Assembly: GCA_016841205.1 (NCBI GenBank)
Contig: JAENZP010000016.1
Span: 1 to 64,000 of the forward strand
Source: Desulfoscipio geothermicus
GTDB lineage: Bacteria > Bacillota > Desulfotomaculia > Desulfotomaculales > Desulfallaceae
DNA length: 64,000 bases
Reading direction: 5' to 3'
Shown here: positions 1 to 64,000 of the stretch, piece by piece
How the letters are laid out: the number at the start of each line of letters is the position of its first letter
Numbering within the stretch: the first letter of the stretch is position 1
Translations under genes and position numbers: made by a program
The notes under the pieces: model-generated
Database searches by the model: none
What the model was told of the DNA's origin: nothing
The model's input: only the letters and a program-made list of their open reading frames with translations

Positions 1-55
1 GGAATCAGTGTCCGGATGTACCCGGAATTACTGTCCGGATAAGCCGGAATAGACA
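1..55 (+). mobile_element. End of an IS21-family-like insertion sequence (element lies to the left)
   Basis: Two imperfect 22-bp tandem units, each carrying CGGAAT or GGAATC plus TGTCCGGAT, are followed by CGGAATAGACA. Repeated TGTCCGGAT-type units next to a terminal 5'-CA are typical of IS21-family ends, where the transposase IstA binds several internal repeats. No istA or istB reading frame is inside the window, so only the terminus is seen. The outer boundary is placed at AGACA (51-55), which is approximate. Confidence 0.5.
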
Positions 56-458
56 CATGGTTTCATTTGAGCCATGTTTTAATATAATCACTCTCCAGCA
101 TTTTTTAATTCCCAACTAGCATCCCAACCCTTTTCAGTATTTTAGACGCTAAACCTCTATAATTTTGTAGAGTGTGGCTATTCCATTTAAGCTAACGAGC
201 CACATTTTTAAAATTTTTAGACATACTGTGTTTCATAATGAGCACATGAAAGGCTTCAATCTGGATGGTGAGAGAACTAAGGTATACATATTCTGTGGCA
301 GGCTCTGCCACAGCTGCGATATCTTTGTACAAGTTTACCGTGCCGCTAATTCTGAGACATTAAGCCCTAATTAAAGTAGTAACCATTTTTTCTCATACTT
401 CATAATATATTTTAAGACCAGAGAGGTTATGGTCATCATTCTGAAAGGAGTAGATTAT
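56..458. other. Intergenic, no supported gene
   Basis: AT-rich stretch between the IS end and the first small gene. A 66-codon frame (174-374, plus) has no ribosome site or recognisable motif and is not called. A GAGAGG at 421-426 precedes an ATG at 429, but the better-spaced AAAGGAG at 444-450 supports the start at 459. Confidence 0.5.
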
Positions 459-731
459 ATGGAAGAACAAGGTATAAACGAAAGATGGAAACAAAATTGT
501 GGCACACAAATTAAGGATTGTTTTGTTGTAATATTCTGCGGTGAAGTCGATGTGAATACTAAAGATTTTGAAAGAACACTACAAGAAGGGAATCTTATGG
601 GACATAATAAAAACAAATGTGAACAGGAAGGTTGTCGCATAGAAATCAAGGATAGTAAAGTAGTGATACTTTGCGGTGAAGTCGATTTTGATAAGGTTAA
701 AGAATGCATTACAGAAACATTTATGAAGTAA
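459..731 (+). CDS. Small hypothetical protein with an internal duplication
   Basis: A 90-residue soluble protein of unknown function. The start at 459 is chosen because AAAGGAG (444-450) lies 8 bases upstream; an in-frame ATG at 429 has poorer support. The protein is two copies of one unit. Each has an 'IK-D' stretch followed by VVI(F/L)CGEVD and then a charged helix-like tail. The second half begins at its own Met (MGHNKNK), preceded by GAAGGG, so it could also be made separately. One conserved Cys per repeat (CGEVD) suggests metal or redox binding, but this is inference. It stands alone, ends before a clear terminator (833-860), and sits beside mobile-element debris. I do not recognise the family. 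Confidence 0.6.
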   Translation: MEEQGINERWKQNCGTQIKDCFVVIFCGEVDVNTKDFERTLQEGNLMGHNKNKCEQEGCRIEIKDSKVVILCGEVDFDKVKECITETFMK

Positions 732-832
732 AAGGCAATGAAGCATCTGCAAGTCAGGAATAAAAATAACCCTTATCTTAAAAAATAATTATTATCAAGA
801 TTTAAGTAATGTGTAAATAAAAACAAATTTTA

Positions 833-860
833 AGCGTCGAACTAAAATCGGCGCTTTTTG
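833..860 (+). terminator. Rho-independent terminator
   Basis: An 8-bp stem (AGCGTCGA / TCGGCGCT, one G-T pair) with a 7-base loop is followed by TTTTT. It closes the small gene at 459-731. Confidence 0.75.
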
Positions 861-881
861 CTTATACTCAAAACAGCGTCT

Positions 882-909
882 CCAAGGTTCGAACCCCTGC
901 CTTTCCGCC
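882..909 (+). pseudogene. 3' fragment of a tRNA gene (tRNA-Ser-like), possible att site
   Basis: The segment carries a T-arm core (GGTTCGAACCC) and a 3' acceptor strand ending GCCA (discriminator G plus encoded CCA), resembling the 3' end of bacterial tRNA-Ser. No D-arm or anticodon arm lies upstream; instead there is a protein-gene terminator. A tRNA 3' end without its 5' half is what an integrated element leaves at its distal attachment site. The IS end at 1-55 fits an island border to the left. The tRNA identity is tentative. Confidence 0.5.
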
Positions 910-943
910 AGATATCTTATAAATCAAGGGGGTGTAGCCTTTA

Positions 944-1099
944 ATGGGCGATGTCAGCATTGCGCTAGCAAGGACTGAGCTGAAAAATGGCTTTTTAGTC
1001 ACCAGTACCACTGCGCTGGGCTTGGTAACGACTTATCAGGTGGAAGAATTGCAAGGCTTTCAGAAAACTGTAGGCTTTTTGTCGACAACTATGCTTTGA
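944..1099 (+). CDS. Possible small protein, 51 codons
   Basis: An ATG at 944 follows a GGGGG tract (928-932) at a usable distance and opens 51 codons ending with TGA at 1097. The product is mixed hydrophobic and rich in Thr/Leu, with Thr pairs (TSTT, VTT, STT), no Cys and no clear membrane span. It begins 34 bases after the tRNA remnant. No family is recognised. It may be a real small gene of the old insertion or chance. Confidence 0.25.
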   Translation: MGDVSIALARTELKNGFLVTSTTALGLVTTYQVEELQGFQKTVGFLSTTML

Positions 1100-1184
1100 C
1101 CGCGGAGGTATAGCATAGACTTCTATCAATATTACCAGTTGATGAGATAGACTAAAAATCTTAAGTTCATCCCATCAACTGGTA
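1089..1184. repeat. Two adjacent inverted repeats
   Basis: The first is CTATGCT (1089-1095) with AGCATAG (1112-1118). The second is a perfect 12-bp inverted repeat, TACCAGTTGATG (1133-1144) with CATCAACTGGTA (1173-1184), separated by 28 bases. Neither is followed by a T-run. They could be RNA hairpins, an operator, or the ends of a small non-autonomous element. Confidence 0.5.
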
Positions 1185-1350
1185 TGTCTTGTGCATTAAA
1201 CATCTGACAACTTAAAAAAAATACTAAGTTGTAAAGGGATATATTTATGAGCATAGTGATGTTATTATAAGGATAAGCAATATAAATTACAGAAATAAAC
1301 GAATGCCAGGACTTTATTTTTCTAAAATAATCAACTAAACTATAAAATAG

Positions 1351-1401
1351 TTATTAAATGAGGTAAATACGTAGAATATGGATGAAAAAGTCTGGATTTG
1401 A
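1351..1401 (+). promoter_or_regulatory. Duplicated translation-initiation region with a 7-codon minigene
   Basis: Bases 1351-1401 (TAAATGAGG...ATATG GATGAAAAAGTCTGGATT TGA) are an imperfect direct copy of 1413-1460, the true ribosome site and start of the next gene. The upstream copy opens an ATG at 1378 and stops at TGA (1399-1401), giving M-D-E-K-V-W-I; the real gene starts M-Q-K-K-V-W-I. It may be a leader peptide or a decayed duplication. Confidence 0.5.
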
Positions 1402-1439
1402 AAACAAAAAATAATTAAATGAGGGGGAATAGGTAAAAT

Positions 1440-2459
1440 ATGCAGAAAAAAGTTTGGATTAGAGTTATATCTGGTTTATTAGTCATTTTGGCGGCTTTTT
1501 TACTGGGTGGATGTACTTCCAGTAATCAACAGGAGGAGACCAATAAACAAAAACTTGTTTTTGCTGATCCCCAATGGGATAGCGTACAATTCAATAATTC
1601 TGTGGCTCAATACATTATAAGTAATGGGTACGGGTATCCGACGGATACAATCAACGGATCTTCGGCAATAACATTTGAAGGATTAGTAAACGGTGACATT
1701 GATATATATATGGAAGCTTGGACAGGTAACCTACAGCCTAGATATGGAGAAGAACTTGAAAGTGGTACTATCAAAGAAGTTGGCGTAAATTATAGCGACA
1801 ATACCCAGGGGCTTTTTGTTCCTACATATTTGATTGAGGGTGATCCTGCAAGAGGCATAGAACCGCTGGCGCCTGATTTAAAATCGGTGCAGGATCTGCC
1901 AAAATACTGGCAGTTATTCAAGGATCCCGAGGACCCGTCAAAAGGTAGAATTTTGGGGTCTCCCGCCGGGTGGGAAGTAGATAAGATTCTTCAGGATAAA
2001 ATTAAAAATTACGGGCTTGATAAAAATTACAATTATTTCAGTCCCGGTTCAGACACAGCTCTTTCCACTTCCATAGCCAAAGCCTATGAAGAAGGAACTC
2101 CTTGGGTTGGATATTATTGGACACCAACTTGGGTCATGGGTAAATACAACATGACTTTACTTGAAGATACAACTTATAGTGAAGAATTGTGGGAAAATGG
2201 CTATAGATGTGAAATCCCGTCAATGGAAATAACAATAGCCGTTAACAAAGATGTTCCTGAAAAGGCGCCGGATGTTGTAGAATTCTTAGAAAATTATCAA
2301 ACAAACAGCGAGTTGTTGAGCAGTGTTCTGGCATATATGCAGCAAAACGATATTAATGCGGATCAAGCCGCCGTCTGGTTCTTGAAAAACAATGAAGATA
2401 TTTGGACGAAATGGGTTCCGAGTGACATTGCTCAAAAAGTTAAAGCTACATTAGAGTAA
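1440..2459 (+). CDS. Glycine betaine/proline-type ABC transporter substrate-binding lipoprotein (OpuAC/ProX family)
   Basis: A 339-residue extracytoplasmic binding protein. Residues 1-25 form a lipoprotein signal ending in the lipobox LLGGC, so it is probably anchored to the outer face of the membrane by lipid-modified Cys. The mature part has the OpuAC fold hallmarks, with aromatic-rich segments (MEAWTGN, WVGYYWTPTW) that in this family form a Trp/Tyr cage for quaternary ammonium ligands. GAGGGGG (1421-1427) is the ribosome site. The permease and ATPase genes follow, after a terminator-like hairpin at 2484-2524 that would let this subunit be made in excess. The exact ligand (betaine, choline, carnitine) cannot be told. 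Confidence 0.9.
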   Translation: MQKKVWIRVISGLLVILAAFLLGGCTSSNQQEETNKQKLVFADPQWDSVQFNNSVAQYIISNGYGYPTDTINGSSAITFEGLVNGDIDIYMEAWTGNLQPRYGEELESGTIKEVGVNYSDNTQGLFVPTYLIEGDPARGIEPLAPDLKSVQDLPKYWQLFKDPEDPSKGRILGSPAGWEVDKILQDKIKNYGLDKNYNYFSPGSDTALSTSIAKAYEEGTPWVGYYWTPTWVMGKYNMTLLEDTTYSEELWENGYRCEIPSMEITIAVNKDVPEKAPDVVEFLENYQTNSELLSSVLAYMQQNDINADQAAVWFLKNNEDIWTKWVPSDIAQKVKATLE

Positions 2460-2483
2460 GATTTATTTACATTTGTTAAAATT

Positions 2484-2524
2484 AGGACAAAGTCGCATGT
2501 TTAATATCGGCTTTGTCCTTTTTA
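2484..2524 (+). terminator. Intra-operon terminator/attenuator
   Basis: AGGACAAAG (2484-2492) pairs with CTTTGTCCT (2511-2519), followed by TTTTT. It lies 25 bases after the lipoprotein stop codon and just before the permease ribosome site, so partial read-through would lower permease and ATPase expression relative to the binding protein. Confidence 0.8.
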
Positions 2525-2536
2525 GAGAGGTAAAAA

Positions 2537-3388
2537 ATGAATCAATTTCCAGAAATTTTAAAAATAGATATCGGGCAATATATAGAGTTATTTATTAGAT
2601 GGTTAATGCACAATTTTGGGGGATTTTTTCATGTAATTTCGTTCAGTATTTTATGGTTTCTTCTGCAAATGCAAAATTTATTATTTTTAATGCCTTGGTG
2701 GCTGGTATTACTTATAATATTTGTGGTCGGATGGAAAGTTATAGACTTAAAGTCTAGTATTATTTATACCTTTCTGGTTTTCTTAATAGGGACGTTTGGA
2801 CTTTGGGATTCCATGATGTTGACTTTAGCTATTGTCGTGACTTCCGTAGTGATCTCCATGCTGCTGGGAATTCCCCTGGGTATTCTCATGGCTTATAACG
2901 ATACATTTAATGCTTTAATGAGACCAATTCTGGATAGTATGCAGACGATGCCCAGTTTCGTATATTTAATACCTGCTTTGTTGCTTTTTGGGATGGGCAA
3001 AGTACCTGCGGTATTTGCCACAATGATTTACGCTATACCTCCCGTTATTAGATTAACCGATTTGGGGATACGTAGTGTTCCCAAAGAAATGGTTGAAGCT
3101 GCTCATGCCTTTGGTTCCTCCAACTGGCAAACCCTGGTTAAGATTCAGCTTCCCCAAGCCCTGCCCACAATTATGACCGGTATTAATCAAACAATTATGA
3201 TGGCTTTGGCCATGGTTGTTATCGCGTCCATGATAGGGGCTAAAGGATTGGGGCTTGATGTATTGGAAGCAATTCAGCACATTGATATTGGACAAGGTTT
3301 TGAAGCCGGTGTCAGTATTGTCTTTCTGGCTATTATTATAGACAGGCTGTCTCAATCTGTGGCCACACGATTTAAGTATCCGAAATAG
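2537..3388 (+). CDS. Glycine betaine/proline-type ABC transporter permease (OpuAB/ProW family)
   Basis: A 283-residue inner-membrane permease with about seven predicted hydrophobic segments, including a paired tract at residues 20-80. The binding-protein-dependent permease loop is seen near residues 190-215 (EAAHAFGSSNWQTL...QLPQALP), the coupling helix that contacts the ATPase. Ribosome site AGAGAGG lies before ATG 2537. It ends 15 bases before the ATPase gene, so the two are co-translated. The length and the extended N-terminus match the OpuAB/ProW family rather than generic amino-acid permeases. Confidence 0.9.
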   Translation: MNQFPEILKIDIGQYIELFIRWLMHNFGGFFHVISFSILWFLLQMQNLLFLMPWWLVLLIIFVVGWKVIDLKSSIIYTFLVFLIGTFGLWDSMMLTLAIVVTSVVISMLLGIPLGILMAYNDTFNALMRPILDSMQTMPSFVYLIPALLLFGMGKVPAVFATMIYAIPPVIRLTDLGIRSVPKEMVEAAHAFGSSNWQTLVKIQLPQALPTIMTGINQTIMMALAMVVIASMIGAKGLGLDVLEAIQHIDIGQGFEAGVSIVFLAIIIDRLSQSVATRFKYPK

Positions 3389-3403
3389 GAGTATAATCAA
3401 AAA

Positions 3404-4576
3404 ATGAACAAAAAACTAAAAGTTGAACAATTAACAAAAGTTTTTGGGCATAATCCCCGTTCAGTTCTACCTAAATTATCAAAGGGTCTGTCCAAGGAAC
3501 GAATTCTTAAAGAAACCGGGCACACAGTAGGTGTAAATAATGTTTCCTTTGAAGTTAATGAAGGTGAGATTTTTGTTATTATGGGCCTGTCAGGAAGCGG
3601 CAAGTCGACATTGATTCGCTGCTTGAATCTTCTCAACAAACCCACCGAGGGGAAAATATATGTGGATGGGAAAGACATTGTATATTATGACAACAAAGAT
3701 TTAAAGGTATTTAGACAAACGAAAGTGGCCATGGTATTTCAGCATTTTGGCTTATTTACTCATAGAAGTGTAATTGATAATGTCGCGTATGGCTTGGAAA
3801 TCAAAAAGGTACCTCAGTCGGAACGTTATAAGATAGCCGGGGAAACTTTAAGTAGTGTAGGGCTGCAAGGATGGGAAGACAAATACCCTAATGAATTAAG
3901 CGGAGGAATGCAGCAAAGGGTGGGTTTGGCCAGGGCCCTCGCCACCAATCCGGATATTCTCCTTATGGATGAGCCTTTTAGCGCTCTTGACCCCTTGATT
4001 AAGCGGGAAATGCAACAGGAATTGCTGGATATTCAATCACGCTTAAAAAAGACTATTATTTTTATTACTCATGATATTAATGAAGCTTTTAAGCTGGGTG
4101 ATCGGGTTGCGATTATGAAAGATGCGGTTATTGAACAAATCGGAACTCCGGAAGAAATCCTGGCTAAGCCTAAAAATGAATATATTCAAAAATTTGTCCA
4201 GGATATTGACCGTTCAAAAGTACTGCAAGCAAAAAATATTATGTTTAAACCTTCCTCTTTGGTTTCCACTAAAGTTGGTTTAAAAGTCGCCATCAAGGAA
4301 ATGGAACAGGGCGGAATTTCTAGTATTTTTGTATTGGATAATGATCGCCGGCTGCAAGGACTGGTGACTATTGACGATGCAATTAGGGCTCTAAGAGAGG
4401 ATAAAAGTTTAAATGATATTATAAAACAGGAATTCTACACTACAAGTCCGGATACTTACATCCATGAACTAATTCCCTATGCCACAGAAACTAAATACCC
4501 TATTGTTGTGGTTGATGAAAACAAAAAAATGTTAGGTATTATCATGAGAGTAACGATATTATCTAATTTGGTTTAA
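3404..4576 (+). CDS. Glycine betaine/proline ABC transporter ATPase with C-terminal CBS domains (OpuAA/ProV family)
   Basis: A 390-residue ATPase that energises the importer. Visible motifs are Walker A GLSGSGKST (about residue 62), Q-loop VFQHFGLF, signature LSGGMQQRVGLARAL, Walker B LLMDEP and the H-loop THDINEA. The N-terminal extension (FGHNPRSVLP...) is typical of OpuAA/ProV. Residues 280-390 carry two CBS motifs, which in OpuA-type systems sense ionic strength and gate transport. It is the last gene of the operon; no clear terminator follows. Confidence 0.92.
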   Translation: MNKKLKVEQLTKVFGHNPRSVLPKLSKGLSKERILKETGHTVGVNNVSFEVNEGEIFVIMGLSGSGKSTLIRCLNLLNKPTEGKIYVDGKDIVYYDNKDLKVFRQTKVAMVFQHFGLFTHRSVIDNVAYGLEIKKVPQSERYKIAGETLSSVGLQGWEDKYPNELSGGMQQRVGLARALATNPDILLMDEPFSALDPLIKREMQQELLDIQSRLKKTIIFITHDINEAFKLGDRVAIMKDAVIEQIGTPEEILAKPKNEYIQKFVQDIDRSKVLQAKNIMFKPSSLVSTKVGLKVAIKEMEQGGISSIFVLDNDRRLQGLVTIDDAIRALREDKSLNDIIKQEFYTTSPDTYIHELIPYATETKYPIVVVDENKKMLGIIMRVTILSNLV

Positions 4577-4617
4577 ATACAAGGTTATTAAGTTTCCTAA
4601 AGTAAAAAAATTACCCC

Positions 4618-4640
4618 AAGATGCATGAAAAATGCGGTAA
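4618..4640 (+). repeat. Copy 1 of a 23-bp exact repeat (MHEKCGK-coding)
   Basis: The 23 bases here recur exactly at 38294-38316. Read from ATG 4621 both copies encode M-H-E-K-C-G-K followed by a second Cys two codons later; this copy stops after 10 codons. It may be the shared start of a decayed Cys-containing gene family. Confidence 0.6.
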
Positions 4641-4694
4641 GCATTGCCGATAAGACAAGAGAACTACGGCAGATTAAGTGGCCTTGAGCAGTCC

Positions 4695-4862
4695 TTTAAG
4701 AATTTAGAAGCACTCAAAGGAATCAGTTTTTCCATACCAAAGGGTAGTATTTTTGCCCTGATGGGATAAAATGGCGCGGGCAAGACCACAATGAATAAAA
4801 TCCTAAACACTTTACTCATACCGATAATGAGAGCGCTCAGATTTGCTATTGAATGCGGTTGA
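4695..4862 (+). pseudogene. ABC transporter ATPase fragment with in-frame stop
   Basis: Reading from 4695 gives F-K-N-L-E-A-L-K-G-I-S-F-S-I-P-K-G, then A-L-M-G-stop-N-G-A-G-K-T-T: the N-terminal strand and Walker A loop of an ABC-type ATPase of the ABC-2/drug type, interrupted by TAA at 4767-4769, inside the Walker A. The frame ends at TGA 4860. Nothing of the signature or Walker B motif follows, so the gene is both truncated and nonsense-mutated. It is unrelated in sequence to the OpuAA ATPase just upstream. Confidence 0.75.
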
Positions 4863-4922
4863 GCCGGCGGAGTCGTTGTGTTGATTCACCGAATGAATGG
4901 TAATTGTAAATATCGTATAAGA

Positions 4923-5114
4923 TTATAAATCGATAATGTGCGCTTTCTTTTCCTCTTTGAGATTTTGGACTCTAGATTTACTAATATTCTTGAGTTCTTT
5001 CATATCGCATGTGTACCTCTTAATCCGACTTTGGACTTTGGCCTCGGTCCCATAGAAGAAGCGGGTCTTCCACCCAAATTCACTATGGTATTTAAATTGC
5101 CAATATTGTTTCAT
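4923..5114 (-). CDS. Small hypothetical protein
   Basis: A 63-residue basic protein. The start at 5114 is preceded by AGAGAGGATGG on the minus strand, a good ribosome site. The N-terminal half is aromatic (QYWQFKYHSEFGWKTRFFYG) and the C-terminal half is a Lys/Glu-rich helix. A plus-strand frame across the same bases lacks a ribosome site and is less protein-like. No family is recognised. It lies between an ABC relic and a regulator, and may itself be a remnant. Confidence 0.4.
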   Translation of the reverse strand: MKQYWQFKYHSEFGWKTRFFYGTEAKVQSRIKRYTCDMKELKNISKSRVQNLKEEKKAHIIDL

Positions 5115-5330
5115 TTGGACCCATCCTCTCTTATGGTGTTCCTCGTCACTAAAAATACTAATATACTGTCCAAACTGCACAAAAGGTTCATTCGAATAGG
5201 CTGACCTTCTCCAATGTATAGGCTAACAATGCCTAACGAGCTTCGAGATTAGAAATATAAAATTTCAAAACTAATTATCGCAAACTAAACATCACTATAT
5301 TGTATTATAAAGAATGTTTATTATTTTTGT

Positions 5331-5361
5331 TTGACACTAAATGATGCTAAGCGGTACTAAA
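5331..5361 (+). promoter_or_regulatory. Putative promoter and repeated operator before the PBP-like regulator
   Basis: TTGACA (5331-5336) lies 18 bases before TACTAA (5355-5360). Overlapping it are three CTAA half-sites at about 10-bp steps (ACTAA 5337, GCTAA 5346, ACTAA 5356), that is one DNA face, suggesting autoregulation. A second TATAAT-like tract near 5370-5390 offers an alternative -10. Confidence 0.4.
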
Positions 5362-5438
5362 TATTATTTTATAATATGTTATAATATTTGACAAGAAGTT
5401 ATAAGAATTTTACCCTTGTTTTTGTATGAGGTGAAAAC

Positions 5439-6374
5439 ATGACTGATCCGTTATCCTATTCGCCGGAAGAAATAGGCAAGCTATTAAAAATATCCAGAGG
5501 AACAGTTTACGAATTATTAAAACGTGGAGAAATCCCCTCTTATCGCGTTGGTAAGAAAATTCGCATCAGTCAAGCCGACCTACAAGTATATATGCACGTT
5601 TCAGAAGCTCCAATAAAATCAACCACTGCGAATATACAAATCTCGTTGGAGAAACTAATTATCGAAAACCAGGGATTGATTATCTGTGGACAGGATATCG
5701 TATTGGATGTGCTGACACGATATCTGGAAAAAAAGAATCCAATGCTCCGTTCGTTACGTTCATACGTGGGAAGCATTGATGGTTTGCTGGCGCTTTATAA
5801 AGGAACAGCTAATATCACGGCAACTCACCTTTGGGATGGCGAAACAGGAGAATATAATATCCCCTATGTACGCAGATTGCTACCTGGTCAACGTACCGTT
5901 ATTATTAATCTTGTTTATCGGACTCTAGGGTTATATGTTGCTTCCGGTAATCCCAAAGCTATTCGTGATTGGCCGGACCTGCTCAAACCAAATGTAACAT
6001 TTGTTAACCGTGATAAAGGTTCAGGAACACGGGTAATGCTTGATGAGCATTTGCGCAATTTAAATATTGATTCACGTGATATCAAAGGTTATCAGAATGA
6101 AGAAATGAGCCATATAGCAGTTGCCAGCACCGTTGCCAGAGGGCTTGCTGATGTTGGACTAGGCACAGAAAAAGATGCTTTACAGGTACCTGAAATAGAA
6201 TTTGTTCCTTTGAAGAAAGAACGCTACGATCTCGTCTTATATAAAAATGATTTGGAAAAATCTAATTTTCAAACATTGCTTTCTATTTTGAGGTCAGTTG
6301 AATTCAAAGAAGAAGTAAACGGAATGGGTGGATATGATACTTCAATGATGGGCGAGATTGTAGGGGAATTATAA
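5439..6374 (+). CDS. Excisionase-type HTH regulator fused to a PBP-like (molybdate-binding-protein-like) domain
   Basis: A 311-residue cytoplasmic regulator. Residues 1-50 are an excisionase/MerR-like HTH (YSPEEIGKLLKISRGTVYEL, then a wing with RVGKKIRIS). Residues about 75-300 match the PBP-like domain (PF12727 type) related to molybdate/tungstate-binding ModA proteins, with DVLTRYLE, RDKGSGTRVMLDEHL and the VARGLADVGLGTE block. Such proteins are thought to sense an oxyanion and control transport or molybdoenzyme genes. No mod or tup genes are in the window, so the target is unknown. ATG 5439 follows GAGGTG. A repeated operator lies upstream. Confidence 0.85.
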   Translation: MTDPLSYSPEEIGKLLKISRGTVYELLKRGEIPSYRVGKKIRISQADLQVYMHVSEAPIKSTTANIQISLEKLIIENQGLIICGQDIVLDVLTRYLEKKNPMLRSLRSYVGSIDGLLALYKGTANITATHLWDGETGEYNIPYVRRLLPGQRTVIINLVYRTLGLYVASGNPKAIRDWPDLLKPNVTFVNRDKGSGTRVMLDEHLRNLNIDSRDIKGYQNEEMSHIAVASTVARGLADVGLGTEKDALQVPEIEFVPLKKERYDLVLYKNDLEKSNFQTLLSILRSVEFKEEVNGMGGYDTSMMGEIVGEL

Positions 6375-6520
6375 ACTTATTTTTTGGCGGTGACTAATCA
6401 AAGATGAAACCATCGCATCTTTTTCAATGACTTTGTTGGTAGTTAGCTTACCGCCAAGGAGCGTGAACCGCTACAACTAACGAGGTAAATGGAACTGGTG
6501 AAGAAAATGATCTAGATAAT

Positions 6521-6610
6521 ATGAAAATACATCTTATGCCTGTGGATTGGCTTAATGTTGACAATTATACTATAGTTATTGATTCTGAGATTGAAAATAA
6601 TGGGATATGA
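6521..6610 (+). other. Possible gene remnant (29 codons)
   Basis: A short frame beginning M-K-I-H-L-M-P-V-D-W-L-N-V-D stops at TGA 6608. The same frame stays open upstream to about 6479 without a start. The sequence looks protein-like but no family is recognised. It fills part of the 6375-6831 gap with the terminator and promoter listed separately. Confidence 0.25.
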
Positions 6611-6650
6611 AGTAAATGTCCAATTTGAAGTGCAATAAAGAATAGTAAAA

Positions 6651-6698
6651 GGGGGCTCCTGCACAACGAACTAAATAGTTCGTACTGACAGCCTTTTT
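6651..6698 (+). terminator. Rho-independent terminator
   Basis: An inner stem ACGAACTA/TAGTTCGT (6666-6673, 6676-6683) and an outer GGCT/AGCC (6654-6657, 6690-6693) are followed by TTTTTT. It insulates the kinase gene from upstream transcription. Confidence 0.75.
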
Positions 6699-6713
6699 TA
6701 CTCTTTTTTTATA

Positions 6714-6741
6714 TTGACATATAAAAATTTACAAATAACAT
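6714..6741 (+). promoter_or_regulatory. Putative sigma-A promoter of the first PAS kinase
   Basis: TTGACA (6714-6719) is separated by 16 bases from TAACAT (6736-6741). It lies directly after the terminator and about 90 bases before the kinase start. Confidence 0.45.
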
Positions 6742-6831
6742 AGCGTGACAGTATCTCTAGAGGAAATTATAGTATCTATAAAGAATTTTTTATTTAGTCT
6801 ACTGGAGATTTTCTATGGGTGGGTTGTATTA

Positions 6832-9054
6832 ATGGGAAATGAGGATAAATCAAAAGAACAGTTGATAAATGAATTGTGTAAATTAAAAAAACGAAATGTT
6901 CAAATAGTTGATGACCTAAATTCACACAAAAAGCATATTAAGGAATTTGGAACTGAAGGGAAACTATTAAAAAGAGTAACAACAAAGGAAAAATACCATA
7001 ATATTTTTAAAAACACAATAGTTGGGATTTATCAAAGTTCTCCTGAAGGGCATTATATCATGGTAAACCCTGCTTTTGCTTATATACTTGGTTATGAATC
7101 ACCTAAAGAATTATTGAGTTCAGTAACAGACATAGGAAGACAATTGTATGTGAATGCAGAGGACCGCGACAAATGTATTCAACAGGTACTGGAAAATGGT
7201 TCCTGCAGTTATGAAGTTAATATTTACCGTAAAGATGGAAGCAAAGTTTGGATATATAATAACGTACGTGTCGTTCGGGATAACAACGGTAATATTGTTT
7301 ATTTTGAGGGTGTGGCCCAAGATATTACCCAACGCAAGGAAGCAATAGATAATTTAATAAAAGTCAATGAGAAACTAAATAAAGAAATTTTTGAGCGTAA
7401 GAGTATAGAAGGAAAACTAAAACTTAGTGAATCCCGTCTTGAAGCTCTATTGAAACTTAATCAAATGACAGAAGAATCTTTAAAAAAAATTACCGACTTT
7501 ACTCTTGAGGAAGGCATTAGGCTTACAGGAAGCAGCATTGGATATATTGCTTTTTTTGATGAGGATAAAAAAGAGTTAAAAATGCATTCCTGGTCAAAAG
7601 GCTCAAGGGAGCATTGTGCCATAACCAATAAGCCAATTATTTATCCATTAGAAAAAACAGGGCTTTGGGGAGAAGCGGTACGTCAAAGAAAACCTATTGT
7701 AACAAACGATTACTCTGCTTCTAATCCTTATAAAAAAGGATATCCAAAAGGGCATGTTCATTTGCTGCGCCATATGAATATACCCGTATTTGATGGCCAG
7801 CGTATTGTAATGATAGCTGGTGTGGGTAATAAGAAGGAAGATTACGATGAGTCCGATGTTAATCAGTTAGACCTACTTATGAGCGGCATGTGGAGGATTA
7901 TTCAACGCAAAAAGGCAGAGGAAAAATTAAGAAAATACCGCGACCACCTTGAAGATATAGTTGATGATCGCACAACACAACTACAAACAGCTTTAGCTAA
8001 ACTTCAACTGGAAATTGCTGAACGTAAGCAAGCTGTAGAGTCATTAAAAACGGAACGTCAAAGACTCTTTTCCCTTTTAGATGGACTACCAGCAATTATT
8101 TATCTTAGGGATTCTGATTATAATATTTGCTTTAGTAACCAATATTTTTGGAATTTATTTGAAAAACCTAGAAACAAACGTTGCTTTGAAGTTATGCATA
8201 ATAGACAAGAACCATGTGAAGAATGTCCTTCAGATCGTGTCTTAAATACGAAGATTCCACAAACTTGGGAAAAAACATATCCTAATGGTAGAATATTTGA
8301 AATATATACATATCCTTTCCAGGATATTAATGGTTCACCGCTAGTGCTGGAATTACTTATTGATATCACTAGTAGGAAACAGTTTGAAAAGGAAATGGCC
8401 CGTCTTTCTAAATTAAACCTTATTGGAGAAATGGCTGCAGGAATTGCTCATGAAGTTAGAAACCCAATGACCACAGTTAGGGGTTTTCTACAATTACTGG
8501 GGCAAAAAGAAAGATACCATCAGGACAAGGAATATTTTAACCTTATGATTCAAGAACTGGATCGTGCCAATTCAATAATAACGGAATTCCTCTCTCTTGC
8601 TAAAAATAGGAATGTAGATTTTAAAATGCAAAATCTTAACCATATATTGGATAACTTATTTCCGTTGATTGAAGCTGATGCTATGGTGTCAGATAAATAT
8701 GTTACTTTAGACCTAAATGAAGTCCCTGATTTGTTCGTAGATGAGAAGGAAATTCGTCAATTAGTTTTAAATTTAACTCGCAACGGTTTGGAAGCATTGT
8801 GTTCAAGGGAATGCCTAAGTATAAAAACGTATTTAGATGATGGTGAAGTAGTGCTATCGGTTCAAGATCATGGAAAAGGAATACCTGATGACATACTTGA
8901 AAAACTTGGTACTCCCTTTTTTACTACTAAGGATAATGGAACAGGTTTAGGATTAGCAACATGTTATAGTATTGCTGCAAAGCACAATGCAAGTATCAAT
9001 TTTGATACCGGGCCAGATGGAACTACCTTTTATATTAGGTTTAAGGTATTTTAA
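6832..9054 (+). CDS. Orphan sensor histidine kinase, PAS-GAF-PAS-HisKA-HATPase
   Basis: A 740-residue kinase with no obvious transmembrane span, so probably cytoplasmic. Domains: a short coiled coil (10-50), PAS1 (about 54-168), GAF (about 215-365), a coiled coil, PAS2 (about 415-525), HisKA with the phospho-acceptor in GIAHEVRNP (about 545) and HATPase with the G-box DNGTGLGLA. PAS2 contains a Cys cluster (C...PCEEC) that could bind metal or sense redox state. The start at 6832 was chosen over a longer frame because GGGTGGG precedes it and the paralogue at 10671 has the same start context. No response regulator is adjacent; in Clostridia such orphans often feed Spo0A, which is inference here. 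Confidence 0.9.
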   Translation: MGNEDKSKEQLINELCKLKKRNVQIVDDLNSHKKHIKEFGTEGKLLKRVTTKEKYHNIFKNTIVGIYQSSPEGHYIMVNPAFAYILGYESPKELLSSVTDIGRQLYVNAEDRDKCIQQVLENGSCSYEVNIYRKDGSKVWIYNNVRVVRDNNGNIVYFEGVAQDITQRKEAIDNLIKVNEKLNKEIFERKSIEGKLKLSESRLEALLKLNQMTEESLKKITDFTLEEGIRLTGSSIGYIAFFDEDKKELKMHSWSKGSREHCAITNKPIIYPLEKTGLWGEAVRQRKPIVTNDYSASNPYKKGYPKGHVHLLRHMNIPVFDGQRIVMIAGVGNKKEDYDESDVNQLDLLMSGMWRIIQRKKAEEKLRKYRDHLEDIVDDRTTQLQTALAKLQLEIAERKQAVESLKTERQRLFSLLDGLPAIIYLRDSDYNICFSNQYFWNLFEKPRNKRCFEVMHNRQEPCEECPSDRVLNTKIPQTWEKTYPNGRIFEIYTYPFQDINGSPLVLELLIDITSRKQFEKEMARLSKLNLIGEMAAGIAHEVRNPMTTVRGFLQLLGQKERYHQDKEYFNLMIQELDRANSIITEFLSLAKNRNVDFKMQNLNHILDNLFPLIEADAMVSDKYVTLDLNEVPDLFVDEKEIRQLVLNLTRNGLEALCSRECLSIKTYLDDGEVVLSVQDHGKGIPDDILEKLGTPFFTTKDNGTGLGLATCYSIAAKHNASINFDTGPDGTTFYIRFKVF

Positions 9055-9165
9055 AAAAATAAACTTATTAAAGCTAAACAAATTATTCATATAATCGTCG
9101 ATTAGAAAGCCCTTACAGCAAGTATCCGTTATTTAATAAAATTCAATGATAATAATTAGTAATAA

Positions 9166-9580
9166 TTATCTTTTATTGATAAACCATTTGACAACAATCC
9201 AGAGACAGCCTAGCACCAAAAATGTCCTCGCAACAATATATAAAACCAAAGAGCTGATACTTAATTTCTCTTCTGATTTCTTAGAAATTCCGGGAGCATT
9301 TATATTGCTATTATTACTTAAATTCTCTTCAGTTGTTTTGGCGGTTGTCTCTACTTGTGTAGTAAATTTAATGATTATTGGTTGGTTGTTTGAGGGCAGT
9401 AGTTACTTCTGCCTCTGTACTCGAAGAATTTCCGTTACTGGTTGTTAAGTAGGCTCCAATTAAGCTAAACGGTTTAATGTCTGTACCAGTATCAGTACCA
9501 GCGGCCAGCGTTGCCGTAGTCAGTGTATTTAGAAATAAGAAAGTGCAGATGATAAAGAGCGTTTGCCTATTTTTTTTCAT
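9166..9580 (-). pseudogene. Frameshifted secreted/membrane protein (signal peptide, Thr-rich linker, C-terminal TM)
   Basis: From ATG 9580 (AGGGA upstream on the minus strand) the frame encodes a clear signal peptide (residues 1-27, ending LAAG), then a Thr/Ser-rich stretch, and hits TAA near 9368. Shifting frame by one base restores an open frame to TAA 9166-9168, giving more Thr/Asn linker, a Lys/Glu patch and a terminal hydrophobic span (LVLYIVARTFLVLGCLWIVV) with a KWFINKR stop-transfer tail. The architecture resembles short FliO-like membrane proteins, but no flagellar genes are near, so the function is unassigned. It may be a true frameshift, a programmed one or a sequencing error. Confidence 0.65.
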
Positions 9581-9893
9581 AATTAGAAGTCCCTGAATAT
9601 TAATTTATCACTCATTAAACTTGGTTTTAACTCTATATCCGGCACACCATTTTTTAAAATTATCTGTCCACCTGTTGGTAAACATCGCCGGGACAAGGCA
9701 TATTACTAAAATAGATTAACATTCTTATTTTAATAATACAATCTGAAACTGATGTAGGTAAATTTAATACATATAAATCCCATAATAATACATATAAGTA
9801 AAAACTTTCTATCAGACACATGATTGAGTGCGTAATAAGGATAGAAAGGTAGGTTGTACTGGACATATTAAATAAGTAAATGGGGATGTCGAA
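9581..9893. other. Intergenic, no supported gene
   Basis: AT-rich spacer holding the 5' side of the frameshifted minus-strand gene and the upstream region of the MBL gene. A 68-codon minus frame (9660-9866) has no ribosome site and is not called. No hairpin with a T-run is seen. Confidence 0.5.
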
Positions 9894-10637
9894 ATGGAAA
9901 TTGTTAAAGGGATCGATATGCTTGAAATACCTGTAATTATAATGGGAGCACCAAGCATCATTTATCCTACATTGATATGGGACAGTGATTCAGTGGTTCT
10001 TATCGATGCCGGATATCCAGGTCAATTATCATTAATCCATAATGCATTTGAGAAGGCTGGAGTGCCATTTAATAAATTAAATATAACCATTCTTACACAT
10101 CAAGATATTGATCACATTGGAAACCTTTTGAGTATTCAAAAAGAACTGCCTAATGTTAAGGCACTTACCCATGAAGAAGAAAAAGCATATATCCAGGGTG
10201 ATAAGTGTCCGGTTAAAGTGGCTCAACTTGAGACAAGTCTAAATTCCCTATCACCGGAGATGAAAGTGATTTATGAAAAACTCAAAGCTGGATTCCAAAG
10301 CTGCAAAGCCAAAATTGATAAGACTCTGATTGATCGGGAACAATTACCATACTGCGGCGGTATCACTGTTATTTATACGCCGGGGCATACACCGGGACAT
10401 ATTTGCCTGTATCATAATGATAGTAAAACATTAATAGCTGGTGATTTGCTGGTTATTGAAGAAGGAATACTAGTCAAAACCCAGCCATCTATTAATTTTG
10501 ATAATGATTTAATGCAAAAGTCATTGAAAAAGCTTACTCAATATGATATCAGTCAAGTTATTTGCTATCACGGGGGGGTATTTAAAGATAACGTCAAAGG
10601 TCGAATTGCTGAGTTAGCCGAATGTAAATTAGTTTAA
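9894..10637 (+). CDS. Metallo-beta-lactamase-fold hydrolase
   Basis: A 247-residue soluble protein of the MBL-fold superfamily. The metal site is visible: the T-H-x-D-x-D-H motif reads ILTHQDIDHIGN (about residue 65), the second His is in YTPGHTPGH (about 165), the Asp ligand in IAGDLL, and the last His in ICYHGG. The domain spans almost the whole chain, as in small YtnP/AhlA-like hydrolases (lactones, thioesters, phosphodiesters). The substrate cannot be inferred. It sits between the two paralogous PAS kinases, with 33 bases to the second kinase, so co-transcription with that kinase is likely. Confidence 0.88.
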   Translation: MEIVKGIDMLEIPVIIMGAPSIIYPTLIWDSDSVVLIDAGYPGQLSLIHNAFEKAGVPFNKLNITILTHQDIDHIGNLLSIQKELPNVKALTHEEEKAYIQGDKCPVKVAQLETSLNSLSPEMKVIYEKLKAGFQSCKAKIDKTLIDREQLPYCGGITVIYTPGHTPGHICLYHNDSKTLIAGDLLVIEEGILVKTQPSINFDNDLMQKSLKKLTQYDISQVICYHGGVFKDNVKGRIAELAECKLV

Positions 10638-10670
10638 TGGTATTACAGAATTCTATGGGTGGGTTATATT

Positions 10671-13430
10671 ATGATAGATAAGGATAAATCAAAGGAACAA
10701 TTAATACTTGAACTGGTTGAATTAAGAAAACAAAATGCAGATATAACAGACAAATTTCAGTTAAATATAAATAAAATAAAAGAACTTGAAATTGAGAAGG
10801 AAAAGTACCGTAATATTTTTGAAAATACTATAGTTGGAATTTACCAAAGCTCACCAGAAGGGCAATATATTTTGGCAAACCCTGCATTTGCTTATATATT
10901 GGGTTACGAATCATCTGAAGAATTATTGAGTTCAATAGAAGCACCTCAGCTTTATGTTAATAAAGAGGATCGTGCTAAGTGTATTCATGAGGTTTTAAAA
11001 CATGGTGTCGGTAGCTTTGAAGTGCAGGTTTACCGCAAAGATGGAAGTAAAGTATGGATATCTAATTATGTTCGTGTCGTTCGGGATAAGGGCGGAAACG
11101 TAATTTGCTTTGAAGGTATGGTTGGGGATATTAACCAGCGTAAACAAGTAGAGGATGAAATAAATGAATATAGCCATAAACTCGAAGAAATAATAAATCA
11201 ACGTACATTGGAGCTGCAAACAACTCTTGCCCAACTTCGACAGGAAATTGTTGAACGGGAATTGGCTAAAAAAGTATTATATTCGTCACAGGAACGGTTT
11301 CGTAAGGCATTTTACGCAAGTCCATGTATGATGGTTATATCCAAGCTATCGGATAATATTATGATTGAGGTTAACGATAGTTTTGTACGATCCGTTGGTT
11401 ATAGTCGTGAAGAAATAGTAGGCCGAACGGCATCAGATTTAAACTTATGGGCAAACACAGAACAACGTGACAAAACCATAAGTTTGCTGCAAGAACAACA
11501 TTCAGTTCGTGACATGGAAGTTGCCTTCAATACAAAATCGGGTGAGCTCCGGGAAGCCCTTTTATCAGCTGAGTTAATTGAGATAAATGGTGAAAAGTGT
11601 TTACTGGTTGCAGGAATTGATATTACCGAAAGAAAAAGGTTTGAAAAAGAATTAAGAGATAGTGAAGAAAAATATCGCAACTTATTTCATAATGCCAATG
11701 ATGCGATATACTTATATGAATTAAAAGATGATGGTATACTAGGTACCTTTATTGAAGTTAATGATGTAGCGTGCCAAAGGATGGGTTATACAAAAGATGA
11801 ATTTCTTGGGGTGACACCCAAGGACATATATCCTAAAGAACAGGCAGACAAGTTATATGGATTTATTCAAAATATTTTAACACAGAACCATCTTACTTGT
11901 GAAATGATACATATTTCGAAAAATGGCTTAAAGATTCCGGTTGAAATTAGTTCTCATTTTTATAATTTGGAAGATAAAAAAGTAATCCTAACAATTGCCC
12001 GTGACATTACGGAGCGTAAACAGGCTGAGGAAGTACTTTTAAATCAGTTTAGGCAAATGAGTACAATATTTGATTCAATTAATGCATTGGTTTATGTTAC
12101 TGACATGGAAAATTATGAGCTTCTTTTTGTTAATAAGTATGGTCTGGATCTATTTGGAACAAGCATTATAGGAAGACCATGTTATGAGGTTTTACAAGTG
12201 AACCAAAGCGAACCCTGTCCTTATTGCACTAATCATCTACTGGTTTATGAAACAACGCAACCTTCTCATATTTGGGAGTTTAAAAATACTATACTAAATA
12301 GATGGTTTCAGTGTATTGATAGGGCTATACCTTGGGTTGATGGTCGTTTGGTGCGGATGGAAATAGCGTTTGATATTACTGGGCTTAAGAAGACAGAAGA
12401 CGAGTTGCGTTTATCAAAAGAAAGGTTTTCTAAAGCTTTTAACGCCACTCCTGCTTTAATGACAATCAGCACAATAGCAGACGGGCGTTATATATCAGTA
12501 AACGATACCTTCCTAAATATTACTGGTTTTCGGTCTGAGGAGGTTATAGGTCATAAGGTGGTCGAACTAAACCTCATTTCGGAAGCTCGCGATCAAATGA
12601 TTTCGGTACTGAAAAAGCAAGGGAAAGTTTGCAATTGGGAAATTAAATTTCGCTTAAAGTCGGGAGAAACTCGTATAGGATTATTTTCAGCTGATTTTAT
12701 TGAACTTGACGGTGAACAGTGTTTACTAATCGTTGTAAATGATATATCAAAATATAAGCAATTAGAAGTGGAACTGTCCCGTTTAAGTCGCTTGAATTTA
12801 ATAGGAGAAATGGCAGCCGGTATTGCTCATGAGATCAGGAACCCTATGACCACAGTTAGGGGGTTGTTGCAAATTTTAGGCCAAAAAGAGAGATATCACC
12901 AGGACAAGGAATATTTTAACCTTATGATTCAAGAACTGGATCGGGCCAATTTAATAATAACGGAATTTCTATCTCTTGCTAAAAATAGGAATGTAGATTT
13001 TAAAACGCAAAATCTTAACCATATATTAGATTCTTTATTTCCGTTGATTAAAGCTGATGCCATGGTATCGGGTAAGTATGTTGCTCTAGATCAAAATGAA
13101 GTTCCTAATTTGCTTTTAGATGAGAAGGAAATTCGTCAATTGGTTTTAAATTTAACCCGCAACGGCTTGGAAGCATTGCTTTCAGGGGGATGCCTAACTA
13201 TAAAAACGTATTTAGATGATGGTAAAGTCGTGCTATCGGTACATGACCAAGGGAAAGGAATACCTGATGAAATACTTGAAAAAATTGGTACTCCCTTTTT
13301 TACAACTAAGGATAACGGGACAGGTTTAGGATTAGCAACATGTTATAGTATTGCCGCAAAGCATAATGCAAGTATCAGTTTTGATACCGGGCCGGATGGT
13401 ACAACCTTTTATGTTAGATTTAAGGGATAA
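10671..13430 (+). CDS. Orphan sensor histidine kinase with five PAS domains
   Basis: A 919-residue kinase, probably cytoplasmic. Five PAS-type repeats are visible at about 48-160, 215-325, 335-450, 460-570 and 580-695, then HisKA (GIAHEIRNPMTT, about 720) and HATPase (DNGTGLGLATC near the end). PAS4 has a Cys cluster (PCYEV...EPCPYC) like PAS2 of the kinase at 6832. The last about 215 residues are nearly identical to that paralogue, with long blocks of identical DNA, whereas the sensor halves differ. ATG 10671 follows GGGTGGG; a GTG at 10659 lies inside this ribosome site. No response regulator is adjacent. Confidence 0.9.
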   Translation: MIDKDKSKEQLILELVELRKQNADITDKFQLNINKIKELEIEKEKYRNIFENTIVGIYQSSPEGQYILANPAFAYILGYESSEELLSSIEAPQLYVNKEDRAKCIHEVLKHGVGSFEVQVYRKDGSKVWISNYVRVVRDKGGNVICFEGMVGDINQRKQVEDEINEYSHKLEEIINQRTLELQTTLAQLRQEIVERELAKKVLYSSQERFRKAFYASPCMMVISKLSDNIMIEVNDSFVRSVGYSREEIVGRTASDLNLWANTEQRDKTISLLQEQHSVRDMEVAFNTKSGELREALLSAELIEINGEKCLLVAGIDITERKRFEKELRDSEEKYRNLFHNANDAIYLYELKDDGILGTFIEVNDVACQRMGYTKDEFLGVTPKDIYPKEQADKLYGFIQNILTQNHLTCEMIHISKNGLKIPVEISSHFYNLEDKKVILTIARDITERKQAEEVLLNQFRQMSTIFDSINALVYVTDMENYELLFVNKYGLDLFGTSIIGRPCYEVLQVNQSEPCPYCTNHLLVYETTQPSHIWEFKNTILNRWFQCIDRAIPWVDGRLVRMEIAFDITGLKKTEDELRLSKERFSKAFNATPALMTISTIADGRYISVNDTFLNITGFRSEEVIGHKVVELNLISEARDQMISVLKKQGKVCNWEIKFRLKSGETRIGLFSADFIELDGEQCLLIVVNDISKYKQLEVELSRLSRLNLIGEMAAGIAHEIRNPMTTVRGLLQILGQKERYHQDKEYFNLMIQELDRANLIITEFLSLAKNRNVDFKTQNLNHILDSLFPLIKADAMVSGKYVALDQNEVPNLLLDEKEIRQLVLNLTRNGLEALLSGGCLTIKTYLDDGKVVLSVHDQGKGIPDEILEKIGTPFFTTKDNGTGLGLATCYSIAAKHNASISFDTGPDGTTFYVRFKG

Positions 13431-13511
13431 TAAAAAATTCATCTATCAAAATGAGAATGCAGGATATTAAATTCTTTCCACCACAAAAGTAATAAAATGT
13501 TAACTTCTAAT

Positions 13512-13541
13512 TTGCATTTATTCACCATAATATACTATAAA
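13512..13541 (+). promoter_or_regulatory. Putative promoter of the PreA-like gene
   Basis: TTGCAT (13512-13517) and TATAAA (13536-13541) are 18 bases apart, 26 bases upstream of the start codon. This is a moderate match to a sigma-A promoter. Confidence 0.35.
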
Positions 13542-13566
13542 ATCAATTTTGTGGAGGTAGCAAAGA

Positions 13567-14754
13567 ATGGCGAATTTATCAGTATCACTTGGGGATTTGA
13601 ATTTCAAAAATCCGATATTTGCATCTGCAGGCGATCCAACCTTATCAGCAAAGTTGGCCACAAAATCCATTGAAGCCGGGGTGGGTGCAGTTGTAGTGAA
13701 GACATGCTCGGTCCATGAAGAAGAGTATGTGGTGACAAGAGCAACTCGGGGCTTTCCGGACCGGTATGTGGAACGGGGAAATTATATGAATCTTTCCCCT
13801 GGTATTGCATTTAAAACTCCTGAGGAAGAGGCCGAAATAATTCAGTCAATAAAGCCTATTGCGAAAAAAGAGAGTTGTGTAGTTATCGGTAGTATAGGCG
13901 CTCCAGCCCGCGCTTTTAATGAATGGGAGTCCATGGCTAAAATTGTGGAACAGGCTGGGGCCGACGCCATTGAGATAATGATGTGCTGTCCGGTTCCACA
14001 GGTTCCGGGATTGGGGGCAGAAGGTGCAACGGAGGAAAATCTGCGAGATATATTAAAAGCAATCAGTAAAGTAGTTAAAATACCTCTAATAATGAAAACT
14101 TCAGAAACCCATCCACTTTTTCTTAGGCAGCTCGCCAAAGGGGTAACTGATGGTGGTGCACTTGCATGGCATGTACAAGGGCACTCAGATATGCCTGTAA
14201 TTGATGTGAATACCGGCGAGACGATTCTTCCGCCAGGGGCGGGATGGGGAAGACCCCAACGCGGGATAGGTGTTCAGGCTTGTCTTGTTTCATCAGGTTT
14301 TTCCACAGTTCCACTGTTAAGCACCGGCGGTGTATATGACTGGAGATCTGTCGTAGAGAGGTTGATGGCTGGTGCTACTATGGTGGGAATCCATTCAGAG
14401 ATTACCTATAAAGGATTTAAAATTCTTCCAAAAATCATTAAAGAGTTGGAGCAGTTTTTAGACCAGAAGGGTTATTCTGGAGTGCAGGACATAATCGGAA
14501 AAGCAGTTCCTTGTACTGCGCCGGAATGGAAACAGAATTGGTATGTATCTCATGCTGTACCAAAGGAAAAGGTAGAAATCGTGGTAAACGAAAAAAAATG
14601 CAACGGATGCGAAAGTTGTCTTGGATGCATATTTGATGCCATAGAAGTTGATGAGAGCACGAAAAAGGCAAAGGTTATCCTGGAAGACTGTGAACGTTGC
14701 GGAAGATGTGTATCTTTATGTCCCAGAGACGCTATAAGCATCCGGCTGTTGTAA
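13567..14754 (+). CDS. Dihydropyrimidine/dihydroorotate dehydrogenase-like flavoprotein with C-terminal 2[4Fe-4S] ferredoxin domain (PreA family)
   Basis: A 395-residue enzyme. Residues 1-320 form the FMN-binding TIM barrel of the DHOD/PreA family (NPIFASAGDPT, GAVVVKTCSVHEE, ADAIEIMMCCPVPQV, STGGVYDWRSVVERLMAGA). The C-terminus holds two iron-sulfur motifs, CNGCESCLGC and CERCGRCVSLCP; the first has unusual CxxCxxCxxC spacing. PreA proteins normally partner PreT to reduce pyrimidines, but no preT is adjacent, so it may be a ferredoxin-linked oxidoreductase of another substrate. Ribosome site GGAGGTAG precedes ATG 13567. It directly precedes the trp operon but has its own region and is not obviously part of it. 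Confidence 0.82.
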   Translation: MANLSVSLGDLNFKNPIFASAGDPTLSAKLATKSIEAGVGAVVVKTCSVHEEEYVVTRATRGFPDRYVERGNYMNLSPGIAFKTPEEEAEIIQSIKPIAKKESCVVIGSIGAPARAFNEWESMAKIVEQAGADAIEIMMCCPVPQVPGLGAEGATEENLRDILKAISKVVKIPLIMKTSETHPLFLRQLAKGVTDGGALAWHVQGHSDMPVIDVNTGETILPPGAGWGRPQRGIGVQACLVSSGFSTVPLLSTGGVYDWRSVVERLMAGATMVGIHSEITYKGFKILPKIIKELEQFLDQKGYSGVQDIIGKAVPCTAPEWKQNWYVSHAVPKEKVEIVVNEKKCNGCESCLGCIFDAIEVDESTKKAKVILEDCERCGRCVSLCPRDAISIRLL

Positions 14755-14938
14755 CCTTATTTAGGAGAAACAACCTTGGTTTAGTTCGTTTAACTGCTCC
14801 TTGAGCGGGAGTGGCATGGAAAAATTTTATTTAGAGGAACAATAGAATGCAGGTTGGGTAGAAAGACGCCTAACCGGCACATTTTTTTGTGTAAATAGTG
14901 CTAATAGAAAATTGAAGTATGTTGCTGGAGATGAGTGA

Positions 14939-14967
14939 TTGACAGAAATTATCGTGAGTGCTAAAAT
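14939..14967 (+). promoter_or_regulatory. Sigma-A promoter of the tryptophan operon
   Basis: TTGACA (14939-14944), a 17-base spacer and TAAAAT (14962-14967) lie about 25 bases before the T-box leader. No comparable promoter is seen before the second T-box, so this one probably reads the whole operon. Confidence 0.65.
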
Positions 14968-14992
14968 CAATTTATCATAATAAAATATAAAC

Positions 14993-15254
14993 CGATGAGC
15001 AAGAGAAGTAAGAATGATTGGATGTACACAGAGAGCCGCTAACCGGTGTGAATGCGGTTACAGAGATGATTCTGAATGGACTTGCGAGGGCAGCCCGAAA
15101 TCGAAAGAGAATAGGCGCTGACGGGAACTCTGTCCGTTATCAGTAGGGTGTATATGATAGTATACAAAATGAGTGGGCGATTTATCGTCAATTTGGGTGG
15201 TACCGCAGAAGCTTAAAGCTTTTGCCCCTGTGATTAGGGGCAAAAGCTTTTTTA
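14993..15254 (+). promoter_or_regulatory. T-box leader, tRNA-Trp specific (first copy, before trpBA)
   Basis: A complete T-box riboswitch. Stem I begins ATGAGCAAGAGAAGTA; the specifier codon is TGG (15077-15079), inside CTGAATGGACTTG. The T-box antiterminator core GGGTGGTACCGC is at 15195-15206. The competing terminator is a 14-bp stem, AAAGCTTTTGCCCC with its complement (15215-15250), followed by a T-run. Uncharged tRNA-Trp would stabilise the antiterminator and turn on trpBA and, by read-through, the rest of the operon. Confidence 0.93.
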
Positions 15255-15305
15255 TTTTTCTAAAGCCCGCTAATGTATCAATAACCAGAAAGGAAGGTGC
15301 TATAC

Positions 15306-16490
15306 ATGTCAAACGGGCACTTTGGAATCCATGGTGGACAATATATTCCCGAGACGCTAATGAATGCGGTCATTGAGCTGGAAGAGGCCTATAATCACTA
15401 CAAGAACGATCCCGGCTTTCAGGAGGAACTGGCGGAATTGCTGAGAAATTACGCTGGGCGCCCTTCGTTGCTATACTTTGCAGCAAAGATGACCGGAGAT
15501 CTGAAGGGGGCCAAAATCTATCTCAAGCGGGAGGATCTCAATCACACAGGTTCACATAAGATCAACAATGTGCTTGGACAGGTGCTTTTGGCTAAACGCA
15601 TGGGCAAGACCCGCGTGATTGCGGAAACGGGTGCGGGGCAGCACGGTGTGGCCACAGCAACCGCCGCCGCGCTCATAGGGATGGCCTGCGAGATTTTTAT
15701 GGGCAAGGAGGACACCGACCGGCAAAGGCTCAATGTTTACCGAATGGAACTCTTGGGCGCAAAAGTGCATGCGGTGACGAGCGGTACCCAGACGCTCAAA
15801 GATGCAGTAAACGAAACCATGCGTGAATGGACGAAGCGTGTGGCAGATACCCATTATGTGCTCGGCTCGGTCATGGGACCGCATCCTTTCCCGATTATGG
15901 TGCGTGATTTTCAAAGCTTGATTGGCCGCGAAGTCAAGCAGCAGATGTTGCAAAAAGAGGGCAGGCTACCGGATGCCTTGCTTGCCTGCGTAGGCGGTGG
16001 CAGCAATGCGATGGGACTGTTTTATGATTTTGTCAAAGATCCAGGGGTTCGTTTGATAGGCTGTGAAGCCGCCGGACGTGGCATAGATACAGCCGAGACC
16101 GCCGCAACCATGGCAACCGGAACGCTGGGTATCTTTCACGGCATGAAATCTTACTTCTGCCAGGACCAGTACGGTCAGATCGCGCCTGTTTATTCCATAT
16201 CAGCGGGGCTTGACTATCCTGGCGTGGGTCCTGAGCATGCTAACCTCCGCGATACGGGCAGGGCGGAATATGTGCCGGTAACTGATGACGAGGCGGTAGA
16301 AGCATTCGAATATCTCTCGCGTACGGAAGGAATTATTCCTGCCATCGAAAGCGCACACGCGGTTGCCTACGCAAGAAAGCTTGCCCCTACTATGGGTAAA
16401 GATCAAATCCTGGTAGTCAATCTTTCCGGTCGGGGTGATAAAGATGTGGCTGCGATAGCACGTTACAGGGGGGAGCAAATCGATGAATAA
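15306..16490 (+). CDS. trpB: Tryptophan synthase beta chain
   Basis: A 394-residue PLP enzyme that joins indole and L-serine to make tryptophan. The PLP lysine lies in HTGSHKINN (about residue 84), the phosphate-binding loop is GGGSNAMG and the catalytic ETGAGQHG motif is present. ATG 15306 follows GAAAGGAAGG; an in-frame GTG at 15297 lies inside the ribosome site. It overlaps trpA by 8 bases. The trpBA pair leads the operon, ahead of trpEGDCF, which is an unusual order. Confidence 0.97.
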
Positions 16491-17253
16491 ACTACAACAG
16501 GTGTTTGCCGGCGGCAAGGCGTTTATTCCATTTATTACAGCGGGCGACCCATCATTGGAAATTACTGAACAATTGGTGCTTCAGATGGCTGAGGCCGGCG
16601 CGGATTTAATCGAGCTGGGGATACCTTTTTCCGATCCAATTGCAGAAGGCCCTGTAATTCAAGAGGCAGATAATCGTGCTCTAGCCGGTGGTGCAACGAC
16701 GGATAAAATATTTTCCATGGTAGAGAGTATTCGAAAGTCCTGCCAGGTACCTTTAGCTTTTATGACCTATGTAAATCCGATCTTTACTTATGGCACGGAT
16801 AAGTTTATGAAGAAATGTAAAGAAATTGGTATTGATGCGGTGATCGTGCCTGACGTGCCATTTGAAGAAAAAGAGGAACTTTTGCCTTTTTGCTCAAAAT
16901 ACGATGTCACCCTGATCTCCATGATTGCTCCCACATCCAATAACCGCATTCGCATGATTGCTAGTGAAGCGCAAGGCTTTATTTATTGCGTATCATCTAT
17001 GGGGGTCACTGGAGTTAGACAGGAGATTGGCAACGATGTTGAGGAAATGATCAAGTTAGTTAAAGAGGTTAAGGACATTCCCTGCGCAATCGGCTTCGGT
17101 ATCTCGACACCAGAACAAGCTAAGCAAATGGCCCAGTTTGCAGATGGAGTAATTGTGGGCAGTGCCATAGTAAAAATCATCGGCCAATACGGTGTGGACT
17201 GTGTACCTCAGGTTGTGGAATATGTGCGCAGCATGAAAAATAGTATTAAGTAA
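16483..17253 (+). CDS. trpA: Tryptophan synthase alpha chain
   Basis: A 256-residue TIM-barrel enzyme that cleaves indole-3-glycerol phosphate to indole, channelled to TrpB. Catalytic Glu is in [11 protein letters not shown] and Asp in [11 protein letters not shown]; the phosphate loop GFGIS and the IVGSAIV segment are present. The length is that of typical TrpA. Its ATG lies inside the end of trpB, indicating translational coupling. It is followed at once by the second T-box leader. Confidence 0.97.
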
Positions 17254-17277
17254 CTGTAAATTTAATAATCATAATCA

Positions 17278-17537
17278 AACCAATGAGCAAGAGAAGTAGG
17301 TATTGGAAAGTATCACAGAGAGCCGCTGTTGCTGGGAAAGCGGTATACTGGAAAATGCTGAATGGACTTGTGAGGGCGGCTTGAAACCAATGGGGAGTAG
17401 ACGTCGACGGGAACCCTGTCCGTTATCAGTGGGGTGCATAATAATCATGCAAAATGAGCGGGCGATTTATCGTCAATTTGGGTGGTACCGCAGAAGTTTA
17501 AGCTTTTGTCCCTGAGCAGGGATAAAAGCTTTTTTTG
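17278..17537 (+). promoter_or_regulatory. T-box leader, tRNA-Trp specific (second copy, before trpEGDCF)
   Basis: A second full T-box in the trpA-trpE gap. The specifier TGG (17363-17365) sits in the same CTGAATGGACTTG context as the first copy. The T-box core GGGTGGTACCGC is at 17480-17491, and the terminator stem AAGCTTTTGTCCCT with its partner (17500-17531) ends in a T-run. Most of the conserved blocks match the 14993 copy closely while spacers differ, so the two probably arose by duplication. It adds a second checkpoint for transcription entering trpE. Confidence 0.92.
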
Positions 17538-17580
17538 TTGCCATAGAGTGGCCATTTATTGGTGAAATGAGGTTGAACAG

Positions 17581-19041
17581 ATGATTAGACCTGATTCCGG
17601 GAGCATCCAGACACTGGCGAATGAGTACAGTATCATACCGATATGCCGAGAAATCTATGCCGATGTAATTACTCCCATTGCGTTGCTTAGAAAGTTTTCA
17701 GGCATTAGCAGACGTTATTACCTGCTGGAGAGTATCGAGGGCGGGGAAAAATGGGGCCGTTATTCTTTTCTAGGCTTCGACCCGGTTTTGCGGGTGTATT
17801 GTAAAGAACAAACGGTTACCATCGAGCAGAATGATGAGATTGCGAAGATTAAAACTAACCACCCTTATGATGTATTGCGGAAAATTCAACAGGATTACAA
17901 ATCTCCCCGAATACCCGGTATGCCACCGTTTACCGGGGGATTTGTCGGCTACTGGGCCTACGCCATGCTTGGTTACGCGGAGCCAAAATTATCAATTAAG
18001 CGGGGCGAATTCAACGATTTTGATCTTATGTTGTTTGACAAGGTGATCGCTTATGATCATCTCAAGCAGAAAATCTGTATTGTGGTCAACATGAAAACTG
18101 ACCAGGTGTTGGAAAACTACGGCAAAGCCACCGCGGAATTAGAGGCCATTGCCGGCTTGATCAGGGATACCCGGAGGTTACCCCAGCCTAAGAGTGATAA
18201 AAATGTCAATTTTACATGCAATGTCAGCAAGGAAGAATACTGCAATATGGTTGAACGGACCAAAGAATACATTCGTGAGGGAGACATCTTTCAGGCAGTA
18301 ATCTCACGGCAGTTTGCAGCTCCTTACCAAGGCAGTTTGCTAAATGCATACCGGGTTTTGAGAACAACCAATCCTTCACCCTACATGGTTTACATGAACA
18401 TGGATGGAGACGAAATAATGAGCACATCTCCGGAAACGCTGGTGCGTTTACAAAACGGGCGGCTGACTACTTTCCCGGTGGCAGGGTCCCGGCCGAGAGG
18501 AAAAACCGACGAAGAGGATAAACACTTGGAAAATGAGTTGTTGGCTGATGAAAAAGAACTGGCGGAACATAATATGCTGGTTGACCTCGGCAGGAACGAC
18601 CTGGGTAAAATTTCGCAGTTCTCCTCGGTAGAAGTCACCAATTATATGGCTATACATCGCTATTCAACTATTATGCATATCTGTTCCCAGGTGGAAAGTA
18701 ATATACTGCCCAATTGTGACGGGTACAGTGCCATTGAGGCTGTGCTGCCGGCAGGAACCCTGTCCGGCGCGCCAAAGATCAGAGCCTGCGAAATTATTAA
18801 CGAGATGGAAGCCCAGCCGCGCGGGATATACGGAGGCGCACTGGGATATCTGGATTTTACCGGGAATATGGATACCTGCATCGCCATTCGCATGGCCGTA
18901 AAGAAGGATAATAAAGTTTATGTGCAGGCGGGTGGTGGTATTGTAGCCGATAGTATTCCTGAAAATGAGTATGAAGAATCCGGCAATAAGGCCCTGGCGG
19001 TAATTAACGCTATTTGCAATGCCGCGGAGGTTGATGACTGA
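17581..19041 (+). CDS. trpE: Anthranilate synthase component I
   Basis: A 486-residue chorismate-binding enzyme that makes anthranilate with TrpG. The N-terminal LLES motif (YYLLESIEGGEKWGRYSF, about residue 50) is the element that binds tryptophan for feedback inhibition. The catalytic domain carries EGDIFQAVISRQF, LVDLGRNDLGK and AGTLSGAPKIRACEI. Its stop codon overlaps the trpG start (TGATG). It lies downstream of the second T-box, so entry into the pathway is controlled both by tRNA charging and by enzyme inhibition. Confidence 0.96.
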   Translation: MIRPDSGSIQTLANEYSIIPICREIYADVITPIALLRKFSGISRRYYLLESIEGGEKWGRYSFLGFDPVLRVYCKEQTVTIEQNDEIAKIKTNHPYDVLRKIQQDYKSPRIPGMPPFTGGFVGYWAYAMLGYAEPKLSIKRGEFNDFDLMLFDKVIAYDHLKQKICIVVNMKTDQVLENYGKATAELEAIAGLIRDTRRLPQPKSDKNVNFTCNVSKEEYCNMVERTKEYIREGDIFQAVISRQFAAPYQGSLLNAYRVLRTTNPSPYMVYMNMDGDEIMSTSPETLVRLQNGRLTTFPVAGSRPRGKTDEEDKHLENELLADEKELAEHNMLVDLGRNDLGKISQFSSVEVTNYMAIHRYSTIMHICSQVESNILPNCDGYSAIEAVLPAGTLSGAPKIRACEIINEMEAQPRGIYGGALGYLDFTGNMDTCIAIRMAVKKDNKVYVQAGGGIVADSIPENEYEESGNKALAVINAICNAAEVDD

Positions 19042-19607
19042 TGATTTTGCTGATCGATAATTACGATAGCTTTTCCTATAATCTGGTACAGCTGGCCGGC
19101 GGCATCAATCCGGATATTAGAGTTATACGAAATGATGAACTGAGCGTGTCGGGGATTGAAGCGCTGAAGCCTTCTCACGTCATTCTTTCGCCCGGCCCTG
19201 GTTATCCGAAGGATGCCGGTATTTGCGAAGATGTGGTCCTTAGCCTGGCCGGAGAAGTTCCTATCCTGGGAGTGTGCCTGGGACATCAGGCTATTTGTGA
19301 AGTGTATGGAGCAGAAATCTCTCATGCCAAACGGCTGATGCACGGAAAAAAGTGTACCATAAGCCTTGACGACACGTGCTTTCTCTTCCATGGGCTTCCC
19401 CGGCATATTGAGGCCGCGCGTTATCATTCGCTGGCTGCACGGGAAGAAACGCTCCCCGCCCAATTGCAGGTAATTGCTGAAGATGAGCTGGGAGAAGTAA
19501 TGGCCGTTAAACACGAAAAATTTGATGTTTTTGGAGTGCAGTTTCACCCGGAATCTATTATGACCCCTCTGGGGCATGTAGTTATACAAAATTTTTTAAA
19601 TTTATAG
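19041..19607 (+). CDS. trpG: Anthranilate synthase component II (glutamine amidotransferase)
   Basis: A 188-residue class I glutamine amidotransferase that supplies ammonia to TrpE. The nucleophile Cys is in GVCLGHQA (about residue 78) and the His/Glu pair is in GVQFHPES near the end. It is translationally coupled to trpE through an overlapping TGATG. As the only such subunit in the window it may also serve aminodeoxychorismate synthase (PabA), as in several Firmicutes. Confidence 0.94.
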   Translation: MILLIDNYDSFSYNLVQLAGGINPDIRVIRNDELSVSGIEALKPSHVILSPGPGYPKDAGICEDVVLSLAGEVPILGVCLGHQAICEVYGAEISHAKRLMHGKKCTISLDDTCFLFHGLPRHIEAARYHSLAAREETLPAQLQVIAEDELGEVMAVKHEKFDVFGVQFHPESIMTPLGHVVIQNFLNL

Positions 19608-19619
19608 GGGGAAAATAAA

Positions 19620-20642
19620 ATGATAAAGAATGCTATTCAGGCAGTAATCGATGGCAAAGATCTTGACTTTGAAACCGCTAAATTAGTTATGAACGCCATG
19701 ATGGACGGTACTGCTACCCAGGCGCAAATGGGTGCGTTATTAACCGGGCTGAGAATGAAGGGCGAAACAGTAGAGGAAATAACCGCCTGCGCCACGGTGA
19801 TGCGTGAAAAAGGTCTTAGGATTAACCCGGTACGCAATGTTATTGATATCGTCGGAACCGGCGGTGACGGGACGAACACCTTCAATATTTCCACTACATC
19901 CGCTTTCGTTATTGCGGCAGGTGGAGTTCCGGTAGCCAAACACGGGAATCGCGGGGTATCAAGCAAAAGTGGTGCGGCTGATGTTCTGGAGTGTCTGGGG
20001 ATTAATCTCAACCTGACGCCTGAACAAAGCGAAGAAGTATTAGAAAAGACCAATATTTGTTTCATGTTCGCCCAACTCTATCATACATCAATGAAATACG
20101 CGGCACCGGTACGCAAAGAAATGGGAGTTCGCACCATCTTCAACGTATTGGGACCCCTGGCCAACCCGGCGGGAGCGACCATGCAGTTAATGGGTGTATA
20201 TGACCGTAAGTTGATAGAGCCCCTGGCGCAGGTGCTTTCAAATCTTGGTGTGGTAAGGGGGCTGGCGGTAAGCGGCGGCAGTGAGGGAATGGATGAAGTA
20301 ACTCTGACTGGAGAAACCTATGTTTGTGAAATTAGGAATGGAGAGCTAGTTTCATATGAAATAACGCCGGAACAGTTTGGGTTCAGCCGCTGTACCCTTG
20401 AGGATTTGGCCGGCGGCAGCCCTGCGGAAAATGCGCAAATTACCCTGGATATATTAAACGGCCGGGAAAGAGGACCCAAGCGTGACGTGGTAGTCTTGAA
20501 TTCGGCTATGGGCCTTTATTTAGGTATTGATAATTGTACCGTATCGGAATGTATTAAAACGGCCCAGGATATCATTGATAGTGGAAAAGCCGCAGCTAAA
20601 CTGGAACAGTTTCGCAAGCTGACCAATGAGGTTGCCCAATGA
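19620..20642 (+). CDS. trpD: Anthranilate phosphoribosyltransferase
   Basis: A 340-residue enzyme that joins anthranilate with PRPP. The PRPP-binding VGTGGDGTNTFNISTT motif (about residues 78-93), the KHGNRGVSSKSGAADVLE block and NVLGPLANPA are all present. AGGGGGAAAATAAA precedes ATG 19620, 12 bases after trpG. The stop overlaps the trpC start by 4 bases (ATGA). Confidence 0.96.
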   Translation: MIKNAIQAVIDGKDLDFETAKLVMNAMMDGTATQAQMGALLTGLRMKGETVEEITACATVMREKGLRINPVRNVIDIVGTGGDGTNTFNISTTSAFVIAAGGVPVAKHGNRGVSSKSGAADVLECLGINLNLTPEQSEEVLEKTNICFMFAQLYHTSMKYAAPVRKEMGVRTIFNVLGPLANPAGATMQLMGVYDRKLIEPLAQVLSNLGVVRGLAVSGGSEGMDEVTLTGETYVCEIRNGELVSYEITPEQFGFSRCTLEDLAGGSPAENAQITLDILNGRERGPKRDVVVLNSAMGLYLGIDNCTVSECIKTAQDIIDSGKAAAKLEQFRKLTNEVAQ

Positions 20643-21424
20643 TCCTCGATACTATTGCGGCTGCCACTAGAATTAGAGTAGAGCGCAAGAAAGCGGAGGC
20701 GCCGCTTGAACAAGTTAGAAAAGCGGCTCTGAGCATGAATGCCGAAACAGGTTTTCCTTTTGAAGCGGCCATAAACAAACCGGACATCAGTTTTATCTGT
20801 GAAGTTAAAAAAGCATCACCATCAAAAGGAATGATTGTGGCCGATTTTCCGTATGTACAAATTGCCGGAGAATACGAGATGGCCGGAGCGGATGCCATAT
20901 CCGTACTGACGGAACCGGAATACTTTCTTGGCAGCGATGATTACTTAGTGCAAATAAAAGATGCGGTTTCAATACCTGTGCTCCGTAAAGACTTTATAGT
21001 TGATTCTTATCAAATTTATGAAGCCAAAACCCTTGGAGCGTCAGCTGTTCTGCTTATCTGCGCGCTTTTGGATAGCAAGAAAATCCAGAACTGTCTTGCT
21101 ATATGCGATGAACTGGGTTTGTCAGCGCTGGTCGAAGCGCATGACGATAGGGAAGTTGAATTGGCACTGGCAGCCCAAGCCAGAGTTATCGGGGTGAACA
21201 ATCGAAATCTTAAGGATTTTACGGTAGACATCGGCAACAGTATCAGACTACGCAAATTGGTGCCGGACAACATTCTCTTTATCGCAGAAAGTGGTATTAA
21301 AACTGCTTCCGATATTGAAATGCTGCGGCAGGCCAAAGTCAACGGTGTCCTAATCGGTGAAACGCTGATGCGCAGTCCGGATAAGAAAAAAATGTTCGCC
21401 GAATTGCGGGGTATAGCTAAATGA
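20639..21424 (+). CDS. trpC: Indole-3-glycerol phosphate synthase
   Basis: A 261-residue TIM-barrel enzyme that closes the indole ring of CdRP. Visible motifs are FICEVKKASPSKG (catalytic Lys), the VLRKDFIVD strand, LSALVEAHD, GVNNRNL and FIAESGI. It overlaps trpD and trpF by 4 bases each (ATGA), so translation is coupled. It is a stand-alone TrpC, not the TrpC-TrpF fusion of enterics. Confidence 0.96.
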   Translation: MILDTIAAATRIRVERKKAEAPLEQVRKAALSMNAETGFPFEAAINKPDISFICEVKKASPSKGMIVADFPYVQIAGEYEMAGADAISVLTEPEYFLGSDDYLVQIKDAVSIPVLRKDFIVDSYQIYEAKTLGASAVLLICALLDSKKIQNCLAICDELGLSALVEAHDDREVELALAAQARVIGVNNRNLKDFTVDIGNSIRLRKLVPDNILFIAESGIKTASDIEMLRQAKVNGVLIGETLMRSPDKKKMFAELRGIAK

Positions 21425-22041
21425 CCAAAATTAAAATATGCGGTTTGACACGAAAAGAGGATATAGAAGCAGTAAACCGCTGGCTGCCGGACTACGTTGG
21501 TTTCGTGTTTTGCCAAAGCCGCCGGCGGGTGACACCTGAACAGGCAGCTCTTCTTAAAACTGATCTTAATGTTCGTATTAAAGCGGTGGGGGTTTTTGTC
21601 AATGAATCGGTTCCCTCCATTGTTAAACTATGCAATACCTGTGTAATAGATGTGGTACAGCTGCATGGGGATGAAAGCGAAGCATATATAATGGAACTTA
21701 AAGATCAAATTGATTGTCCGGTAATCAAAGTAGTGCGGGTGCAGAGTACGGAACAGGTTCGGCAGGCAGAGAAGTTATCCTGTGATTTGCTTTTGCTGGA
21801 TACTTATCAAAAAGCAGAGTATGGTGGCAGTGGAAAAACATTCGATCATTCAATGATCCCACTCCTTGAGAAGCGATTCTTTCTAGCCGGTGGATTGGAA
21901 AATAGCAATATAGCCCGGGTAATCGAGAAATATAATCCTTATGGGGTTGATATAAGCAGTGGTGTAGAAACTGATGGCATAAAGGATGAGGACAAGATTA
22001 GGCAGATCGTCCAAACGGTCAGAAGTTTAGAATGCAAATAA
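21421..22041 (+). CDS. trpF: Phosphoribosylanthranilate isomerase
   Basis: A 206-residue TIM-barrel isomerase. The N-terminal [11 protein letters not shown] motif carries the catalytic Cys, FVFCQSRR and VVQLHGDE are typical, the general-acid Asp lies in LLLDTY, and the C-terminus has the phosphate-binding VDISSGVET. It is coupled to trpC by a 4-base overlap and is followed 13 bases later by aroF. Confidence 0.95.
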
Positions 22042-22054
22042 GGGAGGCTGTAGG

Positions 22055-23077
22055 ATGATATTTGTATTAAAACCGGGTGTGCCTCAAGAAAAAATTGAGC
22101 AATTTCAACTGATGATCGAGTCGCGCGGTTTCAAAACTTTTCTAAATACCGGCACGGAACATACTGTAGTCTGTTTGATTGGCAACACGGTTGTAATAGA
22201 TTTGGATTCGGTTGTTCAAAACAACGATATTGTGGAATATGGCAAACGCGTGACTGAACCATATAAAGCAGTTAACCGAACTATACATCCGGAGGATACG
22301 ATGGTAAATGTAAACGGTATAACCATTGGCGAGGGCATGTTTCAAGTTATAGCGGGACCATGCTCGGTAGAAAGTGAAGAACAGATTATAGCGGTTGCCA
22401 GGTCCGTGAAAGCCAGCGGGGCAACTATGCTGAGGGGCGGCGCTTTTAAGCCGCGCACTTCACCGTATGCCTTTATGGGACTGCATGAGGATGGATTGCG
22501 CCTTTTGCTTAAGGCCAAAAAAGAGACCGGCTTACCGATTGTTACTGAAATAATGAATCAAACTCAGCTGCCTTTATTCGAGGAAATCGATATTATCCAG
22601 GTCGGCGCCAGAAATATGCAGAATTTCGATCTACTCACTGAAGTGGGGCGGTTTAACAAGCCGGTACTGCTTAAACGGGGGCTTGCCAATACGTTGGAAG
22701 AGCTGTTGATGAGTGCCGAATATATTTTATCCGCAGGAAACAGTCAGGTTATTTTATGCGAAAGAGGGATTCGTACCTTTGAGACAGCTACCCGAAATAC
22801 TCTTGACTTATCGGCAATTCCACTCTTAAAACAGAAATCTCATCTCCCGGTTATTGTTGACCCCAGTCATGCCGCCGGTCTTCGGAGTCTGGTGGCGCCG
22901 TTGGCGCGTGCCGCGGTAGCGGCGGGAGCGGATGGATTAATGATTGAAACCCATAATGATCCTGCCAGGGCTCTGTGTGATGGTGCCCAGTCTCTAGACC
23001 TGGTGCAGTTTAGCGATTTAATGGAGGATTTAAAACGTCGTATCGCATTTGAGGGAAAACAGATAGAAGTTGTTTAG
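22055..23077 (+). CDS. aroF: 3-deoxy-7-phosphoheptulonate (DAHP) synthase, type I-beta with N-terminal regulatory domain
   Basis: A 340-residue first enzyme of the shikimate pathway (PEP plus erythrose 4-phosphate). Residues 1-70 form a ferredoxin-like regulatory domain ([17 protein letters not shown]) typical of I-beta enzymes that respond to aromatic amino acids. The catalytic barrel has [36 protein letters not shown] and [15 protein letters not shown] precedes the ATG. Its place at the end of the trp operon puts precursor supply under the same T-box control. No clear terminator follows. Confidence 0.94.
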
Positions 23078-23198
23078 TTCCTGTGATGGACTTATAAAAT
23101 TATTTTTTTGCTTGTGGTTGAGTGTACATGATGTTAAATTTGTGATAAAAAAATAATATAGTTGTAAATATTAAATGTCTATGCGGGAAGTGAATATT

Positions 23199-23966
23199 GT
23201 GCTGGGTGCAATAATAGGTGATATTGTTGGGTCTATATATGAGTTCAATAATATTAAAACAAAGTCATTTGAGCTAATCTCAAGCAATTCAAGATTTACC
23301 GACGATACGGTTTTGACTATGGCAACAATCGATTCATTATTAAATGAGGTACCTTTTGTTATAGCATATAAAAAATGGTTTAATAAATATCCTAATGTTG
23401 GATACGGTGGAAGCTTTATGGAGTGGGCGAAATCTGATAGCAGTGAGCCTTATAATAGCTGGGGTAACGGCTCTGCCATGAGAGTAAGTCCGGTTGGGTT
23501 ATATTTTAAAACACTGGAAGAAGTCCTGGCTAAAGCCAAAGAAAGTTCAGAAGTTACCCATAATCACCCGGAAGGTATTAAAGGAGCACAAGTTACAGCT
23601 TTATCTGTTTTTTTGGCTAAGACAGGCAGGAAAAAGTCAGAGATCAAAAAATTTATTGAAGATAATTTTAAGTATAATTTAGATGAGTCCACATCGAGTA
23701 TTAGAAAATGGTATAAGTTTGATGTGTCTTGTCAAGGAAGTGTGCCGCAAGCTATAATAGCTTTTTTAGAATCAAGTGATTTTGAGGATGCCATAAGAAA
23801 TGCTGTCTCTATTGGAGGAGATAGTGATACGATTGCATGTATTACAGGTTCAATCGCAGAAGCTTACTATAAAGACATACCTGAAGAAATTAAAACTGTG
23901 GTTCTAAGTAAGCTGGATAGTGAGATGCGGACGCTGATTGAAAGGTTTTATAAATTTATAGGCTGA
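23199..23966 (+). CDS. ADP-ribosylglycohydrolase family protein
   Basis: A 255-residue DraG/ARH-type hydrolase that would remove ADP-ribose from a protein or small molecule. The metal-binding signatures are present: GAIIGDIVGSIYE at the start, SRFTDDTVLTMA (Asp-Asp), WGNGSAMRVSP, and the C-terminal SIGGDSDTIACITGS. The GTG at 23199 was chosen because the family begins at LGAIIGD and GGAAG lies upstream; an ATG at 23175 lacks a ribosome site. It stands alone; no ADP-ribosyltransferase or nif gene is nearby, so the target is unknown. Confidence 0.88.
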   Translation: MLGAIIGDIVGSIYEFNNIKTKSFELISSNSRFTDDTVLTMATIDSLLNEVPFVIAYKKWFNKYPNVGYGGSFMEWAKSDSSEPYNSWGNGSAMRVSPVGLYFKTLEEVLAKAKESSEVTHNHPEGIKGAQVTALSVFLAKTGRKKSEIKKFIEDNFKYNLDESTSSIRKWYKFDVSCQGSVPQAIIAFLESSDFEDAIRNAVSIGGDSDTIACITGSIAEAYYKDIPEEIKTVVLSKLDSEMRTLIERFYKFIG

Positions 23967-24012
23967 GATTTCTTGAATCATGACCATTTACTTGAAAATT
24001 AATTTCAAAATA

Positions 24013-24046
24013 GGCGCTATGAGTGATATAAGCTTATAGCGTTTTA
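24013..24046 (+). terminator. Rho-independent terminator after the ADP-ribosylglycohydrolase gene
   Basis: CGCTAT (24015-24020) pairs with ATAGCG (24036-24041), with further pairing possible inside, followed by TTTTATAAT. The T-run is short. Confidence 0.55.
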
Positions 24047-24079
24047 TAATTTGTTTTAAATTATTTTTAGTTGCTAACA

Positions 24080-24143
24080 TTGACATTTAGTATTGACTAG
24101 GATATAATTCAAACATAATTTTAGTAATTTAGTAATCAACTAA
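24080..24143 (+). promoter_or_regulatory. Strong sigma-A promoter with downstream palindromic operator (copy 1)
   Basis: TTGACA (24080-24085), exactly 17 bases, TATAAT (24103-24108). Starting 12 bases after the -10 is TTAGTAATTTAGTAA (24121-24135), and then ACTAA (24139-24143), so TTAGT-N5-ACTAA forms a palindrome with a third TTAGT half-site 8 bp upstream. The same promoter plus operator arrangement is found at 28838-28899. Confidence 0.7.
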
Positions 24144-24159
24144 ATTATGAGGTAGAATT

Positions 24160-24225
24160 ATGGTAATACAAGATAGACTGTTTACTGGTATAGAGATATT
24201 AGATGTTATTGGCACAAATATGTAA
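24160..24225 (+). CDS. Possible leader peptide or gene remnant (21 codons)
   Basis: ATG 24160 follows GAGGTAG and opens 21 codons (M-V-I-Q-D-R-L-F-T-G-I-E-I-L-D-V-I-G-T-N-M) to TAA 24223. It is the first frame after the strong promoter at 24080 and precedes the GIY-YIG gene. It could be a leader peptide or the start of a deleted gene. Confidence 0.3.
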   Translation: MVIQDRLFTGIEILDVIGTNM

Positions 24226-24254
24226 TTCATTTAGTCAGGAAAGGAAGTAAAAAT

Positions 24255-24614
24255 ATGGACAAGAAAAAGCGCAAGGAGTTGTTGGAGGAGTACAAACGGC
24301 TGAAAACCTATATGGGTGTAATCCAAATAACAAACAATGCTAACGGCAAAATTTACATAGCCGCCTATCCCAACCTGAAAAACAAATGGTTGACCATACA
24401 GGGCCAGTTGGTCATGGGTAGGCATGCAAATGCCCGGCTGCAAAAGGACTGGAAGGAACTGGGCCCTAAAGCTTTCACATACGAGGTGCTGGAGGAAAAG
24501 GATGCAGGCGAAGTTACCGATATGCGCTGGGAGCTTAAACAAATGGAAAAGCCGTGGTTGGAGAAATTACAGCCCTACGAAGACAGGGGATATAATAAGC
24601 CTCCGAGGGAATGA
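24255..24614 (+). CDS. GIY-YIG nuclease-like protein
   Basis: A 119-residue soluble protein. The N-terminal segment GVIQITNNANGKIYIAAYPNL matches the two GIY-YIG strands (here GVIQ...KIYIA), followed by a helix with the NARLQKDWKELG pattern seen in GIY-YIG proteins, and a conserved Glu in FTYEVLEE. The canonical GIY and YIG triplets are degenerate, so nuclease activity is uncertain. AGGAAAGGAAG precedes the ATG. It is read from the operator-bearing promoter at 24080. Confidence 0.7.
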   Translation: MDKKKRKELLEEYKRLKTYMGVIQITNNANGKIYIAAYPNLKNKWLTIQGQLVMGRHANARLQKDWKELGPKAFTYEVLEEKDAGEVTDMRWELKQMEKPWLEKLQPYEDRGYNKPPRE

Positions 24615-24674
24615 TAAGCCAAATATTAATTAGGCTTGTATTTTTCAAAGAAATTATATATAATAATATTATTG

Positions 24675-24750
24675 TGGCCCCATGGTCAAGCGGTAAAGAC
24701 GCTGCCCTCTCAAGGCGGAAACAGGGGTTCGATTCCCCTTGGGGCTACCA
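24675..24750 (+). tRNA. tRNA-Glu (anticodon CTC)
   Basis: A 76-base cloverleaf. Acceptor TGGCCCC pairs with GGGGCTA (24741-24747), and CCA is encoded. The anticodon stem CTGCC/GGCGG encloses the loop CTCTCAA, with anticodon CTC at 24709-24711. The T-arm has GGTTCGATTCC. CTC reads GAG (Glu). The first acceptor pair is T-A rather than the more usual G-C. A long coding-like frame across this region (from 24636) is false because it translates the tRNA. Confidence 0.93.
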
Positions 24751-24757
24751 TTAAATT

Positions 24758-24811
24758 TATAAAAATATATAACCATCTTTCAAAAATGAAAGATGGTTAT
24801 ATATTTTTATA
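24758..24811 (+). terminator. tRNA terminator, perfect 24-bp hairpin
   Basis: Left arm 24758-24781 and right arm 24788-24811 are perfectly complementary over 24 bases with loop AAAAAT; the right arm ends in ATATTTTTATA. It lies 8 bases after the tRNA CCA. The unusually long perfect stem could also be a processing site. Confidence 0.7.
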
Positions 24812-24839
24812 TGAATTTATCATAAAAGGAAAGAATTTA

Positions 24840-25742
24840 ATGAGCTCAAAATTATTAGAGAATTGTACTCTATGTCCGAGGGGTTGTCATGTAGACCGCA
24901 CGCATGGGCAGAAAGGGTATTGCAGAGAAACAGATGAGTTAGTAGTTGCAAGGGCCGCGTTGCATATGTGGGAGGAACCTTGCATCTCTGGAAAAAATGG
25001 TTCAGGAACCGTATTCTTCTCGGGATGTTCCATGGGCTGCGTTTATTGTCAGAATTATAACATTGCTAAAGGATTGGCAGGCAAGAAAATCACAGTGGAA
25101 CGGCTTGCGGATATATTTTTAGAACTTCAGGTGCAAGCAGCAAATAATATCAATTTGGTTACACCAAGCCATTATGTGCCACAGATTATTGAAGCCATAA
25201 CACTATCAAGGGAAAAAGGACTTTATGTGCCAATAGTGTATAATTGCAGCGGATATGAGAAATTGGAGACACTGAAATTGCTGGAGGGTTATGTAGATAT
25301 CTATCTTCCGGATTTTAAATATATGTCCAAAGAGATCGCCAAGAAGTATTCCAATGCTGAAGATTATTTTAATTATGCCTCTGAAGCAATTAAGGAAATG
25401 TTACGTCAAGTAGGTAAACCTTCTTTTAATGAAAATGGCATGATGACAAGAGGTGTGCTTGTCAGGCATTTAACACTGCCAGGGTATCTCAAAGATTCGA
25501 AGGAGATTATTAAATATTTATATGAAACCTTTGGAGATGCAATATTTATAAGTATTATGAACCAGTACACACCGATATCAACTGTCAAACAATATCCGGA
25601 AATTAACCGGAGAGTAACAGATAAAGAATATAATGAATTAGTAAATTACGCCATTTTTTTGGGTCTAGAAAATGGATTTATTCAGCAAGGAGAAACAGCG
25701 TCGGAAAGCTTTATTCCGGAATTTAACCAAGAAGGAGTTTAG
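24840..25742 (+). CDS. Radical SAM protein, PflA/PflX-like (COG1313 type)
   Basis: A 300-residue radical SAM enzyme. An N-terminal Cys motif (CTLCPRGCHVDR...GYC) is followed by the SAM-binding cluster CSMGCVYC (CxxxCxxC, about residues 66-73) in GTVFFSGCSMGCVYCQN. Further landmarks are VTPSHYVPQI, IVYNCSGYE and YLPDFKYM. Such PflX-like proteins resemble pyruvate formate-lyase activating enzymes but their targets are unknown; no PFL-type glycyl radical enzyme is in the window. The ATG at 24840 follows AAAAGGAAAG; a longer frame would run through the tRNA. Confidence 0.88.
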   Translation: MSSKLLENCTLCPRGCHVDRTHGQKGYCRETDELVVARAALHMWEEPCISGKNGSGTVFFSGCSMGCVYCQNYNIAKGLAGKKITVERLADIFLELQVQAANNINLVTPSHYVPQIIEAITLSREKGLYVPIVYNCSGYEKLETLKLLEGYVDIYLPDFKYMSKEIAKKYSNAEDYFNYASEAIKEMLRQVGKPSFNENGMMTRGVLVRHLTLPGYLKDSKEIIKYLYETFGDAIFISIMNQYTPISTVKQYPEINRRVTDKEYNELVNYAIFLGLENGFIQQGETASESFIPEFNQEGV

Positions 25743-25809
25743 AATCATAAAAAAGATTTTAGTTATAGCCGGGTTATATTTTTAAAAACTTTTAATAAAT
25801 AATTAGCTG

Positions 25810-25838
25810 ATGACAAGGTTTACAGGTTGTGGTATAGT
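25810..25838 (+). promoter_or_regulatory. Putative promoter of the TrpXYZ-type ABC operon
   Basis: ATGACA (25810-25815), a 17-base spacer and TATAGT (25833-25838). It precedes a leader of about 210 bases. Confidence 0.55.
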
Positions 25839-25843
25839 ACCCA

Positions 25844-25995
25844 TAGTAGAGGACTACGAGACTAGTATAGTTATTAGAAAATTTTATACGGAGTGGTTGA
25901 GAAGAGATGAGCTTGGAGATAGTATGGATGAGCAGAGTTAACCGTCTTAAACCAGGCTGAGAAGTCTGGATTTTTTATGAGATGAGGAGATGAGA
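25844..25995 (+). promoter_or_regulatory. Leader RNA rich in (G/T)AG triplets, possible TRAP-type binding site with attenuator
   Basis: The leader opens with a small hairpin (GTAG-AGGA-CTAC) and then carries clustered GAG/TAG triplets, several at exactly 2-base spacing: GAG-ac-TAG-ta-TAG (25858-25870), GAG-aa-GAG-at-GAG (25899-25911), GAG-ca-GAG (25930-25937), with others between. A terminator hairpin follows (25952-25976), then GAG-at-GAG and GAG-at-GAG (25979-25994) just beyond it. In bacilli the tryptophan-activated TRAP ring binds about eleven (G/U)AG repeats spaced by 2-3 bases. Spacing here is not uniform, and no TRAP gene is in the window, so this is a hypothesis. Confidence 0.4.
25952..25976 (+). 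terminator. Leader terminator/attenuator
   Basis: CCAGGCT (25952-25958), GAGA loop, AGTCTGG (25963-25969; one G-T pair), then ATTTTTT. It lies between the promoter and the first gene, which marks it as an attenuator. Confidence 0.7.
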
Positions 25996-26053
25996 AACGT
26001 ATCCTAGACATGTATTCAGAGAATACTCAAAAAAATTTGTGGGAGGTTATTTA

Positions 26054-27058
26054 ATGAAGAAGTTCATGTCAGTAGTTATTTTGGTATGCCTATCATTACT
26101 AATGACCTCGTTGGTTGGATGTACATCCAGTCAGAAGCAATCGGGGGAATCATCAAAGGATGATAATAAATTACAGATAGGGATTGTACAAATCGTAGAG
26201 CATCCATCTCTTAACACCATCAGAGAGTCATTAATTAAGGAATTGGGCGCTCAAGGATTTAAAGATGGTGAAAATATAGTAATTGATTATCAAAATGCTC
26301 AAGGCGATCAGACCAATCTCAAAACCATCTGCCAGAAGTTTGTAAACAATAAGTATGACTTAATTATTGCCATAGCTACCCCGTCTGCCCAGGCGGCGGT
26401 AGGTGAAACCAAGGAAATTCCGATAGTATTTTCAGCCTGTACAGATCCGGTAGGGTCAGGACTGGTGAGCAATTTGGAGAAGCCCGGCCAAAATGTTACC
26501 GGAACCTCTGATGCAGTATCAGCCGAAAAGATTATGGAACTGGCCAAGCGTATAACGCCCGGCATTAAGACAGTAGGAGCATTATATACCTCCAGCGAAA
26601 CTAATTCCGTATCAGTTGTTAATAATCTTAAAGATTACGCTGCAAAAAATAGCCTGACAGTTGTGGAAGCAACTGTAACTAATTCATCAGAAGTTCAACA
26701 AGCAGTCAGCTCTTTAGTTGGCAAGGTTGATGCCATATTCTCACCCATAGATAACACGGTTGCTTCAGCTATGCCGTTGGTTGCGCAGGTGGCTAATAAG
26801 GCGAAAAAGCCTGTATATGTAGGTGCGGATTCGATGGTGAAAGATGGTGGATTGGCTACATTTGGTATTAACTACACCATTTTGGGACAGGAAACAGCCA
26901 AAATGGCTGCGGAGATACTAAACGGAAAAAATGCCGGCGATATCCCGGTTAAGACCATGACTGATATGGACATTTATGTTAATAAAGATACTGCTGCTGC
27001 TATTGGGGTTACTATACCTGATGATGTTTTAAAAGCAGCTACGATATTTGGAAAGTAA
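26054..27058 (+). CDS. ABC transporter substrate-binding lipoprotein, TrpX-like (COG2984 family)
   Basis: A 334-residue extracytoplasmic binding protein with a lipoprotein signal (residues 1-24, lipobox SLVGC). The mature chain has the family pattern: IGIVQIVEHPSLNTIRE, then IIAIATPSAQAAV, FSACTDPVGSGLV and the GQNVTGTSD block. Members of this family import tryptophan, tyrosine or other small ligands in Firmicutes. ATG 26054 follows GGGAGG. The permease and ATPase follow directly. Tryptophan is a reasonable ligand guess given the family and the leader, but it is not proven. Confidence 0.85.
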   Translation: MKKFMSVVILVCLSLLMTSLVGCTSSQKQSGESSKDDNKLQIGIVQIVEHPSLNTIRESLIKELGAQGFKDGENIVIDYQNAQGDQTNLKTICQKFVNNKYDLIIAIATPSAQAAVGETKEIPIVFSACTDPVGSGLVSNLEKPGQNVTGTSDAVSAEKIMELAKRITPGIKTVGALYTSSETNSVSVVNNLKDYAAKNSLTVVEATVTNSSEVQQAVSSLVGKVDAIFSPIDNTVASAMPLVAQVANKAKKPVYVGADSMVKDGGLATFGINYTILGQETAKMAAEILNGKNAGDIPVKTMTDMDIYVNKDTAAAIGVTIPDDVLKAATIFGK

Positions 27059-27080
27059 ATTCAAAGGAGTCGGCAACTTG

Positions 27081-27989
27081 ATGAGTTTCTTGGCTTTTCA
27101 GGGCTCAATTGAATTGGGAATTATCTATGCCATAATGGCACTGGGAGTGTTTCTCTCCTTTCGAACCTTAAATTTTCCTGACTTGACTGTAGATGGCAGC
27201 TTCGTTACCGGGGCTGCCTTTTCAGCGGTGTTATGTATCAACGGACATCCGGTATGGGGATTGGTACTGGGGTTGGTAGCCGGAAGTGCGGCTGGATGTA
27301 TAACCGCCCTGTTGCATACCAAGCTGGAAATTCAGCCATTACTGGCGGGAATCCTGGTCATGCTGGGCTTATACTCCATAAATTTAAAGGTAATGGGTAC
27401 CAGAGCTAATATTCCCTTGGTAAACCAAACGACCGTATTTAGCTCTCTGGAAGGTACAGCTTTGGAAGCGTACGCCCAATTGCTTATCCCTTTGGGAATC
27501 CTGCTGGCCTTATTAATTTTATTGTTTTTGTTTTTAAAGACCAAACTTGGTTTTAGTCTTCGGGCCACAGGTGACAATGCCCAGATGGTACGGGCTTTGG
27601 GAGTTAATACCGATACAACGATTTTAATTGGTATGGCGCTTTCCAATTCTTTGGTGGCTTTATCCGGCGCTCTGCTGTCGCAGTATCAATCATTTACCGA
27701 TATTGGCATGGGTATAGGTATGGTAGTTATAGGTTTAGCCTCGGTGATTATTGGTGAGGTTATTTTTGGTACTAGTTCACTGCTGCGGCGTCTGATCGCG
27801 GTGATCCTTGGGGCAGTACTCTACCGAATGATTATTGCGGTGGCCCTGGAAATGGGGATGCCGGCTACGGATTTGAAGTTGGTATCCGCAACACTGGTAG
27901 CTTTAGCGTTAGCAATGCCGATTATTAAGAAAAAGGCTTTATTTTACAAACGGAAAATAGCGGCTCAGGGTATTAAGCGGGGAGGGTAA
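27081..27989 (+). CDS. ABC transporter permease, TrpY-like (COG4120 family)
   Basis: A 302-residue membrane protein with about eight to nine hydrophobic segments. Family hallmarks are the ELGIIYAIMALGVFLSFRTLNFPDLTVDG start, the GCITALLHTKLEI loop and GFSLRATGDNAQMVRALGVN (about residue 170), a conserved cytoplasmic segment of branched-chain-type permeases. AAAGGAG precedes ATG 27081; a longer frame from 27048 overlaps the binding-protein gene and is less likely. It ends 5 bases before the ATPase gene. Confidence 0.85.
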   Translation: MSFLAFQGSIELGIIYAIMALGVFLSFRTLNFPDLTVDGSFVTGAAFSAVLCINGHPVWGLVLGLVAGSAAGCITALLHTKLEIQPLLAGILVMLGLYSINLKVMGTRANIPLVNQTTVFSSLEGTALEAYAQLLIPLGILLALLILLFLFLKTKLGFSLRATGDNAQMVRALGVNTDTTILIGMALSNSLVALSGALLSQYQSFTDIGMGIGMVVIGLASVIIGEVIFGTSSLLRRLIAVILGAVLYRMIIAVALEMGMPATDLKLVSATLVALALAMPIIKKKALFYKRKIAAQGIKRGG

Positions 27990-27994
27990 GAAGA

Positions 27995-28789
27995 TTGGTT
28001 ATAATTGAAGGTCTCAGCAAAGTCTTCGACCATGGGACCACTAACGAAAAGCTGGCCCTTGATAATATTAACCTTTCCCTGGGAACGGGTGAGTTTGTAA
28101 CCGTAATTGGTGGCAACGGCGCCGGCAAATCCACTTTACTAAATTGTATCGCCGGGGTATTCGAAATAGACACGGGCAGAATTATGCTGGGAAATAAAGA
28201 TATGACTTACTGGCCTGAATATAAACGTTCCAGGCATATTGGCCGGGTATTTCAGGATCCTCTCCAAGGAACCGCTTTTGATATGACTATTGAAGAAAAC
28301 CTGGCGATAGCTTATGCGAAAGGTAAACCCCAGGGTTTAAGAAGAGGCATTAACAAAGCTGACCTGCAGAAGTTTAGAGAGCGACTGTCCTTGCTTGACT
28401 TGGGCCTTGAAGATAGGATGAAACAAAAAGTAGGAACCCTTTCCGGTGGGCAGCGTCAGGCCCTAACGCTTCTGATGGCAACCATGGTTGAACCGCAGCT
28501 GTTATTGCTGGATGAGCATACGGCTGCTTTGGATCCAGGGATGGCTAAAAAAGTTATCTCGCTTACCGGGGAGATGGTTGAGCAATATCATTTATGCACC
28601 TTAATGGTGACTCACAATATGAAGGCTGCTTTAGAATACGGCAGCCGGACAATCATGATGCATGAAGGCAGAATCATCATGGATATAACCGGCCGGGAAA
28701 GAGAAACGATGACGGTTGAGTTGTTAATAAAGCAGTTTGGCAGTCGCAGCGGGACTGAACTGGATAATGACAGGCTTCTCTTGAGTTAA
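27995..28789 (+). CDS. ABC transporter ATPase, TrpZ-like (COG1101 family)
   Basis: A 264-residue ATPase with Walker A GGNGAGKST (about residue 38), Q-loop VFQDP, signature TLSGGQRQALTLLMA, Walker B LLLLDEHTAALDP and the H-loop VTHN. His after the catalytic Glu (DEHTA instead of DEPTA) is characteristic of this subfamily. It starts at TTG 27995 behind GGGGAGGG. It is the last gene of the importer operon; no hairpin terminator is obvious before the next promoter at 28838. Confidence 0.88.
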   Translation: MVIIEGLSKVFDHGTTNEKLALDNINLSLGTGEFVTVIGGNGAGKSTLLNCIAGVFEIDTGRIMLGNKDMTYWPEYKRSRHIGRVFQDPLQGTAFDMTIEENLAIAYAKGKPQGLRRGINKADLQKFRERLSLLDLGLEDRMKQKVGTLSGGQRQALTLLMATMVEPQLLLLDEHTAALDPGMAKKVISLTGEMVEQYHLCTLMVTHNMKAALEYGSRTIMMHEGRIIMDITGRERETMTVELLIKQFGSRSGTELDNDRLLLS

Positions 28790-28837
28790 AGTGAACGAAA
28801 ACCAGCTCCTTACGCTATCAATGATATAAACATAACC

Positions 28838-28899
28838 TTGACAATTAGAAGGGGCACTTTTATAATCAATTTATTATTAGTAATTTAGTAAGCCACTAA
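28838..28899 (+). promoter_or_regulatory. Strong sigma-A promoter with downstream palindromic operator (copy 2)
   Basis: TTGACA (28838-28843), 17 bases, TATAAT (28861-28866), then 10 bases on TTAGTAATTTAGTAA (28877-28891) and ACTAA (28895-28899). The 15-base core is identical to 24121-24135 and the palindrome TTAGT-N5-ACTAA is kept, while surrounding bases differ. This points to one regulator controlling both genes. Confidence 0.7.
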
Positions 28900-28917
28900 G
28901 ATTGAGGGGGCCAAATA

Positions 28918-29397
28918 ATGAAAATACCAACTACTTTAAAGCATAAACCGGTTATAGTATCTGAAAACTACGAAAACGTTGACGGCAGGTATGCGTATAA
29001 TTCAGATGCTAAGGGTCTTTCATTAGGATTGGCGCAATGGAATGACCGGGGTAAAGTAGAAATATCCGCCAAAGTGTGGAGGTACACAGGTGAAAAATGG
29101 TCCAGACAGTCTGAGGAAATGCCGCTGCACCGTGTACTTGACCTGGCTATTTTAGTTTGTAGAGCAAAACTTCATTTTCAAGAAGCTTACCGGTATGAGA
29201 AGTTATACGACCCTGAGAAACCTGTCATTGACAGAGTGGGTTTACAGGGTGACGCCATGACGGTTGCTGTTTGTACCGATAATGAAAAGATCAATGAGGA
29301 TATAAAGTTATTCAGCCAAGCTCTTAGTAATGATGATGAACTTCTCGGAGAGCGATTAAAAACTTTAGCAAGGGTTTTAAACGAGATGGGTTATTAA
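28918..29397 (+). CDS. DUF6530-like hypothetical protein
   Basis: A 159-residue soluble protein without signal or membrane segments. The N-terminal KIPTTLKHKPVIVSENYENVDGRY, the SDAKGLSLGLAQW motif and the SAKVWRYTGEKWSRQSEE stretch followed by LHRVLDLAI resemble a widespread uncharacterised family that I recall as DUF6530. The biochemical role is unknown. GAGGGGG precedes ATG 28918. It is read from the operator-bearing promoter at 28838 and converges with the minus-strand gene at 29405, 7 bases away. Confidence 0.65.
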   Translation: MKIPTTLKHKPVIVSENYENVDGRYAYNSDAKGLSLGLAQWNDRGKVEISAKVWRYTGEKWSRQSEEMPLHRVLDLAILVCRAKLHFQEAYRYEKLYDPEKPVIDRVGLQGDAMTVAVCTDNEKINEDIKLFSQALSNDDELLGERLKTLARVLNEMGY

Positions 29398-29404
29398 TCC
29401 AGGG

Positions 29405-29932
29405 CTATAACAGAAGTTTTTTCCACGGGTCATTTCGGCAGTTATCAATTTCCTTACTGCGGGCAATTATATAACTTTTGATTGCCTTATATTCGGATAG
29501 CCTCTTCCATACAGAAAGAACCCGCCTAACAAAGCGGGGGTCCAGCCTGCGCATATCACCAAGCTGTACTAGGGGACAGATTAACCGGCCACCTTCATCG
29601 AATACCAGGCCAATGTCTTTTTCGGCTTCAATATAGGGGGTCAGGGGAAAAGTGCGACATAACAGGGGACGTTGACGCCTGGGACACTTGCCCCGGCAGT
29701 GCAGAATGTAAGAATGTTCCCCGGGGAAAGCTGCTTCTATTTTGGGGATCAGGGCTGTATTACACCAATCCAGCCCTTGAAATATCTTTTCTTCACCGGG
29801 TAGCAGATATACTCCCGCCCCATTATCCCATTCGGTACAGCACTTGGACCCGCAGAGCTTACCGCAATCGACCGGCAGCGGTGTGACACTGTCCAACTGT
29901 TGGTATAAACTTGACCAATTTATTTTTTCCAT
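29405..29932 (-). CDS. YkgJ-like cysteine-cluster (putative Fe-S) protein
   Basis: A 175-residue protein with a Cys pattern typical of the YkgJ/CxxxCxxC zinc- or iron-binding family: DCGKLCGSKCC (about residues 23-32), HCRGKCPRRQRPLLCRTFPL (about residue 80), and ICPL later. These Cys probably hold a metal cluster. A GGGGG tract lies upstream of ATG 29932. It is a single-gene unit converging with the DUF6530-like gene. The function is unknown. Confidence 0.75.
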   Translation of the reverse strand: MEKINWSSLYQQLDSVTPLPVDCGKLCGSKCCTEWDNGAGVYLLPGEEKIFQGLDWCNTALIPKIEAAFPGEHSYILHCRGKCPRRQRPLLCRTFPLTPYIEAEKDIGLVFDEGGRLICPLVQLGDMRRLDPRFVRRVLSVWKRLSEYKAIKSYIIARSKEIDNCRNDPWKKLLL

Positions 29933-30064
29933 ATAGTTAAACCCCCAACCATTACATTCTATATTACTACATTTTTATATGCCTGTACAAAAATTGGCGT
30001 AAATAATTGTTCAATACATGTCAACATCTGGGGATATTGTAAGGCTTATTAAGTAGGTGTGAAT

Positions 30065-30121
30065 ATGTCATATGAAAGTAAAATTAATGAATTGAGAGGG
30101 ATATATTCTAACGTAGACTAA
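30065..30121 (+). other. Short frame, likely gene remnant (18 codons)
   Basis: ATG 30065 behind AGTAGGTG encodes M-S-Y-E-S-K-I-N-E-L-R-G-I-Y-S-N-V-D then TAA. It looks like the start of a deleted gene. The rest of the 29933-30238 gap shows no supported feature. Confidence 0.25.
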
Positions 30122-30202
30122 TACCGTTTGTTGGGACAGGACTAACCATATCCTTTTTCTGTCCCCGATTGGGCTACTTTAATACGAAAAATAGCTGCAT
30201 AA

Positions 30203-30433
30203 CATTTTAGTTTAAGCTGCATTAATGATGTCAACATCTTGGTTGATAAATGCCAATACTGGGAAGCAATTGCTGTCATTAAACAGCATTGGGGGGGGGC
30301 AGACTTTCAATTGCAAGAGGAGGTATGCAATCACTTACATGGTCTCGTTGAAGATCCCGGTTCACATACCATTAAATTTAATGTTTTGTCCTTACAAACA
30401 TATTGTTTAGTTTCTTCCAAAGGGAAGGAGTAA
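30203..30433 (+). pseudogene. Unidentified protein fragment without a good start
   Basis: An open frame from the TAA at 30200-30202 to TAA 30431-30433 reads like real protein (CQYWEAIAVIKQHWGGADF, LQEEVCNHLHGLVEDPGSH). It lacks a ribosome site and an ATG; the best start is TTG 30239. A run of nine G at 30291-30299 lies inside it and would be a frameshift hotspot. No family is recognised. Its end overlaps the end of the minus-strand membrane gene by 56 bases. Confidence 0.3.
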
Positions 30434-31025
30434 GATTTTTCACATTAAGTATAATGACAGGGGGAGTAGGTGAATCCTGGGGAGTAAGTTCATTATTAGT
30501 TTCGTTGGTTTTCTTGTTAGCACCAATACTTATCTTGTTAGCATTAGTTTTTTTCTCATTAGCGCCAATGTATTTCTTGTAAAAGTATTTTACGTAAACA
30601 AGAGCCATTGTGATTCCAAAGATGGAATGTCCTATAAACGCACTTATATTAGATAAAGGTTTAGCCGGTGCGTAACCTGTTGTGAAAGGTAAGTTGTGGT
30701 AGAGTATGCCATAAAAGCATAACCAAGCGAATAGCCCGACGCCTAAACCTTTCAACATGTAATGTTGTTGTCCCCGCCATTCTATTAATAAACCCATAAT
30801 TATTCCGAACATCCCTCCAACCGTTAAATCCACTAAAAGCCCTGCAACCGTTCCCCAAAATGTTTCAATGTCTGGCTTATTAACAAGCAAGGATGATCCA
30901 ACATTCCAAATATAGAAATCTGCAAATCCAACCAGTTTTGCAAAAAAACTATAAGTATCCCTAACTATTACCGCTATAATTCCTGAAACAACCCATAGGG
31001 CAAAGGGATCAATACGGTTTGTCAA
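30378..31025 (-). CDS. Hypothetical multi-pass membrane protein
   Basis: A 215-residue protein with four hydrophobic segments in the first 150 residues (ALWVVSGIIAVIV, GTVAGLLVDLTVGGMFGIIMGLL, GLGVGLFAWLCFYGILY, IFGITMALVYVKYFY). A hydrophilic tail holds a repeated (IGAN-KK-TN) unit and ends in basic residues. Start TTG 31025 is chosen because GGAGGT lies just upstream; an earlier TTG at 31040 falls inside this site. The N-terminal layout resembles small DUF membrane proteins of spore-forming Clostridia. The function is unknown. Confidence 0.7.
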   Translation of the reverse strand: MTNRIDPFALWVVSGIIAVIVRDTYSFFAKLVGFADFYIWNVGSSLLVNKPDIETFWGTVAGLLVDLTVGGMFGIIMGLLIEWRGQQHYMLKGLGVGLFAWLCFYGILYHNLPFTTGYAPAKPLSNISAFIGHSIFGITMALVYVKYFYKKYIGANEKKTNANKISIGANKKTNETNNELTPQDSPTPPVIILNVKNLTPSLWKKLNNMFVRTKH

Positions 31026-31179
31026 AGTGTCCACCTCCAAGTTATATTTAGTCTTACATAACTTATAGATGATTATTCTTTAATGGACCTTCAAAAGACA
31101 TTTTATAGAGCAAGTGTTACTGATATAACAGATAAATATGGTAATAGTTAGTTAACATGATAGATTAAAAGTCGAGTAT

Positions 31180-31422
31180 GCTAACAGTTAAAACGGTAAT
31201 CTCACCGTTGAGACTATGCACACTAGTACTGGTGTACATAACTCAGGAAATGCTTCTGTGCAATCCTTCCTCGTTTCGTACTTTACCGTGCGTGATGGAT
31301 TACATCTACCCTGTAATCATGGGAATCGAAGGGCTCCCTGGCTTTGTAGTGCTTTCGCTATAGGCAAACAAAAAAGCATTGAGTACCCTTTTTAGGAGGG
31401 TGCACAATGCTTTTTATTTGCC
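31180..31422. other. Structured non-coding segment ending in a bidirectional hairpin
   Basis: This stretch is more GC-rich than its surroundings and contains nested inverted repeats: ACACTAGT/ACTGGTGT (near 31219-31235), GATTACA/TGTAATC (near 31298-31318), and a long hairpin at 31363-31422 whose outer arms are GGCAAA/TTTGCC and whose inner arms (AAAGCATTG/CAATGCTTT) carry A/T runs on both sides. No good reading frame fits; a minus frame reads protein-like but has stops. It could be a regulatory RNA or intron/transposon debris. The remaining 31026-31900 bases show nothing else I can name. Confidence 0.35.
31363..31422. terminator. Bidirectional terminator-like hairpin
   Basis: GGCAAA...AAAAAAGCATTG pairs with CAATGCTTTTT...TTTGCC, with an inner ACCCT/AGGGT. 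The T-rich 3' sides on both strands would allow termination either way. Confidence 0.55.
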
Positions 31423-31900
31423 TTAAATAGTGCTAAGTAAATCAAGAAGGAATAACATAAACAAAAATAAATATTCCCTGGGCCAGGCTTTAATAGCAAC
31501 AGCTGGCTTTGTATAAACAGGATTGATTCTGAAAGTGTATGGATACCTATAAGGATTACTAGGAATTAAACCGAATGTGGCAGAGTGCTAATTCCCCGTG
31601 GAAGGTGTATTAACAGGGGAACAAACATACCAGCCATTTTTGTGGACGGGATGAAGAAGAATAAATGTTATTTTGTAGGGATTTGGTGACAGAAACTTGA
31701 CATATTTAATAGTATATAAAAGTATTTTTAAATTACTCTTTCCTGTATACGCAAAGATTCTATTTCCCCATTTGTGCGTACCTCATTACGATATTGATGG
31801 AGCTTGGCACTGGTGTAGAGGTAGGTGTTTGATACCGGTTTCTATGAAGAAGTCTATGCCGAATCTCAGCTGGATTTTTTTTGACAACTGAGGGGGTGCA

Positions 31901-32047
31901 ATGCGCATAGACCAAATCTTTTCTTCCATGCAATACGGCAGTGACATCAATGATACCGTTTTAGTTATGCAAAAGGTGCTTATTTACCACGGAATTATGC
32001 CCCCGAAGGCCGATCTGCTGAGTGGGCACAATCACCTATCAATTTAA
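31901..32047 (+). pseudogene. Truncated glycosyltransferase N-terminus
   Basis: ATG 31901 behind GAGGGGG encodes 48 residues starting MRIDQIFSSMQYGSDINDT, which resembles the first beta-alpha unit of GT-B glycosyltransferases that begin M-x-I-x-Q and have a GDAI-like loop. The frame then drifts into a stop at 32045. The following 150 bases up to fabH hold no supported gene. The match is short, so the family is tentative. Confidence 0.4.
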
Positions 32048-32216
32048 AAAACCAGTTTGAGCGGGCAATTACCACCACAAAGTATTAGAAGCAGGAACTG
32101 CATCAAGCGGGCTATGACACTAATAGCAGTGTTCAATTATTACCATAAAAAAATTAAAAAGATCTTCCCTTTGTATCGCCAGTTAATTATGGAAGGTTTT
32201 GAGGTTGGTGATAAAC

Positions 32217-33209
32217 TTGATCGGAAATTTAATTAATGCCGTAATCGCCGGCATTGGTGTTTGCGTGCCGGACCGGGTGCTAACTAACAATGATTTGGAG
32301 AACATTGTGCATACCAGTGATGAGTGGATCCTTTCCAGGTCTGGAATTAGGGAGAGACGCATCGCTTCTCCGAGGGAAGCCACATCGGACCTTGCCACCG
32401 TAGCGGCAGTGCGGGCTATGGAGGACGCTGAAGTGATGCCGGAACAAGTGGATCTGGTCATCGTGGCCACTAACAGTCCCGACATGCTTTTCCCTGCTAC
32501 CGCCTGCTTGGTGCAAGATCGGATCGGGGCCAAAAACGCCGGAGCCTTCGACCTGGCCGCCGGTTGCACCGGTTTTATATACGCCCTGTGCGTTGGAAGC
32601 CAATTTATAGCTACCGGTTCCTACAGCACGGTTCTGGTGATCGGATCAGAAACTTTATCCAGGTTTGTCAATTGGGAGGACCGCGGCACTTGTGTTATTT
32701 TTGGCGATGGTGCCGGCGCCGTGGTTTTAAAACCCGTATCGGAGGACAACGGAATTCTAGCTTTCAAGCTCTGGTCTGACGGTGGCGCCGGGCGTCACCT
32801 GACATTGCCTGCGGGAGGATCAAAACGCCCAGCTACCAAAGATACTGTGGATAGCAAACTCCACTATATCCAGATGAACGGGCATGAGGTTTTTAAATTA
32901 GCGGTCAGGGCCATGGGAAAGGTAGCTCAAGAGGTGCTGGCGTCTGCCGGTTTAAAAAAATCGGAGCTTGACTTTTTCATTCCCCACCAAGCTAACCTAA
33001 AAATTATTGAAGCTGTGGCCAGGAGGCTTGATATACCTACTGAAAAAGTTTTGATTAATGTTGACCGTTATGGTAACACTTCCACAGCATCCATTCCCCT
33101 GGCCCTGGAAGAGGCCTTACGCAGCGGCAGGATTAAGAAAGGAGACCACATTGTTATGGTAGGCTTTGGCGCAGGTATGACCTGGGGAGGAGTAGCTATA
33201 AAATGGTGA
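32217..33209 (+). CDS. fabH: Beta-ketoacyl-ACP synthase III
   Basis: A 330-residue thiolase-fold condensing enzyme that starts fatty acid synthesis from acyl-CoA and malonyl-ACP. The catalytic Cys is in DLAAGCTGF (about residue 117), His in IPHQANLKII and Asn in DRYGNTSTASIP. The start is ambiguous: TTG 32217 behind GAGGTTGGTG is chosen; GTG 32208 or TTG 32199 are possible. An acyl carrier protein gene follows in 15 bases. No other fab genes are near, so the pair may serve a special acyl chain rather than bulk fatty acid synthesis. Confidence 0.9.
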   Translation: MIGNLINAVIAGIGVCVPDRVLTNNDLENIVHTSDEWILSRSGIRERRIASPREATSDLATVAAVRAMEDAEVMPEQVDLVIVATNSPDMLFPATACLVQDRIGAKNAGAFDLAAGCTGFIYALCVGSQFIATGSYSTVLVIGSETLSRFVNWEDRGTCVIFGDGAGAVVLKPVSEDNGILAFKLWSDGGAGRHLTLPAGGSKRPATKDTVDSKLHYIQMNGHEVFKLAVRAMGKVAQEVLASAGLKKSELDFFIPHQANLKIIEAVARRLDIPTEKVLINVDRYGNTSTASIPLALEEALRSGRIKKGDHIVMVGFGAGMTWGGVAIKW

Positions 33210-33224
33210 ACGAGGAGGAAATTA

Positions 33225-33458
33225 ATGATGGAAATATTTGATAAGGTAAAAGCAATTCTTGTTGAGCAGTTTTTTAGGGAAGAAGCAGAAATAAAAAGCG
33301 AAGCGTCCTTTGTCAATGATTTGGGGGTTGAATCTTTGGATTTTGTTGAACTGATGCTTGCTTTGGAAGAAGAGTTTGACCTGGTTATATCTGATGACGA
33401 TGCAGAGAAAATCCGTACAGTAGGCGATGTTGTGAAGTTTATTGAGGATCGTCAATAA
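33225..33458 (+). CDS. Acyl carrier protein
   Basis: A 77-residue acidic helical protein that carries acyl groups on phosphopantetheine. The attachment Ser is in LGVESLDFVELMLALEEEF (about residue 37). The usual D-S-L motif is E-S-L here, a mild departure from housekeeping AcpP. GAGGAGG precedes ATG 33225 (a second ATG at 33228 is equally plausible). It is co-transcribed with fabH, which suggests a dedicated ACP-KAS III pair. Confidence 0.9.
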   Translation: MMEIFDKVKAILVEQFFREEAEIKSEASFVNDLGVESLDFVELMLALEEEFDLVISDDDAEKIRTVGDVVKFIEDRQ

Positions 33459-33461
33459 CTG

Positions 33462-33542
33462 CACTAAAAATAACGGAATTAAGGGGTAGACCATTTCTGA
33501 GCCAATATTAGTGAATAAACTGGTCAGGCCGAGAATTAACAT
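33462..33542 (-). pseudogene. MFS transporter N-terminal fragment
   Basis: The minus frame from 33542 begins MLILGLTSLFTNIGSEMVYP then LIPLFLV, the first helix and following loop of major facilitator transporters of the type with a TDxxSEMxYPLLPLF motif. After this the frame loses similarity and runs into the ACP gene region. It is a truncated relic. Confidence 0.6.
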
Positions 33543-33584
33543 CTAATCCCAATATATAGCACTTGTCTAATGATAGGTTTAACA

Positions 33585-33760
33585 TCATAGATTAAAGAAT
33601 AGTTCAGGATAAACGATTATAATTGCCAGGGCGGGTATAATCATAAATATTTGCTGAATACGCGCGGCCATAATAAAATTCAGCCAATTATCCTTGGTAG
33701 CACTTCCAACTACATTGTTCAGCATGCTTCCTGCGCGGTAATGGTTATTAAATAGATTAC
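33585..33760 (-). pseudogene. C-terminal fragment of a membrane protein
   Basis: On the minus strand a frame of about 58 codons ends at TGA 33585 and reads SMLNNVVGSATKDNWLNFIM, then a hydrophobic helix ending VYPELFFNL. It has no start. It lies directly upstream of the MFS relic but in another frame. The parent family is not recognised. Confidence 0.35.
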
Positions 33761-33773
33761 CGGAAATACGAAG

Positions 33774-33806
33774 GCCCCTAGTTCAAAGTAGAATTGTACT
33801 AGGGGC
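33774..33806. terminator. Hairpin downstream of the crcB pair
   Basis: GCCCCTAGT (33774-33782) and ACTAGGGGC (33798-33806) form a perfect 9-bp stem just after the end of the minus-strand crcB gene. The T-run is weak on both sides. Confidence 0.55.
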
Positions 33807-33817
33807 TGTTTACTAAT

Positions 33818-34186
33818 TTACAACCAGTAAATGGCTAACCAGGCTAATAACAAACCTGCTACAATGGAAAGAAGAATATTGGCGGCACTAAGCAAAAAAT
33901 TACCACTTTCAGCCAGCATAAAACTTTCAAACATTAAGGTGGAATAGGTAGTAAATGAGCCCATGAAACCTACACCTAAAGCTACACGGGCACTTCCGCC
34001 CATAGAAGTATACAAGAAATAGGGGTGACCTATTAGCAAGCCCAGGGCAAAGCTTCCCAGCATATTAACCACAAAAGTACCCAGTGGAAAATCACTAATC
34101 CATGCTTTACCAAAAAATCGTCCAATAAAGTACCGACTGGTAGCACCCAAAAATCCGCCGGCACCGATTGCGATCAGATCAGACAT
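33818..34186 (-). CDS. crcB: Fluoride-specific ion channel (CrcB/Fluc), subunit
   Basis: A 122-residue protein with four hydrophobic helices that exports fluoride as a dual-topology dimer. Signatures are GGFLGATSRYFIGR near the start, the NMLGSFALGL motif with the channel Asn (about residue 41), and GFMGSFTTYSTLMFE with the Phe/Ser-Thr track. AAAGGGAG lies before ATG 34186. It is paired with a second crcB gene 18 bases upstream, the arrangement of heterodimeric Fluc channels. Confidence 0.92.
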   Translation of the reverse strand: MSDLIAIGAGGFLGATSRYFIGRFFGKAWISDFPLGTFVVNMLGSFALGLLIGHPYFLYTSMGGSARVALGVGFMGSFTTYSTLMFESFMLAESGNFLLSAANILLSIVAGLLLAWLAIYWL

Positions 34187-34204
34187 TTCTATCTCCCTTT
34201 ACGA

Positions 34205-34606
34205 TTAAACTATTCCATTTTTCGACCCAGTCTTGGTTAAAATGAATTGCCCCGTGGTATAACCGAGCCAGGTAAAGATAAGCCCCCCAAGAATGGTTAG
34301 TCCCAGGTAAAACAATGCCAAAAAAGCCGACGTTTGAAAAAGCACTAGGCCTTCCACGCTAAGAGTGGAAAAAGTGGTAAACGATCCGATAAAGCCTGTA
34401 GAAACGGCCAGGACGAAATAGGACTGGCTGCTTAATTTATGCAGCACCAGGTTCAGGAATAAGGCAATAATAAAGCAGCCTGCTATGTTTACGGCAAAAG
34501 TCCCCCAGGGAAGCATGCCTTTGTCATTTAATAATAAACTTAAAGCATAACGGGTTACCGCACCTAAAATGCCACCTATACCAACGCTGAGAAAACGCAA
34601 TAGCAT
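34205..34606 (-). CDS. crcB: Fluoride-specific ion channel (CrcB/Fluc), second subunit
   Basis: A 133-residue four-helix membrane protein. Motifs are GGILGAVTRYALS, VNIAGCFIIALF (channel Asn) and GFIGSFTTFSTLSVE. It is about half identical in its motifs to its neighbour and slightly longer at the C-terminus. The start is uncertain: ATG 34606 lies very close to AAGG, and TTG 34600 has better spacing. I see no fluoride riboswitch upstream; instead a universal stress protein relic occupies that region. Confidence 0.9.
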   Translation of the reverse strand: MLLRFLSVGIGGILGAVTRYALSLLLNDKGMLPWGTFAVNIAGCFIIALFLNLVLHKLSSQSYFVLAVSTGFIGSFTTFSTLSVEGLVLFQTSAFLALFYLGLTILGGLIFTWLGYTTGQFILTKTGSKNGIV

Positions 34607-34616
34607 CACCTTGTTT

Positions 34617-34724
34617 CTATGTGACTACGGTTACCCGGCAGGTGGCCAGGTGAATGACCTTATTACCGACACCACCAAGTAGCGCTTCCTTTATATTACC
34701 CAATCCTCAGGTGCCCATGACAAT
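34617..34724 (-). pseudogene. Universal stress protein C-terminal relic with in-frame stop
   Basis: The minus frame reads PIVMGT-stop-GLGNIKEALLGGVGNKVIHLATCRVTVVT, an almost complete UspA C-terminal motif (GTRGLGNIKEALLGSVS...). The Arg codon CGA has become TGA. Upstream similarity is lost after a few codons. The intact UspA gene at 39750 is a different, more diverged family member. Confidence 0.75.
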
Positions 34725-34802
34725 AGGATTTCGCAGTATAGCATCCTACCTGTTTTCTATGTTCGTCTGATATATCTGTGAGCCGATGGGATTTACTTTA
34801 TA

Positions 34803-35537
34803 CTATTTGATTGTATTTTCAAGCATATTAAAGAAACCTAGCGGGTCGAATATTAAATACAAAGCAGTCATAATGATGGGTTGGTGGAGAAGATAAATAA
34901 TAAGAGTATGCCGCCCAAAAGCGGCAAAGGGCTTGGAAAGCTTGTTTGCTGACTTGATAAAGCTTATTTTTTGTTTATAAACTAGCTTGTTTATGGATAC
35001 CCCCCATAAAAACAACCCAAACCAGGGGATTAATGGATAGTAATCTGCGGAAGAAAAGCTTGGCGTTCTAAACCCCAGCGGCACAAACCAGTTTTGGCTA
35101 ACTGGTAACTGTGAAGTATATTCACCGCCCAGAATAATAGCCGATCCCGCTGCTGCCAGTACATAAGGTGTAATATTTTTAATTGCCGGGTAGAGTAAAA
35201 GGCAAACACCCAAAAACTGCAATATGCCGAATACAATGTTCGAACCCGGCACTACTACATAGGTTACCAGAAAAATAATGCAGCCCCATATAATTAATTT
35301 TAGACCTCTAAGTAAATTATTTTTGCTGAAAGAACTGCTTATTCCGGCCACTAGAATAAATAATATGGCAGCTGATTTACCTATCAAGTAAATTAAGCCC
35401 TTATCGTAAGCAATGTTAAAGTCAAAAAATACATTGAGGTCGTAAAGAAGATGGTAGATAATCATCAAGACTAAAGCAATACCCCTGGTCACGTCGATTT
35501 CCCATAATCGTTGAGAAATAGGTTTTTGCATATGCAT
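34803..35537 (-). CDS. DUF1624/HGSNAT-like membrane protein
   Basis: A 244-residue protein with about seven hydrophobic helices. The N-terminal RLWEIDVTRGIALVLMIIYHLLYDLN motif (Arg-Gly and the His in helix 1) matches the heparan-alpha-glucosaminide N-acetyltransferase-like (DUF1624) family. Later landmarks are YYPLIPWFGLFLWG and the C-terminal FGRHTLIIYLLHQPI, a motif shared with membrane acyltransferases. It may transfer acyl groups to an extracellular glycan. ATG 35537 follows AGAAGGAA. It is monocistronic. Confidence 0.8.
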   Translation of the reverse strand: MHMQKPISQRLWEIDVTRGIALVLMIIYHLLYDLNVFFDFNIAYDKGLIYLIGKSAAILFILVAGISSSFSKNNLLRGLKLIIWGCIIFLVTYVVVPGSNIVFGILQFLGVCLLLYPAIKNITPYVLAAAGSAIILGGEYTSQLPVSQNWFVPLGFRTPSFSSADYYPLIPWFGLFLWGVSINKLVYKQKISFIKSANKLSKPFAAFGRHTLIIYLLHQPIIMTALYLIFDPLGFFNMLENTIK

Positions 35538-35715
35538 TAATTCCTTCTTTTGTAAATTAGGATTATTTATTTGCACTATAACAAATAAGGTAATAAAAGG
35601 GCAAGTAGGATGTACTCGATTATAAAACAAGACAAACGACCGTTAATCACTGAATGTTGTATTTAAACCAGTAATGTGTTAAATTATGATAAAAAATTTA
35701 TGGGGGTGCTTAAAA

Positions 35716-35895
35716 ATGAGTATAAATGAAACGGTTTTAAAAACCTTGGGGGATTCTAAAGAAGCTTTAAAAGCAGGCGAAATTGCAGAGTCTGCAGGTA
35801 TTGATAAAAAAGAGGTTGATAAAGCACTCAAAGCCCTTAAAAAAGAAGGTAAAATTGCCTCTCCTAAAAGATGTTACTATGGTTTAAGCGAATAA
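35716..35895 (+). CDS. Small winged-helix DNA-binding protein
   Basis: A 59-residue protein. Helices ALKAGEIAESAGIDKKEVDKALKAL and a KKEGKIASPKRCYYGL wing form a minimal winged HTH. Start 35716 follows GGGGGTG at good distance; a longer frame from 35686 lacks a site. It is followed by a 16-bp hairpin. Targets are unknown, but the size and composition are common for stand-alone regulators in Peptococcaceae-like genomes. Confidence 0.75.
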   Translation: MSINETVLKTLGDSKEALKAGEIAESAGIDKKEVDKALKALKKEGKIASPKRCYYGLSE

Positions 35896-35920
35896 TCTCT
35901 ATGGGGCGTTGCGATAAATA

Positions 35921-35961
35921 CAATGTCCTAAAGGGGATCTGTAACCCCCTTTAGGGCATTG
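35921..35961. terminator. Convergent terminator hairpin
   Basis: CAATGTCCTAAAGGGG (35921-35936) pairs with CCCCTTTAGGGCATTG (35946-35961), with one G-T pair. It lies between the plus-strand wHTH gene and minus-strand remnants. The T-run is poor. Confidence 0.6.
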
Positions 35962-36090
35962 TCGCGCTTTCACATAGTTTTTTGCAGTATTCCGCGGCCT
36001 TGGCCAATGCAGCCCCGTGTTTCAGAATATCGCCTTTTTATCTGGCGGAATTGCCATTTTTGCGGGCTGCAGGATAGAGCCAGGCAACTG
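35951..36090 (-). pseudogene. C-terminal fragment, possibly of a flavodoxin-like protein
   Basis: The minus frame GDILKHGAALAKAAEYCKKL ends at TAA 35951 inside the hairpin. A stop lies just upstream, and another frame (MAIPPDKKAIF) appears to continue it, so a frameshift is likely. The Ala-rich terminal helix resembles flavodoxin-like reductase tails, but the evidence is weak. It is the last element of the minus-strand redox cluster. Confidence 0.3.
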
Positions 36091-36103
36091 ATATTCATAT
36101 TAA

Positions 36104-36799
36104 CTAGCTCTTCTGTGAGAATTCATCCTTGCCGGCACTGCATACGGGGCATGTCCAATCATCCGGGAGTTTGTCAAAGGGAGTCCCCGGGGCAACGCCA
36201 TTTTCCGGATCGCCTTTAGCCGGGTCGTAAACATAACCACAAACATTGCACACATAGCTATTCATTTTTTCATTCTCTTTAGCTTGTTTGGGCACATAAT
36301 TCGGGGCGGTTGGGGGCACAGTACCTCTTTTTACCTGCTGGTAATAAGCATAAGTCATTGGAACGCCTTCTATAAACACCTCGGCGTTAGTTATCCGGCC
36401 TATGAAAATATGATGTGTTTCTGCGTCTACTTCATTGATCACTTCGGCCTCGAGGCAGGCTAGCACATGATCTGTTATCAAGGGTACTCCACTGGTGCTT
36501 TTTTTGTAATTAACTTCATTAAACTTATTTACATCTCTGCCGGATTTAAAACCAAAGTTTCCTATTAATGATAGTGGGGCTTCCTGTGCCAGTATGGAAA
36601 CTCCGAAAACTTTACTTTCCCTGATAAATTCGTTGGTTAAGTTTTGTTTGTTAATGCTTATTGCCACGGTGGCCGGGTCGCTGGAAATTTGAAAAACCGT
36701 ATTAGCTATTTGCCCGTTGGTTTGCTCGCCTTTTTTGGAAGTAATGATATAAAGGCCATAGCTAATTTTATAAAGTGCATGTAAATCCAAATTTTGCAC
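36104..36799 (-). CDS. hrb: High-molecular-weight rubredoxin (flavin reductase domain + rubredoxin)
   Basis: A 231-residue fusion. Residues 1-150 are an FMN-binding flavin-reductase-like domain ([41 protein letters not shown]). Residues 178-231 are a rubredoxin with [18 protein letters not shown] and [15 protein letters not shown], the two CxxC iron ligands. In Moorella-type anaerobes Hrb passes electrons from NADH to the A-type flavoprotein FprA for O2 or NO reduction. Here fprA is a relic, so Hrb may instead serve the rubrerythrin and desulfoferrodoxin encoded beside it. Confidence 0.92.
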
Positions 36800-36882
36800 C
36801 CCCTTTGAAAAATAGATCTTACCAACGTTATGAAAATATTACAGTATAATAGCTATTTATACCGTGCTGCCGATTTTACCGA

Positions 36883-37455
36883 TTAGTAATTGGGGCACCA
36901 TAGTTCATAATAACTTTGCGGGTGGTCGCAGGCCGGGCATGTTTCAGGGGCTTCCATACCTTCATGCAGATAACCGCAATTGCGGCACTTCCACACTACT
37001 TTTTCGGCGCGCTTGAATACCTGGTCTTTCTGGATATTTTCCAGGAAGGCAAGAAAACGTTTTTCATGGCCTACTTCTGCTGCTGCAATGGCTCTGAATA
37101 CTTTAGCGAGTTCCGGAAAACCTTCTTTTTCCGCAATTTGGGCGAACTCGGGATACATTGTAGTGTGCTCGTGGTTTTCACCGGCTGCGGAGGCCTGTAA
37201 ATTTTCTAATGTGGTGCCAATTTTCCCGGCGGGAAAGCTAGCGGTAATTTCCAGGTCACCGCCTTCTAAAAATTTAAACAGCCTTTTGGCGTGCTCTTTT
37301 TCATGATCGGCAGTTTCTAGATATACAGCCGAGATTTGCTCATAACCTTCCTTTTTCGCTGCACTAGCAAAATAGGTGTAGCGGTTTCTAGCCTGAGATT
37401 CCCCGGCAAAGGCGGCGAGAAGGTTCTTTTCAGTACGTGTTCCTTTAATTTGCAT
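36883..37455 (-). CDS. rbr: Rubrerythrin
   Basis: A 190-residue peroxide-reducing iron protein. The diiron four-helix domain shows [29 protein letters not shown] and [13 protein letters not shown]; the C-terminal rubredoxin domain shows [10 protein letters not shown] and [15 protein letters not shown] 37455 has GGGG 8 bases upstream; ATG or GTG codons at 37461-37464 are too close to that site. It lies between dfx and hrb and is probably co-transcribed from the promoter near 38160. Confidence 0.94.
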
Positions 37456-37476
37456 GATCATCACCCCACTATTTAA

Positions 37477-37851
37477 TTAGGCCTTCCAGTGGCCGTGCAG
37501 GTTGCAGTATGTCCGGGCAGTAATGTTACCGGAGCTGATATTAAATATTGCTTCGGGATTGTCTCCGGGTTTTAAAAACTTCCTGTAAGTTTGGTTGTCC
37601 GCAATGACCTCGATCCATTCAATGTAATGCTTTTCTTCCATAGGATGTGCTACGCTGCCTACCTTGACCGTCACCTGACCATCAGCTTTTTCCACCACAG
37701 GTACGTGTTTTTCCTTAGAGGCATCGACAGTGTTTTCCTCTTGCAGGGTCATGTCTTTGTTACAGCAAACCAGCTGTCCTTTGCCTGCATGCAAAACTTC
37801 CACAATATTACCGCAAACTTCACACTTGTAAACTTGTCCTAATTCAGCCAT
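37477..37851 (-). CDS. dfx: Desulfoferrodoxin (superoxide reductase)
   Basis: A 124-residue class I (2Fe) superoxide reductase. The N-terminal desulforedoxin domain has CEVCGN and CC (Cys4 iron), and the C-terminal catalytic domain has [13 protein letters not shown] and CNLHGHW, giving the His4Cys iron site. It reduces superoxide to peroxide, which rubrerythrin then removes. Its ATG starts 2 bases after the stop of the upstream fprA relic, which still encodes its GAGGG ribosome site. Confidence 0.95.
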
Positions 37852-37852
37852 T

Positions 37853-38128
37853 TTAACCCTCCTTTATTTCAGTAATTATTTTAATATCACCATAGATTAA
37901 TTTCTTTGATAAGTAGTTAATATTTATAATCAATTCGCCCAGCTTTTTACCGACATTTTTGACTGATTCCAACTCTTCAGGGTCAGGTAAATATTGCATG
38001 TTGACCGTTTCCAGAGGCATTTCCATGCCCATTTCCTGAATGGCCGCTGCTACTTCCCGGCTACTCAGACCGCCCCAGCCGTAGGAACCAAAGGCGAAAC
38101 CAAGTAGGTTTTTGGGCTGTAAAGCTTC
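37853..38128 (-). pseudogene. fprA: A-type flavoprotein FprA, C-terminal flavodoxin-domain relic
   Basis: The frame from about 38128 to TAA 37853 reads LQPKNLLGFAFGSYGWGGLS, ends [13 protein letters not shown], and contains the helix VGKKLGELI: the last about 90 residues of an FprA/ROO-type flavodiiron protein. The metallo-beta-lactamase diiron domain and the first part of the flavodoxin domain are missing. A stop codon lies directly upstream. The break is within 10 bases of the palindrome that holds the operon promoter. Confidence 0.85.
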
Positions 38129-38136
38129 TTATGTTT

Positions 38137-38188
38137 ATATAGAATACTAATTTAAAATAATTATAAATTAGTATTCTATATCTGTCAA
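38137..38188 (-). promoter_or_regulatory. Sigma-A promoter with PerR-like box in an 18-bp palindrome
   Basis: On the minus strand TTGACA (complement of 38183-38188), a 17-base spacer and TATAAT (complement of 38160-38165) form a consensus promoter for the dfx-rbr-hrb genes. An 18-bp perfect inverted repeat (38137-38154, 38164-38181; 9-base loop) covers the -10 and the start region, and a third copy of its ATACTAATTTA core lies at 38188-38198. TTATAATTATTTTAA (complement of 38152-38166) matches the PerR consensus TTATAATNATTATAA at all but one position. Repression by a peroxide-sensing Fur-family regulator is likely. Confidence 0.7.
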
Positions 38189-38293
38189 TACTAATTTATA
38201 AATTTGTTTCAAGAATTTGCTTTTTACAAAATAGTCCGTTAACAAAACAAAGGCGTAACAATATCAAGGATTTAGGAGAATATTTGTCGAAGT

Positions 38294-38316
38294 AAGATGC
38301 ATGAAAAATGCGGTAA
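38294..38316 (+). repeat. Copy 2 of a 23-bp exact repeat (MHEKCGK-coding)
   Basis: Identical to 4618-4640. From ATG 38297 it encodes M-H-E-K-C-G-K-D-C-F-D-G-S-V-S-V-V then TAA, immediately before the start of the next gene. A GGAG tract upstream (38275-38278) is somewhat distant. Confidence 0.6.
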
Positions 38317-38342
38317 AGATTGCTTTGATGGGAGTGTAAGCG

Positions 38343-39038
38343 TTGTCTAAGAAAAGCACACAGCAGGAAAATATTTTTACACCATCCGGCCACCAAGTGG
38401 ACAAGGATTTAATGAAGGTGACGGTAAAAGTTTCGCCGTCGCTGCAGGCGTTAATTGCCAACCAGATTGATTTGTTAGAGATGGTGGAGGGCAAAGGAGC
38501 TATAAACTCCGTTTTTGTTGAACAGCATAGGGTGGAAGTGTTGCAGGTGGAAGAAGAGATAGCCAGTGCTTTTTCAATCTATATACATAAGAAGGAAAAG
38601 AACAGGGAACAGCGGTTGTTGAAAAAGCAGTTAATTGAGGAGTCCGGTAAGCATTCTGAGGAAGAACAGCATATGGAAGACCTGCAGACCCGTTTGATGG
38701 GGAATACTGCCGTGCCATTTGATATGGTAGACGAAAATAGGACTGATAAACCTGCTTTGGAGGGGAAACGTATTAAGGATTCAGTGGCGCGAGAAGATGA
38801 TCGTTCTTTGGAGTACAACATGTATTTTGATATTGAGACGGCAAGTCAGGGAACAGGTCTGCCATCGTCCAAGTATGAAATCGGCGTTCGTCCTGCACCT
38901 ATAAAGACTGCCGGGGTGGATGTGCGACTGGTGGCTTTGGGTGCTTCAATAAAAGCATTACAGAGCTTTCTCGGCCGTGAATTAAATGAAGAGGAAATTA
39001 GATCACTTGAAAACCAGGTGGACTTATATTTGGCATAG
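38343..39038 (+). CDS. Hypothetical protein
   Basis: A 231-residue soluble protein starting at TTG 38343 behind GGGAG. It is charged. Residues 60-115 form a probable coiled coil (EVLQVEEEIASAFSIYIHKK onward). A linker follows, then a folded-looking C-terminal part with TAGVDVRLVALGASIKALQS. There is no Cys cluster, signal or membrane span. I do not recognise the family. It diverges from the redox operon and is followed by minus-strand genes, so it is monocistronic. Confidence 0.7.
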   Translation: MSKKSTQQENIFTPSGHQVDKDLMKVTVKVSPSLQALIANQIDLLEMVEGKGAINSVFVEQHRVEVLQVEEEIASAFSIYIHKKEKNREQRLLKKQLIEESGKHSEEEQHMEDLQTRLMGNTAVPFDMVDENRTDKPALEGKRIKDSVAREDDRSLEYNMYFDIETASQGTGLPSSKYEIGVRPAPIKTAGVDVRLVALGASIKALQSFLGRELNEEEIRSLENQVDLYLA

Positions 39039-39079
39039 TCGGGTAATTATCATAGCAACAAACGGAGTTCCAGGCCGCT

Positions 39080-39736
39080 TTAACCGTAAAGCTTGGCGTA
39101 AAGGGCCATGCGACGTAATTTGCGGCGCATGGCGGGTGAGGAGATGCGGTAAATATCCAGCACTTCCTGAAAAAACTTACCGGCCACTTTCGCTTGTCCT
39201 ACGCTCTTAAAATATTTACCCGCATCGAAAAATGTTTTCACCGCGCCATGTCGTAATAAATTTTCTTGCAGTTCTTCTGCTTGTGTACTGTTATCCTTAC
39301 TCTCGTATTTTAATAAATAAAGATAGGGATAGCCCTGAGCTACTTTAGGGTTAATTTCAATGGCTTTGGCAACTTCTCTAAGCCCCTCCGACCGGCTTAG
39401 ATTTAACAATGAGGCGCCAAGGTAAAAATGGGCTAGTGCCGAGTTTTCCATTTTTACCAGTGCCTTTTGCAGCTGATCCACTGCTCGTTTATAATCGCCC
39501 TGATCAAAATACAGCTCACCCAATTCCATCCGGGCATTAGCATTGTACGGGTTAACTTCCACTTCTTGCTGCAGCCGGCCCAGTCTTTTCCTCCGGTGCA
39601 GGGGGGCAGAGAAATCAGGCAAAATACCGATAAAATTACGGTCAATGAACATATAAATTAAGATAATGATTAATAATGCCAGCAGTGGGTTACGGGTAAG
39701 CATGGATATAATTAGATAAAGTCCAATGGTTTTCAA
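39080..39736 (-). CDS. Membrane-anchored TPR protein
   Basis: A 218-residue protein. Residues 1-35 contain a hydrophobic anchor (LLALLIIILIYMFI). About three tetratricopeptide repeats follow, with NPYNANARMELGELYFDQGDY, KMENSALAHFYLGASL and INPKVAQGYPYLYLL. The C-terminus is basic (RRKLRRMALYAKLYG). TPRs mediate protein contacts; the partner is unknown. It starts at TTG 39736 behind GAGGG and lies 13 bases after the UspA gene, with which it is probably co-transcribed. Confidence 0.75.
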   Translation of the reverse strand: MKTIGLYLIISMLTRNPLLALLIIILIYMFIDRNFIGILPDFSAPLHRRKRLGRLQQEVEVNPYNANARMELGELYFDQGDYKRAVDQLQKALVKMENSALAHFYLGASLLNLSRSEGLREVAKAIEINPKVAQGYPYLYLLKYESKDNSTQAEELQENLLRHGAVKTFFDAGKYFKSVGQAKVAGKFFQEVLDIYRISSPAMRRKLRRMALYAKLYG

Positions 39737-39749
39737 TGATATCCCTCAA

Positions 39750-40121
39750 TTATTTAATAATGGTTACCGGTATACTTGAATTATGCAGTACCTTTTGGCT
39801 TACGCTGCCCAATACCATGCTTTTCAATGCACCCATGCCTCGGTGACCCATGATAATGTTATCAATTTTTTGCTCTTGGGCGTATTTGATGATGGTATCG
39901 GCAGGCTCTCCCTCCATTAGTATGGTATGTACTGTTAATCCTGCATTGATAAAAGCATTTCTGGCTTTTTCCAAGATCATACCGGCCCGTGTTTCCGTAA
40001 ACGGTGCAATTACGCTGAGGATGGTAACCTGAGTTTTGGGGTTTTCCCTGGCCAAAGCAACAGCAAAATTAACTGCTTGCATGGCGTTATTCGAACCATC
40101 AACGGGCACTAAAACGTGCAT
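39750..40121 (-). CDS. Universal stress protein (UspA family)
   Basis: A 123-residue single-domain UspA-fold protein. It begins MHVLVPVDGSNNAMQAV and has the nucleotide-loop motif IIMGHRGMGALKSMVLGSVS near residues 90-108, the ATP-binding G-x2-G-x9-G(S/T) pattern (H replaces the usual T/S after MG). GAGATTATAG lies upstream of ATG 40121. It is next to the TPR gene and divergent from the dnaK operon. Confidence 0.9.
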   Translation of the reverse strand: MHVLVPVDGSNNAMQAVNFAVALARENPKTQVTILSVIAPFTETRAGMILEKARNAFINAGLTVHTILMEGEPADTIIKYAQEQKIDNIIMGHRGMGALKSMVLGSVSQKVLHNSSIPVTIIK

Positions 40122-40248
40122 CTATAATCTCCTTTCGGTTGCCAAAGCACCCTGTTATTTTTGCTTTGTATTTATTATATTTTAGCAAGATTAAATGCAC
40201 AAGAGAAGAGAATTAATATATATTTTTCTAAAAAATTACTATTTGATA

Positions 40249-40308
40249 TTGACAGGCTAAAAAATTTTTATTAAGATAAGGTCAGGAAAAGTCAAAGTCA
40301 ATGTCAAA
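40249..40308 (+). promoter_or_regulatory. dnaK operon promoter with CtsR-like operator
   Basis: TTGACA (40249-40254), 17 bases, TAAGAT (40272-40277). Directly after lies GGTCAGG-AAA-AGTCAAA (40280-40296), close to the CtsR heptad repeat (A/G)GTCAAA-N3-(A/G)GTCAAA, followed by two more GTCAA-type half-sites to 40308. No HrcA CIRCE palindrome is seen. This predicts class III heat-shock repression of dnaK-cbpA-cbpM-clpB. Confidence 0.65.
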
Positions 40309-40459
40309 TTGTGTGGCTGGCAAGTGTAGTACACAAGTAGGGTAGCAATTATAGTTAGTGTAGGTAGTTATATCAACATAAATCTGATAATAATAGACAT
40401 TATTAACAAACGATTATGACCGGGATGCACCCGGAAGAATTTTAAAGGAGGTTTTGCAA

Positions 40460-42355
40460 ATGGGAAAAACTGTAGGTATTGATCTTGGTACCACTAACTC
40501 GGTGGTGGCGGTAATGGAAGGTGGCAAGCCTACGGTCATCGTCAATGCGGAAGGCTCCCGTACTACCCCATCAGTGGTAGCTTTTAAGGATGACGGGGAA
40601 AGGTTGGTGGGCCAAGTAGCCCGGCGTCAATCGGTATTGAACCCTGAAAATACACTGTATTCCGTAAAAAGGTTTATTGGCCGGCGATATTCTGAAGTGG
40701 CTGATGAACGTGCACTGGTCCCCTATAAGGTGGTGGCCGGCCCCAGCGATGCCGTGCGGTTTCAAATACGCGGCAAGGATTATGCACCTGAGGAAATCTC
40801 CGCCATGGTGCTGCGTAAGCTGGTTGATGACGCCTCTAAATACCTGGGGGAAACCGTTACCGATGCGGTAATCACTGTGCCTGCATATTTTAACGATGCC
40901 CAGCGGCAGGCTACCAAAAACGCTGGTAAGATAGCGGGGCTTAATGTGCTGCGGATCATTAACGAACCCACGGCGGCGGCGCTGGCCTATGGCATGGATA
41001 AAAAGTTGAACCAGACTATCCTTGTATTTGACCTGGGCGGCGGCACCTTTGATGTTTCTATATTAGAGGTGGGCGACGGGGTGTTTGAGGTGAAATCAAC
41101 CAATGGGGACACTCACCTGGGCGGCGACGATTTCGATAAGGCCCTTGTGGATTGGTTGGCCGATGGGTTTAAAAAAGATTATGGCATTGATTTGCGCAGT
41201 GACAAACAATCTTTGCAGAGGCTGACTGAAGCGGCGGAGAAGGCTAAAATTGAGCTTTCCTCCACTATGGAAACCCAAATCAGCCTGCCCTTTATTACTG
41301 CTGATGCTACCGGTCCAAAACATCTGGAAAGCAAGTTGTCACGGGCTAAATTGGAAGACCTGACCCATCATTTGGTGGAGCGCTGCCGGGGACCGGTGCT
41401 GGTGGCTTTGGCGGACGCCAAACTTACGGCCCGGGATATTAACGATGTCATTTTGGTGGGTGGCTCCACCCGGATACCTGCGGTGCAAAACCTGGTGCGT
41501 GAACTAACCGGTGGCAAGCAGCCCAACCAGAGTGTTAACCCGGATGAAGTGGTGGCTGTGGGTGCGGCTGTTCAAGGCGGCGTACTGGCCGGGGAAGTAA
41601 AAGACGTTCTGCTGTTGGATGTTACCCCGCTGTCCCTGGGGGTGGAAACGCTGGGTGGTGTAACGTCTAAGATTATCGAACGCAATACCACCATTCCGGT
41701 GCGACGGAGCCAGGTATTTACTACAGCGGAGGATAGCCAGCCTGCTGTTGACATTCACGTGCTGCAGGGTGAGCGTGAAATGGCCCGGGATAACCGTTCG
41801 CTGGGACAGTTTAAGCTGGAGGGCATTCGCCAGGCGCCTCGGGGCGTACCGCAAATAGAGGTCACCTTTGATATTGATGCTAACGGTATTCTCAAGGTGA
41901 GTGCCCGGGACAATGAAGCCGGCAAAGAGCAGACCATTACCATCACGGGTTCCACCAGCCTGGACAAGGCGGAAATAGACCGCATGGTACGGGAGGGCGA
42001 AATGAACGCCTCTGAGGATAAAAAACGCCGTGAGGAAGCGGAAATGCGCAATGAGGCCGACTCCCTGATTTACCAGGTGGATCGCCAGCTCAAGGAGCTG
42101 GGTGATAAGGTGCCCATGAGTGATAAGTCCCGTATAGAGCAAATACAAAATAATTTAAGGTCTGCCCTGAAGGAAAATGCGTCTGCTGATCGCATTCGCA
42201 CCCTTACCGAGGAATTAAAACAGGCGGCTTATAGCCTGTCCCAGCAGGCCTACCAGCAAGCTGGCCCCGGTGCAGGCGCTGGCCCTGCTGCTGGTGCAAA
42301 CAAGGGCGGCGATGATGTGGTGGATGCTGATTATGATGAAAACCCCAATGCATAA
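40460..42355 (+). CDS. dnaK: Chaperone protein DnaK (Hsp70)
   Basis: A 631-residue Hsp70. The ATPase domain has [23 protein letters not shown] and [13 protein letters not shown]. The substrate domain follows ([14 protein letters not shown]), then a helical lid and a Gly/Ala-rich tail ending in an acidic [15 protein letters not shown] precedes ATG 40460. No grpE or hrcA is adjacent; instead a CbpA-type J-protein, CbpM and ClpB follow, so this may be a second, stress-specific DnaK rather than the housekeeping copy. Confidence 0.96.
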
Positions 42356-42399
42356 AGTAAATAAACAAAAACTACCCGGTGAGGCAGGTGAGTAAATGA

Positions 42400-43395
42400 A
42401 TGGGAGTAACCTTCCAGGATTATTATAAAACCCTTGGGGTTAGTCGTGATGCCACGGAAAAAGAGATAAAGACGGCTTATCGCAAGCTGGCCCGGAAATG
42501 GCACCCGGATTTGCATACGGGTAAAGCAAAAGAAGAGGCTGAAGAGAAAATCAAGCAAATTAATGAAGCCTATGAAGTGTTAAAGGATGCCGAAAAAAGG
42601 GCTAAATATGACCAGCTGGGGGCTAATTGGCAGTCGGGGCAGGATTTCAGGCCGCCACCCGATATGGATGGGTTCCATTTTTATACTAATATGAACGGTG
42701 AGGCCGGGGGGTTTAGTGATTTCTTTGAAATGCTGTTTGGCGGTGCCGCGCCCGGCGGTTATGGCAGGGCCGGGCGCGGGGTGCGCCGTGGCCCGGTACG
42801 CGGCCGGGATATTGAAGCTGAGTTGGAGCTTACCTTGGAGGAAGCCTACCGGGGTGGTGATAAAGTGCTGCAGTTGGCAAACCGGGAAGTATGTCCGGCC
42901 TGTAGTGGTTCAGGTCAAACTGGCAGTGCTTTTTGTTATCGCTGTGGTGGAACCGGAGAGATTATGAGCAGCAAGACTCTTACGGTGAAGATTCCCTCGG
43001 GAGTGCACCAGGGCAGTCGCGTCAGGTTAAAAGGACAGGGCGGTGACGGTTTGGCCGGGGGCGCTCAGGGCGACTTGTACCTGAAAGTGCGGCTGCTGCC
43101 GCATCCCTTGTTTAAAGTGCAGGACAACGATCTGGAGACTGAAATAACCCTGCGGCCGGAACAGGCTGTGCTTGGCGACCGGGTTTCGGTGCCCACCCTG
43201 GATAGCCCGGTATTGATGAAAGTGCCTCCCGGCATGCGGGCCGGCAAGCGCTTGCGGCTGCGGGGCAAAGGGCTGCCGGCTAAGAATGGCCGGGGGGATG
43301 AATATGTGCGCATCAAAATCGATATCCCTGAGCAGCTATCGGCAGAAGAGGAACAGCTTTACCGGCAGCTGGCTGAGTTAAGGAAAGGGGTGTAA
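42400..43395 (+). CDS. DnaJ/CbpA-type co-chaperone with a half zinc finger
   Basis: A 331-residue J-protein. The J-domain (residues 5-70) has the HPD motif in KWHPDLH. A Gly/Phe-rich linker with GGFSDFFEMLFGG follows. Then comes a short region with CPACSGSG and CYRCGGTG: only two CxxC pairs, so one zinc site instead of the two in classical DnaJ. The C-terminal beta domains end in RLRGKGLP. It is intermediate between type I DnaJ and type II CbpA. The neighbouring cbpM-like gene supports the CbpA role. Confidence 0.9.
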   Translation: MGVTFQDYYKTLGVSRDATEKEIKTAYRKLARKWHPDLHTGKAKEEAEEKIKQINEAYEVLKDAEKRAKYDQLGANWQSGQDFRPPPDMDGFHFYTNMNGEAGGFSDFFEMLFGGAAPGGYGRAGRGVRRGPVRGRDIEAELELTLEEAYRGGDKVLQLANREVCPACSGSGQTGSAFCYRCGGTGEIMSSKTLTVKIPSGVHQGSRVRLKGQGGDGLAGGAQGDLYLKVRLLPHPLFKVQDNDLETEITLRPEQAVLGDRVSVPTLDSPVLMKVPPGMRAGKRLRLRGKGLPAKNGRGDEYVRIKIDIPEQLSAEEEQLYRQLAELRKGV

Positions 43396-43398
43396 GCA

Positions 43399-43698
43399 GT
43401 GCCGCAGTTTTACCTGCAGATATATCGACATATCCTGTCCGCCGAAGATGAGGGCAATTGGGTGGAACTGTCCAGCCTGGGCATACACCCCGAAATGATC
43501 CAGCAGCTAGCCGAATTCGGTGTAATTGAAGTTCAGCAGGGGCGAATACCCGTGCAGCAGGTCCAACGCTTGCACCGGTTGCTGCGCTTGCGCCAAACCC
43601 TGGGATTAAACTTTACCGGAGCGATTATTATTATGGATTTATTGGAACGCATCGAACAATTAGAAGATGAAATAGAGCGATTAAAAAATAACTGGTAA
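43399..43698 (+). CDS. Chaperone modulator CbpM-like (MerR-type HTH)
   Basis: A 99-residue protein starting at GTG 43399 behind AAAGGGG. It has the CbpM layout: an N-terminal [21 protein letters not shown] segment, then [31 protein letters not shown] and a coiled-coil tail. CbpM binds the J-domain of CbpA and restrains it. The order dnaK-cbpA-cbpM-clpB supports this. Confidence 0.85.
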
Positions 43699-43718
43699 CA
43701 GAGGAGGTGGAAATATCT

Positions 43719-46316
43719 ATGGATATCAACCGTTATACGCAAAAATCGCGGGAAGCCTTGGAGGCAGCCCAGCATTTGGCTGCCTCCAGGCATCACCAGG
43801 AGGTAACCGGTCAGCATCTGCTGGCAGCGCTGTTAGCTCAAGAAAACGGCATGGCTGCCCGTTTTTTGGAGCTCGCCGGAGTAAGCCCGGTCAACTTGAC
43901 TGGCCAGGTGGATGCTATATTGAAAAAAATCCCAGTGGTAATGGGTTATGAAGGCTCCCTGCATCTTGGCAGCAGGTTGGCCCGGGTACTGGCCCGTTCA
44001 GAAAAGGAAGCCCGGAATATGAAAGATGACTACATCAGCGTGGAGCACTTACTGTTGGCGCTGTTGGAGGAAGGCGAACCGGATATCCGCGACGTGCTGC
44101 GCCGGAACGGCTTAACCCGGGATGTGCTGCTTAATTCACTGCGGGCGGTGCGGGGCAATCAGCGGGTAACCAGTGAAAACCCCGAGGAGACTTACGAGTC
44201 GCTGGAACGTTACGGCCGGGACATGACTAAACTGGCTGCCGAGGGCAAGCTGGACCCGGTGATTGGCAGGGATAACGAAATCCGGCGGGTCATAGAAATA
44301 CTTTCACGGCGTACAAAGAATAATCCCGTGCTTATTGGGGAGCCCGGGGTGGGTAAAACCGCTATTGTGGAAGGCCTGGCCCGGCGCATTGTGGCCGGTG
44401 ACGTGCCCGAAGGCTTGAAAGAAAAGCGCATTATCGGACTAGATATGGGTTCACTACTGGCCGGGGCCAAATACCGGGGTGAGTTCGAGGAACGGCTGAA
44501 GGCAGTGCTCAAAGAGGTGCTGCAGTCTCAGGGGCGGATCATTTTGTTCATTGACGAACTGCATACCGTGGTGGGGGCCGGTAAAGCGGAAGGGGCTATG
44601 GATGCAGGCAATATATTAAAGCCCATGCTGGCCCGTGGGGAGCTGCGTACCATTGGAGCTACCACCCTGGATGAATATCGTAAAAACGTGGAAAAGGATG
44701 CCGCGCTGGAAAGGCGTTTTCAACCCGTGCAGGTACAGCCGCCATCGGTGGAGGATACCATTTCCATTTTACGTGGTCTCAAGGAACGTTATGAGGTACA
44801 CCACGGTGTGCGCATCCAGGATAGCGCTTTGGTGGCGGCGGCCACTTTGTCAGACCGCTATATTTCGGATCGGTTTTTGCCGGATAAGGCCATTGACCTG
44901 ATGGATGAAGCGGGAGCCCGGCTACGCACAGAGATTGACAGTATGCCGGCTGAACTTGATGAAATTACCCGCCGGATCATGCAGCTGGAAATTGAAGATG
45001 CCGCATTAAATAAGGAGACCGATCCGGCTTCGGCGGAACGGTTGAAAAAAATCAAGGCTGAGCTGGCTGAATTGCGGGAAGAGTCCGGTGCCATGCAGGC
45101 CCAGTGGCAGGTAGAAAAGCAGGCCATCTCCCGGGTGCGCCAGCTGAAAAAGGAAATTGAAGAAACCCGCCAGGAAATTGAGCGGGCCGAGCGGGAATAT
45201 GATTTAAACCGCCTGGCCGAGCTTAAGTATGGCCGGTTGAATGAACTGGAGCGCCGTTTGAATGGCGAAGAAGAGCATCTGTCCGGTAAGCAAAAGCACG
45301 GCATGCTGCTAAAAGAGGAAGTAGATGAAGAGGATATCGCCCGGGTGGTGAGCCGGTGGACAGGTATTCCTGTGACGAAGTTAATGGAAGGTGAAAAGGA
45401 AAAACTAATCCACCTGGATGAAGAACTGCATAAGCGGGTGGTTGGCCAGGAAGAGGCGGTACAGGCAGTGGCCGATGCCGTGTTGCGTGCCCGGGCCGGC
45501 ATTAAAGACCCGCACCGGCCGATCGGCAGTTTTATTTTCCTGGGTCCTACCGGTGTTGGTAAGACCGAGTTGGCCCGGGCACTGGCTCAGGCTCTGTTTG
45601 ACGATGAGCGCAATATGACTCGGCTGGATATGTCGGAATACATGGAGAAGCACACCGTGGCCCGGCTCATTGGCGCGCCTCCGGGTTACGTGGGTTATGA
45701 GGAAGGCGGCCAGCTTACCGAAGCGGTACGACGCAAACCTTACTCGGTGCTATTGTTGGATGAGATTGAAAAGGCCCATCCGGACGTATTTAACGTGCTG
45801 CTGCAGCTTTTGGATGATGGCCGACTAACTGACGGGCAGGGGCGTACCGTTAATTTTCAGAACACGGTGGTCATTATGACCTCCAATCTAGGCAGTCACG
45901 AAATACTGGCCCAACAGGAGCGGGGCAGTGATTATGATAAGATGAAGGAAGCCGTGCTGGGTATTCTGCGGCAGCATTTCCACCCTGAGTTTTTAAACCG
46001 GGTGGATGAGACAGTGGTGTTCCACGCCCTGAATCAGGCCCAGGTGCGGCAGATTGCGGGCTTGCTCTTGGAAAACTTGGCCGGGCGCATTTACGCCGGT
46101 ACAGGTATTAAGCTGGCCTGGGAGGAAAGCGCTTTAAATTACCTGGCTAATCAAGGTTACGAGCCGGTTTACGGTGCCCGCCCACTAAAAAGGGTTATTC
46201 AGCAGTCGGTGGAAACCGCTCTTTCCCGGATGATCATCAAGGGGGAAGTGGGGCCTCAGCAAACTGTAACCCTGCGGGTGGAGGAAGGCAGGTTATGCTT
46301 GCTAAGATTGTGTTGA
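43719..46316 (+). CDS. clpB: ATP-dependent disaggregase ClpB (Hsp100)
   Basis: An 865-residue AAA+ protein. Domains: Clp-N repeats (1-145), NBD1 with [10 protein letters not shown] and the pore loop [13 protein letters not shown], a long middle coiled coil (about 400-525, [27 protein letters not shown]), and NBD2 with [15 protein letters not shown] and GYVGYEEGG. The middle domain identifies ClpB rather than ClpC/A. It dissolves aggregates together with DnaK. ATG 43719 follows GAGGAGG. It ends the heat-shock operon before a strong terminator. Confidence 0.96.
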
Positions 46317-46390
46317 CATAATAGAATTCGTAGATTATAATTCTAGCAAAATATAAAAATTTTGGATACAATGAGGTATTATAAGCGAGG

Positions 46391-46420
46391 AAGCTGTCCG
46401 CAATTGCGGGCAGCTTTTTT
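46391..46420 (+). terminator. Rho-independent terminator after clpB
   Basis: AAGCTGTCCGC (46391-46401), AATT loop, GCGGGCAGCTT, then TTTTTT. It is a stable GC-rich stem. Confidence 0.85.
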
Positions 46421-46438
46421 GTGTTTGTGATGTAAAGG

Positions 46439-46728
46439 ATGATTCCCAATGGCGTTGGTATACTTTCTGATATAAAAAAAGGTTATCAGTATTTAGAGGC
46501 AAACTGGTCAAACGACAACACTGGAAATTTTATTTATTCTCTGCCGCCCGCAGGTCTGGCTAATGCTGGGGTGGGAGATTGGTGGCGTAGATCTATGGCT
46601 GGGGAAACATATACTTCAGAAATTTATACATTGGCAATTACCCGTCAGCCATGCATTACCGTATCTGTCCCTATTCGCGGGATCGTGGAGTAACCGGCGT
46701 ACTGGGTGCAGATATAAAGTTAACATAA
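46439..46728 (+). pseudogene. Frameshifted Cache/PDC-like sensor domain
   Basis: The frame from ATG 46439 encodes NGVGILSDIKKGYQYLEANW, then PAGLANAGVGDWWRRSMAGE and QPCITVSVPIR, typical of Cache-type extracellular sensor domains. It stops at TAA 46691. A one-base shift at about 46680 continues DRGVTGVLGADIKLT to TAA 46726, completing the domain's last strand. No signal peptide or output domain remains. The same domain pattern ends the EAL protein encoded next. Confidence 0.65.
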
Positions 46729-46770
46729 TATAAATAATGCGCGGAAAGAATATTTCAGGTGATCTTAGTA

Positions 46771-48000
46771 ATGAACATAGTAGAATCAAAATTGGACATC
46801 AATAAAATTATTATAGACAAAGCAGTTATAACGCTGTTCCAACCCATAATTTCTATTAATCAAAAATCTGTTATTGGGATAGAAGCTTTGTCTCGCGGCC
46901 TTTGTCACGACGGTTCTTTAGTGCCTCCAAAGATACTTTTCGACCTGGCTGGATATAACAAAAAAACCATAGACTTAGACAGATTATGTAGAGAGAAGGC
47001 TTTGAAAAATTTTAAGTATCTGTATAATTTGTTTCCGAACATACTACTGTTTATGAATTTTGATGCTTCCGTAATCGATCTGGGTGTAGCAGGTTCCGGT
47101 TATTTATTTAGCCAGGTGCGTAACTTAAATTTGAGTCCGAATAACATTGTTATTGAAATCATCGAATCCAAAGTCAACGATACAAAAGCGCTGAGTAAAT
47201 TTATAAACGTTTATAGGAATTATGGTTTTCTTATTGCCCTGGATGACATTGGCTGCGGATATTCTAACCTTGACAGGATCAGTGTTACTGGTCCTGATTT
47301 TCTAAAAGTGGATCATTCCTTAATATCCGGATTGGAAAGTAGCTATTATAAACAGGAAGTACTTAAATCGATTGTGAATTTGGCCAAAAAAATTGGCTCA
47401 TTAGTAATTGCCGAAGGAATTGAACGAGAAGAAGAAGCCGTAGTTTCCCTGGAATTAGGTGTAAACATGCTTCAGGGTTTTTATTTTTCAAAACCTACCT
47501 CCGTAAATTGTAATATAAATAAAATTAACAAAAGGATAAACTTGATTTCTAATATGTTTAGAGAACACATGGTGGATAAAATATACAGTGCAAAGCGAAA
47601 GTTTCAAAGGTGTCAAATGATTACGGATGACATTATTAGGCGACTCTCCATGTCTTGCGTAGCTGACTGTGATATTCTTTTGGAAGAAATAATTATTAAT
47701 AACTCTAATTTAGAGTGCATATATTTGCTGGATGAAAGAGGAGTTCAGATAAGTGATACATTCTGTAAAAGCCAAGGTATACCGGGACACCGTAGTTCCA
47801 TTTTTAAACCTGCTCCTAGAGGAACCGATCATTCTTTGAAGGAGTATTATTATTTATTGTTAAATACCGGACTGGAGAGGTATACAACTGAACCATACAT
47901 TTCTTTGGCTTCCGGTAAACTGTGCATAACCATATCTTCACTTTTTAATTGTTTGGTAGACGGGCAAAGGTATATAATTTGCATCGACGTGAACCTTTAA
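46771..48000 (+). CDS. EAL-domain c-di-GMP phosphodiesterase with C-terminal Cache-like domain
   Basis: A 409-residue cytoplasmic protein. The EAL domain (about 15-250) retains catalytic residues: EALSRG (E-x-L-x-R), the FMNFDA Asn, EIIES, LDDIGCGYSN, FLKVD, AEGIE and LQGFYFSKP. A helical linker and a C-terminal domain (about 290-409) follow, with YLLDERGVQISDTF and ASGKLCITISSLFNCLVDGQ, resembling a Cache-like ligand domain. ATG 46771 follows AGGTGAT. It should degrade c-di-GMP in response to an unknown signal. Carrying the sensor domain after, not before, EAL is less common. Confidence 0.9.
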   Translation: MNIVESKLDINKIIIDKAVITLFQPIISINQKSVIGIEALSRGLCHDGSLVPPKILFDLAGYNKKTIDLDRLCREKALKNFKYLYNLFPNILLFMNFDASVIDLGVAGSGYLFSQVRNLNLSPNNIVIEIIESKVNDTKALSKFINVYRNYGFLIALDDIGCGYSNLDRISVTGPDFLKVDHSLISGLESSYYKQEVLKSIVNLAKKIGSLVIAEGIEREEEAVVSLELGVNMLQGFYFSKPTSVNCNINKINKRINLISNMFREHMVDKIYSAKRKFQRCQMITDDIIRRLSMSCVADCDILLEEIIINNSNLECIYLLDERGVQISDTFCKSQGIPGHRSSIFKPAPRGTDHSLKEYYYLLLNTGLERYTTEPYISLASGKLCITISSLFNCLVDGQRYIICIDVNL

Positions 48001-48011
48001 ACTTAAATCAA

Positions 48012-48039
48012 AAAATAAAAAAACCCGGATTACCCGGGT
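48012..48039 (-). terminator. Terminator of the small Cys-rich gene
   Basis: On the minus strand ACCCGG pairs with CCGGGT (48023-48028, 48034-48039), followed by TTTTTTT. It also lies just after the EAL gene stop on the plus strand. Confidence 0.75.
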
Positions 48040-48056
48040 AATATAATCAAAGATTT

Positions 48057-48239
48057 TTAATCACAGCAATTGATCCCGTTGTTGGTAGTTGATTCTCCCC
48101 ATTCATCGGTCATCCCTGACTTGCTAATAAAATTATCACACAATCGTTTATTGGCTTCCACCGGCTGCTGGGTCTTTTTACATACGCAAGCTTCAATTTT
48201 TTTCCACTGCTTGAAATGCAGGCAGTCCTTACATAGCAT
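48057..48239 (-). CDS. Small cysteine-rich protein
   Basis: A 60-residue protein beginning MLCKDCLHF. Cys occur as CxxC (3 and 6), CxC (18 and 20), one mid Cys (LCDNF) and a terminal CC. The first part resembles short zinc-ribbon-like proteins with CxxC-x-HF. GAGGTG lies before ATG 48239 and a terminator follows, so expression is well supported. A metal-binding role is likely; the family is not identified. Confidence 0.65.
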   Translation of the reverse strand: MLCKDCLHFKQWKKIEACVCKKTQQPVEANKRLCDNFISKSGMTDEWGESTTNNGINCCD

Positions 48240-48379
48240 GTTTACACCTCAACTCCTACCTGAAGAAAATCACTATGGACACTAATACATTATAAACTAT
48301 TGTAGTTGGAAAATCCAGAACTTTTAAAATTTAGCCCTGCATAATTTTACAAAAAATGGATTATTTAAGTCCTGTAATC

Positions 48380-48407
48380 TTTACATAAAGTATAATTATG
48401 GTAAAAT
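48380..48407 (+). promoter_or_regulatory. Putative promoter of the Asp23 gene
   Basis: TTTACA (48380-48385), 16 bases, TAAAAT (48402-48407), 33 bases before the start codon. Confidence 0.5.
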
Positions 48408-48440
48408 AAAGTAACAAGTTGAAATGCGAGGAGGCTTTTT

Positions 48441-48791
48441 ATGAAAACGGATTCTTTCGGACAAGGCACCCTGGGTGCTATAAGGTATAATGATGATGTA
48501 ATCAAAACTATAATTAGTATGGCTTTGTCTGAGGTTGAGGGTATTGTAGGTATTGAGAGCCGTGCTGCAAGTAATCTACTAAGCCGCAAAAGCGATTCCC
48601 ATATTAATAAAATAACGATGGATGGAAAAAATCTGACCATTGATTTGACCATTGCGGTGAAATACGGGCTGTCGCTTCGGGACGCAGCACAAAACGTACA
48701 GAACAAGGTTCAGGAGAAGATCGAAGCCATGACGGATTTAAAAGTCAATGCCGTTAATGTAACTGTAGCGGGGCTGGATATTGAAGAGTAG
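48441..48791 (+). CDS. Asp23/Gls24 family envelope stress protein
   Basis: A 116-residue alkaline-shock-type protein. Typical segments are GAIRYNDDVIKTIISMALSEVEGIVGI, the ITMDGKNLTIDLTIAVKYG strand and VQEKIEAMTDLKVNAVNVTVAGL. Gls24/Asp23 proteins associate with the inner face of the membrane and help envelope homeostasis. GAGGAGG precedes the ATG. It is monocistronic with its own promoter and a strong bidirectional terminator. Confidence 0.92.
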   Translation: MKTDSFGQGTLGAIRYNDDVIKTIISMALSEVEGIVGIESRAASNLLSRKSDSHINKITMDGKNLTIDLTIAVKYGLSLRDAAQNVQNKVQEKIEAMTDLKVNAVNVTVAGLDIEE

Positions 48792-48850
48792 CCTCGCCGG
48801 ACCGGTAACTGAACTGTTTCGGACTGTATTACTAATAAGTGGTCTCAACC

Positions 48851-48892
48851 TTAGAAAAATAATACCCGGCAGCTGCCGGGATATTTTTCTAA
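48851..48892. terminator. Bidirectional terminator between convergent genes
   Basis: TTAGAAAAATA...CCCGGCA pairs with TGCCGGG...TATTTTTCTAA in a nearly perfect palindrome, with T-runs on both strands. It serves the Asp23 gene and the GH57 gene, whose stop overlaps it at 48894. Confidence 0.85.
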
Positions 48893-48893
48893 G

Positions 48894-51323
48894 TTAACTA
48901 TTTTTCTGTATATGCAGTTTTTCTCCAAGGGAATTAAACAGGTCTACCCAGACCAGGGTGTCCTTATCACCTTGCGCTGCTTTCCGCTGCAGATAGGGGT
49001 AAAATTCATGTAGTATTCGGTAGAAAATATTCTGTATCCTCCATAATTCTACCTCAAAAGGCAGTACGTGAGTAAGACTGGTCATCGTATCCAGATTGCC
49101 CAGCAGAGTTAGGCTTGTTGGGTCTGCATACAGATCTTGAGCTATTTTTTCTAAGTTTGCTTTTAATACATAGCCCAGGCTGACGTCATCGAGCTTAATA
49201 TCCAGAATTTTAGCCTCGTCAAATAGGGTATTAATTTGCTCGATATTCGGTTCTTTCTCGGCCAAGGCATGGCGCAGTTCCGCGTTCAGGTTTAGGTCGG
49301 CGGCACACAACAGGGCTTGAGGTAGGGGTATGCCTAAATCCTTTAAAAACCGCATTAGTGTAGCATTATGATGGTAAATTTGCTTATATTCAGCTTCTAT
49401 TTCCTCCAGCGTAGTGTTCAGTATTTTGCTTAATATCATACGCCGCCGGTCACGGAAAAGCTCTTTTAATGAGAAAAATGAACCCTTTTCAAAATATCGG
49501 TCTAATATTTGGATAACTTTATGAAAATCAGCCCGGTTAAAGGCATCGGTTACTTTTTTCAGTAATCTCTGGTAGTGCTGTTCGTTGGTAAATTCCTCTA
49601 TACTACAGCTGACATTATGCAGGGCGAAATAAATCGCTCCGTAATATAGGGTAGCTGAATCCATAGTCACCAGGGAGGTTACTCGTATTTTACCAATGGT
49701 TAGCTTAGTGGAGCCTGCCTCCCTGGTGTGGGTATCCAGCCTTTCTATATCATAACAACGAATACTAGAATGCCGGCCAAAGCTTTCAAACAATGAGCAG
49801 GTGGCATAGTGGCCGCCCACATCAGATAAATTTACCATGGCCGGTGTTATTTTTTTGTGATATATATAGGCGCCGTTCCGGTATTGGGGATCGTTGCTTT
49901 TAGCCCGAGACAGCATTTCCAGAAATAGTGGCTCCAGCTGAATTGCAAAAATATCATTGGCCAATTGGATTACCCGCCGGGCGTATTGAAGAACCTGTAT
50001 TGTTTCAATTCCGGATAAGTCGTCAAAAAACCAGCCGCAGCTGGTGAACATCAGCATGGCATGTCGCTGTATTTCCAGCAGTTTGAGCGCCGTAATATGT
50101 TCTTCGGCATCCAATGTATGGGTCGCGTGGTTGGCCAGAAACCGTTCCCTGTTCTCCGGGGAACGTTCCAGAACCACGCTGATATAATCATTACGGGCAG
50201 TCCAGGGATCTTGAAAAAGCCGACCGGCGTGTTTTTCGTATTCAGGGGTTATAGTGTCGCGAAGCCAGTTCAACGCTTGGCGCAGCGGGGCCCGCCAGGC
50301 CTGGGTCCAGTCTTGGTGCATGCCGGTGCGGCACCCACAGTCACTTTGCCACCGGCCCAACCCGTGAGCGCAGCTCCAGGCTGTATTCTCTTTGATTTCC
50401 ACCTCATGGGTGGGTGGGAACATGGACAGGAACTCGCCGTAGTTGGTAATACGGGCCATGTGATTGGACTCTATATAATCAAGAGCATAAGCCAGTGCCA
50501 TTTCACCATGCCGGTGGTGGTGACCGTAGGTTTCGCCGTCGGTGGCAATGTGTACCAGCTGAGGCCGGTCGCTATCGGAAAAACCGCTTAGCAGCCGGTG
50601 TGCGAAATATTCACCATTGGCTAGCAGATTCTCAAAGGCTACAGCCTGGGAAATTGGACCGTTGTAAAAGAAAATATTAATCTGGCGACCTGTTTCGGGC
50701 AGGCGCAGCAGGTAGGGCATGGTGGGATCTATACCCATAGGGCCAACCTCTTGCCAATCGCCCCCGATAGCCCGTACCCGCCGGGCCTGGTAAGGTGACA
50801 AAATTGTAAATTTAATACCTTCTTGTACCAGTATATCCAGTGTTTCCAGGTCCACTGCAGTCTCGGGCAGCCACATGCCCTCCGGTTCCCGTCCAAAACG
50901 ATATTTGAAATCCTCGATACCCCAGCGCACCTGGGTAAGTTTATCCCGGCTGCTCGCCAGGGGCATGATCATATGGTTATGGGCCTGGGCAATAGCCGAG
51001 CCGTGCCCGGAAAAAACCTGGCGGCTAGTGCGGTCAGCTTTGATAATTTCCTGGTAAACTTCGGGGTCGCTTGTTTCCAGCCAGTCCATTAGTGTGGGTC
51101 CAAAGTTAAAGCTAATCCGGGAGTAATTATTAAATATTTTCCTGATTAGGTTCTTATCGTTTAAAATACGAGCCGCAGTGTTGGGTGCATAGCACTCGGC
51201 ATTGATACGGTCGTTCCAATCGTGATAGGGATAGGCCGAATCTTGAATCTCAACGAATTCAAGCCACGGGTTTTCCCTGGGCGGCTGGTAAAAGTGGCCG
51301 TGAATGCACAGAAAACGCTCCAT
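48894..51323 (-). CDS. Glycoside hydrolase family 57 / DUF3536 protein
   Basis: An 809-residue soluble enzyme. The N-terminal ERFLCIHGHFYQPPRENPWL is the GH57 start motif, GMWLPETAVDLETLDIL carries the conserved catalytic-region Glu, and HIATDGETYGHHH a conserved Asp. The C-terminal half corresponds to the DUF3536 extension. Such proteins are linked to alpha-glucan metabolism, though the exact activity is unproven. The MalQ gene lies upstream on the same strand, so the two probably act together on glycogen or maltodextrins. AAAGGGTG precedes ATG 51323. Confidence 0.9.
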   Translation of the reverse strand: MERFLCIHGHFYQPPRENPWLEFVEIQDSAYPYHDWNDRINAECYAPNTAARILNDKNLIRKIFNNYSRISFNFGPTLMDWLETSDPEVYQEIIKADRTSRQVFSGHGSAIAQAHNHMIMPLASSRDKLTQVRWGIEDFKYRFGREPEGMWLPETAVDLETLDILVQEGIKFTILSPYQARRVRAIGGDWQEVGPMGIDPTMPYLLRLPETGRQINIFFYNGPISQAVAFENLLANGEYFAHRLLSGFSDSDRPQLVHIATDGETYGHHHRHGEMALAYALDYIESNHMARITNYGEFLSMFPPTHEVEIKENTAWSCAHGLGRWQSDCGCRTGMHQDWTQAWRAPLRQALNWLRDTITPEYEKHAGRLFQDPWTARNDYISVVLERSPENRERFLANHATHTLDAEEHITALKLLEIQRHAMLMFTSCGWFFDDLSGIETIQVLQYARRVIQLANDIFAIQLEPLFLEMLSRAKSNDPQYRNGAYIYHKKITPAMVNLSDVGGHYATCSLFESFGRHSSIRCYDIERLDTHTREAGSTKLTIGKIRVTSLVTMDSATLYYGAIYFALHNVSCSIEEFTNEQHYQRLLKKVTDAFNRADFHKVIQILDRYFEKGSFFSLKELFRDRRRMILSKILNTTLEEIEAEYKQIYHHNATLMRFLKDLGIPLPQALLCAADLNLNAELRHALAEKEPNIEQINTLFDEAKILDIKLDDVSLGYVLKANLEKIAQDLYADPTSLTLLGNLDTMTSLTHVLPFEVELWRIQNIFYRILHEFYPYLQRKAAQGDKDTLVWVDLFNSLGEKLHIQKNS

Positions 51324-51611
51324 TTAAACACCCTTTCTTGATGGGAACTCTTAAGCCTTATACCACAGACCATAAGCTAAAAGCTTCGGGTCTGCAAGTG
51401 TTTTATTGAGCCTGCCAACAGACTAAATACATATGCTTCACTTTCGACTGAGCAGGGTGATAGCTGTTTTCCCAATAGACTCCAGAATGGTGGAAACCAA
51501 TGTTTCAGTTACAATATATGCTAGGGTCAGACTAAAACGTTCTTAGAATCGACATTATTATCTTGGTATGTAGACACAAGGCTTAATCATGATGCTGTGC
51601 ATGATCGTAGT

Positions 51612-53690
51612 TTACTCTGGTATGACTTGCGTTATGCCAGTCACCATCTTTTGCTTCCTTAGCAGGTTGATTTTCCGTAGAGTTTTCAATACCCCGGGTA
51701 TCCTGGTGAATTCCTCAATATCCCGGCCGGCCTTGCGCCGCCAGTTGGGATATTCGTGGGTTGTGCCGGGAATGTTCTGGGGTGCCGTTTCCAACCACAG
51801 ATCTTCCAAATTCACCAGCATAACCCGCGCCCGGCTTGCTGCAAGGTGCTTTAAACAACCGTTTAAAATATGGCGGGGATGGCAGGTGGGCGCCGGCAGC
51901 CAGCCCTGGCGAAATAAAAAGTGGGACAGGCCTAGCCGGCTGCGCCGGTCCTCCTGCTGCCAGTAAGCCGCGAAGGGGGGCATATCATGGGTGTTCAGCG
52001 CGGCCAGGGACCGGGCCGGGGGGCGATGCGGACCCCGGCGGGGTATCCTGTCGGTTTCAAAAGGCATGATATGCATCCGGTAAATTTTATGTTTGTCCAT
52101 GGATGTTCGGACTGCCGGCGGCACAGTGCCCAGATCTTCGCCTACTAGAAGTGTCCGGTGGCGGTGAGATTCCAGTGCCAGTATAGCGTAAAATTCCTCA
52201 GCCCGGTATTTGACGTACACACCGTCCCGGGCTGTTAAACCCTTGGGAATCCAAAAGAGGCGGTGCAAGCCCATGATGTGATCCATGCGTAGTATGCCGG
52301 CGTGCTGCATGTGGTGGCGCAGGGTGGCTATATAATAACGGTAACCCTGCTGCCTGATGCCTTCGGGGTGCAAGGGCGGAAATTCCCAATTTTGCCCTGA
52401 AGTATTAAGTTGATCCGGTGGCGCGCCGCAGTCTACCCCCCTGGCAAAGGCTTGTTGTTCACGCCACACGTCGTATCCGGCTTGGTGTACCCCCAGCGGT
52501 AAATCAAGATACAAGCCCGCACCCCGTTGTCTGGCTTGACCGGCCAGCGCATGCAATTGATTGTGGGCCAGCCATTGAACATATAAATGGTAGTGCTCTT
52601 TGGATGGCTCGTAATCCCCTGGTTGGAGTGCTCCATTACGCATCTGGTTGGGCCAATGTGGCCAAACTGTGTGCTGTTTTTCCATAGTGGCCCGAAAACG
52701 GGCGTAATCTTGGACCGCCGGATATGCCGACGCCCAGCTCCGCAGCTCAGCATCCCTGGCTGGTACCCTGGTGCAATATTGGGCCAGTAATTCCAAAATA
52801 CGGCGTTTTACTGCCATACCCTGGTGGTAATCCACCAGGGGGGCCTGGCGCAGTATGGCTAGATCTTTTTGAAAGGCCGCTGAATTAAGCAAATCCTGCG
52901 CTGCTGTACATAATTTTAGCTCAGGAGCAGCGCATATGTCCAGATAAAACTCGTTCCAAAACAAACGGCTGGCAGGTGAGTATGGACTGGGGGAGAAAGG
53001 TTCATCTAAAAAAGCCGCCAACAGTGGCAGTGTGCCCACTGTGCTGCCGCCCAGGTTCCAGGTCCAGTGCAGTAATTGTTCCAGATCGGCAATATCTCCG
53101 GCCGCCCAACTGTGCCCGGAGCGCAGCGCATAAAGGGGAATAAAAATTCCCCACTTTCGTTTTTTTGCTTCTCCTGGGGGCAAGTAAGCTTGTTGTGGCG
53201 CGACTATAAGCATTACCTGGCAGGTTAAGCCGGGCATGGTTATAGAGCACTGGTGATAACCTGTGGGCAGGTTGCCGGGCAGGGAGAGCTGCTTGACTTG
53301 ATAATTTACGCTTTCCACCGTAGCTTCTTTTACCGGGGACAGCAGGGCCAGATCAAAAGTCCATTCTTGTATCTCGCCGTTTTCAAGCTCCAATCGGCAG
53401 TATGCCCGGCTTTCGCTCAAGCACACCGGCAGGCGCAGCTCGATATGGGCGGGACGGTCTTTCCGGGCCACAACCACCGGCTCACTGCAGCGCTGCCACT
53501 GCTCCAGGCGACTTTGCCGCAGAGCGTCAGGTGCATCAGCCAGCCCGACTAAAGGAGCACCCAGCGTCTGCAACGCGGCCAGCAGCGTTTGTTCCGGTAC
53601 CAGGCGGAGTTGCCCTCCTGTTTCCCGGTAGGCCGTTTGCAGCCCGTACATGCCGGACAGCTGACGCAGCGTGTCATACTGCTTATCCAA
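51612..53690 (-). CDS. malQ: 4-alpha-glucanotransferase (amylomaltase, GH77)
   Basis: A 692-residue enzyme that transfers alpha-1,4-glucan segments. The GH77 core has AGLYLDLPLGVHQAGYDVW, ILRMDHIMGLHRLFWIPKG (nucleophile Asp in the RMDH motif), LVGEDLGTVP (acid/base Glu) and LNTHDMPPFAAYW. The N-terminal 150 residues are an extra domain as in long bacterial MalQ. It starts at TTG 53690 behind a GGGGGGG tract. With the GH57 protein downstream (288 bases) it suggests an alpha-glucan turnover unit. The base composition is more GC-rich than its neighbours. Confidence 0.93.
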   Translation of the reverse strand: MDKQYDTLRQLSGMYGLQTAYRETGGQLRLVPEQTLLAALQTLGAPLVGLADAPDALRQSRLEQWQRCSEPVVVARKDRPAHIELRLPVCLSESRAYCRLELENGEIQEWTFDLALLSPVKEATVESVNYQVKQLSLPGNLPTGYHQCSITMPGLTCQVMLIVAPQQAYLPPGEAKKRKWGIFIPLYALRSGHSWAAGDIADLEQLLHWTWNLGGSTVGTLPLLAAFLDEPFSPSPYSPASRLFWNEFYLDICAAPELKLCTAAQDLLNSAAFQKDLAILRQAPLVDYHQGMAVKRRILELLAQYCTRVPARDAELRSWASAYPAVQDYARFRATMEKQHTVWPHWPNQMRNGALQPGDYEPSKEHYHLYVQWLAHNQLHALAGQARQRGAGLYLDLPLGVHQAGYDVWREQQAFARGVDCGAPPDQLNTSGQNWEFPPLHPEGIRQQGYRYYIATLRHHMQHAGILRMDHIMGLHRLFWIPKGLTARDGVYVKYRAEEFYAILALESHRHRTLLVGEDLGTVPPAVRTSMDKHKIYRMHIMPFETDRIPRRGPHRPPARSLAALNTHDMPPFAAYWQQEDRRSRLGLSHFLFRQGWLPAPTCHPRHILNGCLKHLAASRARVMLVNLEDLWLETAPQNIPGTTHEYPNWRRKAGRDIEEFTRIPGVLKTLRKINLLRKQKMVTGITQVIPE

Positions 53691-54163
53691 TGGCTTTCCC
53701 CCCCACCTTTAATAAAGCCATAAACTATAATTTTATTGGTAAAAGTCAAATATTATAAGTTTAAACTGTGAATTCCTATTTGCTAACTTTCGGTTATTGT
53801 ATGCAATTTTATTGAATTTAAACAACTGATAACCATGCGATGATTACGGGGTTTAAATAAAGCTGTAAGCTAATGGAATCAAAACAATGTTTCACCTTGG
53901 GCATGGTAGAGTTTATATTTTTAAACATTTTCAATGTATTTATAAAAATTCCTTTAATTTTTCTTATTATGAGAATAATGATCTTTAGTGAAAATTCTTT
54001 TAATGCATATTACATAAATTATATTGCACAAGGAACCGTAAGCTTTTATAATTACAAGAATATATCTTGGCGTTAGTTTAACCCTTTGATTTAATTAATA
54101 CTTGTAAACGGGATATGCGTACGGGACCTGTTCCGACATCAAATATATTTATGGGAGTGTATT
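53691..54163. other. Intergenic, no supported gene
   Basis: AT-rich divergent region between malQ (minus) and yaaR (plus). A 67-codon plus frame at 53873 is hydrophobic and lacks a ribosome site, so it is not called. No clear hairpin or consensus promoter is seen. Confidence 0.5.
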
Positions 54164-54592
54164 ATGCTGAAGGTAAACTCTGTTAACAGGCCATCCCAGG
54201 GAAAAAAGAATTCAGTTGTAAAAAATAGCGTCGATCATAATTTTTCTGCAAGCATGGATATGGCTAAAAGAGATAATGATAAAAAAGAGTTAATGGAAAT
54301 GTTGAAAAAAATAAGTGAATTGGGAGAGGAATTAAAAGACAAACCAAGTACGCAAAGGATTTTAGAATATAAAAAACAGATTAAGGACTACCTTTCTTTT
54401 GTCCTCAAACACTATTACAAAGTATCACATAGTGGTAGTAGATATTCCACACAAGTGCTGGTCCGGGTGGAAGTGATCAATAGAAAAATCGAAGAGTTAA
54501 CCGACGATTTCATTCATCAGCAAAAAGTTACTATTGATATTGTTAATAAGATAGATGCTATATCTGGTTTGCTAATTGATTTATATTCATAG
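54164..54592 (+). CDS. YaaR family protein (DUF327)
   Basis: A 142-residue helical protein. The N-terminus is low-complexity and polar. Residues 40-142 match the YaaR/DUF327 pattern: ELMEMLKKISELGEELKDKP, then ILEYKKQIKDYLSFVLKHYYKV and a C-terminal helix with VDIVNKIDAISGLLIDLY-like spacing. Function is unknown in general; the family is common in spore-forming Firmicutes, where it neighbours holB or tmk, which is not the case here. GGGAG precedes the ATG. Confidence 0.8.
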   Translation: MLKVNSVNRPSQGKKNSVVKNSVDHNFSASMDMAKRDNDKKELMEMLKKISELGEELKDKPSTQRILEYKKQIKDYLSFVLKHYYKVSHSGSRYSTQVLVRVEVINRKIEELTDDFIHQQKVTIDIVNKIDAISGLLIDLYS

Positions 54593-54774
54593 GGATCTTT
54601 GCTGGCGCCGCTCCCTTTATATATAGTGAGCTTTTTGTAATTACATATAAATAAATTATATGACACAAGTAAAAGATAAAAATCGAATAGCCATTTCAGT
54701 TCTGTCTAAAGGAAACCGTTATATTACCCTAATGAGGGTTTATATAAGTTGTATGGCAATAACTGTTTTAGAAT

Positions 54775-54796
54775 AAAAAAAACAGCCATATGGCTG
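54775..54796 (-). terminator. Terminator of the siroheme reductase-like gene
   Basis: The palindrome CAGCCATATGGCTG (54783-54796) is followed on the minus strand by eight T. It lies about 50 bases beyond the stop codon at 54848. Confidence 0.7.
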
Positions 54797-54847
54797 GTAA
54801 TATATGTCTTAATATGATAACTTCTTAATGTTGAGCCCTTTCTTTCG

Positions 54848-55501
54848 CTACAGTACAGCTTTTTTAAACTCCTCAATACCGATGCGCTCTATGAAACGTG
54901 CTGTTCTTTCCTTATTATTGGCGTTGGCGGCATAATATTCAAAGCATTTTTTAGCCAGGGCAACAACTTCTTCGCTGCTTATATTTTCGGCGATGACGTC
55001 CCCGATGCGGGGGCGGGCACCTGAATTGCCGCCAAAAATGACGGTCCAGCCCGATTTTTTACCAAAGGCGCCAAAGTCTTTTACGTAGCCTTCGCTACAG
55101 TTCATAGGACAACCGGATATGCCAATCTTGGTTTTTGCGGGCATCTCCATGCCTACGAACATTTTCTCCAGTTCCCCGGCCAGTCCCAGGGAGTCCTGCA
55201 TGCCGAAGCGGCATACTGTTGTGCCCGGGCAGGCTTGTACATAATGTACACACAGTCCCACGGCGGGCCCTACTTCCAACCCCAGTTCCTGCCATACTTC
55301 ATCGACAATTTCCGGTTTCATGCCTACCAGCGCCAGACGCTGGGCTGAAGTGATCTTAATGATGGGGATTTCGTGTTTACGGGCTACTTTAGCTATATTT
55401 TCTAAAATATCCGGGGTTATCAGGCCCATGGGGGTTCTGGGCACAATGGCATAGGTTTCCTTATCACGTTGGAGAATGGCTCCTCTAGGTTCGTCTGCCA
55501 T
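54848..55501 (-). CDS. Small sulfite/nitrite reductase-like siroheme Fe-S protein
   Basis: A 217-residue protein. The N-terminal half is the ferredoxin-like half-domain (RTPMGLITPDILENIAKVAR). The siroheme-4Fe4S ligands are visible as C-x5-C (CPGTTVC, about residue 93) and C-x3-C (CPMNC, about 133). It lacks the second half-domain of full NirA/CysI, so it resembles low-molecular-weight assimilatory-type sulfite reductases (P590-like) of anaerobes. AAAGGAGG precedes ATG 55501. It is monocistronic. Whether it reduces sulfite, nitrite or neither is not known. Confidence 0.82.
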   Translation of the reverse strand: MADEPRGAILQRDKETYAIVPRTPMGLITPDILENIAKVARKHEIPIIKITSAQRLALVGMKPEIVDEVWQELGLEVGPAVGLCVHYVQACPGTTVCRFGMQDSLGLAGELEKMFVGMEMPAKTKIGISGCPMNCSEGYVKDFGAFGKKSGWTVIFGGNSGARPRIGDVIAENISSEEVVALAKKCFEYYAANANNKERTARFIERIGIEEFKKAVL

Positions 55502-55570
55502 GATTATTCCTCCTTTTGACAAATATTTTAATTTTCATGCGGTTATGATATATTCCAGGTAACAGGCATT

Positions 55571-55630
55571 TTTTCCTTCTTGGGGCCTTCCTTCTTGTTC
55601 CTTCTTGGGGTCAGACCTCATTTGACAAAT
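55571..55630. repeat. CCTTCTTG direct repeats with a TTGGGGTCAGACC motif
   Basis: CTTCTTG occurs three times in 40 bases (near 55576, 55590, 55602), twice followed by GGG. The last copy runs into GGGGTCAGACCTCATTTGACA. This last motif resembles the flanks of REP-associated Y1 transposase genes in Clostridia, but no transposase gene is here. Confidence 0.4.
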
Positions 55631-56144
55631 CGCAACATACATAACACAAACCTATTTTAGGATTTAGTGTCTGTAAGTGATATTTGTCCATGGATTATCA
55701 ATAATCCTCTTTTCACGCCATACTTATTTTACCTTGTTTCGCCTTATAACGGGGCGTTTTTTTGTTTTTATCAAAACAGCGATGGTACGAATATGGTGTG
55801 GTACTTAAGTACATTTGAACGTTTTGTGCCGTAAAACTATGTTAAATGTGATTGAAATTGGATTATACAGTAAAAGGTTGAGTTTAGGCTATGCTATTCA
55901 ATTAGTCACTTTTGCCCGGGCAGTCCTGGCTGACGGGGGTTCTTATTGCTCGGGATAAAGCATGGAGAGAATTTATTAAAGCTCTGGGTATGAAGTAAAA
56001 ATCACAGATGATATCAAATAACCTATATGGAGCTTGGTGAGGTTTTTTGGATGCAATTTCATAAGCAGGGTGAAATGCTTGGTGTAATGGATTATAATGC
56101 ATTATAAACCATATGTATGATACCAAATTGAGGAGTGAAACGTT
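55631..56144. other. Intergenic with possible gene debris
   Basis: A weak hairpin CGCC/GGCG with seven T lies at 55740-55763. A 39-codon frame (ATG 55841 to TAA 55960) and an overlapping one (LIARDKAWREFIKALGMK, ending about 55998) look like two pieces of one decayed gene split by a frameshift. The family is not recognised. Nothing else can be supported. Confidence 0.3.
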
Positions 56145-57113
56145 TTGTATAAAGAGGTCCTGCCAAATCTTTATCAGATAAAAATTCCCCTGCCCAATAA
56201 CCCCCTTAAAGAACTCAATTCATATGTTATTAAAGGTCCGGAAAGATACTTAATGATAGATACCGGGATGAACCGGAAGGAATGCTCAGAGGTAATGTAT
56301 TCAGCTTTAAAGAAACTTAATGTACAGCTGGAGAACACTGATTTCTTTATTACTCATATGCATTCTGACCATTGTGGCTTAGTGGGGACTCTGGCCACAG
56401 CTACCTCCAAAATATATTGCAGCCAGCCGGATGCGGAGGTTATTTTAGACCCTGCATCCAGGGGTGTTGAGCTTTTGGATAGTGCCCGTGCGTATGGCTT
56501 TCCCGAAGACGAACTGAAAAATGTACTGGCCAGACACCCGGGTTTTAAATACGCACCCCAGGGCGATATAAAAATTGACCTGGTTAAGGACGGGGATGAC
56601 ATAAAGATTGGGGATTATCATTTTAAATGTGTGGCCACCCCTGGCCATACCGACGGGCACATGTGCCTGTATGAACCTAGAAAAAAAGTGTTGGTTTCCG
56701 GTGACCACATACTTGATGACATAACGCCCAATATTTCTCTGTTTATATCTGGGAACCCCCTGGAAGATTACCTAGCCAACTTGGACAAAGTCTACCTGAT
56801 GGATATTGAACTGACGCTGTCGGGGCACAGGAATCTTATATATAATGTAAGGAAAAGAATCAATGAGCTAAAAAAACACCATCAAGAAAGGTGCAAAGAG
56901 GTTCTGGAGATCTTGCGTAAAGACAATGCAGATGCTTATAAGGTTGCTACACAAATGAATTGGGATATAGATTGCCCGTCCTGGGAGCAGTATCCCACGC
57001 CGCAAAAATGGTTCGCCTCTGGAGAAGCCATTGCCCACTTGCGGTATCTTGAGGGGTTAGGCAAAGTAAGCAAAGAGATGATAAATGATATTAATATCTT
57101 TTCGATAAGATAA
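56145..57113 (+). CDS. Metallo-beta-lactamase-fold hydrolase with C-terminal helical domain
   Basis: A 322-residue soluble protein. The MBL motif THMHSDHCGLVG (about residue 66) supplies the first metal ligands; VATPGHTDGHMCLY gives the next His, SGDHILDD the bridging Asp, and LSGHRN the last His. Residues 240-322 add a helical region (KKHHQERCKEVLEILRK) with a winged-helix-like end, as in LACTB2/hydroxyacylglutathione hydrolase-like proteins. It starts at TTG 56145 behind GAGGAG. The substrate is unknown. It shares only the fold with the hydrolase at 9894. Confidence 0.88.
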   Translation: MYKEVLPNLYQIKIPLPNNPLKELNSYVIKGPERYLMIDTGMNRKECSEVMYSALKKLNVQLENTDFFITHMHSDHCGLVGTLATATSKIYCSQPDAEVILDPASRGVELLDSARAYGFPEDELKNVLARHPGFKYAPQGDIKIDLVKDGDDIKIGDYHFKCVATPGHTDGHMCLYEPRKKVLVSGDHILDDITPNISLFISGNPLEDYLANLDKVYLMDIELTLSGHRNLIYNVRKRINELKKHHQERCKEVLEILRKDNADAYKVATQMNWDIDCPSWEQYPTPQKWFASGEAIAHLRYLEGLGKVSKEMINDINIFSIR

Positions 57114-57421
57114 ATTTTAAAGTTTTCCAAATTCCTATTTTTTTTATGAAAAACAATTGGAACTAAATAGGATAGCTGCCGGTCCAAAAAATAGGTGAAT
57201 AATAGAAACAATAAATTAAGTAAAACTTTTTGCGGCAGTAATTTTAGGGAGGCTTTATTATGATAATGTAAAAATTAGCTCGTAGGACCTACTTTCGTTG
57301 AAGTTTAGCTTTTAAATATAGTCTACGCTAGCTTAATTATTGAACTTTATAAGTAATAACATTTGATATCTAAGCAGGAACAGATTAGCCAACATAGTTC
57401 AATTAACCTGTTGCACTTTTC

Positions 57422-57450
57422 AAAGACCGAATAAAATTTCGGTCTTTTTT
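57422..57450 (+). terminator. Rho-independent terminator
   Basis: AAAGACCGA and TCGGTCTTT enclose a short AT loop, then TTTTTT. It lies 310 bases after the MBL gene; the region between (57114-57421) holds no supported gene. Confidence 0.75.
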
Positions 57451-57622
57451 CTTATATGGCTTGATAGTAAGGATGCAATTTTCGATATTATTTAAGAACA
57501 AATTTAGGTGCAGTCATAGAACCGGTGTCAGAAGGCTGGCCGGTATAGAATGGCACCCGTCAGTGCCCGGATTGGGTAAAATAAATCCATATGATCATTG
57601 CACATTGTTAAATAATGGTTGC

Positions 57623-57690
57623 TTGACGGAACATATTTTCACCACTATAATATGTTGTATTACGACACGTTGCAATAAGACGTAAATGCA
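57623..57690 (+). promoter_or_regulatory. marR promoter and likely operator
   Basis: TTGACG (57623-57628), 17 bases, TATAAT (57646-57651). Overlapping the start region are two tandem imperfect copies, GTTGTATTACGACAC and GTTGCAATAAGACGT (57654-57683), a likely binding site for the MarR protein encoded next. From 57451 to 57622 no gene is supported; a 74-codon frame there lacks a ribosome site. Confidence 0.6.
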
Positions 57691-57703
57691 AGGAGTGCAG
57701 ATA

Positions 57704-58147
57704 ATGTTGGAAGAAGATCGGGCGAGCCAAAAACTGATTGAGCATTTACTTTTTCTGTTTAGGGCATTGCGCCACGGGGCGAAGTGCCGGGCAATGGAAG
57801 ACGGATTTACAGTCCCTCAAAGATTTGTTATGGGACACTTGCTCAGATACGGTGATCTGAGCGTAAAAGAATTAAGTCAACAAGTCGGACTTACGCATAG
57901 TACCGTATCGGGAATTGTGGACAGGTTGGAACGTAAAGGACTGGCCAAACGTATTCGGGACCCGCAAGATCGGCGTATCACAAAAGTATCCTTAACTGAT
58001 TTGGCAAAAGACCACTTTAACAGCATGATGACGCAACGGATGTTTTCAGGTGTTGTTGACGTGTTTAACCGGGCAACGGCCGGGGAACAAATGAAAATTC
58101 TTGAAGGACTTAAAACCTTGCGGGAACTATTGGACAAGGGGGAATAA
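57704..58147 (+). CDS. MarR family transcriptional regulator
   Basis: A 147-residue winged-helix repressor. The HTH is in LSVKELSQQVGLTHSTVSGIVDRLERKGL (about residues 55-83), and the wing in RIRDPQDRRITKVSLT. The ATG at 57704 is used because AAGGAG lies 9 bases upstream; the ATG at 57686 has no site. It precedes two ABC exporter genes by 65 bases and probably represses them and itself through the repeats at 57654-57683, with release by a drug-like ligand. Confidence 0.92.
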   Translation: MLEEDRASQKLIEHLLFLFRALRHGAKCRAMEDGFTVPQRFVMGHLLRYGDLSVKELSQQVGLTHSTVSGIVDRLERKGLAKRIRDPQDRRITKVSLTDLAKDHFNSMMTQRMFSGVVDVFNRATAGEQMKILEGLKTLRELLDKGE

Positions 58148-58212
58148 AGAAGTGAATAGCTTGGATTTGAATTTTGCTTGTTAACTACTAACTAACGGGA
58201 GAAGATATAACC

Positions 58213-59940
58213 ATGGTTAAGTTATTAAGGTTCTTAAAGCCATTCGCCTGGTCAGTTTCCACTGTCCTGGTGCTTGTGCTTTTTCAATCCCTTGCAGACC
58301 TTTATCTGCCGACTTTGATGTCCGATATTGTGGATATTGGTATCATTAACGGTGATAATCAGTACATTCTCAGGGTTGGCGGTTTAATGCTGTTTTTTGC
58401 TGCCGGTAGTGCTTTATGTATGATTGCGGCGAGCTTTTTATCTGCCAAAATAGCCATCGGATTCGGTAAAAATCTGCGCAGCATGGTTTTTTCACGGGTA
58501 GAGAGCTATTCGCTTCATGAGTTTGACCAACTGGGTACAGCCTCCCTGATTACCAGGACCACTAACGATATTACCCAGATACAGCAAGTATTGATTGTAA
58601 TATTGCGTATGATGGTCAGCGCGCCTATGATGAGTATTGGTGGCATAATTATGGCGGTTTCAAAAGACGCTGTGTTGTCGCTGGTTTTCGTTGTGGCGAT
58701 GCCGGTCCTGGCCGGTGCGATCCTGCTCATTTTCCGAAGAGGTGTGCCGCTCTTTAAGACAATGCAGGTCAATCTTGATAAATTAAACCGGGTTCTGCGC
58801 GAAGGTCTTACCGGCATTAGAGTTGTCCGCGCCTTTAACCGCCTCGACCATGAGAGGGAACGTTTTCAAATGACCAACAGCGATCTGACCGTAACAGCCA
58901 TTAATGTCAATAAACTTATGGCCGCCTTAATGCCCGTTATGATGTTGGTGATGAATTTCTCAACCATTGCGATTGTCTGGTTCGGGGGTATCCGGGTTGA
59001 CCACGGCGACATGCAGGTCGGTGATATGATGGCCTTTCTGCAATATGCCATGCATATTATGTTTTCTCTTGTTATGATCTCTTTTATGTTTATCATGCTC
59101 CCCCGGGCGGAAGCTTCAGCCGTAAGGATTAATGAAGTGCTTGATATCGTGCCTGAAATCAAGGATGCTGAAAAAGTAAAGCATACTGCCGGCAGGAGAG
59201 GTTTTGTAGAGTTTATAAACGTTACCTTTGGTTATCCCGGTGCCGAGCAACCCGCGATCAGCAATATTTCATTTACAGCCGGTCCCGGTGAGGTTACGGC
59301 CATTATCGGTGGTACCGGTTCGGGGAAGTCGACTTTGATCAACTTGATCCCTCGTTTCTATGATATTGATGAGGGCAGCATTTTAATTGACGGCGTTGAT
59401 GTGCGGGAAATGTCCCAGGAAAGCCTGAGAGCTAAAATAGGCTTGGTACCACAAAAGGCGGTGCTTTTTACCGGTACTATTGCCGACAACATCCGGTATG
59501 GCAAAGAAGATGCCGCGGATGAAGAGATCAGGCGTGCCGCTGAAACCGCACAGGCCACGGATTTTATCACTACCATGAAAGATGGCTTTGATTCACTTAT
59601 CGCACAGGGCGGCACCAATATTTCGGGTGGGCAAAAGCAGCGTCTTTCTATCGCCAGAGCTTTGGTGAGGAAACCGGAAATCTATGTTCTCGACGATGCC
59701 CTCTCCGCCCTGGACTATAAAACAGATGCCAGGCTGCGCATTGCGCTCAGAAAAGAAACAGCCGATGCTACCGTGCTGATTGTGGCTCAGAGGGTCAGCA
59801 CAGTGATGGGCGCCGACCGGATCATCGTCATGGAAAAAGGCAAAATTGCCGGTATCGGCAGCCACAGGGAACTCTTGAATACCTGTGAAGTATATCGTGA
59901 GATTGTATTATCACAGTTTTCCGGGGAGGAGATAGCATGA
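58213..59940 (+). CDS. Multidrug-type ABC exporter half-transporter (first subunit)
   Basis: A 575-residue protein with six transmembrane helices (1-310) and an ATPase domain. Walker A GGTGSGKSTL (about residue 373), Q-loop VPQKAVLF, signature NISGGQKQRLSIARAL and Walker B VLDDALSALD are present. The catalytic position after Walker B reads D-D rather than D-E, which marks the degenerate site typical of one subunit in heterodimeric exporters (YheI/BmrC class). It overlaps the next gene by 4 bases (ATGA). Confidence 0.93.
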   Translation: MVKLLRFLKPFAWSVSTVLVLVLFQSLADLYLPTLMSDIVDIGIINGDNQYILRVGGLMLFFAAGSALCMIAASFLSAKIAIGFGKNLRSMVFSRVESYSLHEFDQLGTASLITRTTNDITQIQQVLIVILRMMVSAPMMSIGGIIMAVSKDAVLSLVFVVAMPVLAGAILLIFRRGVPLFKTMQVNLDKLNRVLREGLTGIRVVRAFNRLDHERERFQMTNSDLTVTAINVNKLMAALMPVMMLVMNFSTIAIVWFGGIRVDHGDMQVGDMMAFLQYAMHIMFSLVMISFMFIMLPRAEASAVRINEVLDIVPEIKDAEKVKHTAGRRGFVEFINVTFGYPGAEQPAISNISFTAGPGEVTAIIGGTGSGKSTLINLIPRFYDIDEGSILIDGVDVREMSQESLRAKIGLVPQKAVLFTGTIADNIRYGKEDAADEEIRRAAETAQATDFITTMKDGFDSLIAQGGTNISGGQKQRLSIARALVRKPEIYVLDDALSALDYKTDARLRIALRKETADATVLIVAQRVSTVMGADRIIVMEKGKIAGIGSHRELLNTCEVYREIVLSQFSGEEIA

Positions 59941-61832
59941 GGGCAGAACACAGAGCGCTGGGACCACAGGCCGGAGGGCACGGAGGAGGCTTCGGCAGAG
60001 GCCCGATGGGGGGGCATATGGGTATACCGGTGCAAAAAGCCAGGGATTTTAAAGGAACCATGAAAAGGCTGCTCGGTTATTTAAAACCCCGTAGATTTAG
60101 GCTGTCGACCGTGTTTGTCATGGCTATTCTCAGCACCGTTTTCAGCATCGTAAGCCCGAAAATACTGGGCGAAGCCACTACAAAACTGTTTGAAGGCGTG
60201 ATGATGAAATATCATCATGTTCCCGGAGCCAGGGTCGACTTTGAGTACATTGCGCAGATATTGTCTCTTTTGATCGGATTATATATTTTCAGCGCTTTTT
60301 TTGGTTATCTGCAGCAATATATCATGGCCGGGGTAGCCCAAAAGACGGTCTATGATATTCGCAATGATGTTAATGATAAACTGGCCCGTCTCCCGCTTAA
60401 ATTTTTTGATTCACGCACTCATGGTGAAATCTTAAGCCGGGTTACCAATGATGTTGACAACATTAGTTCTACTTTGCAGCAAAGTTTGACCCAGTTAATT
60501 AGTTCGATCGTGACCATTGCCGGTATTCTGATTATGATGTTGACCATCAGCCCGTTAATGACTCTAATTGCGCTTGTAACCCTGCCGCTTTCGTTTGTTG
60601 TAACGGTGATGATCGCCAGGCGCTCTCAGAAATATTTTGCGGCTCAACAGAAGGAGCTCGGAATACTTAACGGGCATGTTGAAGAGATGTACACCGGCCA
60701 TCAGATTGTTAAAGCCTTCGGGCGGGAGAGTGAATCCATCGCCAAATTTGATGATATTAACGAAAGGCTCTATCATGCAGGCTGGAAAGCCCAGTTCGTT
60801 TCCGGCATCATCTTTCCGCTGATGAACTTTATCAGCAACATCGGATATGTTTTGGTCTGCGTAGTGGGAAGTATTCTGGTCATGAAAAAGACAATTGAAA
60901 TCGGTGATGTGCAAGCCTTTATCCAATACTCCAGGCAGTTTAACCATCCGATCATCCAGATGTCCAACATAGCCAATATCATCCAGTCCACGGTGGCTTC
61001 CGCCGAGCGGGTGTTTGAGCTGCTGGACGAGATCGAACAAATACCGGACATGGAAGATTCAAAGAGAATTGATTTCCCGAAAGGCGAGGTCAGATTCCAA
61101 AATGTTCAATTCGGCTATAAAGAAAGCACTACTCTGTTGGAGGACATGAATATAGATGTCAAACCGGGTCAGACCATTGCTATCGTAGGCCCGACAGGCG
61201 CTGGAAAAACCACCCTGGTCAACCTATTGATGCGCTTTTATGAGATAAATGCCGGAAAAATTACCGTGGACGGCATCGATATCAGGGATTTAAAGCGCGG
61301 TGATTTGCGTACACTGTTCGGCATGGTGCTGCAGGACACCTGGCTTTTTAACGGCACGATCAGAGATAATATCGCCTATGGCCGGACGGGAGCCACCGAA
61401 GAAGAAATTGTGCGGGCAGCCAAAGCGGCGCACGCCGACCACTTTATCCGGACCCTGCCTGATGGTTACAACACCATTCTCAATGAGGAAGCCTCGAATA
61501 TTTCGCAGGGTCAAAAGCAGCTGCTGACCATTGCCAGGGCAATTCTTGCCGATCCGGCGATTTTGATTCTTGACGAAGCTACCAGCAGCGTTGACACCAG
61601 AACAGAACTCTTAATTCAAAAGGCGATGACAGCACTGATGAAGGGAAGGACCAGTTTTGTGATTGCCCACCGGTTATCCACTATTCGGGACGCCGACTTG
61701 ATCCTGGTAATGAATAACGGCAGCATTATTGAAACAGGCAGCCACCATGAGCTTCTGGCGCAGGACGGCTTCTATGCGGACCTTTACCAAAGCCAGTTTG
61801 CAGGTGGAAATATTGAGAAAGAAGCTGTATAA
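59937..61832 (+). CDS. Multidrug-type ABC exporter half-transporter (second subunit)
   Basis: A 631-residue partner. A Gly-rich N-terminal extension (residues 1-40, GGHGGGFGRGPMGGHMG) precedes six membrane helices. The ATPase has Walker A GPTGAGKTTL (about 418), signature NISQGQKQLLTIARAI (Q replaces the usual second G) and a canonical Walker B ILDEATSSVD with the catalytic Glu. The pair forms a heterodimer with one normal and one degenerate ATP site, as in BmrCD/TM287-288. It is likely induced when MarR is released. A GC-rich terminator follows. Confidence 0.93.
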   Translation: MRAEHRALGPQAGGHGGGFGRGPMGGHMGIPVQKARDFKGTMKRLLGYLKPRRFRLSTVFVMAILSTVFSIVSPKILGEATTKLFEGVMMKYHHVPGARVDFEYIAQILSLLIGLYIFSAFFGYLQQYIMAGVAQKTVYDIRNDVNDKLARLPLKFFDSRTHGEILSRVTNDVDNISSTLQQSLTQLISSIVTIAGILIMMLTISPLMTLIALVTLPLSFVVTVMIARRSQKYFAAQQKELGILNGHVEEMYTGHQIVKAFGRESESIAKFDDINERLYHAGWKAQFVSGIIFPLMNFISNIGYVLVCVVGSILVMKKTIEIGDVQAFIQYSRQFNHPIIQMSNIANIIQSTVASAERVFELLDEIEQIPDMEDSKRIDFPKGEVRFQNVQFGYKESTTLLEDMNIDVKPGQTIAIVGPTGAGKTTLVNLLMRFYEINAGKITVDGIDIRDLKRGDLRTLFGMVLQDTWLFNGTIRDNIAYGRTGATEEEIVRAAKAAHADHFIRTLPDGYNTILNEEASNISQGQKQLLTIARAILADPAILILDEATSSVDTRTELLIQKAMTALMKGRTSFVIAHRLSTIRDADLILVMNNGSIIETGSHHELLAQDGFYADLYQSQFAGGNIEKEAV

Positions 61833-61894
61833 CCTCACCAATTAGGTAATAGTCATGATGAGCCAGAACGGTTAAAACAAGAACGCTATATTAG

Positions 61895-61923
61895 GGCGGG
61901 GGCTTAATTGCCCCGCCTTTTTT
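61895..61923 (+). terminator. Rho-independent terminator of the marR-ABC operon
   Basis: GGCGGGG (61895-61901) pairs with CCCCGCC (61911-61917), followed by TTTTTT. Confidence 0.85.
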
Positions 61924-62225
61924 AGCGGAAAGGCAAGAGAAGTACCAGTAAGGCATCCAAGAACGATTTAGAATTCATCTAGTAAAGTCTATTATCTGTA
62001 GTTTTCATGTATGGATTATTTAAGAAGGATAATTGAGTGTGATATAGAATTTAATGTAATAGCAACGTAGGCATGAGCAACATGTATTCGTTGTTTACTT
62101 TTTTATTGAGGTGCTATTTTATTGAAATTATTATGAATACGCTTATGTAGGGTACCTTGGAATTTAGCCATTTGGAAGAAGTAATGTGATTAGGATTTAA
62201 CAAATTTAATGAAGGAGAAAATAAC
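61924..62225. other. Intergenic, no supported gene
   Basis: An AT-rich spacer between the exporter operon and the next gene. No frame with a ribosome site, no clear consensus promoter and no hairpin is seen. GAAGGAG at 62212-62218 belongs to the next gene. Confidence 0.5.
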
Positions 62226-63248
62226 ATGAAGTATTCAACTAATTAAGCACAAGCAACAATCGAACCGGCAGAGTTTCAAAAATTAGAAGAACAACTGAAT
62301 AAGGAGATTATTAAGGGGGGAAATTTAAAACCGTTATTCTTATTAAATGAAAATGATGAAAAATCTATAGATGAAAGATCTACAATGGATGTCTGGGGTG
62401 AAGGATTTAAGAAATCAATTTTGCCGGACGAAGGAAAAAAAAGTGATACTTTAAATGTCAATGGTACAACAATTAAGAAGTCAATTTCGCTGGATGAAGA
62501 TGATAAAAGGGATATTATGGATGTTTATAATAAAGGGATTACTGTAAAGTTGGCAAGTAATTTTGAGACGACTCCGATTGTCCCTTACTTTAAAAATAAA
62601 GGTGTAGATCTTCCTCAAGAGATAAAAACTGCTATTGAAACCAAATATGATTTTTACTCGGTTGAAGTCACTTTTAGAAGTATTATTGATGAACATGATA
62701 TATATTTGAAACGAGCGGAGTTAACAATAGAAATTACTGATGATGTAGAAAAAAGGGAGAGGCAAACCAGGGTTTATAAACTGTTTCCGGACGGTATTTA
62801 CAAAGATTATTTCAAAGCCCATGCCGGGGGAAAGATTGCTTTGGATGCAGGTTTAAACTTTGCATTGAATATACCGGAGGAGTTAGCTGAGCTTATAGAT
62901 GCCAAAATTAAACCGGAAGTGGGCATTAATACTGGAATTGATTTTGATTTAGGGTCATATGCATTTCGTAAGGCCAAAGTTGAAGCAATGGGGGAAAGCG
63001 ATAAGGAAGCTGTATGGATATATAATATGAGTTATAGTGAGAAGAAGAACGACGATTACAAATCAATAGTCATTCTTAAGGTTCCAGAAGAAGCAAAAAA
63101 GGTTGCAATATATGCAAAACTAAAAGTATCTCCGTATAGGACTAGATGGGATTGGAAAAATTTATTTAGGTCAAAGTCGGAACTACAACTTCCTCCTTTA
63201 CAGTGTGAACCGGTTAAACTATTCATAGAGTTGCAAGAAAATAATTAA
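62226..63248 (+). pseudogene. Hypothetical protein with in-frame TAA at codon 7
   Basis: GAAGGAG (62212-62218) and ATG 62226 give an excellent start, but codon 7 is TAA (62244-62246). The same frame then runs open for 333 codons to 63248. The first later ATG (62385) has no ribosome site, yet the bases between it and the stop clearly code (TIEPAEFQKLEEQLNKEIIK). The N-terminal part holds a repeated unit, KKSI-LDE-(K)-D (GFKKSILPDEG and IKKSISLDEDD). The rest looks like a beta-rich soluble domain (AGGKIALDAGLNFALNI, VGINTGIDFDLGSYAFRKAKVEAMG). No family is recognised. Readings are a recent nonsense mutation, a sequencing error or recoding. Confidence 0.65.
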
Positions 63249-63305
63249 CGTAAATTTAATTCATCGAAAGCAGGCCGGAGGACCTGAACGGTCTGGCTGG
63301 TTAAC

Positions 63306-63416
63306 ATGCTCGGGCATCGGGAAGTCGCAGAAGCACAGGGTTTGAACATTGGTTTGGATTACCGGGACGCCGCGCAGATCAGCAGCGGCAAGATAATTGG
63401 GTCACTGTCGGATTGA
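63306..63416 (+). other. Possible gene remnant (36 codons)
   Basis: ATG 63306 to TGA 63414 encodes MLGHREVAEAQGLNIGLDYR, then DAAQISSGKIIGSLSD. It reads like the C-terminal piece of a real protein, with a stop upstream in frame at 63285. There is no good ribosome site. The family is not recognised. Confidence 0.3.
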
Positions 63417-63421
63417 TAAAA

Positions 63422-63443
63422 AAGAGCAGTCTTAGCTGCTCTT
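63422..63443 (-). terminator. Terminator overlapping the TauE/SafE stop codon
   Basis: AAGAGCAG (63422-63429) pairs with CTGCTCTT (63436-63443). The minus strand then has TTTTTT. The stop codon of the permease gene (63432-63434) lies in the hairpin loop. Confidence 0.7.
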
Positions 63444-64000
63444 TTCCTTTTTTTCCACTGTAATTGATTCCTCATGCAAAGGTTTTGGTGTTCTTAAATA
63501 TTTAACCCCTGTCCAGATCAGCACGGCGGCGAAGATAACGCGTAAAGCCCCCTCAGGCATGATATGGGCAAGAGAGCCACCCAGGTACGTGCCTAATAGA
63601 ATGCCAGGGATTAATCCCGGCAATATGCCGGTGTTAACGTTCCCCAAGCGCCAGTGAGTAAAAGCCCCTACTATTCCCACCGGGACCATGGCCAGGAGGG
63701 AGCTGCCTTGGGCGGCGTATTGGGTGAAGCCGGTAAGCAGTACCATTGAAGGTACCATGATCGTACCTCCTCCGACCCCCATCATGCCGGAGAGGAAGCC
63801 GGTTAAGATCCCGGTTAATAAAAGAACTGATATTTTTAGCCATCCTGTGGCGGGCTCGTCAACATGGTACAGGTAAGGTTTCATAAGCAGGAGCAGGGAG
63901 GTCAGGATTAATAACCCGCCGAAATATCTCTTGAGCTTCCAATCCGGAAGGGCATTGCCATAGCGTGCGCCCGCCCTGGCGGTAAATATAGCGGTGGAGG
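63432..64000 (-). CDS. Sulfite exporter TauE/SafE family permease (5' end beyond the window)
   Basis: The frame is open from TAA 63432 to the right edge (64000) and so is the C-terminal part of a larger gene. An internal ATG at 63884 is not the start: upstream codons continue the family pattern (YGNALPDWKLKRYFGGLLIL). The visible half has the second TauE/SafE repeat, LLTGILTGFLSGMMGVGGGTIMVPSMVLLTG, then AAQGSSLLAMVPVGIVGAFTH and PGLIPGILLGTYLGG, with about four membrane helices. TauE/SafE proteins export sulfite or organosulfonates. Confidence 0.88.
   Translation of the reverse strand, partial: STAIFTARAGARYGNALPDWKLKRYFGGLLILTSLLLLMKPYLYHVDEPATGWLKISVLLLTGILTGFLSGMMGVGGGTIMVPSMVLLTGFTQYAAQGSSLLAMVPVGIVGAFTHWRLGNVNTGILPGLIPGILLGTYLGGSLAHIMPEGALRVIFAAVLIWTGVKYLRTPKPLHEESITVEKKEKSS

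Follow-up and report, generated by a model that had tools for sequence, protein, structure and literature searches.

The question raised by this locus is how a tryptophan ABC importer, encoded by trpXYZ, is controlled in a genome in which the main tryptophan biosynthetic genes are preceded by T-boxes. The initial annotation of the window (the complete stretch of 64,000 nucleotides that was analysed) had proposed a site for the ring protein TRAP in front of the importer, an interpretation that is supported as far as sequence comparison goes. We consider it very probable that the region 25844-25976, the leader of trpXYZ, acts as a TRAP-controlled transcription attenuator.

The importer operon and its leader

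The TrpX protein reached 354 bits with the model NF041285, which is under the cut-off of that model (390). The assignment of tryptophan as the substrate is backed by AAATGGGCC, read as a UGG-holding specifier, upstream of 12 of the 14 nearest trpX homologues, and it is strengthened by the array in the trpX leader. Upstream of the importer the biosynthetic groups trpBA and trpEGDCF-aroF were found (15297-23077), each led by a T-box, as had been suggested before; in both T-boxes UGG follows GAA in the specifier region (our own reading of the codon). The earlier suggestion of two tryptophan sensors acting within 12 kb agrees with the distance, as the T-boxes lie some 11 kb from the array, but the TRAP side of it is a prediction. 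The surroundings of the operon also include an ORF (24255-24614) with a weak match to group I intron endonucleases (TIGR01453, E 4e-5), located beside a tRNA-Glu gene (24676-24750), and, directly 3' of the importer operon, a gene for a DUF6530 protein (PF20140, E 1e-89; 28918-29397).

Table 1. Features of the trpXYZ region and of the T-box-led trp operons in the window
Feature	Position	Strand	Remarks
T-box leader before trpBA	14986..15232	+	Rfam; UGG specifier; trpB and trpA by profile matches
T-box leader before trpEGDCF-aroF	17274..17516	+	Rfam; UGG specifier; genes by profile matches
Sigma-70-like promoter, ATGACA-17-TATAGT	25810..25838	+	TG before second hexamer; 10/12 consensus positions
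(G/U)AG array, candidate TRAP-binding site	25844..25937	+	15 triplets, 14 non-overlapping
Predicted antiterminator 5' arm, AGCUUGG	25910..25916	+	Pairs with 25952-25958; overlaps triplets 25909-25911 and 25916-25918
Intrinsic terminator	25952..25976 (stem-loop 25952-25969)	+	7-bp stem-loop CCAGGCT-GAGA-AGTCTGG, then ATTTTTT
Four further triplets, GAGatGAGGAGatGAG	25979..25994	+	3' of the terminator, thus in read-through RNA only
trpX, tryptophan ABC importer substrate-binding protein	26054..27058	+	NF041285, E 6e-106; PF04392
trpY, permease	27081..27989	+	PF02653; ORF opens with TTG 27048, ATG 27081
trpZ, ATPase	27995..28789	+	PF00005

The leader stretches from the stop codon of a radical-SAM ORF (25742) to the ATG of trpX (26054), and contains, in this order, a promoter-like site, 15 triplets, a terminator and four more triplets. 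The radical-SAM reading that starts at a TTG (24636) overlaps the tRNA-Glu gene, so that the true start of this ORF is probably located later. Transcription from the promoter-like site is predicted to start around 25845, at the first triplets; four such sites were found where 1.6 were expected, which makes the promoter call weak when taken alone. The attenuator hairpin that had been recognised at 25952-25976 was confirmed, and it is the sole terminator-like site found in 25700-26100 (shuffles mean 0.0).

TRAP-controlled leaders contain about 9-11 or more (G/U)AG triplets, a number reached by the 15 triplets (14 non-overlapping) that precede the terminator. The enrichment in GAG and TAG triplets described in the initial annotation is real, although its count of at least 14 was too low: the segment 25844-25995 holds 20 triplets when overlaps are included, 15 of which are located before the terminator, one in the terminator loop and four after it. 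All four triplet runs that had been named are in place, but the spacers of the last one (25979-25994) are 2, 0 and 2 bases and not uniformly 2. Irregular spacing had been pointed out as well, and indeed the spacers between the 14 non-overlapping pre-terminator triplets range from 0 to 13 bases (0, 8, 2, 2, 4, 13, 5, 2, 2, 4, 1, 7 and 2); exactly 2 bases occur in 6 of the 13 cases, 3 bases in none, and a single spacer counts 13. The 20 triplets in 152 bases compare with 11 in the next-richest stretch of that length on either strand of the whole window. When 60 windows were simulated with a first-order Markov model of the entire sequence, the maximum averaged 12.7 triplets and never exceeded 15. 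According to the available excerpt of one source, the triplets of TRAP sites are separated by spacers of 2-3 bases (PMC11255114), from which the irregular spacing in the window departs.

The arrangement suggests the following control. When tryptophan is scarce, TRAP would be off the RNA and the segment 25910-25916 would pair with 25952-25958 to form an antiterminator, blocking the terminator, and the importer would be transcribed. When tryptophan is plentiful, the tryptophan-loaded TRAP ring would be bound to the (G/U)AG triplets and keep 25910-25916 single-stranded; the terminator (25952-25969 plus the U-run) would then form and transcription would end before trpX. We infer TRAP binding, the dependence on tryptophan and the direction of control at the trpX leader from this arrangement.

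In the predicted fold of the free RNA of the window, the 5' arm of the terminator was paired upstream (0.99), thereby excluding the terminator, and with the triplet at 25909 kept single-stranded the terminator was formed (0.97). Random positions that were held open flipped the fold too (mean terminator 0.97), and the folding thus shows only that the array sits where a bound protein would matter. The antiterminator of the window was modestly above the shuffles, 17 out of 200 of which paired at least as much. In a hand-picked set of 15 array-bearing leaders (13 of trpX and 2 of trpD2, the trpD of a second trpDCF set), the terminator was preferred at equilibrium in 13, even with the triplets free. 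In folds with half of the terminator, the upstream pairing exceeded the shuffle mean in 14 of these leaders, and was equalled by at most 10 of the 200 shuffles in only 7, the window not being among them. We rejected folding as an independent proof of TRAP control, as it is non-specific, given the effect of random blocks and the preference for the terminator in 13 of the 15 leaders.

TRAP and clustered triplet runs in the genome

A search of the genome for mtrB (encoding TRAP), which had been proposed as a check, yielded a single gene (C13:281995-282195, E 1.7e-40), flanked by dnaE and pfkA. Its product of 77 residues reached 142 bits where the cut-off of the NCBIfam MtrB model is 117, and is similar to TRAP proteins of solved structure, with an alignment that spans residues 10-75 and has no gaps. 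The equivalents of Lys37, Lys56 and Arg58 (B. subtilis numbering), which we take to be the RNA-binding residues of TRAP, are present by eye in this MtrB. Within the order, 105 of the 113 genomes gave an mtrB match, one of these matches (in G010) being a remnant; a class-level trpX search gave the same 113 genomes, so that the whole-genome survey spans one order. A protein matching anti-TRAP (PF15777) was found in none of the 16 genomes of the family with this probe, which is a loose one since it also matched in unrelated control genomes. To our knowledge work on TRAP has been confined almost entirely to Bacillus and related bacteria, and the present data concern TRAP in an order outside that group, with readable candidate targets: an ABC importer and trp genes.

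Single regular runs of triplets (KAG-NN-KAG-NN-KAG) occur at 63 places in the genome and at 99 in the reversed control, and therefore carry no meaning. A same-strand pair of non-overlapping runs within 100 bases was found at only two loci genome-wide, where about 0.05 such pairs would be expected by our own arithmetic: the trpXYZ leader and C21:55945-55978. The array at the latter locus is followed by a terminator and then by a second trpD-trpC-trpF set, whose trpD (trpD2) is 43% identical to the trpD of the T-box-led operon in the window. The leader array and terminator of this second set are found at L083:5888-6031 (G000:C21), before L083:6112-8574.

We also observed arrays of five triplets that end 2 to 5 bases before a trpD match in at least seven genomes (G001, G003, G007, G008, G012, G013 and G015); the match begins at residue 2 or 3 of trpD in these genomes. 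These abutting arrays are likely to represent TRAP control of trpD translation.

Arrays and T-boxes in related genomes

The 400 bases upstream of 47 trpX matches in the order were scored for triplet pairs at a 5-base distance, and an array was called at four or more pairs, a threshold picked from the gap seen among these 47 rows. Twelve of the regions, that of the window included, showed 4 to 9 pairs, and the other 35 showed 0 or 1. A thirteenth array was found some 600 bases upstream of trpX in G006, and mtrB is present in all 13 array-bearing genomes, that of the window included. Of the 12 array rows, 11 group in the trpX tree within a well-supported clade of 13 resident trpX rows, which therefore has an array within 400 bases in 11 of its 13 rows and in 12 when G006 is counted; in G009, which has mtrB and a resident trpX, we found no array in about 1.1 kb upstream.

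Judged by their sequences, the triplet-rich trpX leaders of the relatives resemble classical TRAP attenuators. In L071, for example, GAG-ct-GAG-at-GAG is followed by the hairpin ACCGGTACTCATTTGAGTACCGGT and T's. The same hairpin core was also found after an array of ten triplets before trpE in G027 (L210, G027:C26:10500-12500), indicating a recurring element; mtrB was not found in this 99%-complete assembly despite the ten-triplet array and terminator before its trpE. Neither of the two findings that had been named as refuting a TRAP site, a genome devoid of mtrB and triplets that do not recur in orthologous leaders, was obtained. Arrays precede trpX in 12 other genomes, but the trpX genes concerned are only about 40% identical to that of the window, and the nearest relatives of the window trpX have T-boxes. 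A clear homology between the array and terminator of the window and those that precede the resident trpX genes was not apparent by eye. Another observation on these leaders is the occurrence of CTCCTCG right after the T-run of the terminator in L068, L074, L075 and L084 (weaker in L076 and L077), complementary to CGAGGAG of the array; an extra pairing in the read-through RNA of these relatives is possible, and was not seen in the window.

The trpX copy of the window has a different background. It pairs in the tree with the copy of G096 (74-75% identity), which has a T-box, and the two join the resident trpX clade on weak support with long branches (flagged). The 14 nearest trpX loci in the named collection (70-84% identity) belong to Syntrophomonas, a Syntrophomonadaceae MAG, Desulfosporosinus and other MAGs. 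None of them has an array by the four-pair threshold (0 to 3 pairs each). The core motif of a T-box was found upstream of 12, a variant of it in L095 and none in L100 (a partial match), and at the gathering threshold Rfam reported a T-box upstream of 6; mtrB is present in 6 of the 13 genomes holding these loci. Among the nearest relatives of the window copy, L034 is T-box-led. The Rfam search covered 40 of these 47 upstream regions of trpX (all except L040, L041, L043, L049, L052, L055 and L057), and a T-box in L038 was left uncounted because it is on the strand opposite to trpX. As the nearest relatives are T-box-led, the trpX of the window, coming from a T-box-controlled lineage, is now found behind a triplet leader. 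Apparently the importer was acquired from such a lineage, and the leader would have been exchanged after transfer of trpX.

A related pattern was observed for trpD2, of which close homologues occur in G003 (89%) and in G010, G011 and G014 (77%). In both genomes with an intact mtrB (G000 and G003) trpD2 is preceded by an array and a terminator, and in all three genomes in which mtrB is deleted or broken (G010, G011 and G014) by a T-box. The remnant of mtrB in G010 (L160, G010:C53:59500-62000; about 1098-1256 on the - strand) lacks the start and some 32 codons, and a Cys replaces the Arg of IKIRG. G011, G014 and G002 each have the usual two neighbours of mtrB next to one another on a single contig, and the sequence between these genes gave no TRAP match. 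Neither an array nor a T-box was present upstream of two other trpD2-like matches, those of G008 (70%) and G002 (71%, partial), where the sequence resembles coding sequence by eye. G010, G011 and G014 are relatives in one genus, and their combination of a T-box with mtrB loss perhaps reflects one event.

In the family (16 genomes), four or more pairs before trpX or trpD were found in 9 of 12 genomes with an intact mtrB (G000, G001, G003, G006, G007, G008, G012, G013 and G015, not G004, G005 and G009) versus 0 of 4 without (Fisher 0.019). With at least three pairs this became 10 of 12 versus 3 of 4 (Fisher 1.0); G010, G011 and G014 have three pairs each, two of which are located at the start codon of trpD2 by eye. 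We rejected this family-wide tally as proof, because its outcome hinges on the threshold (four versus three pairs). The chances seem evenly balanced that TRAP and Trp T-boxes swap on orthologous operons of the order with gain and loss of mtrB. The genome of the window would then be in between, with T-boxes on its main trp genes and TRAP on the importer and the second trpDCF set, and free tryptophan and tRNA charging would be read separately for import and synthesis. The genomes that lack mtrB and have a T-box on the homologous operon offer a natural experiment in which one RNA-based sensor replaces another.

Alternative explanations and known systems

TRAP might bind the trpX leader and yet govern mainly translation, as it does for B. 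subtilis trpP, the terminator being incidental or unregulated. This would fit the four extra triplets 3' of the terminator, the triplets at the probable trpX start region of two relatives (L076 and L077) and the arrays that abut trpD starts in the family. It fits less well with the single triplet (26043) that lies near the ribosome-binding site of the window trpX, with the position of the main array, which is separated from the start codon by more than 100 bases and is followed directly by the terminator, and with the predicted pairing that competes with the terminator. We regard mainly translational control as unlikely; attenuation is preferred since the array is flanked by the promoter and the terminator and is remote from the start codon. 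That the leader is a degenerate or unrecognised T-box, like those of the nearest trpX homologues, is suggested by these homologues and the G096 copy. Rfam detected T-boxes at two other sites in the window and neither a T-box nor any other known RNA family at the trpX leader, nor a T-box in L033 (the same region), and by eye the GGTGG-ACC core is not visible in 25743-26053. The T-box reading is thereby largely refuted and extremely improbable.

The triplets could also be the chance product of a purine-rich leader, with an attenuator that is constitutive or controlled otherwise. Under the composition of the leader itself the triplet count was attained in 2.6% of 5000 simulations and is only mildly unusual, the spacing is irregular, and the nearest relatives of the window trpX are without an array. 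Nevertheless, the 8 triplet pairs at the exact 5-base period were attained in just 0.04% of the same simulations, so that composition accounts for much of the density and not for the spacing. Moreover, mtrB is present in the genome, arrays precede trpX in 12 other genomes, and the sole other locus with clustered runs in this genome precedes trpDCF. Chance enrichment is very unlikely, and was rejected on the periodicity, the genome-wide clustering and the recurrence in relatives, the density alone being unremarkable under local composition. Attenuation by TRAP is the reading that we retain for the trpX leader.

The mechanism of TRAP is known. In the open-licence part of the literature, our search found no TRAP attenuator described before trpXYZ or in this host group, and no exchange between TRAP and T-boxes.

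In the trp leader of B. subtilis the (G/U)AG array overlaps the antiterminator and is followed by an intrinsic terminator. The leader in the window is similar in that its array overlaps a predicted antiterminator, an intrinsic terminator is located 3' of it and mtrB is present in the genome. It differs in that its target is an ABC tryptophan importer and not biosynthesis, and in that the spacing is less regular; furthermore, the main trp genes of the host are T-box-led, and anti-TRAP was not found in the 16 genomes of the family. That B. subtilis leader is an established case of a TRAP attenuator, according to the available excerpt of the source (PMC11255114). For B. subtilis trpP (yhaG), the same excerpt places the action of TRAP at the region of translation initiation, where ribosome binding is impeded (PMC11255114). 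The predicted TRAP target in the window is likewise a tryptophan transporter, but its array precedes a terminator. For the trpXYZ operon of Streptococcus suis, control by a Trp T-box and low expression when tryptophan is plentiful are described in the accessible part of the report (PMC9382623). On that description the window has the same type of importer and the same predicted control logic; the T-box RNA, however, senses the charging of tRNA-Trp, whereas the sensor in the window would be a protein ring that binds free tryptophan.
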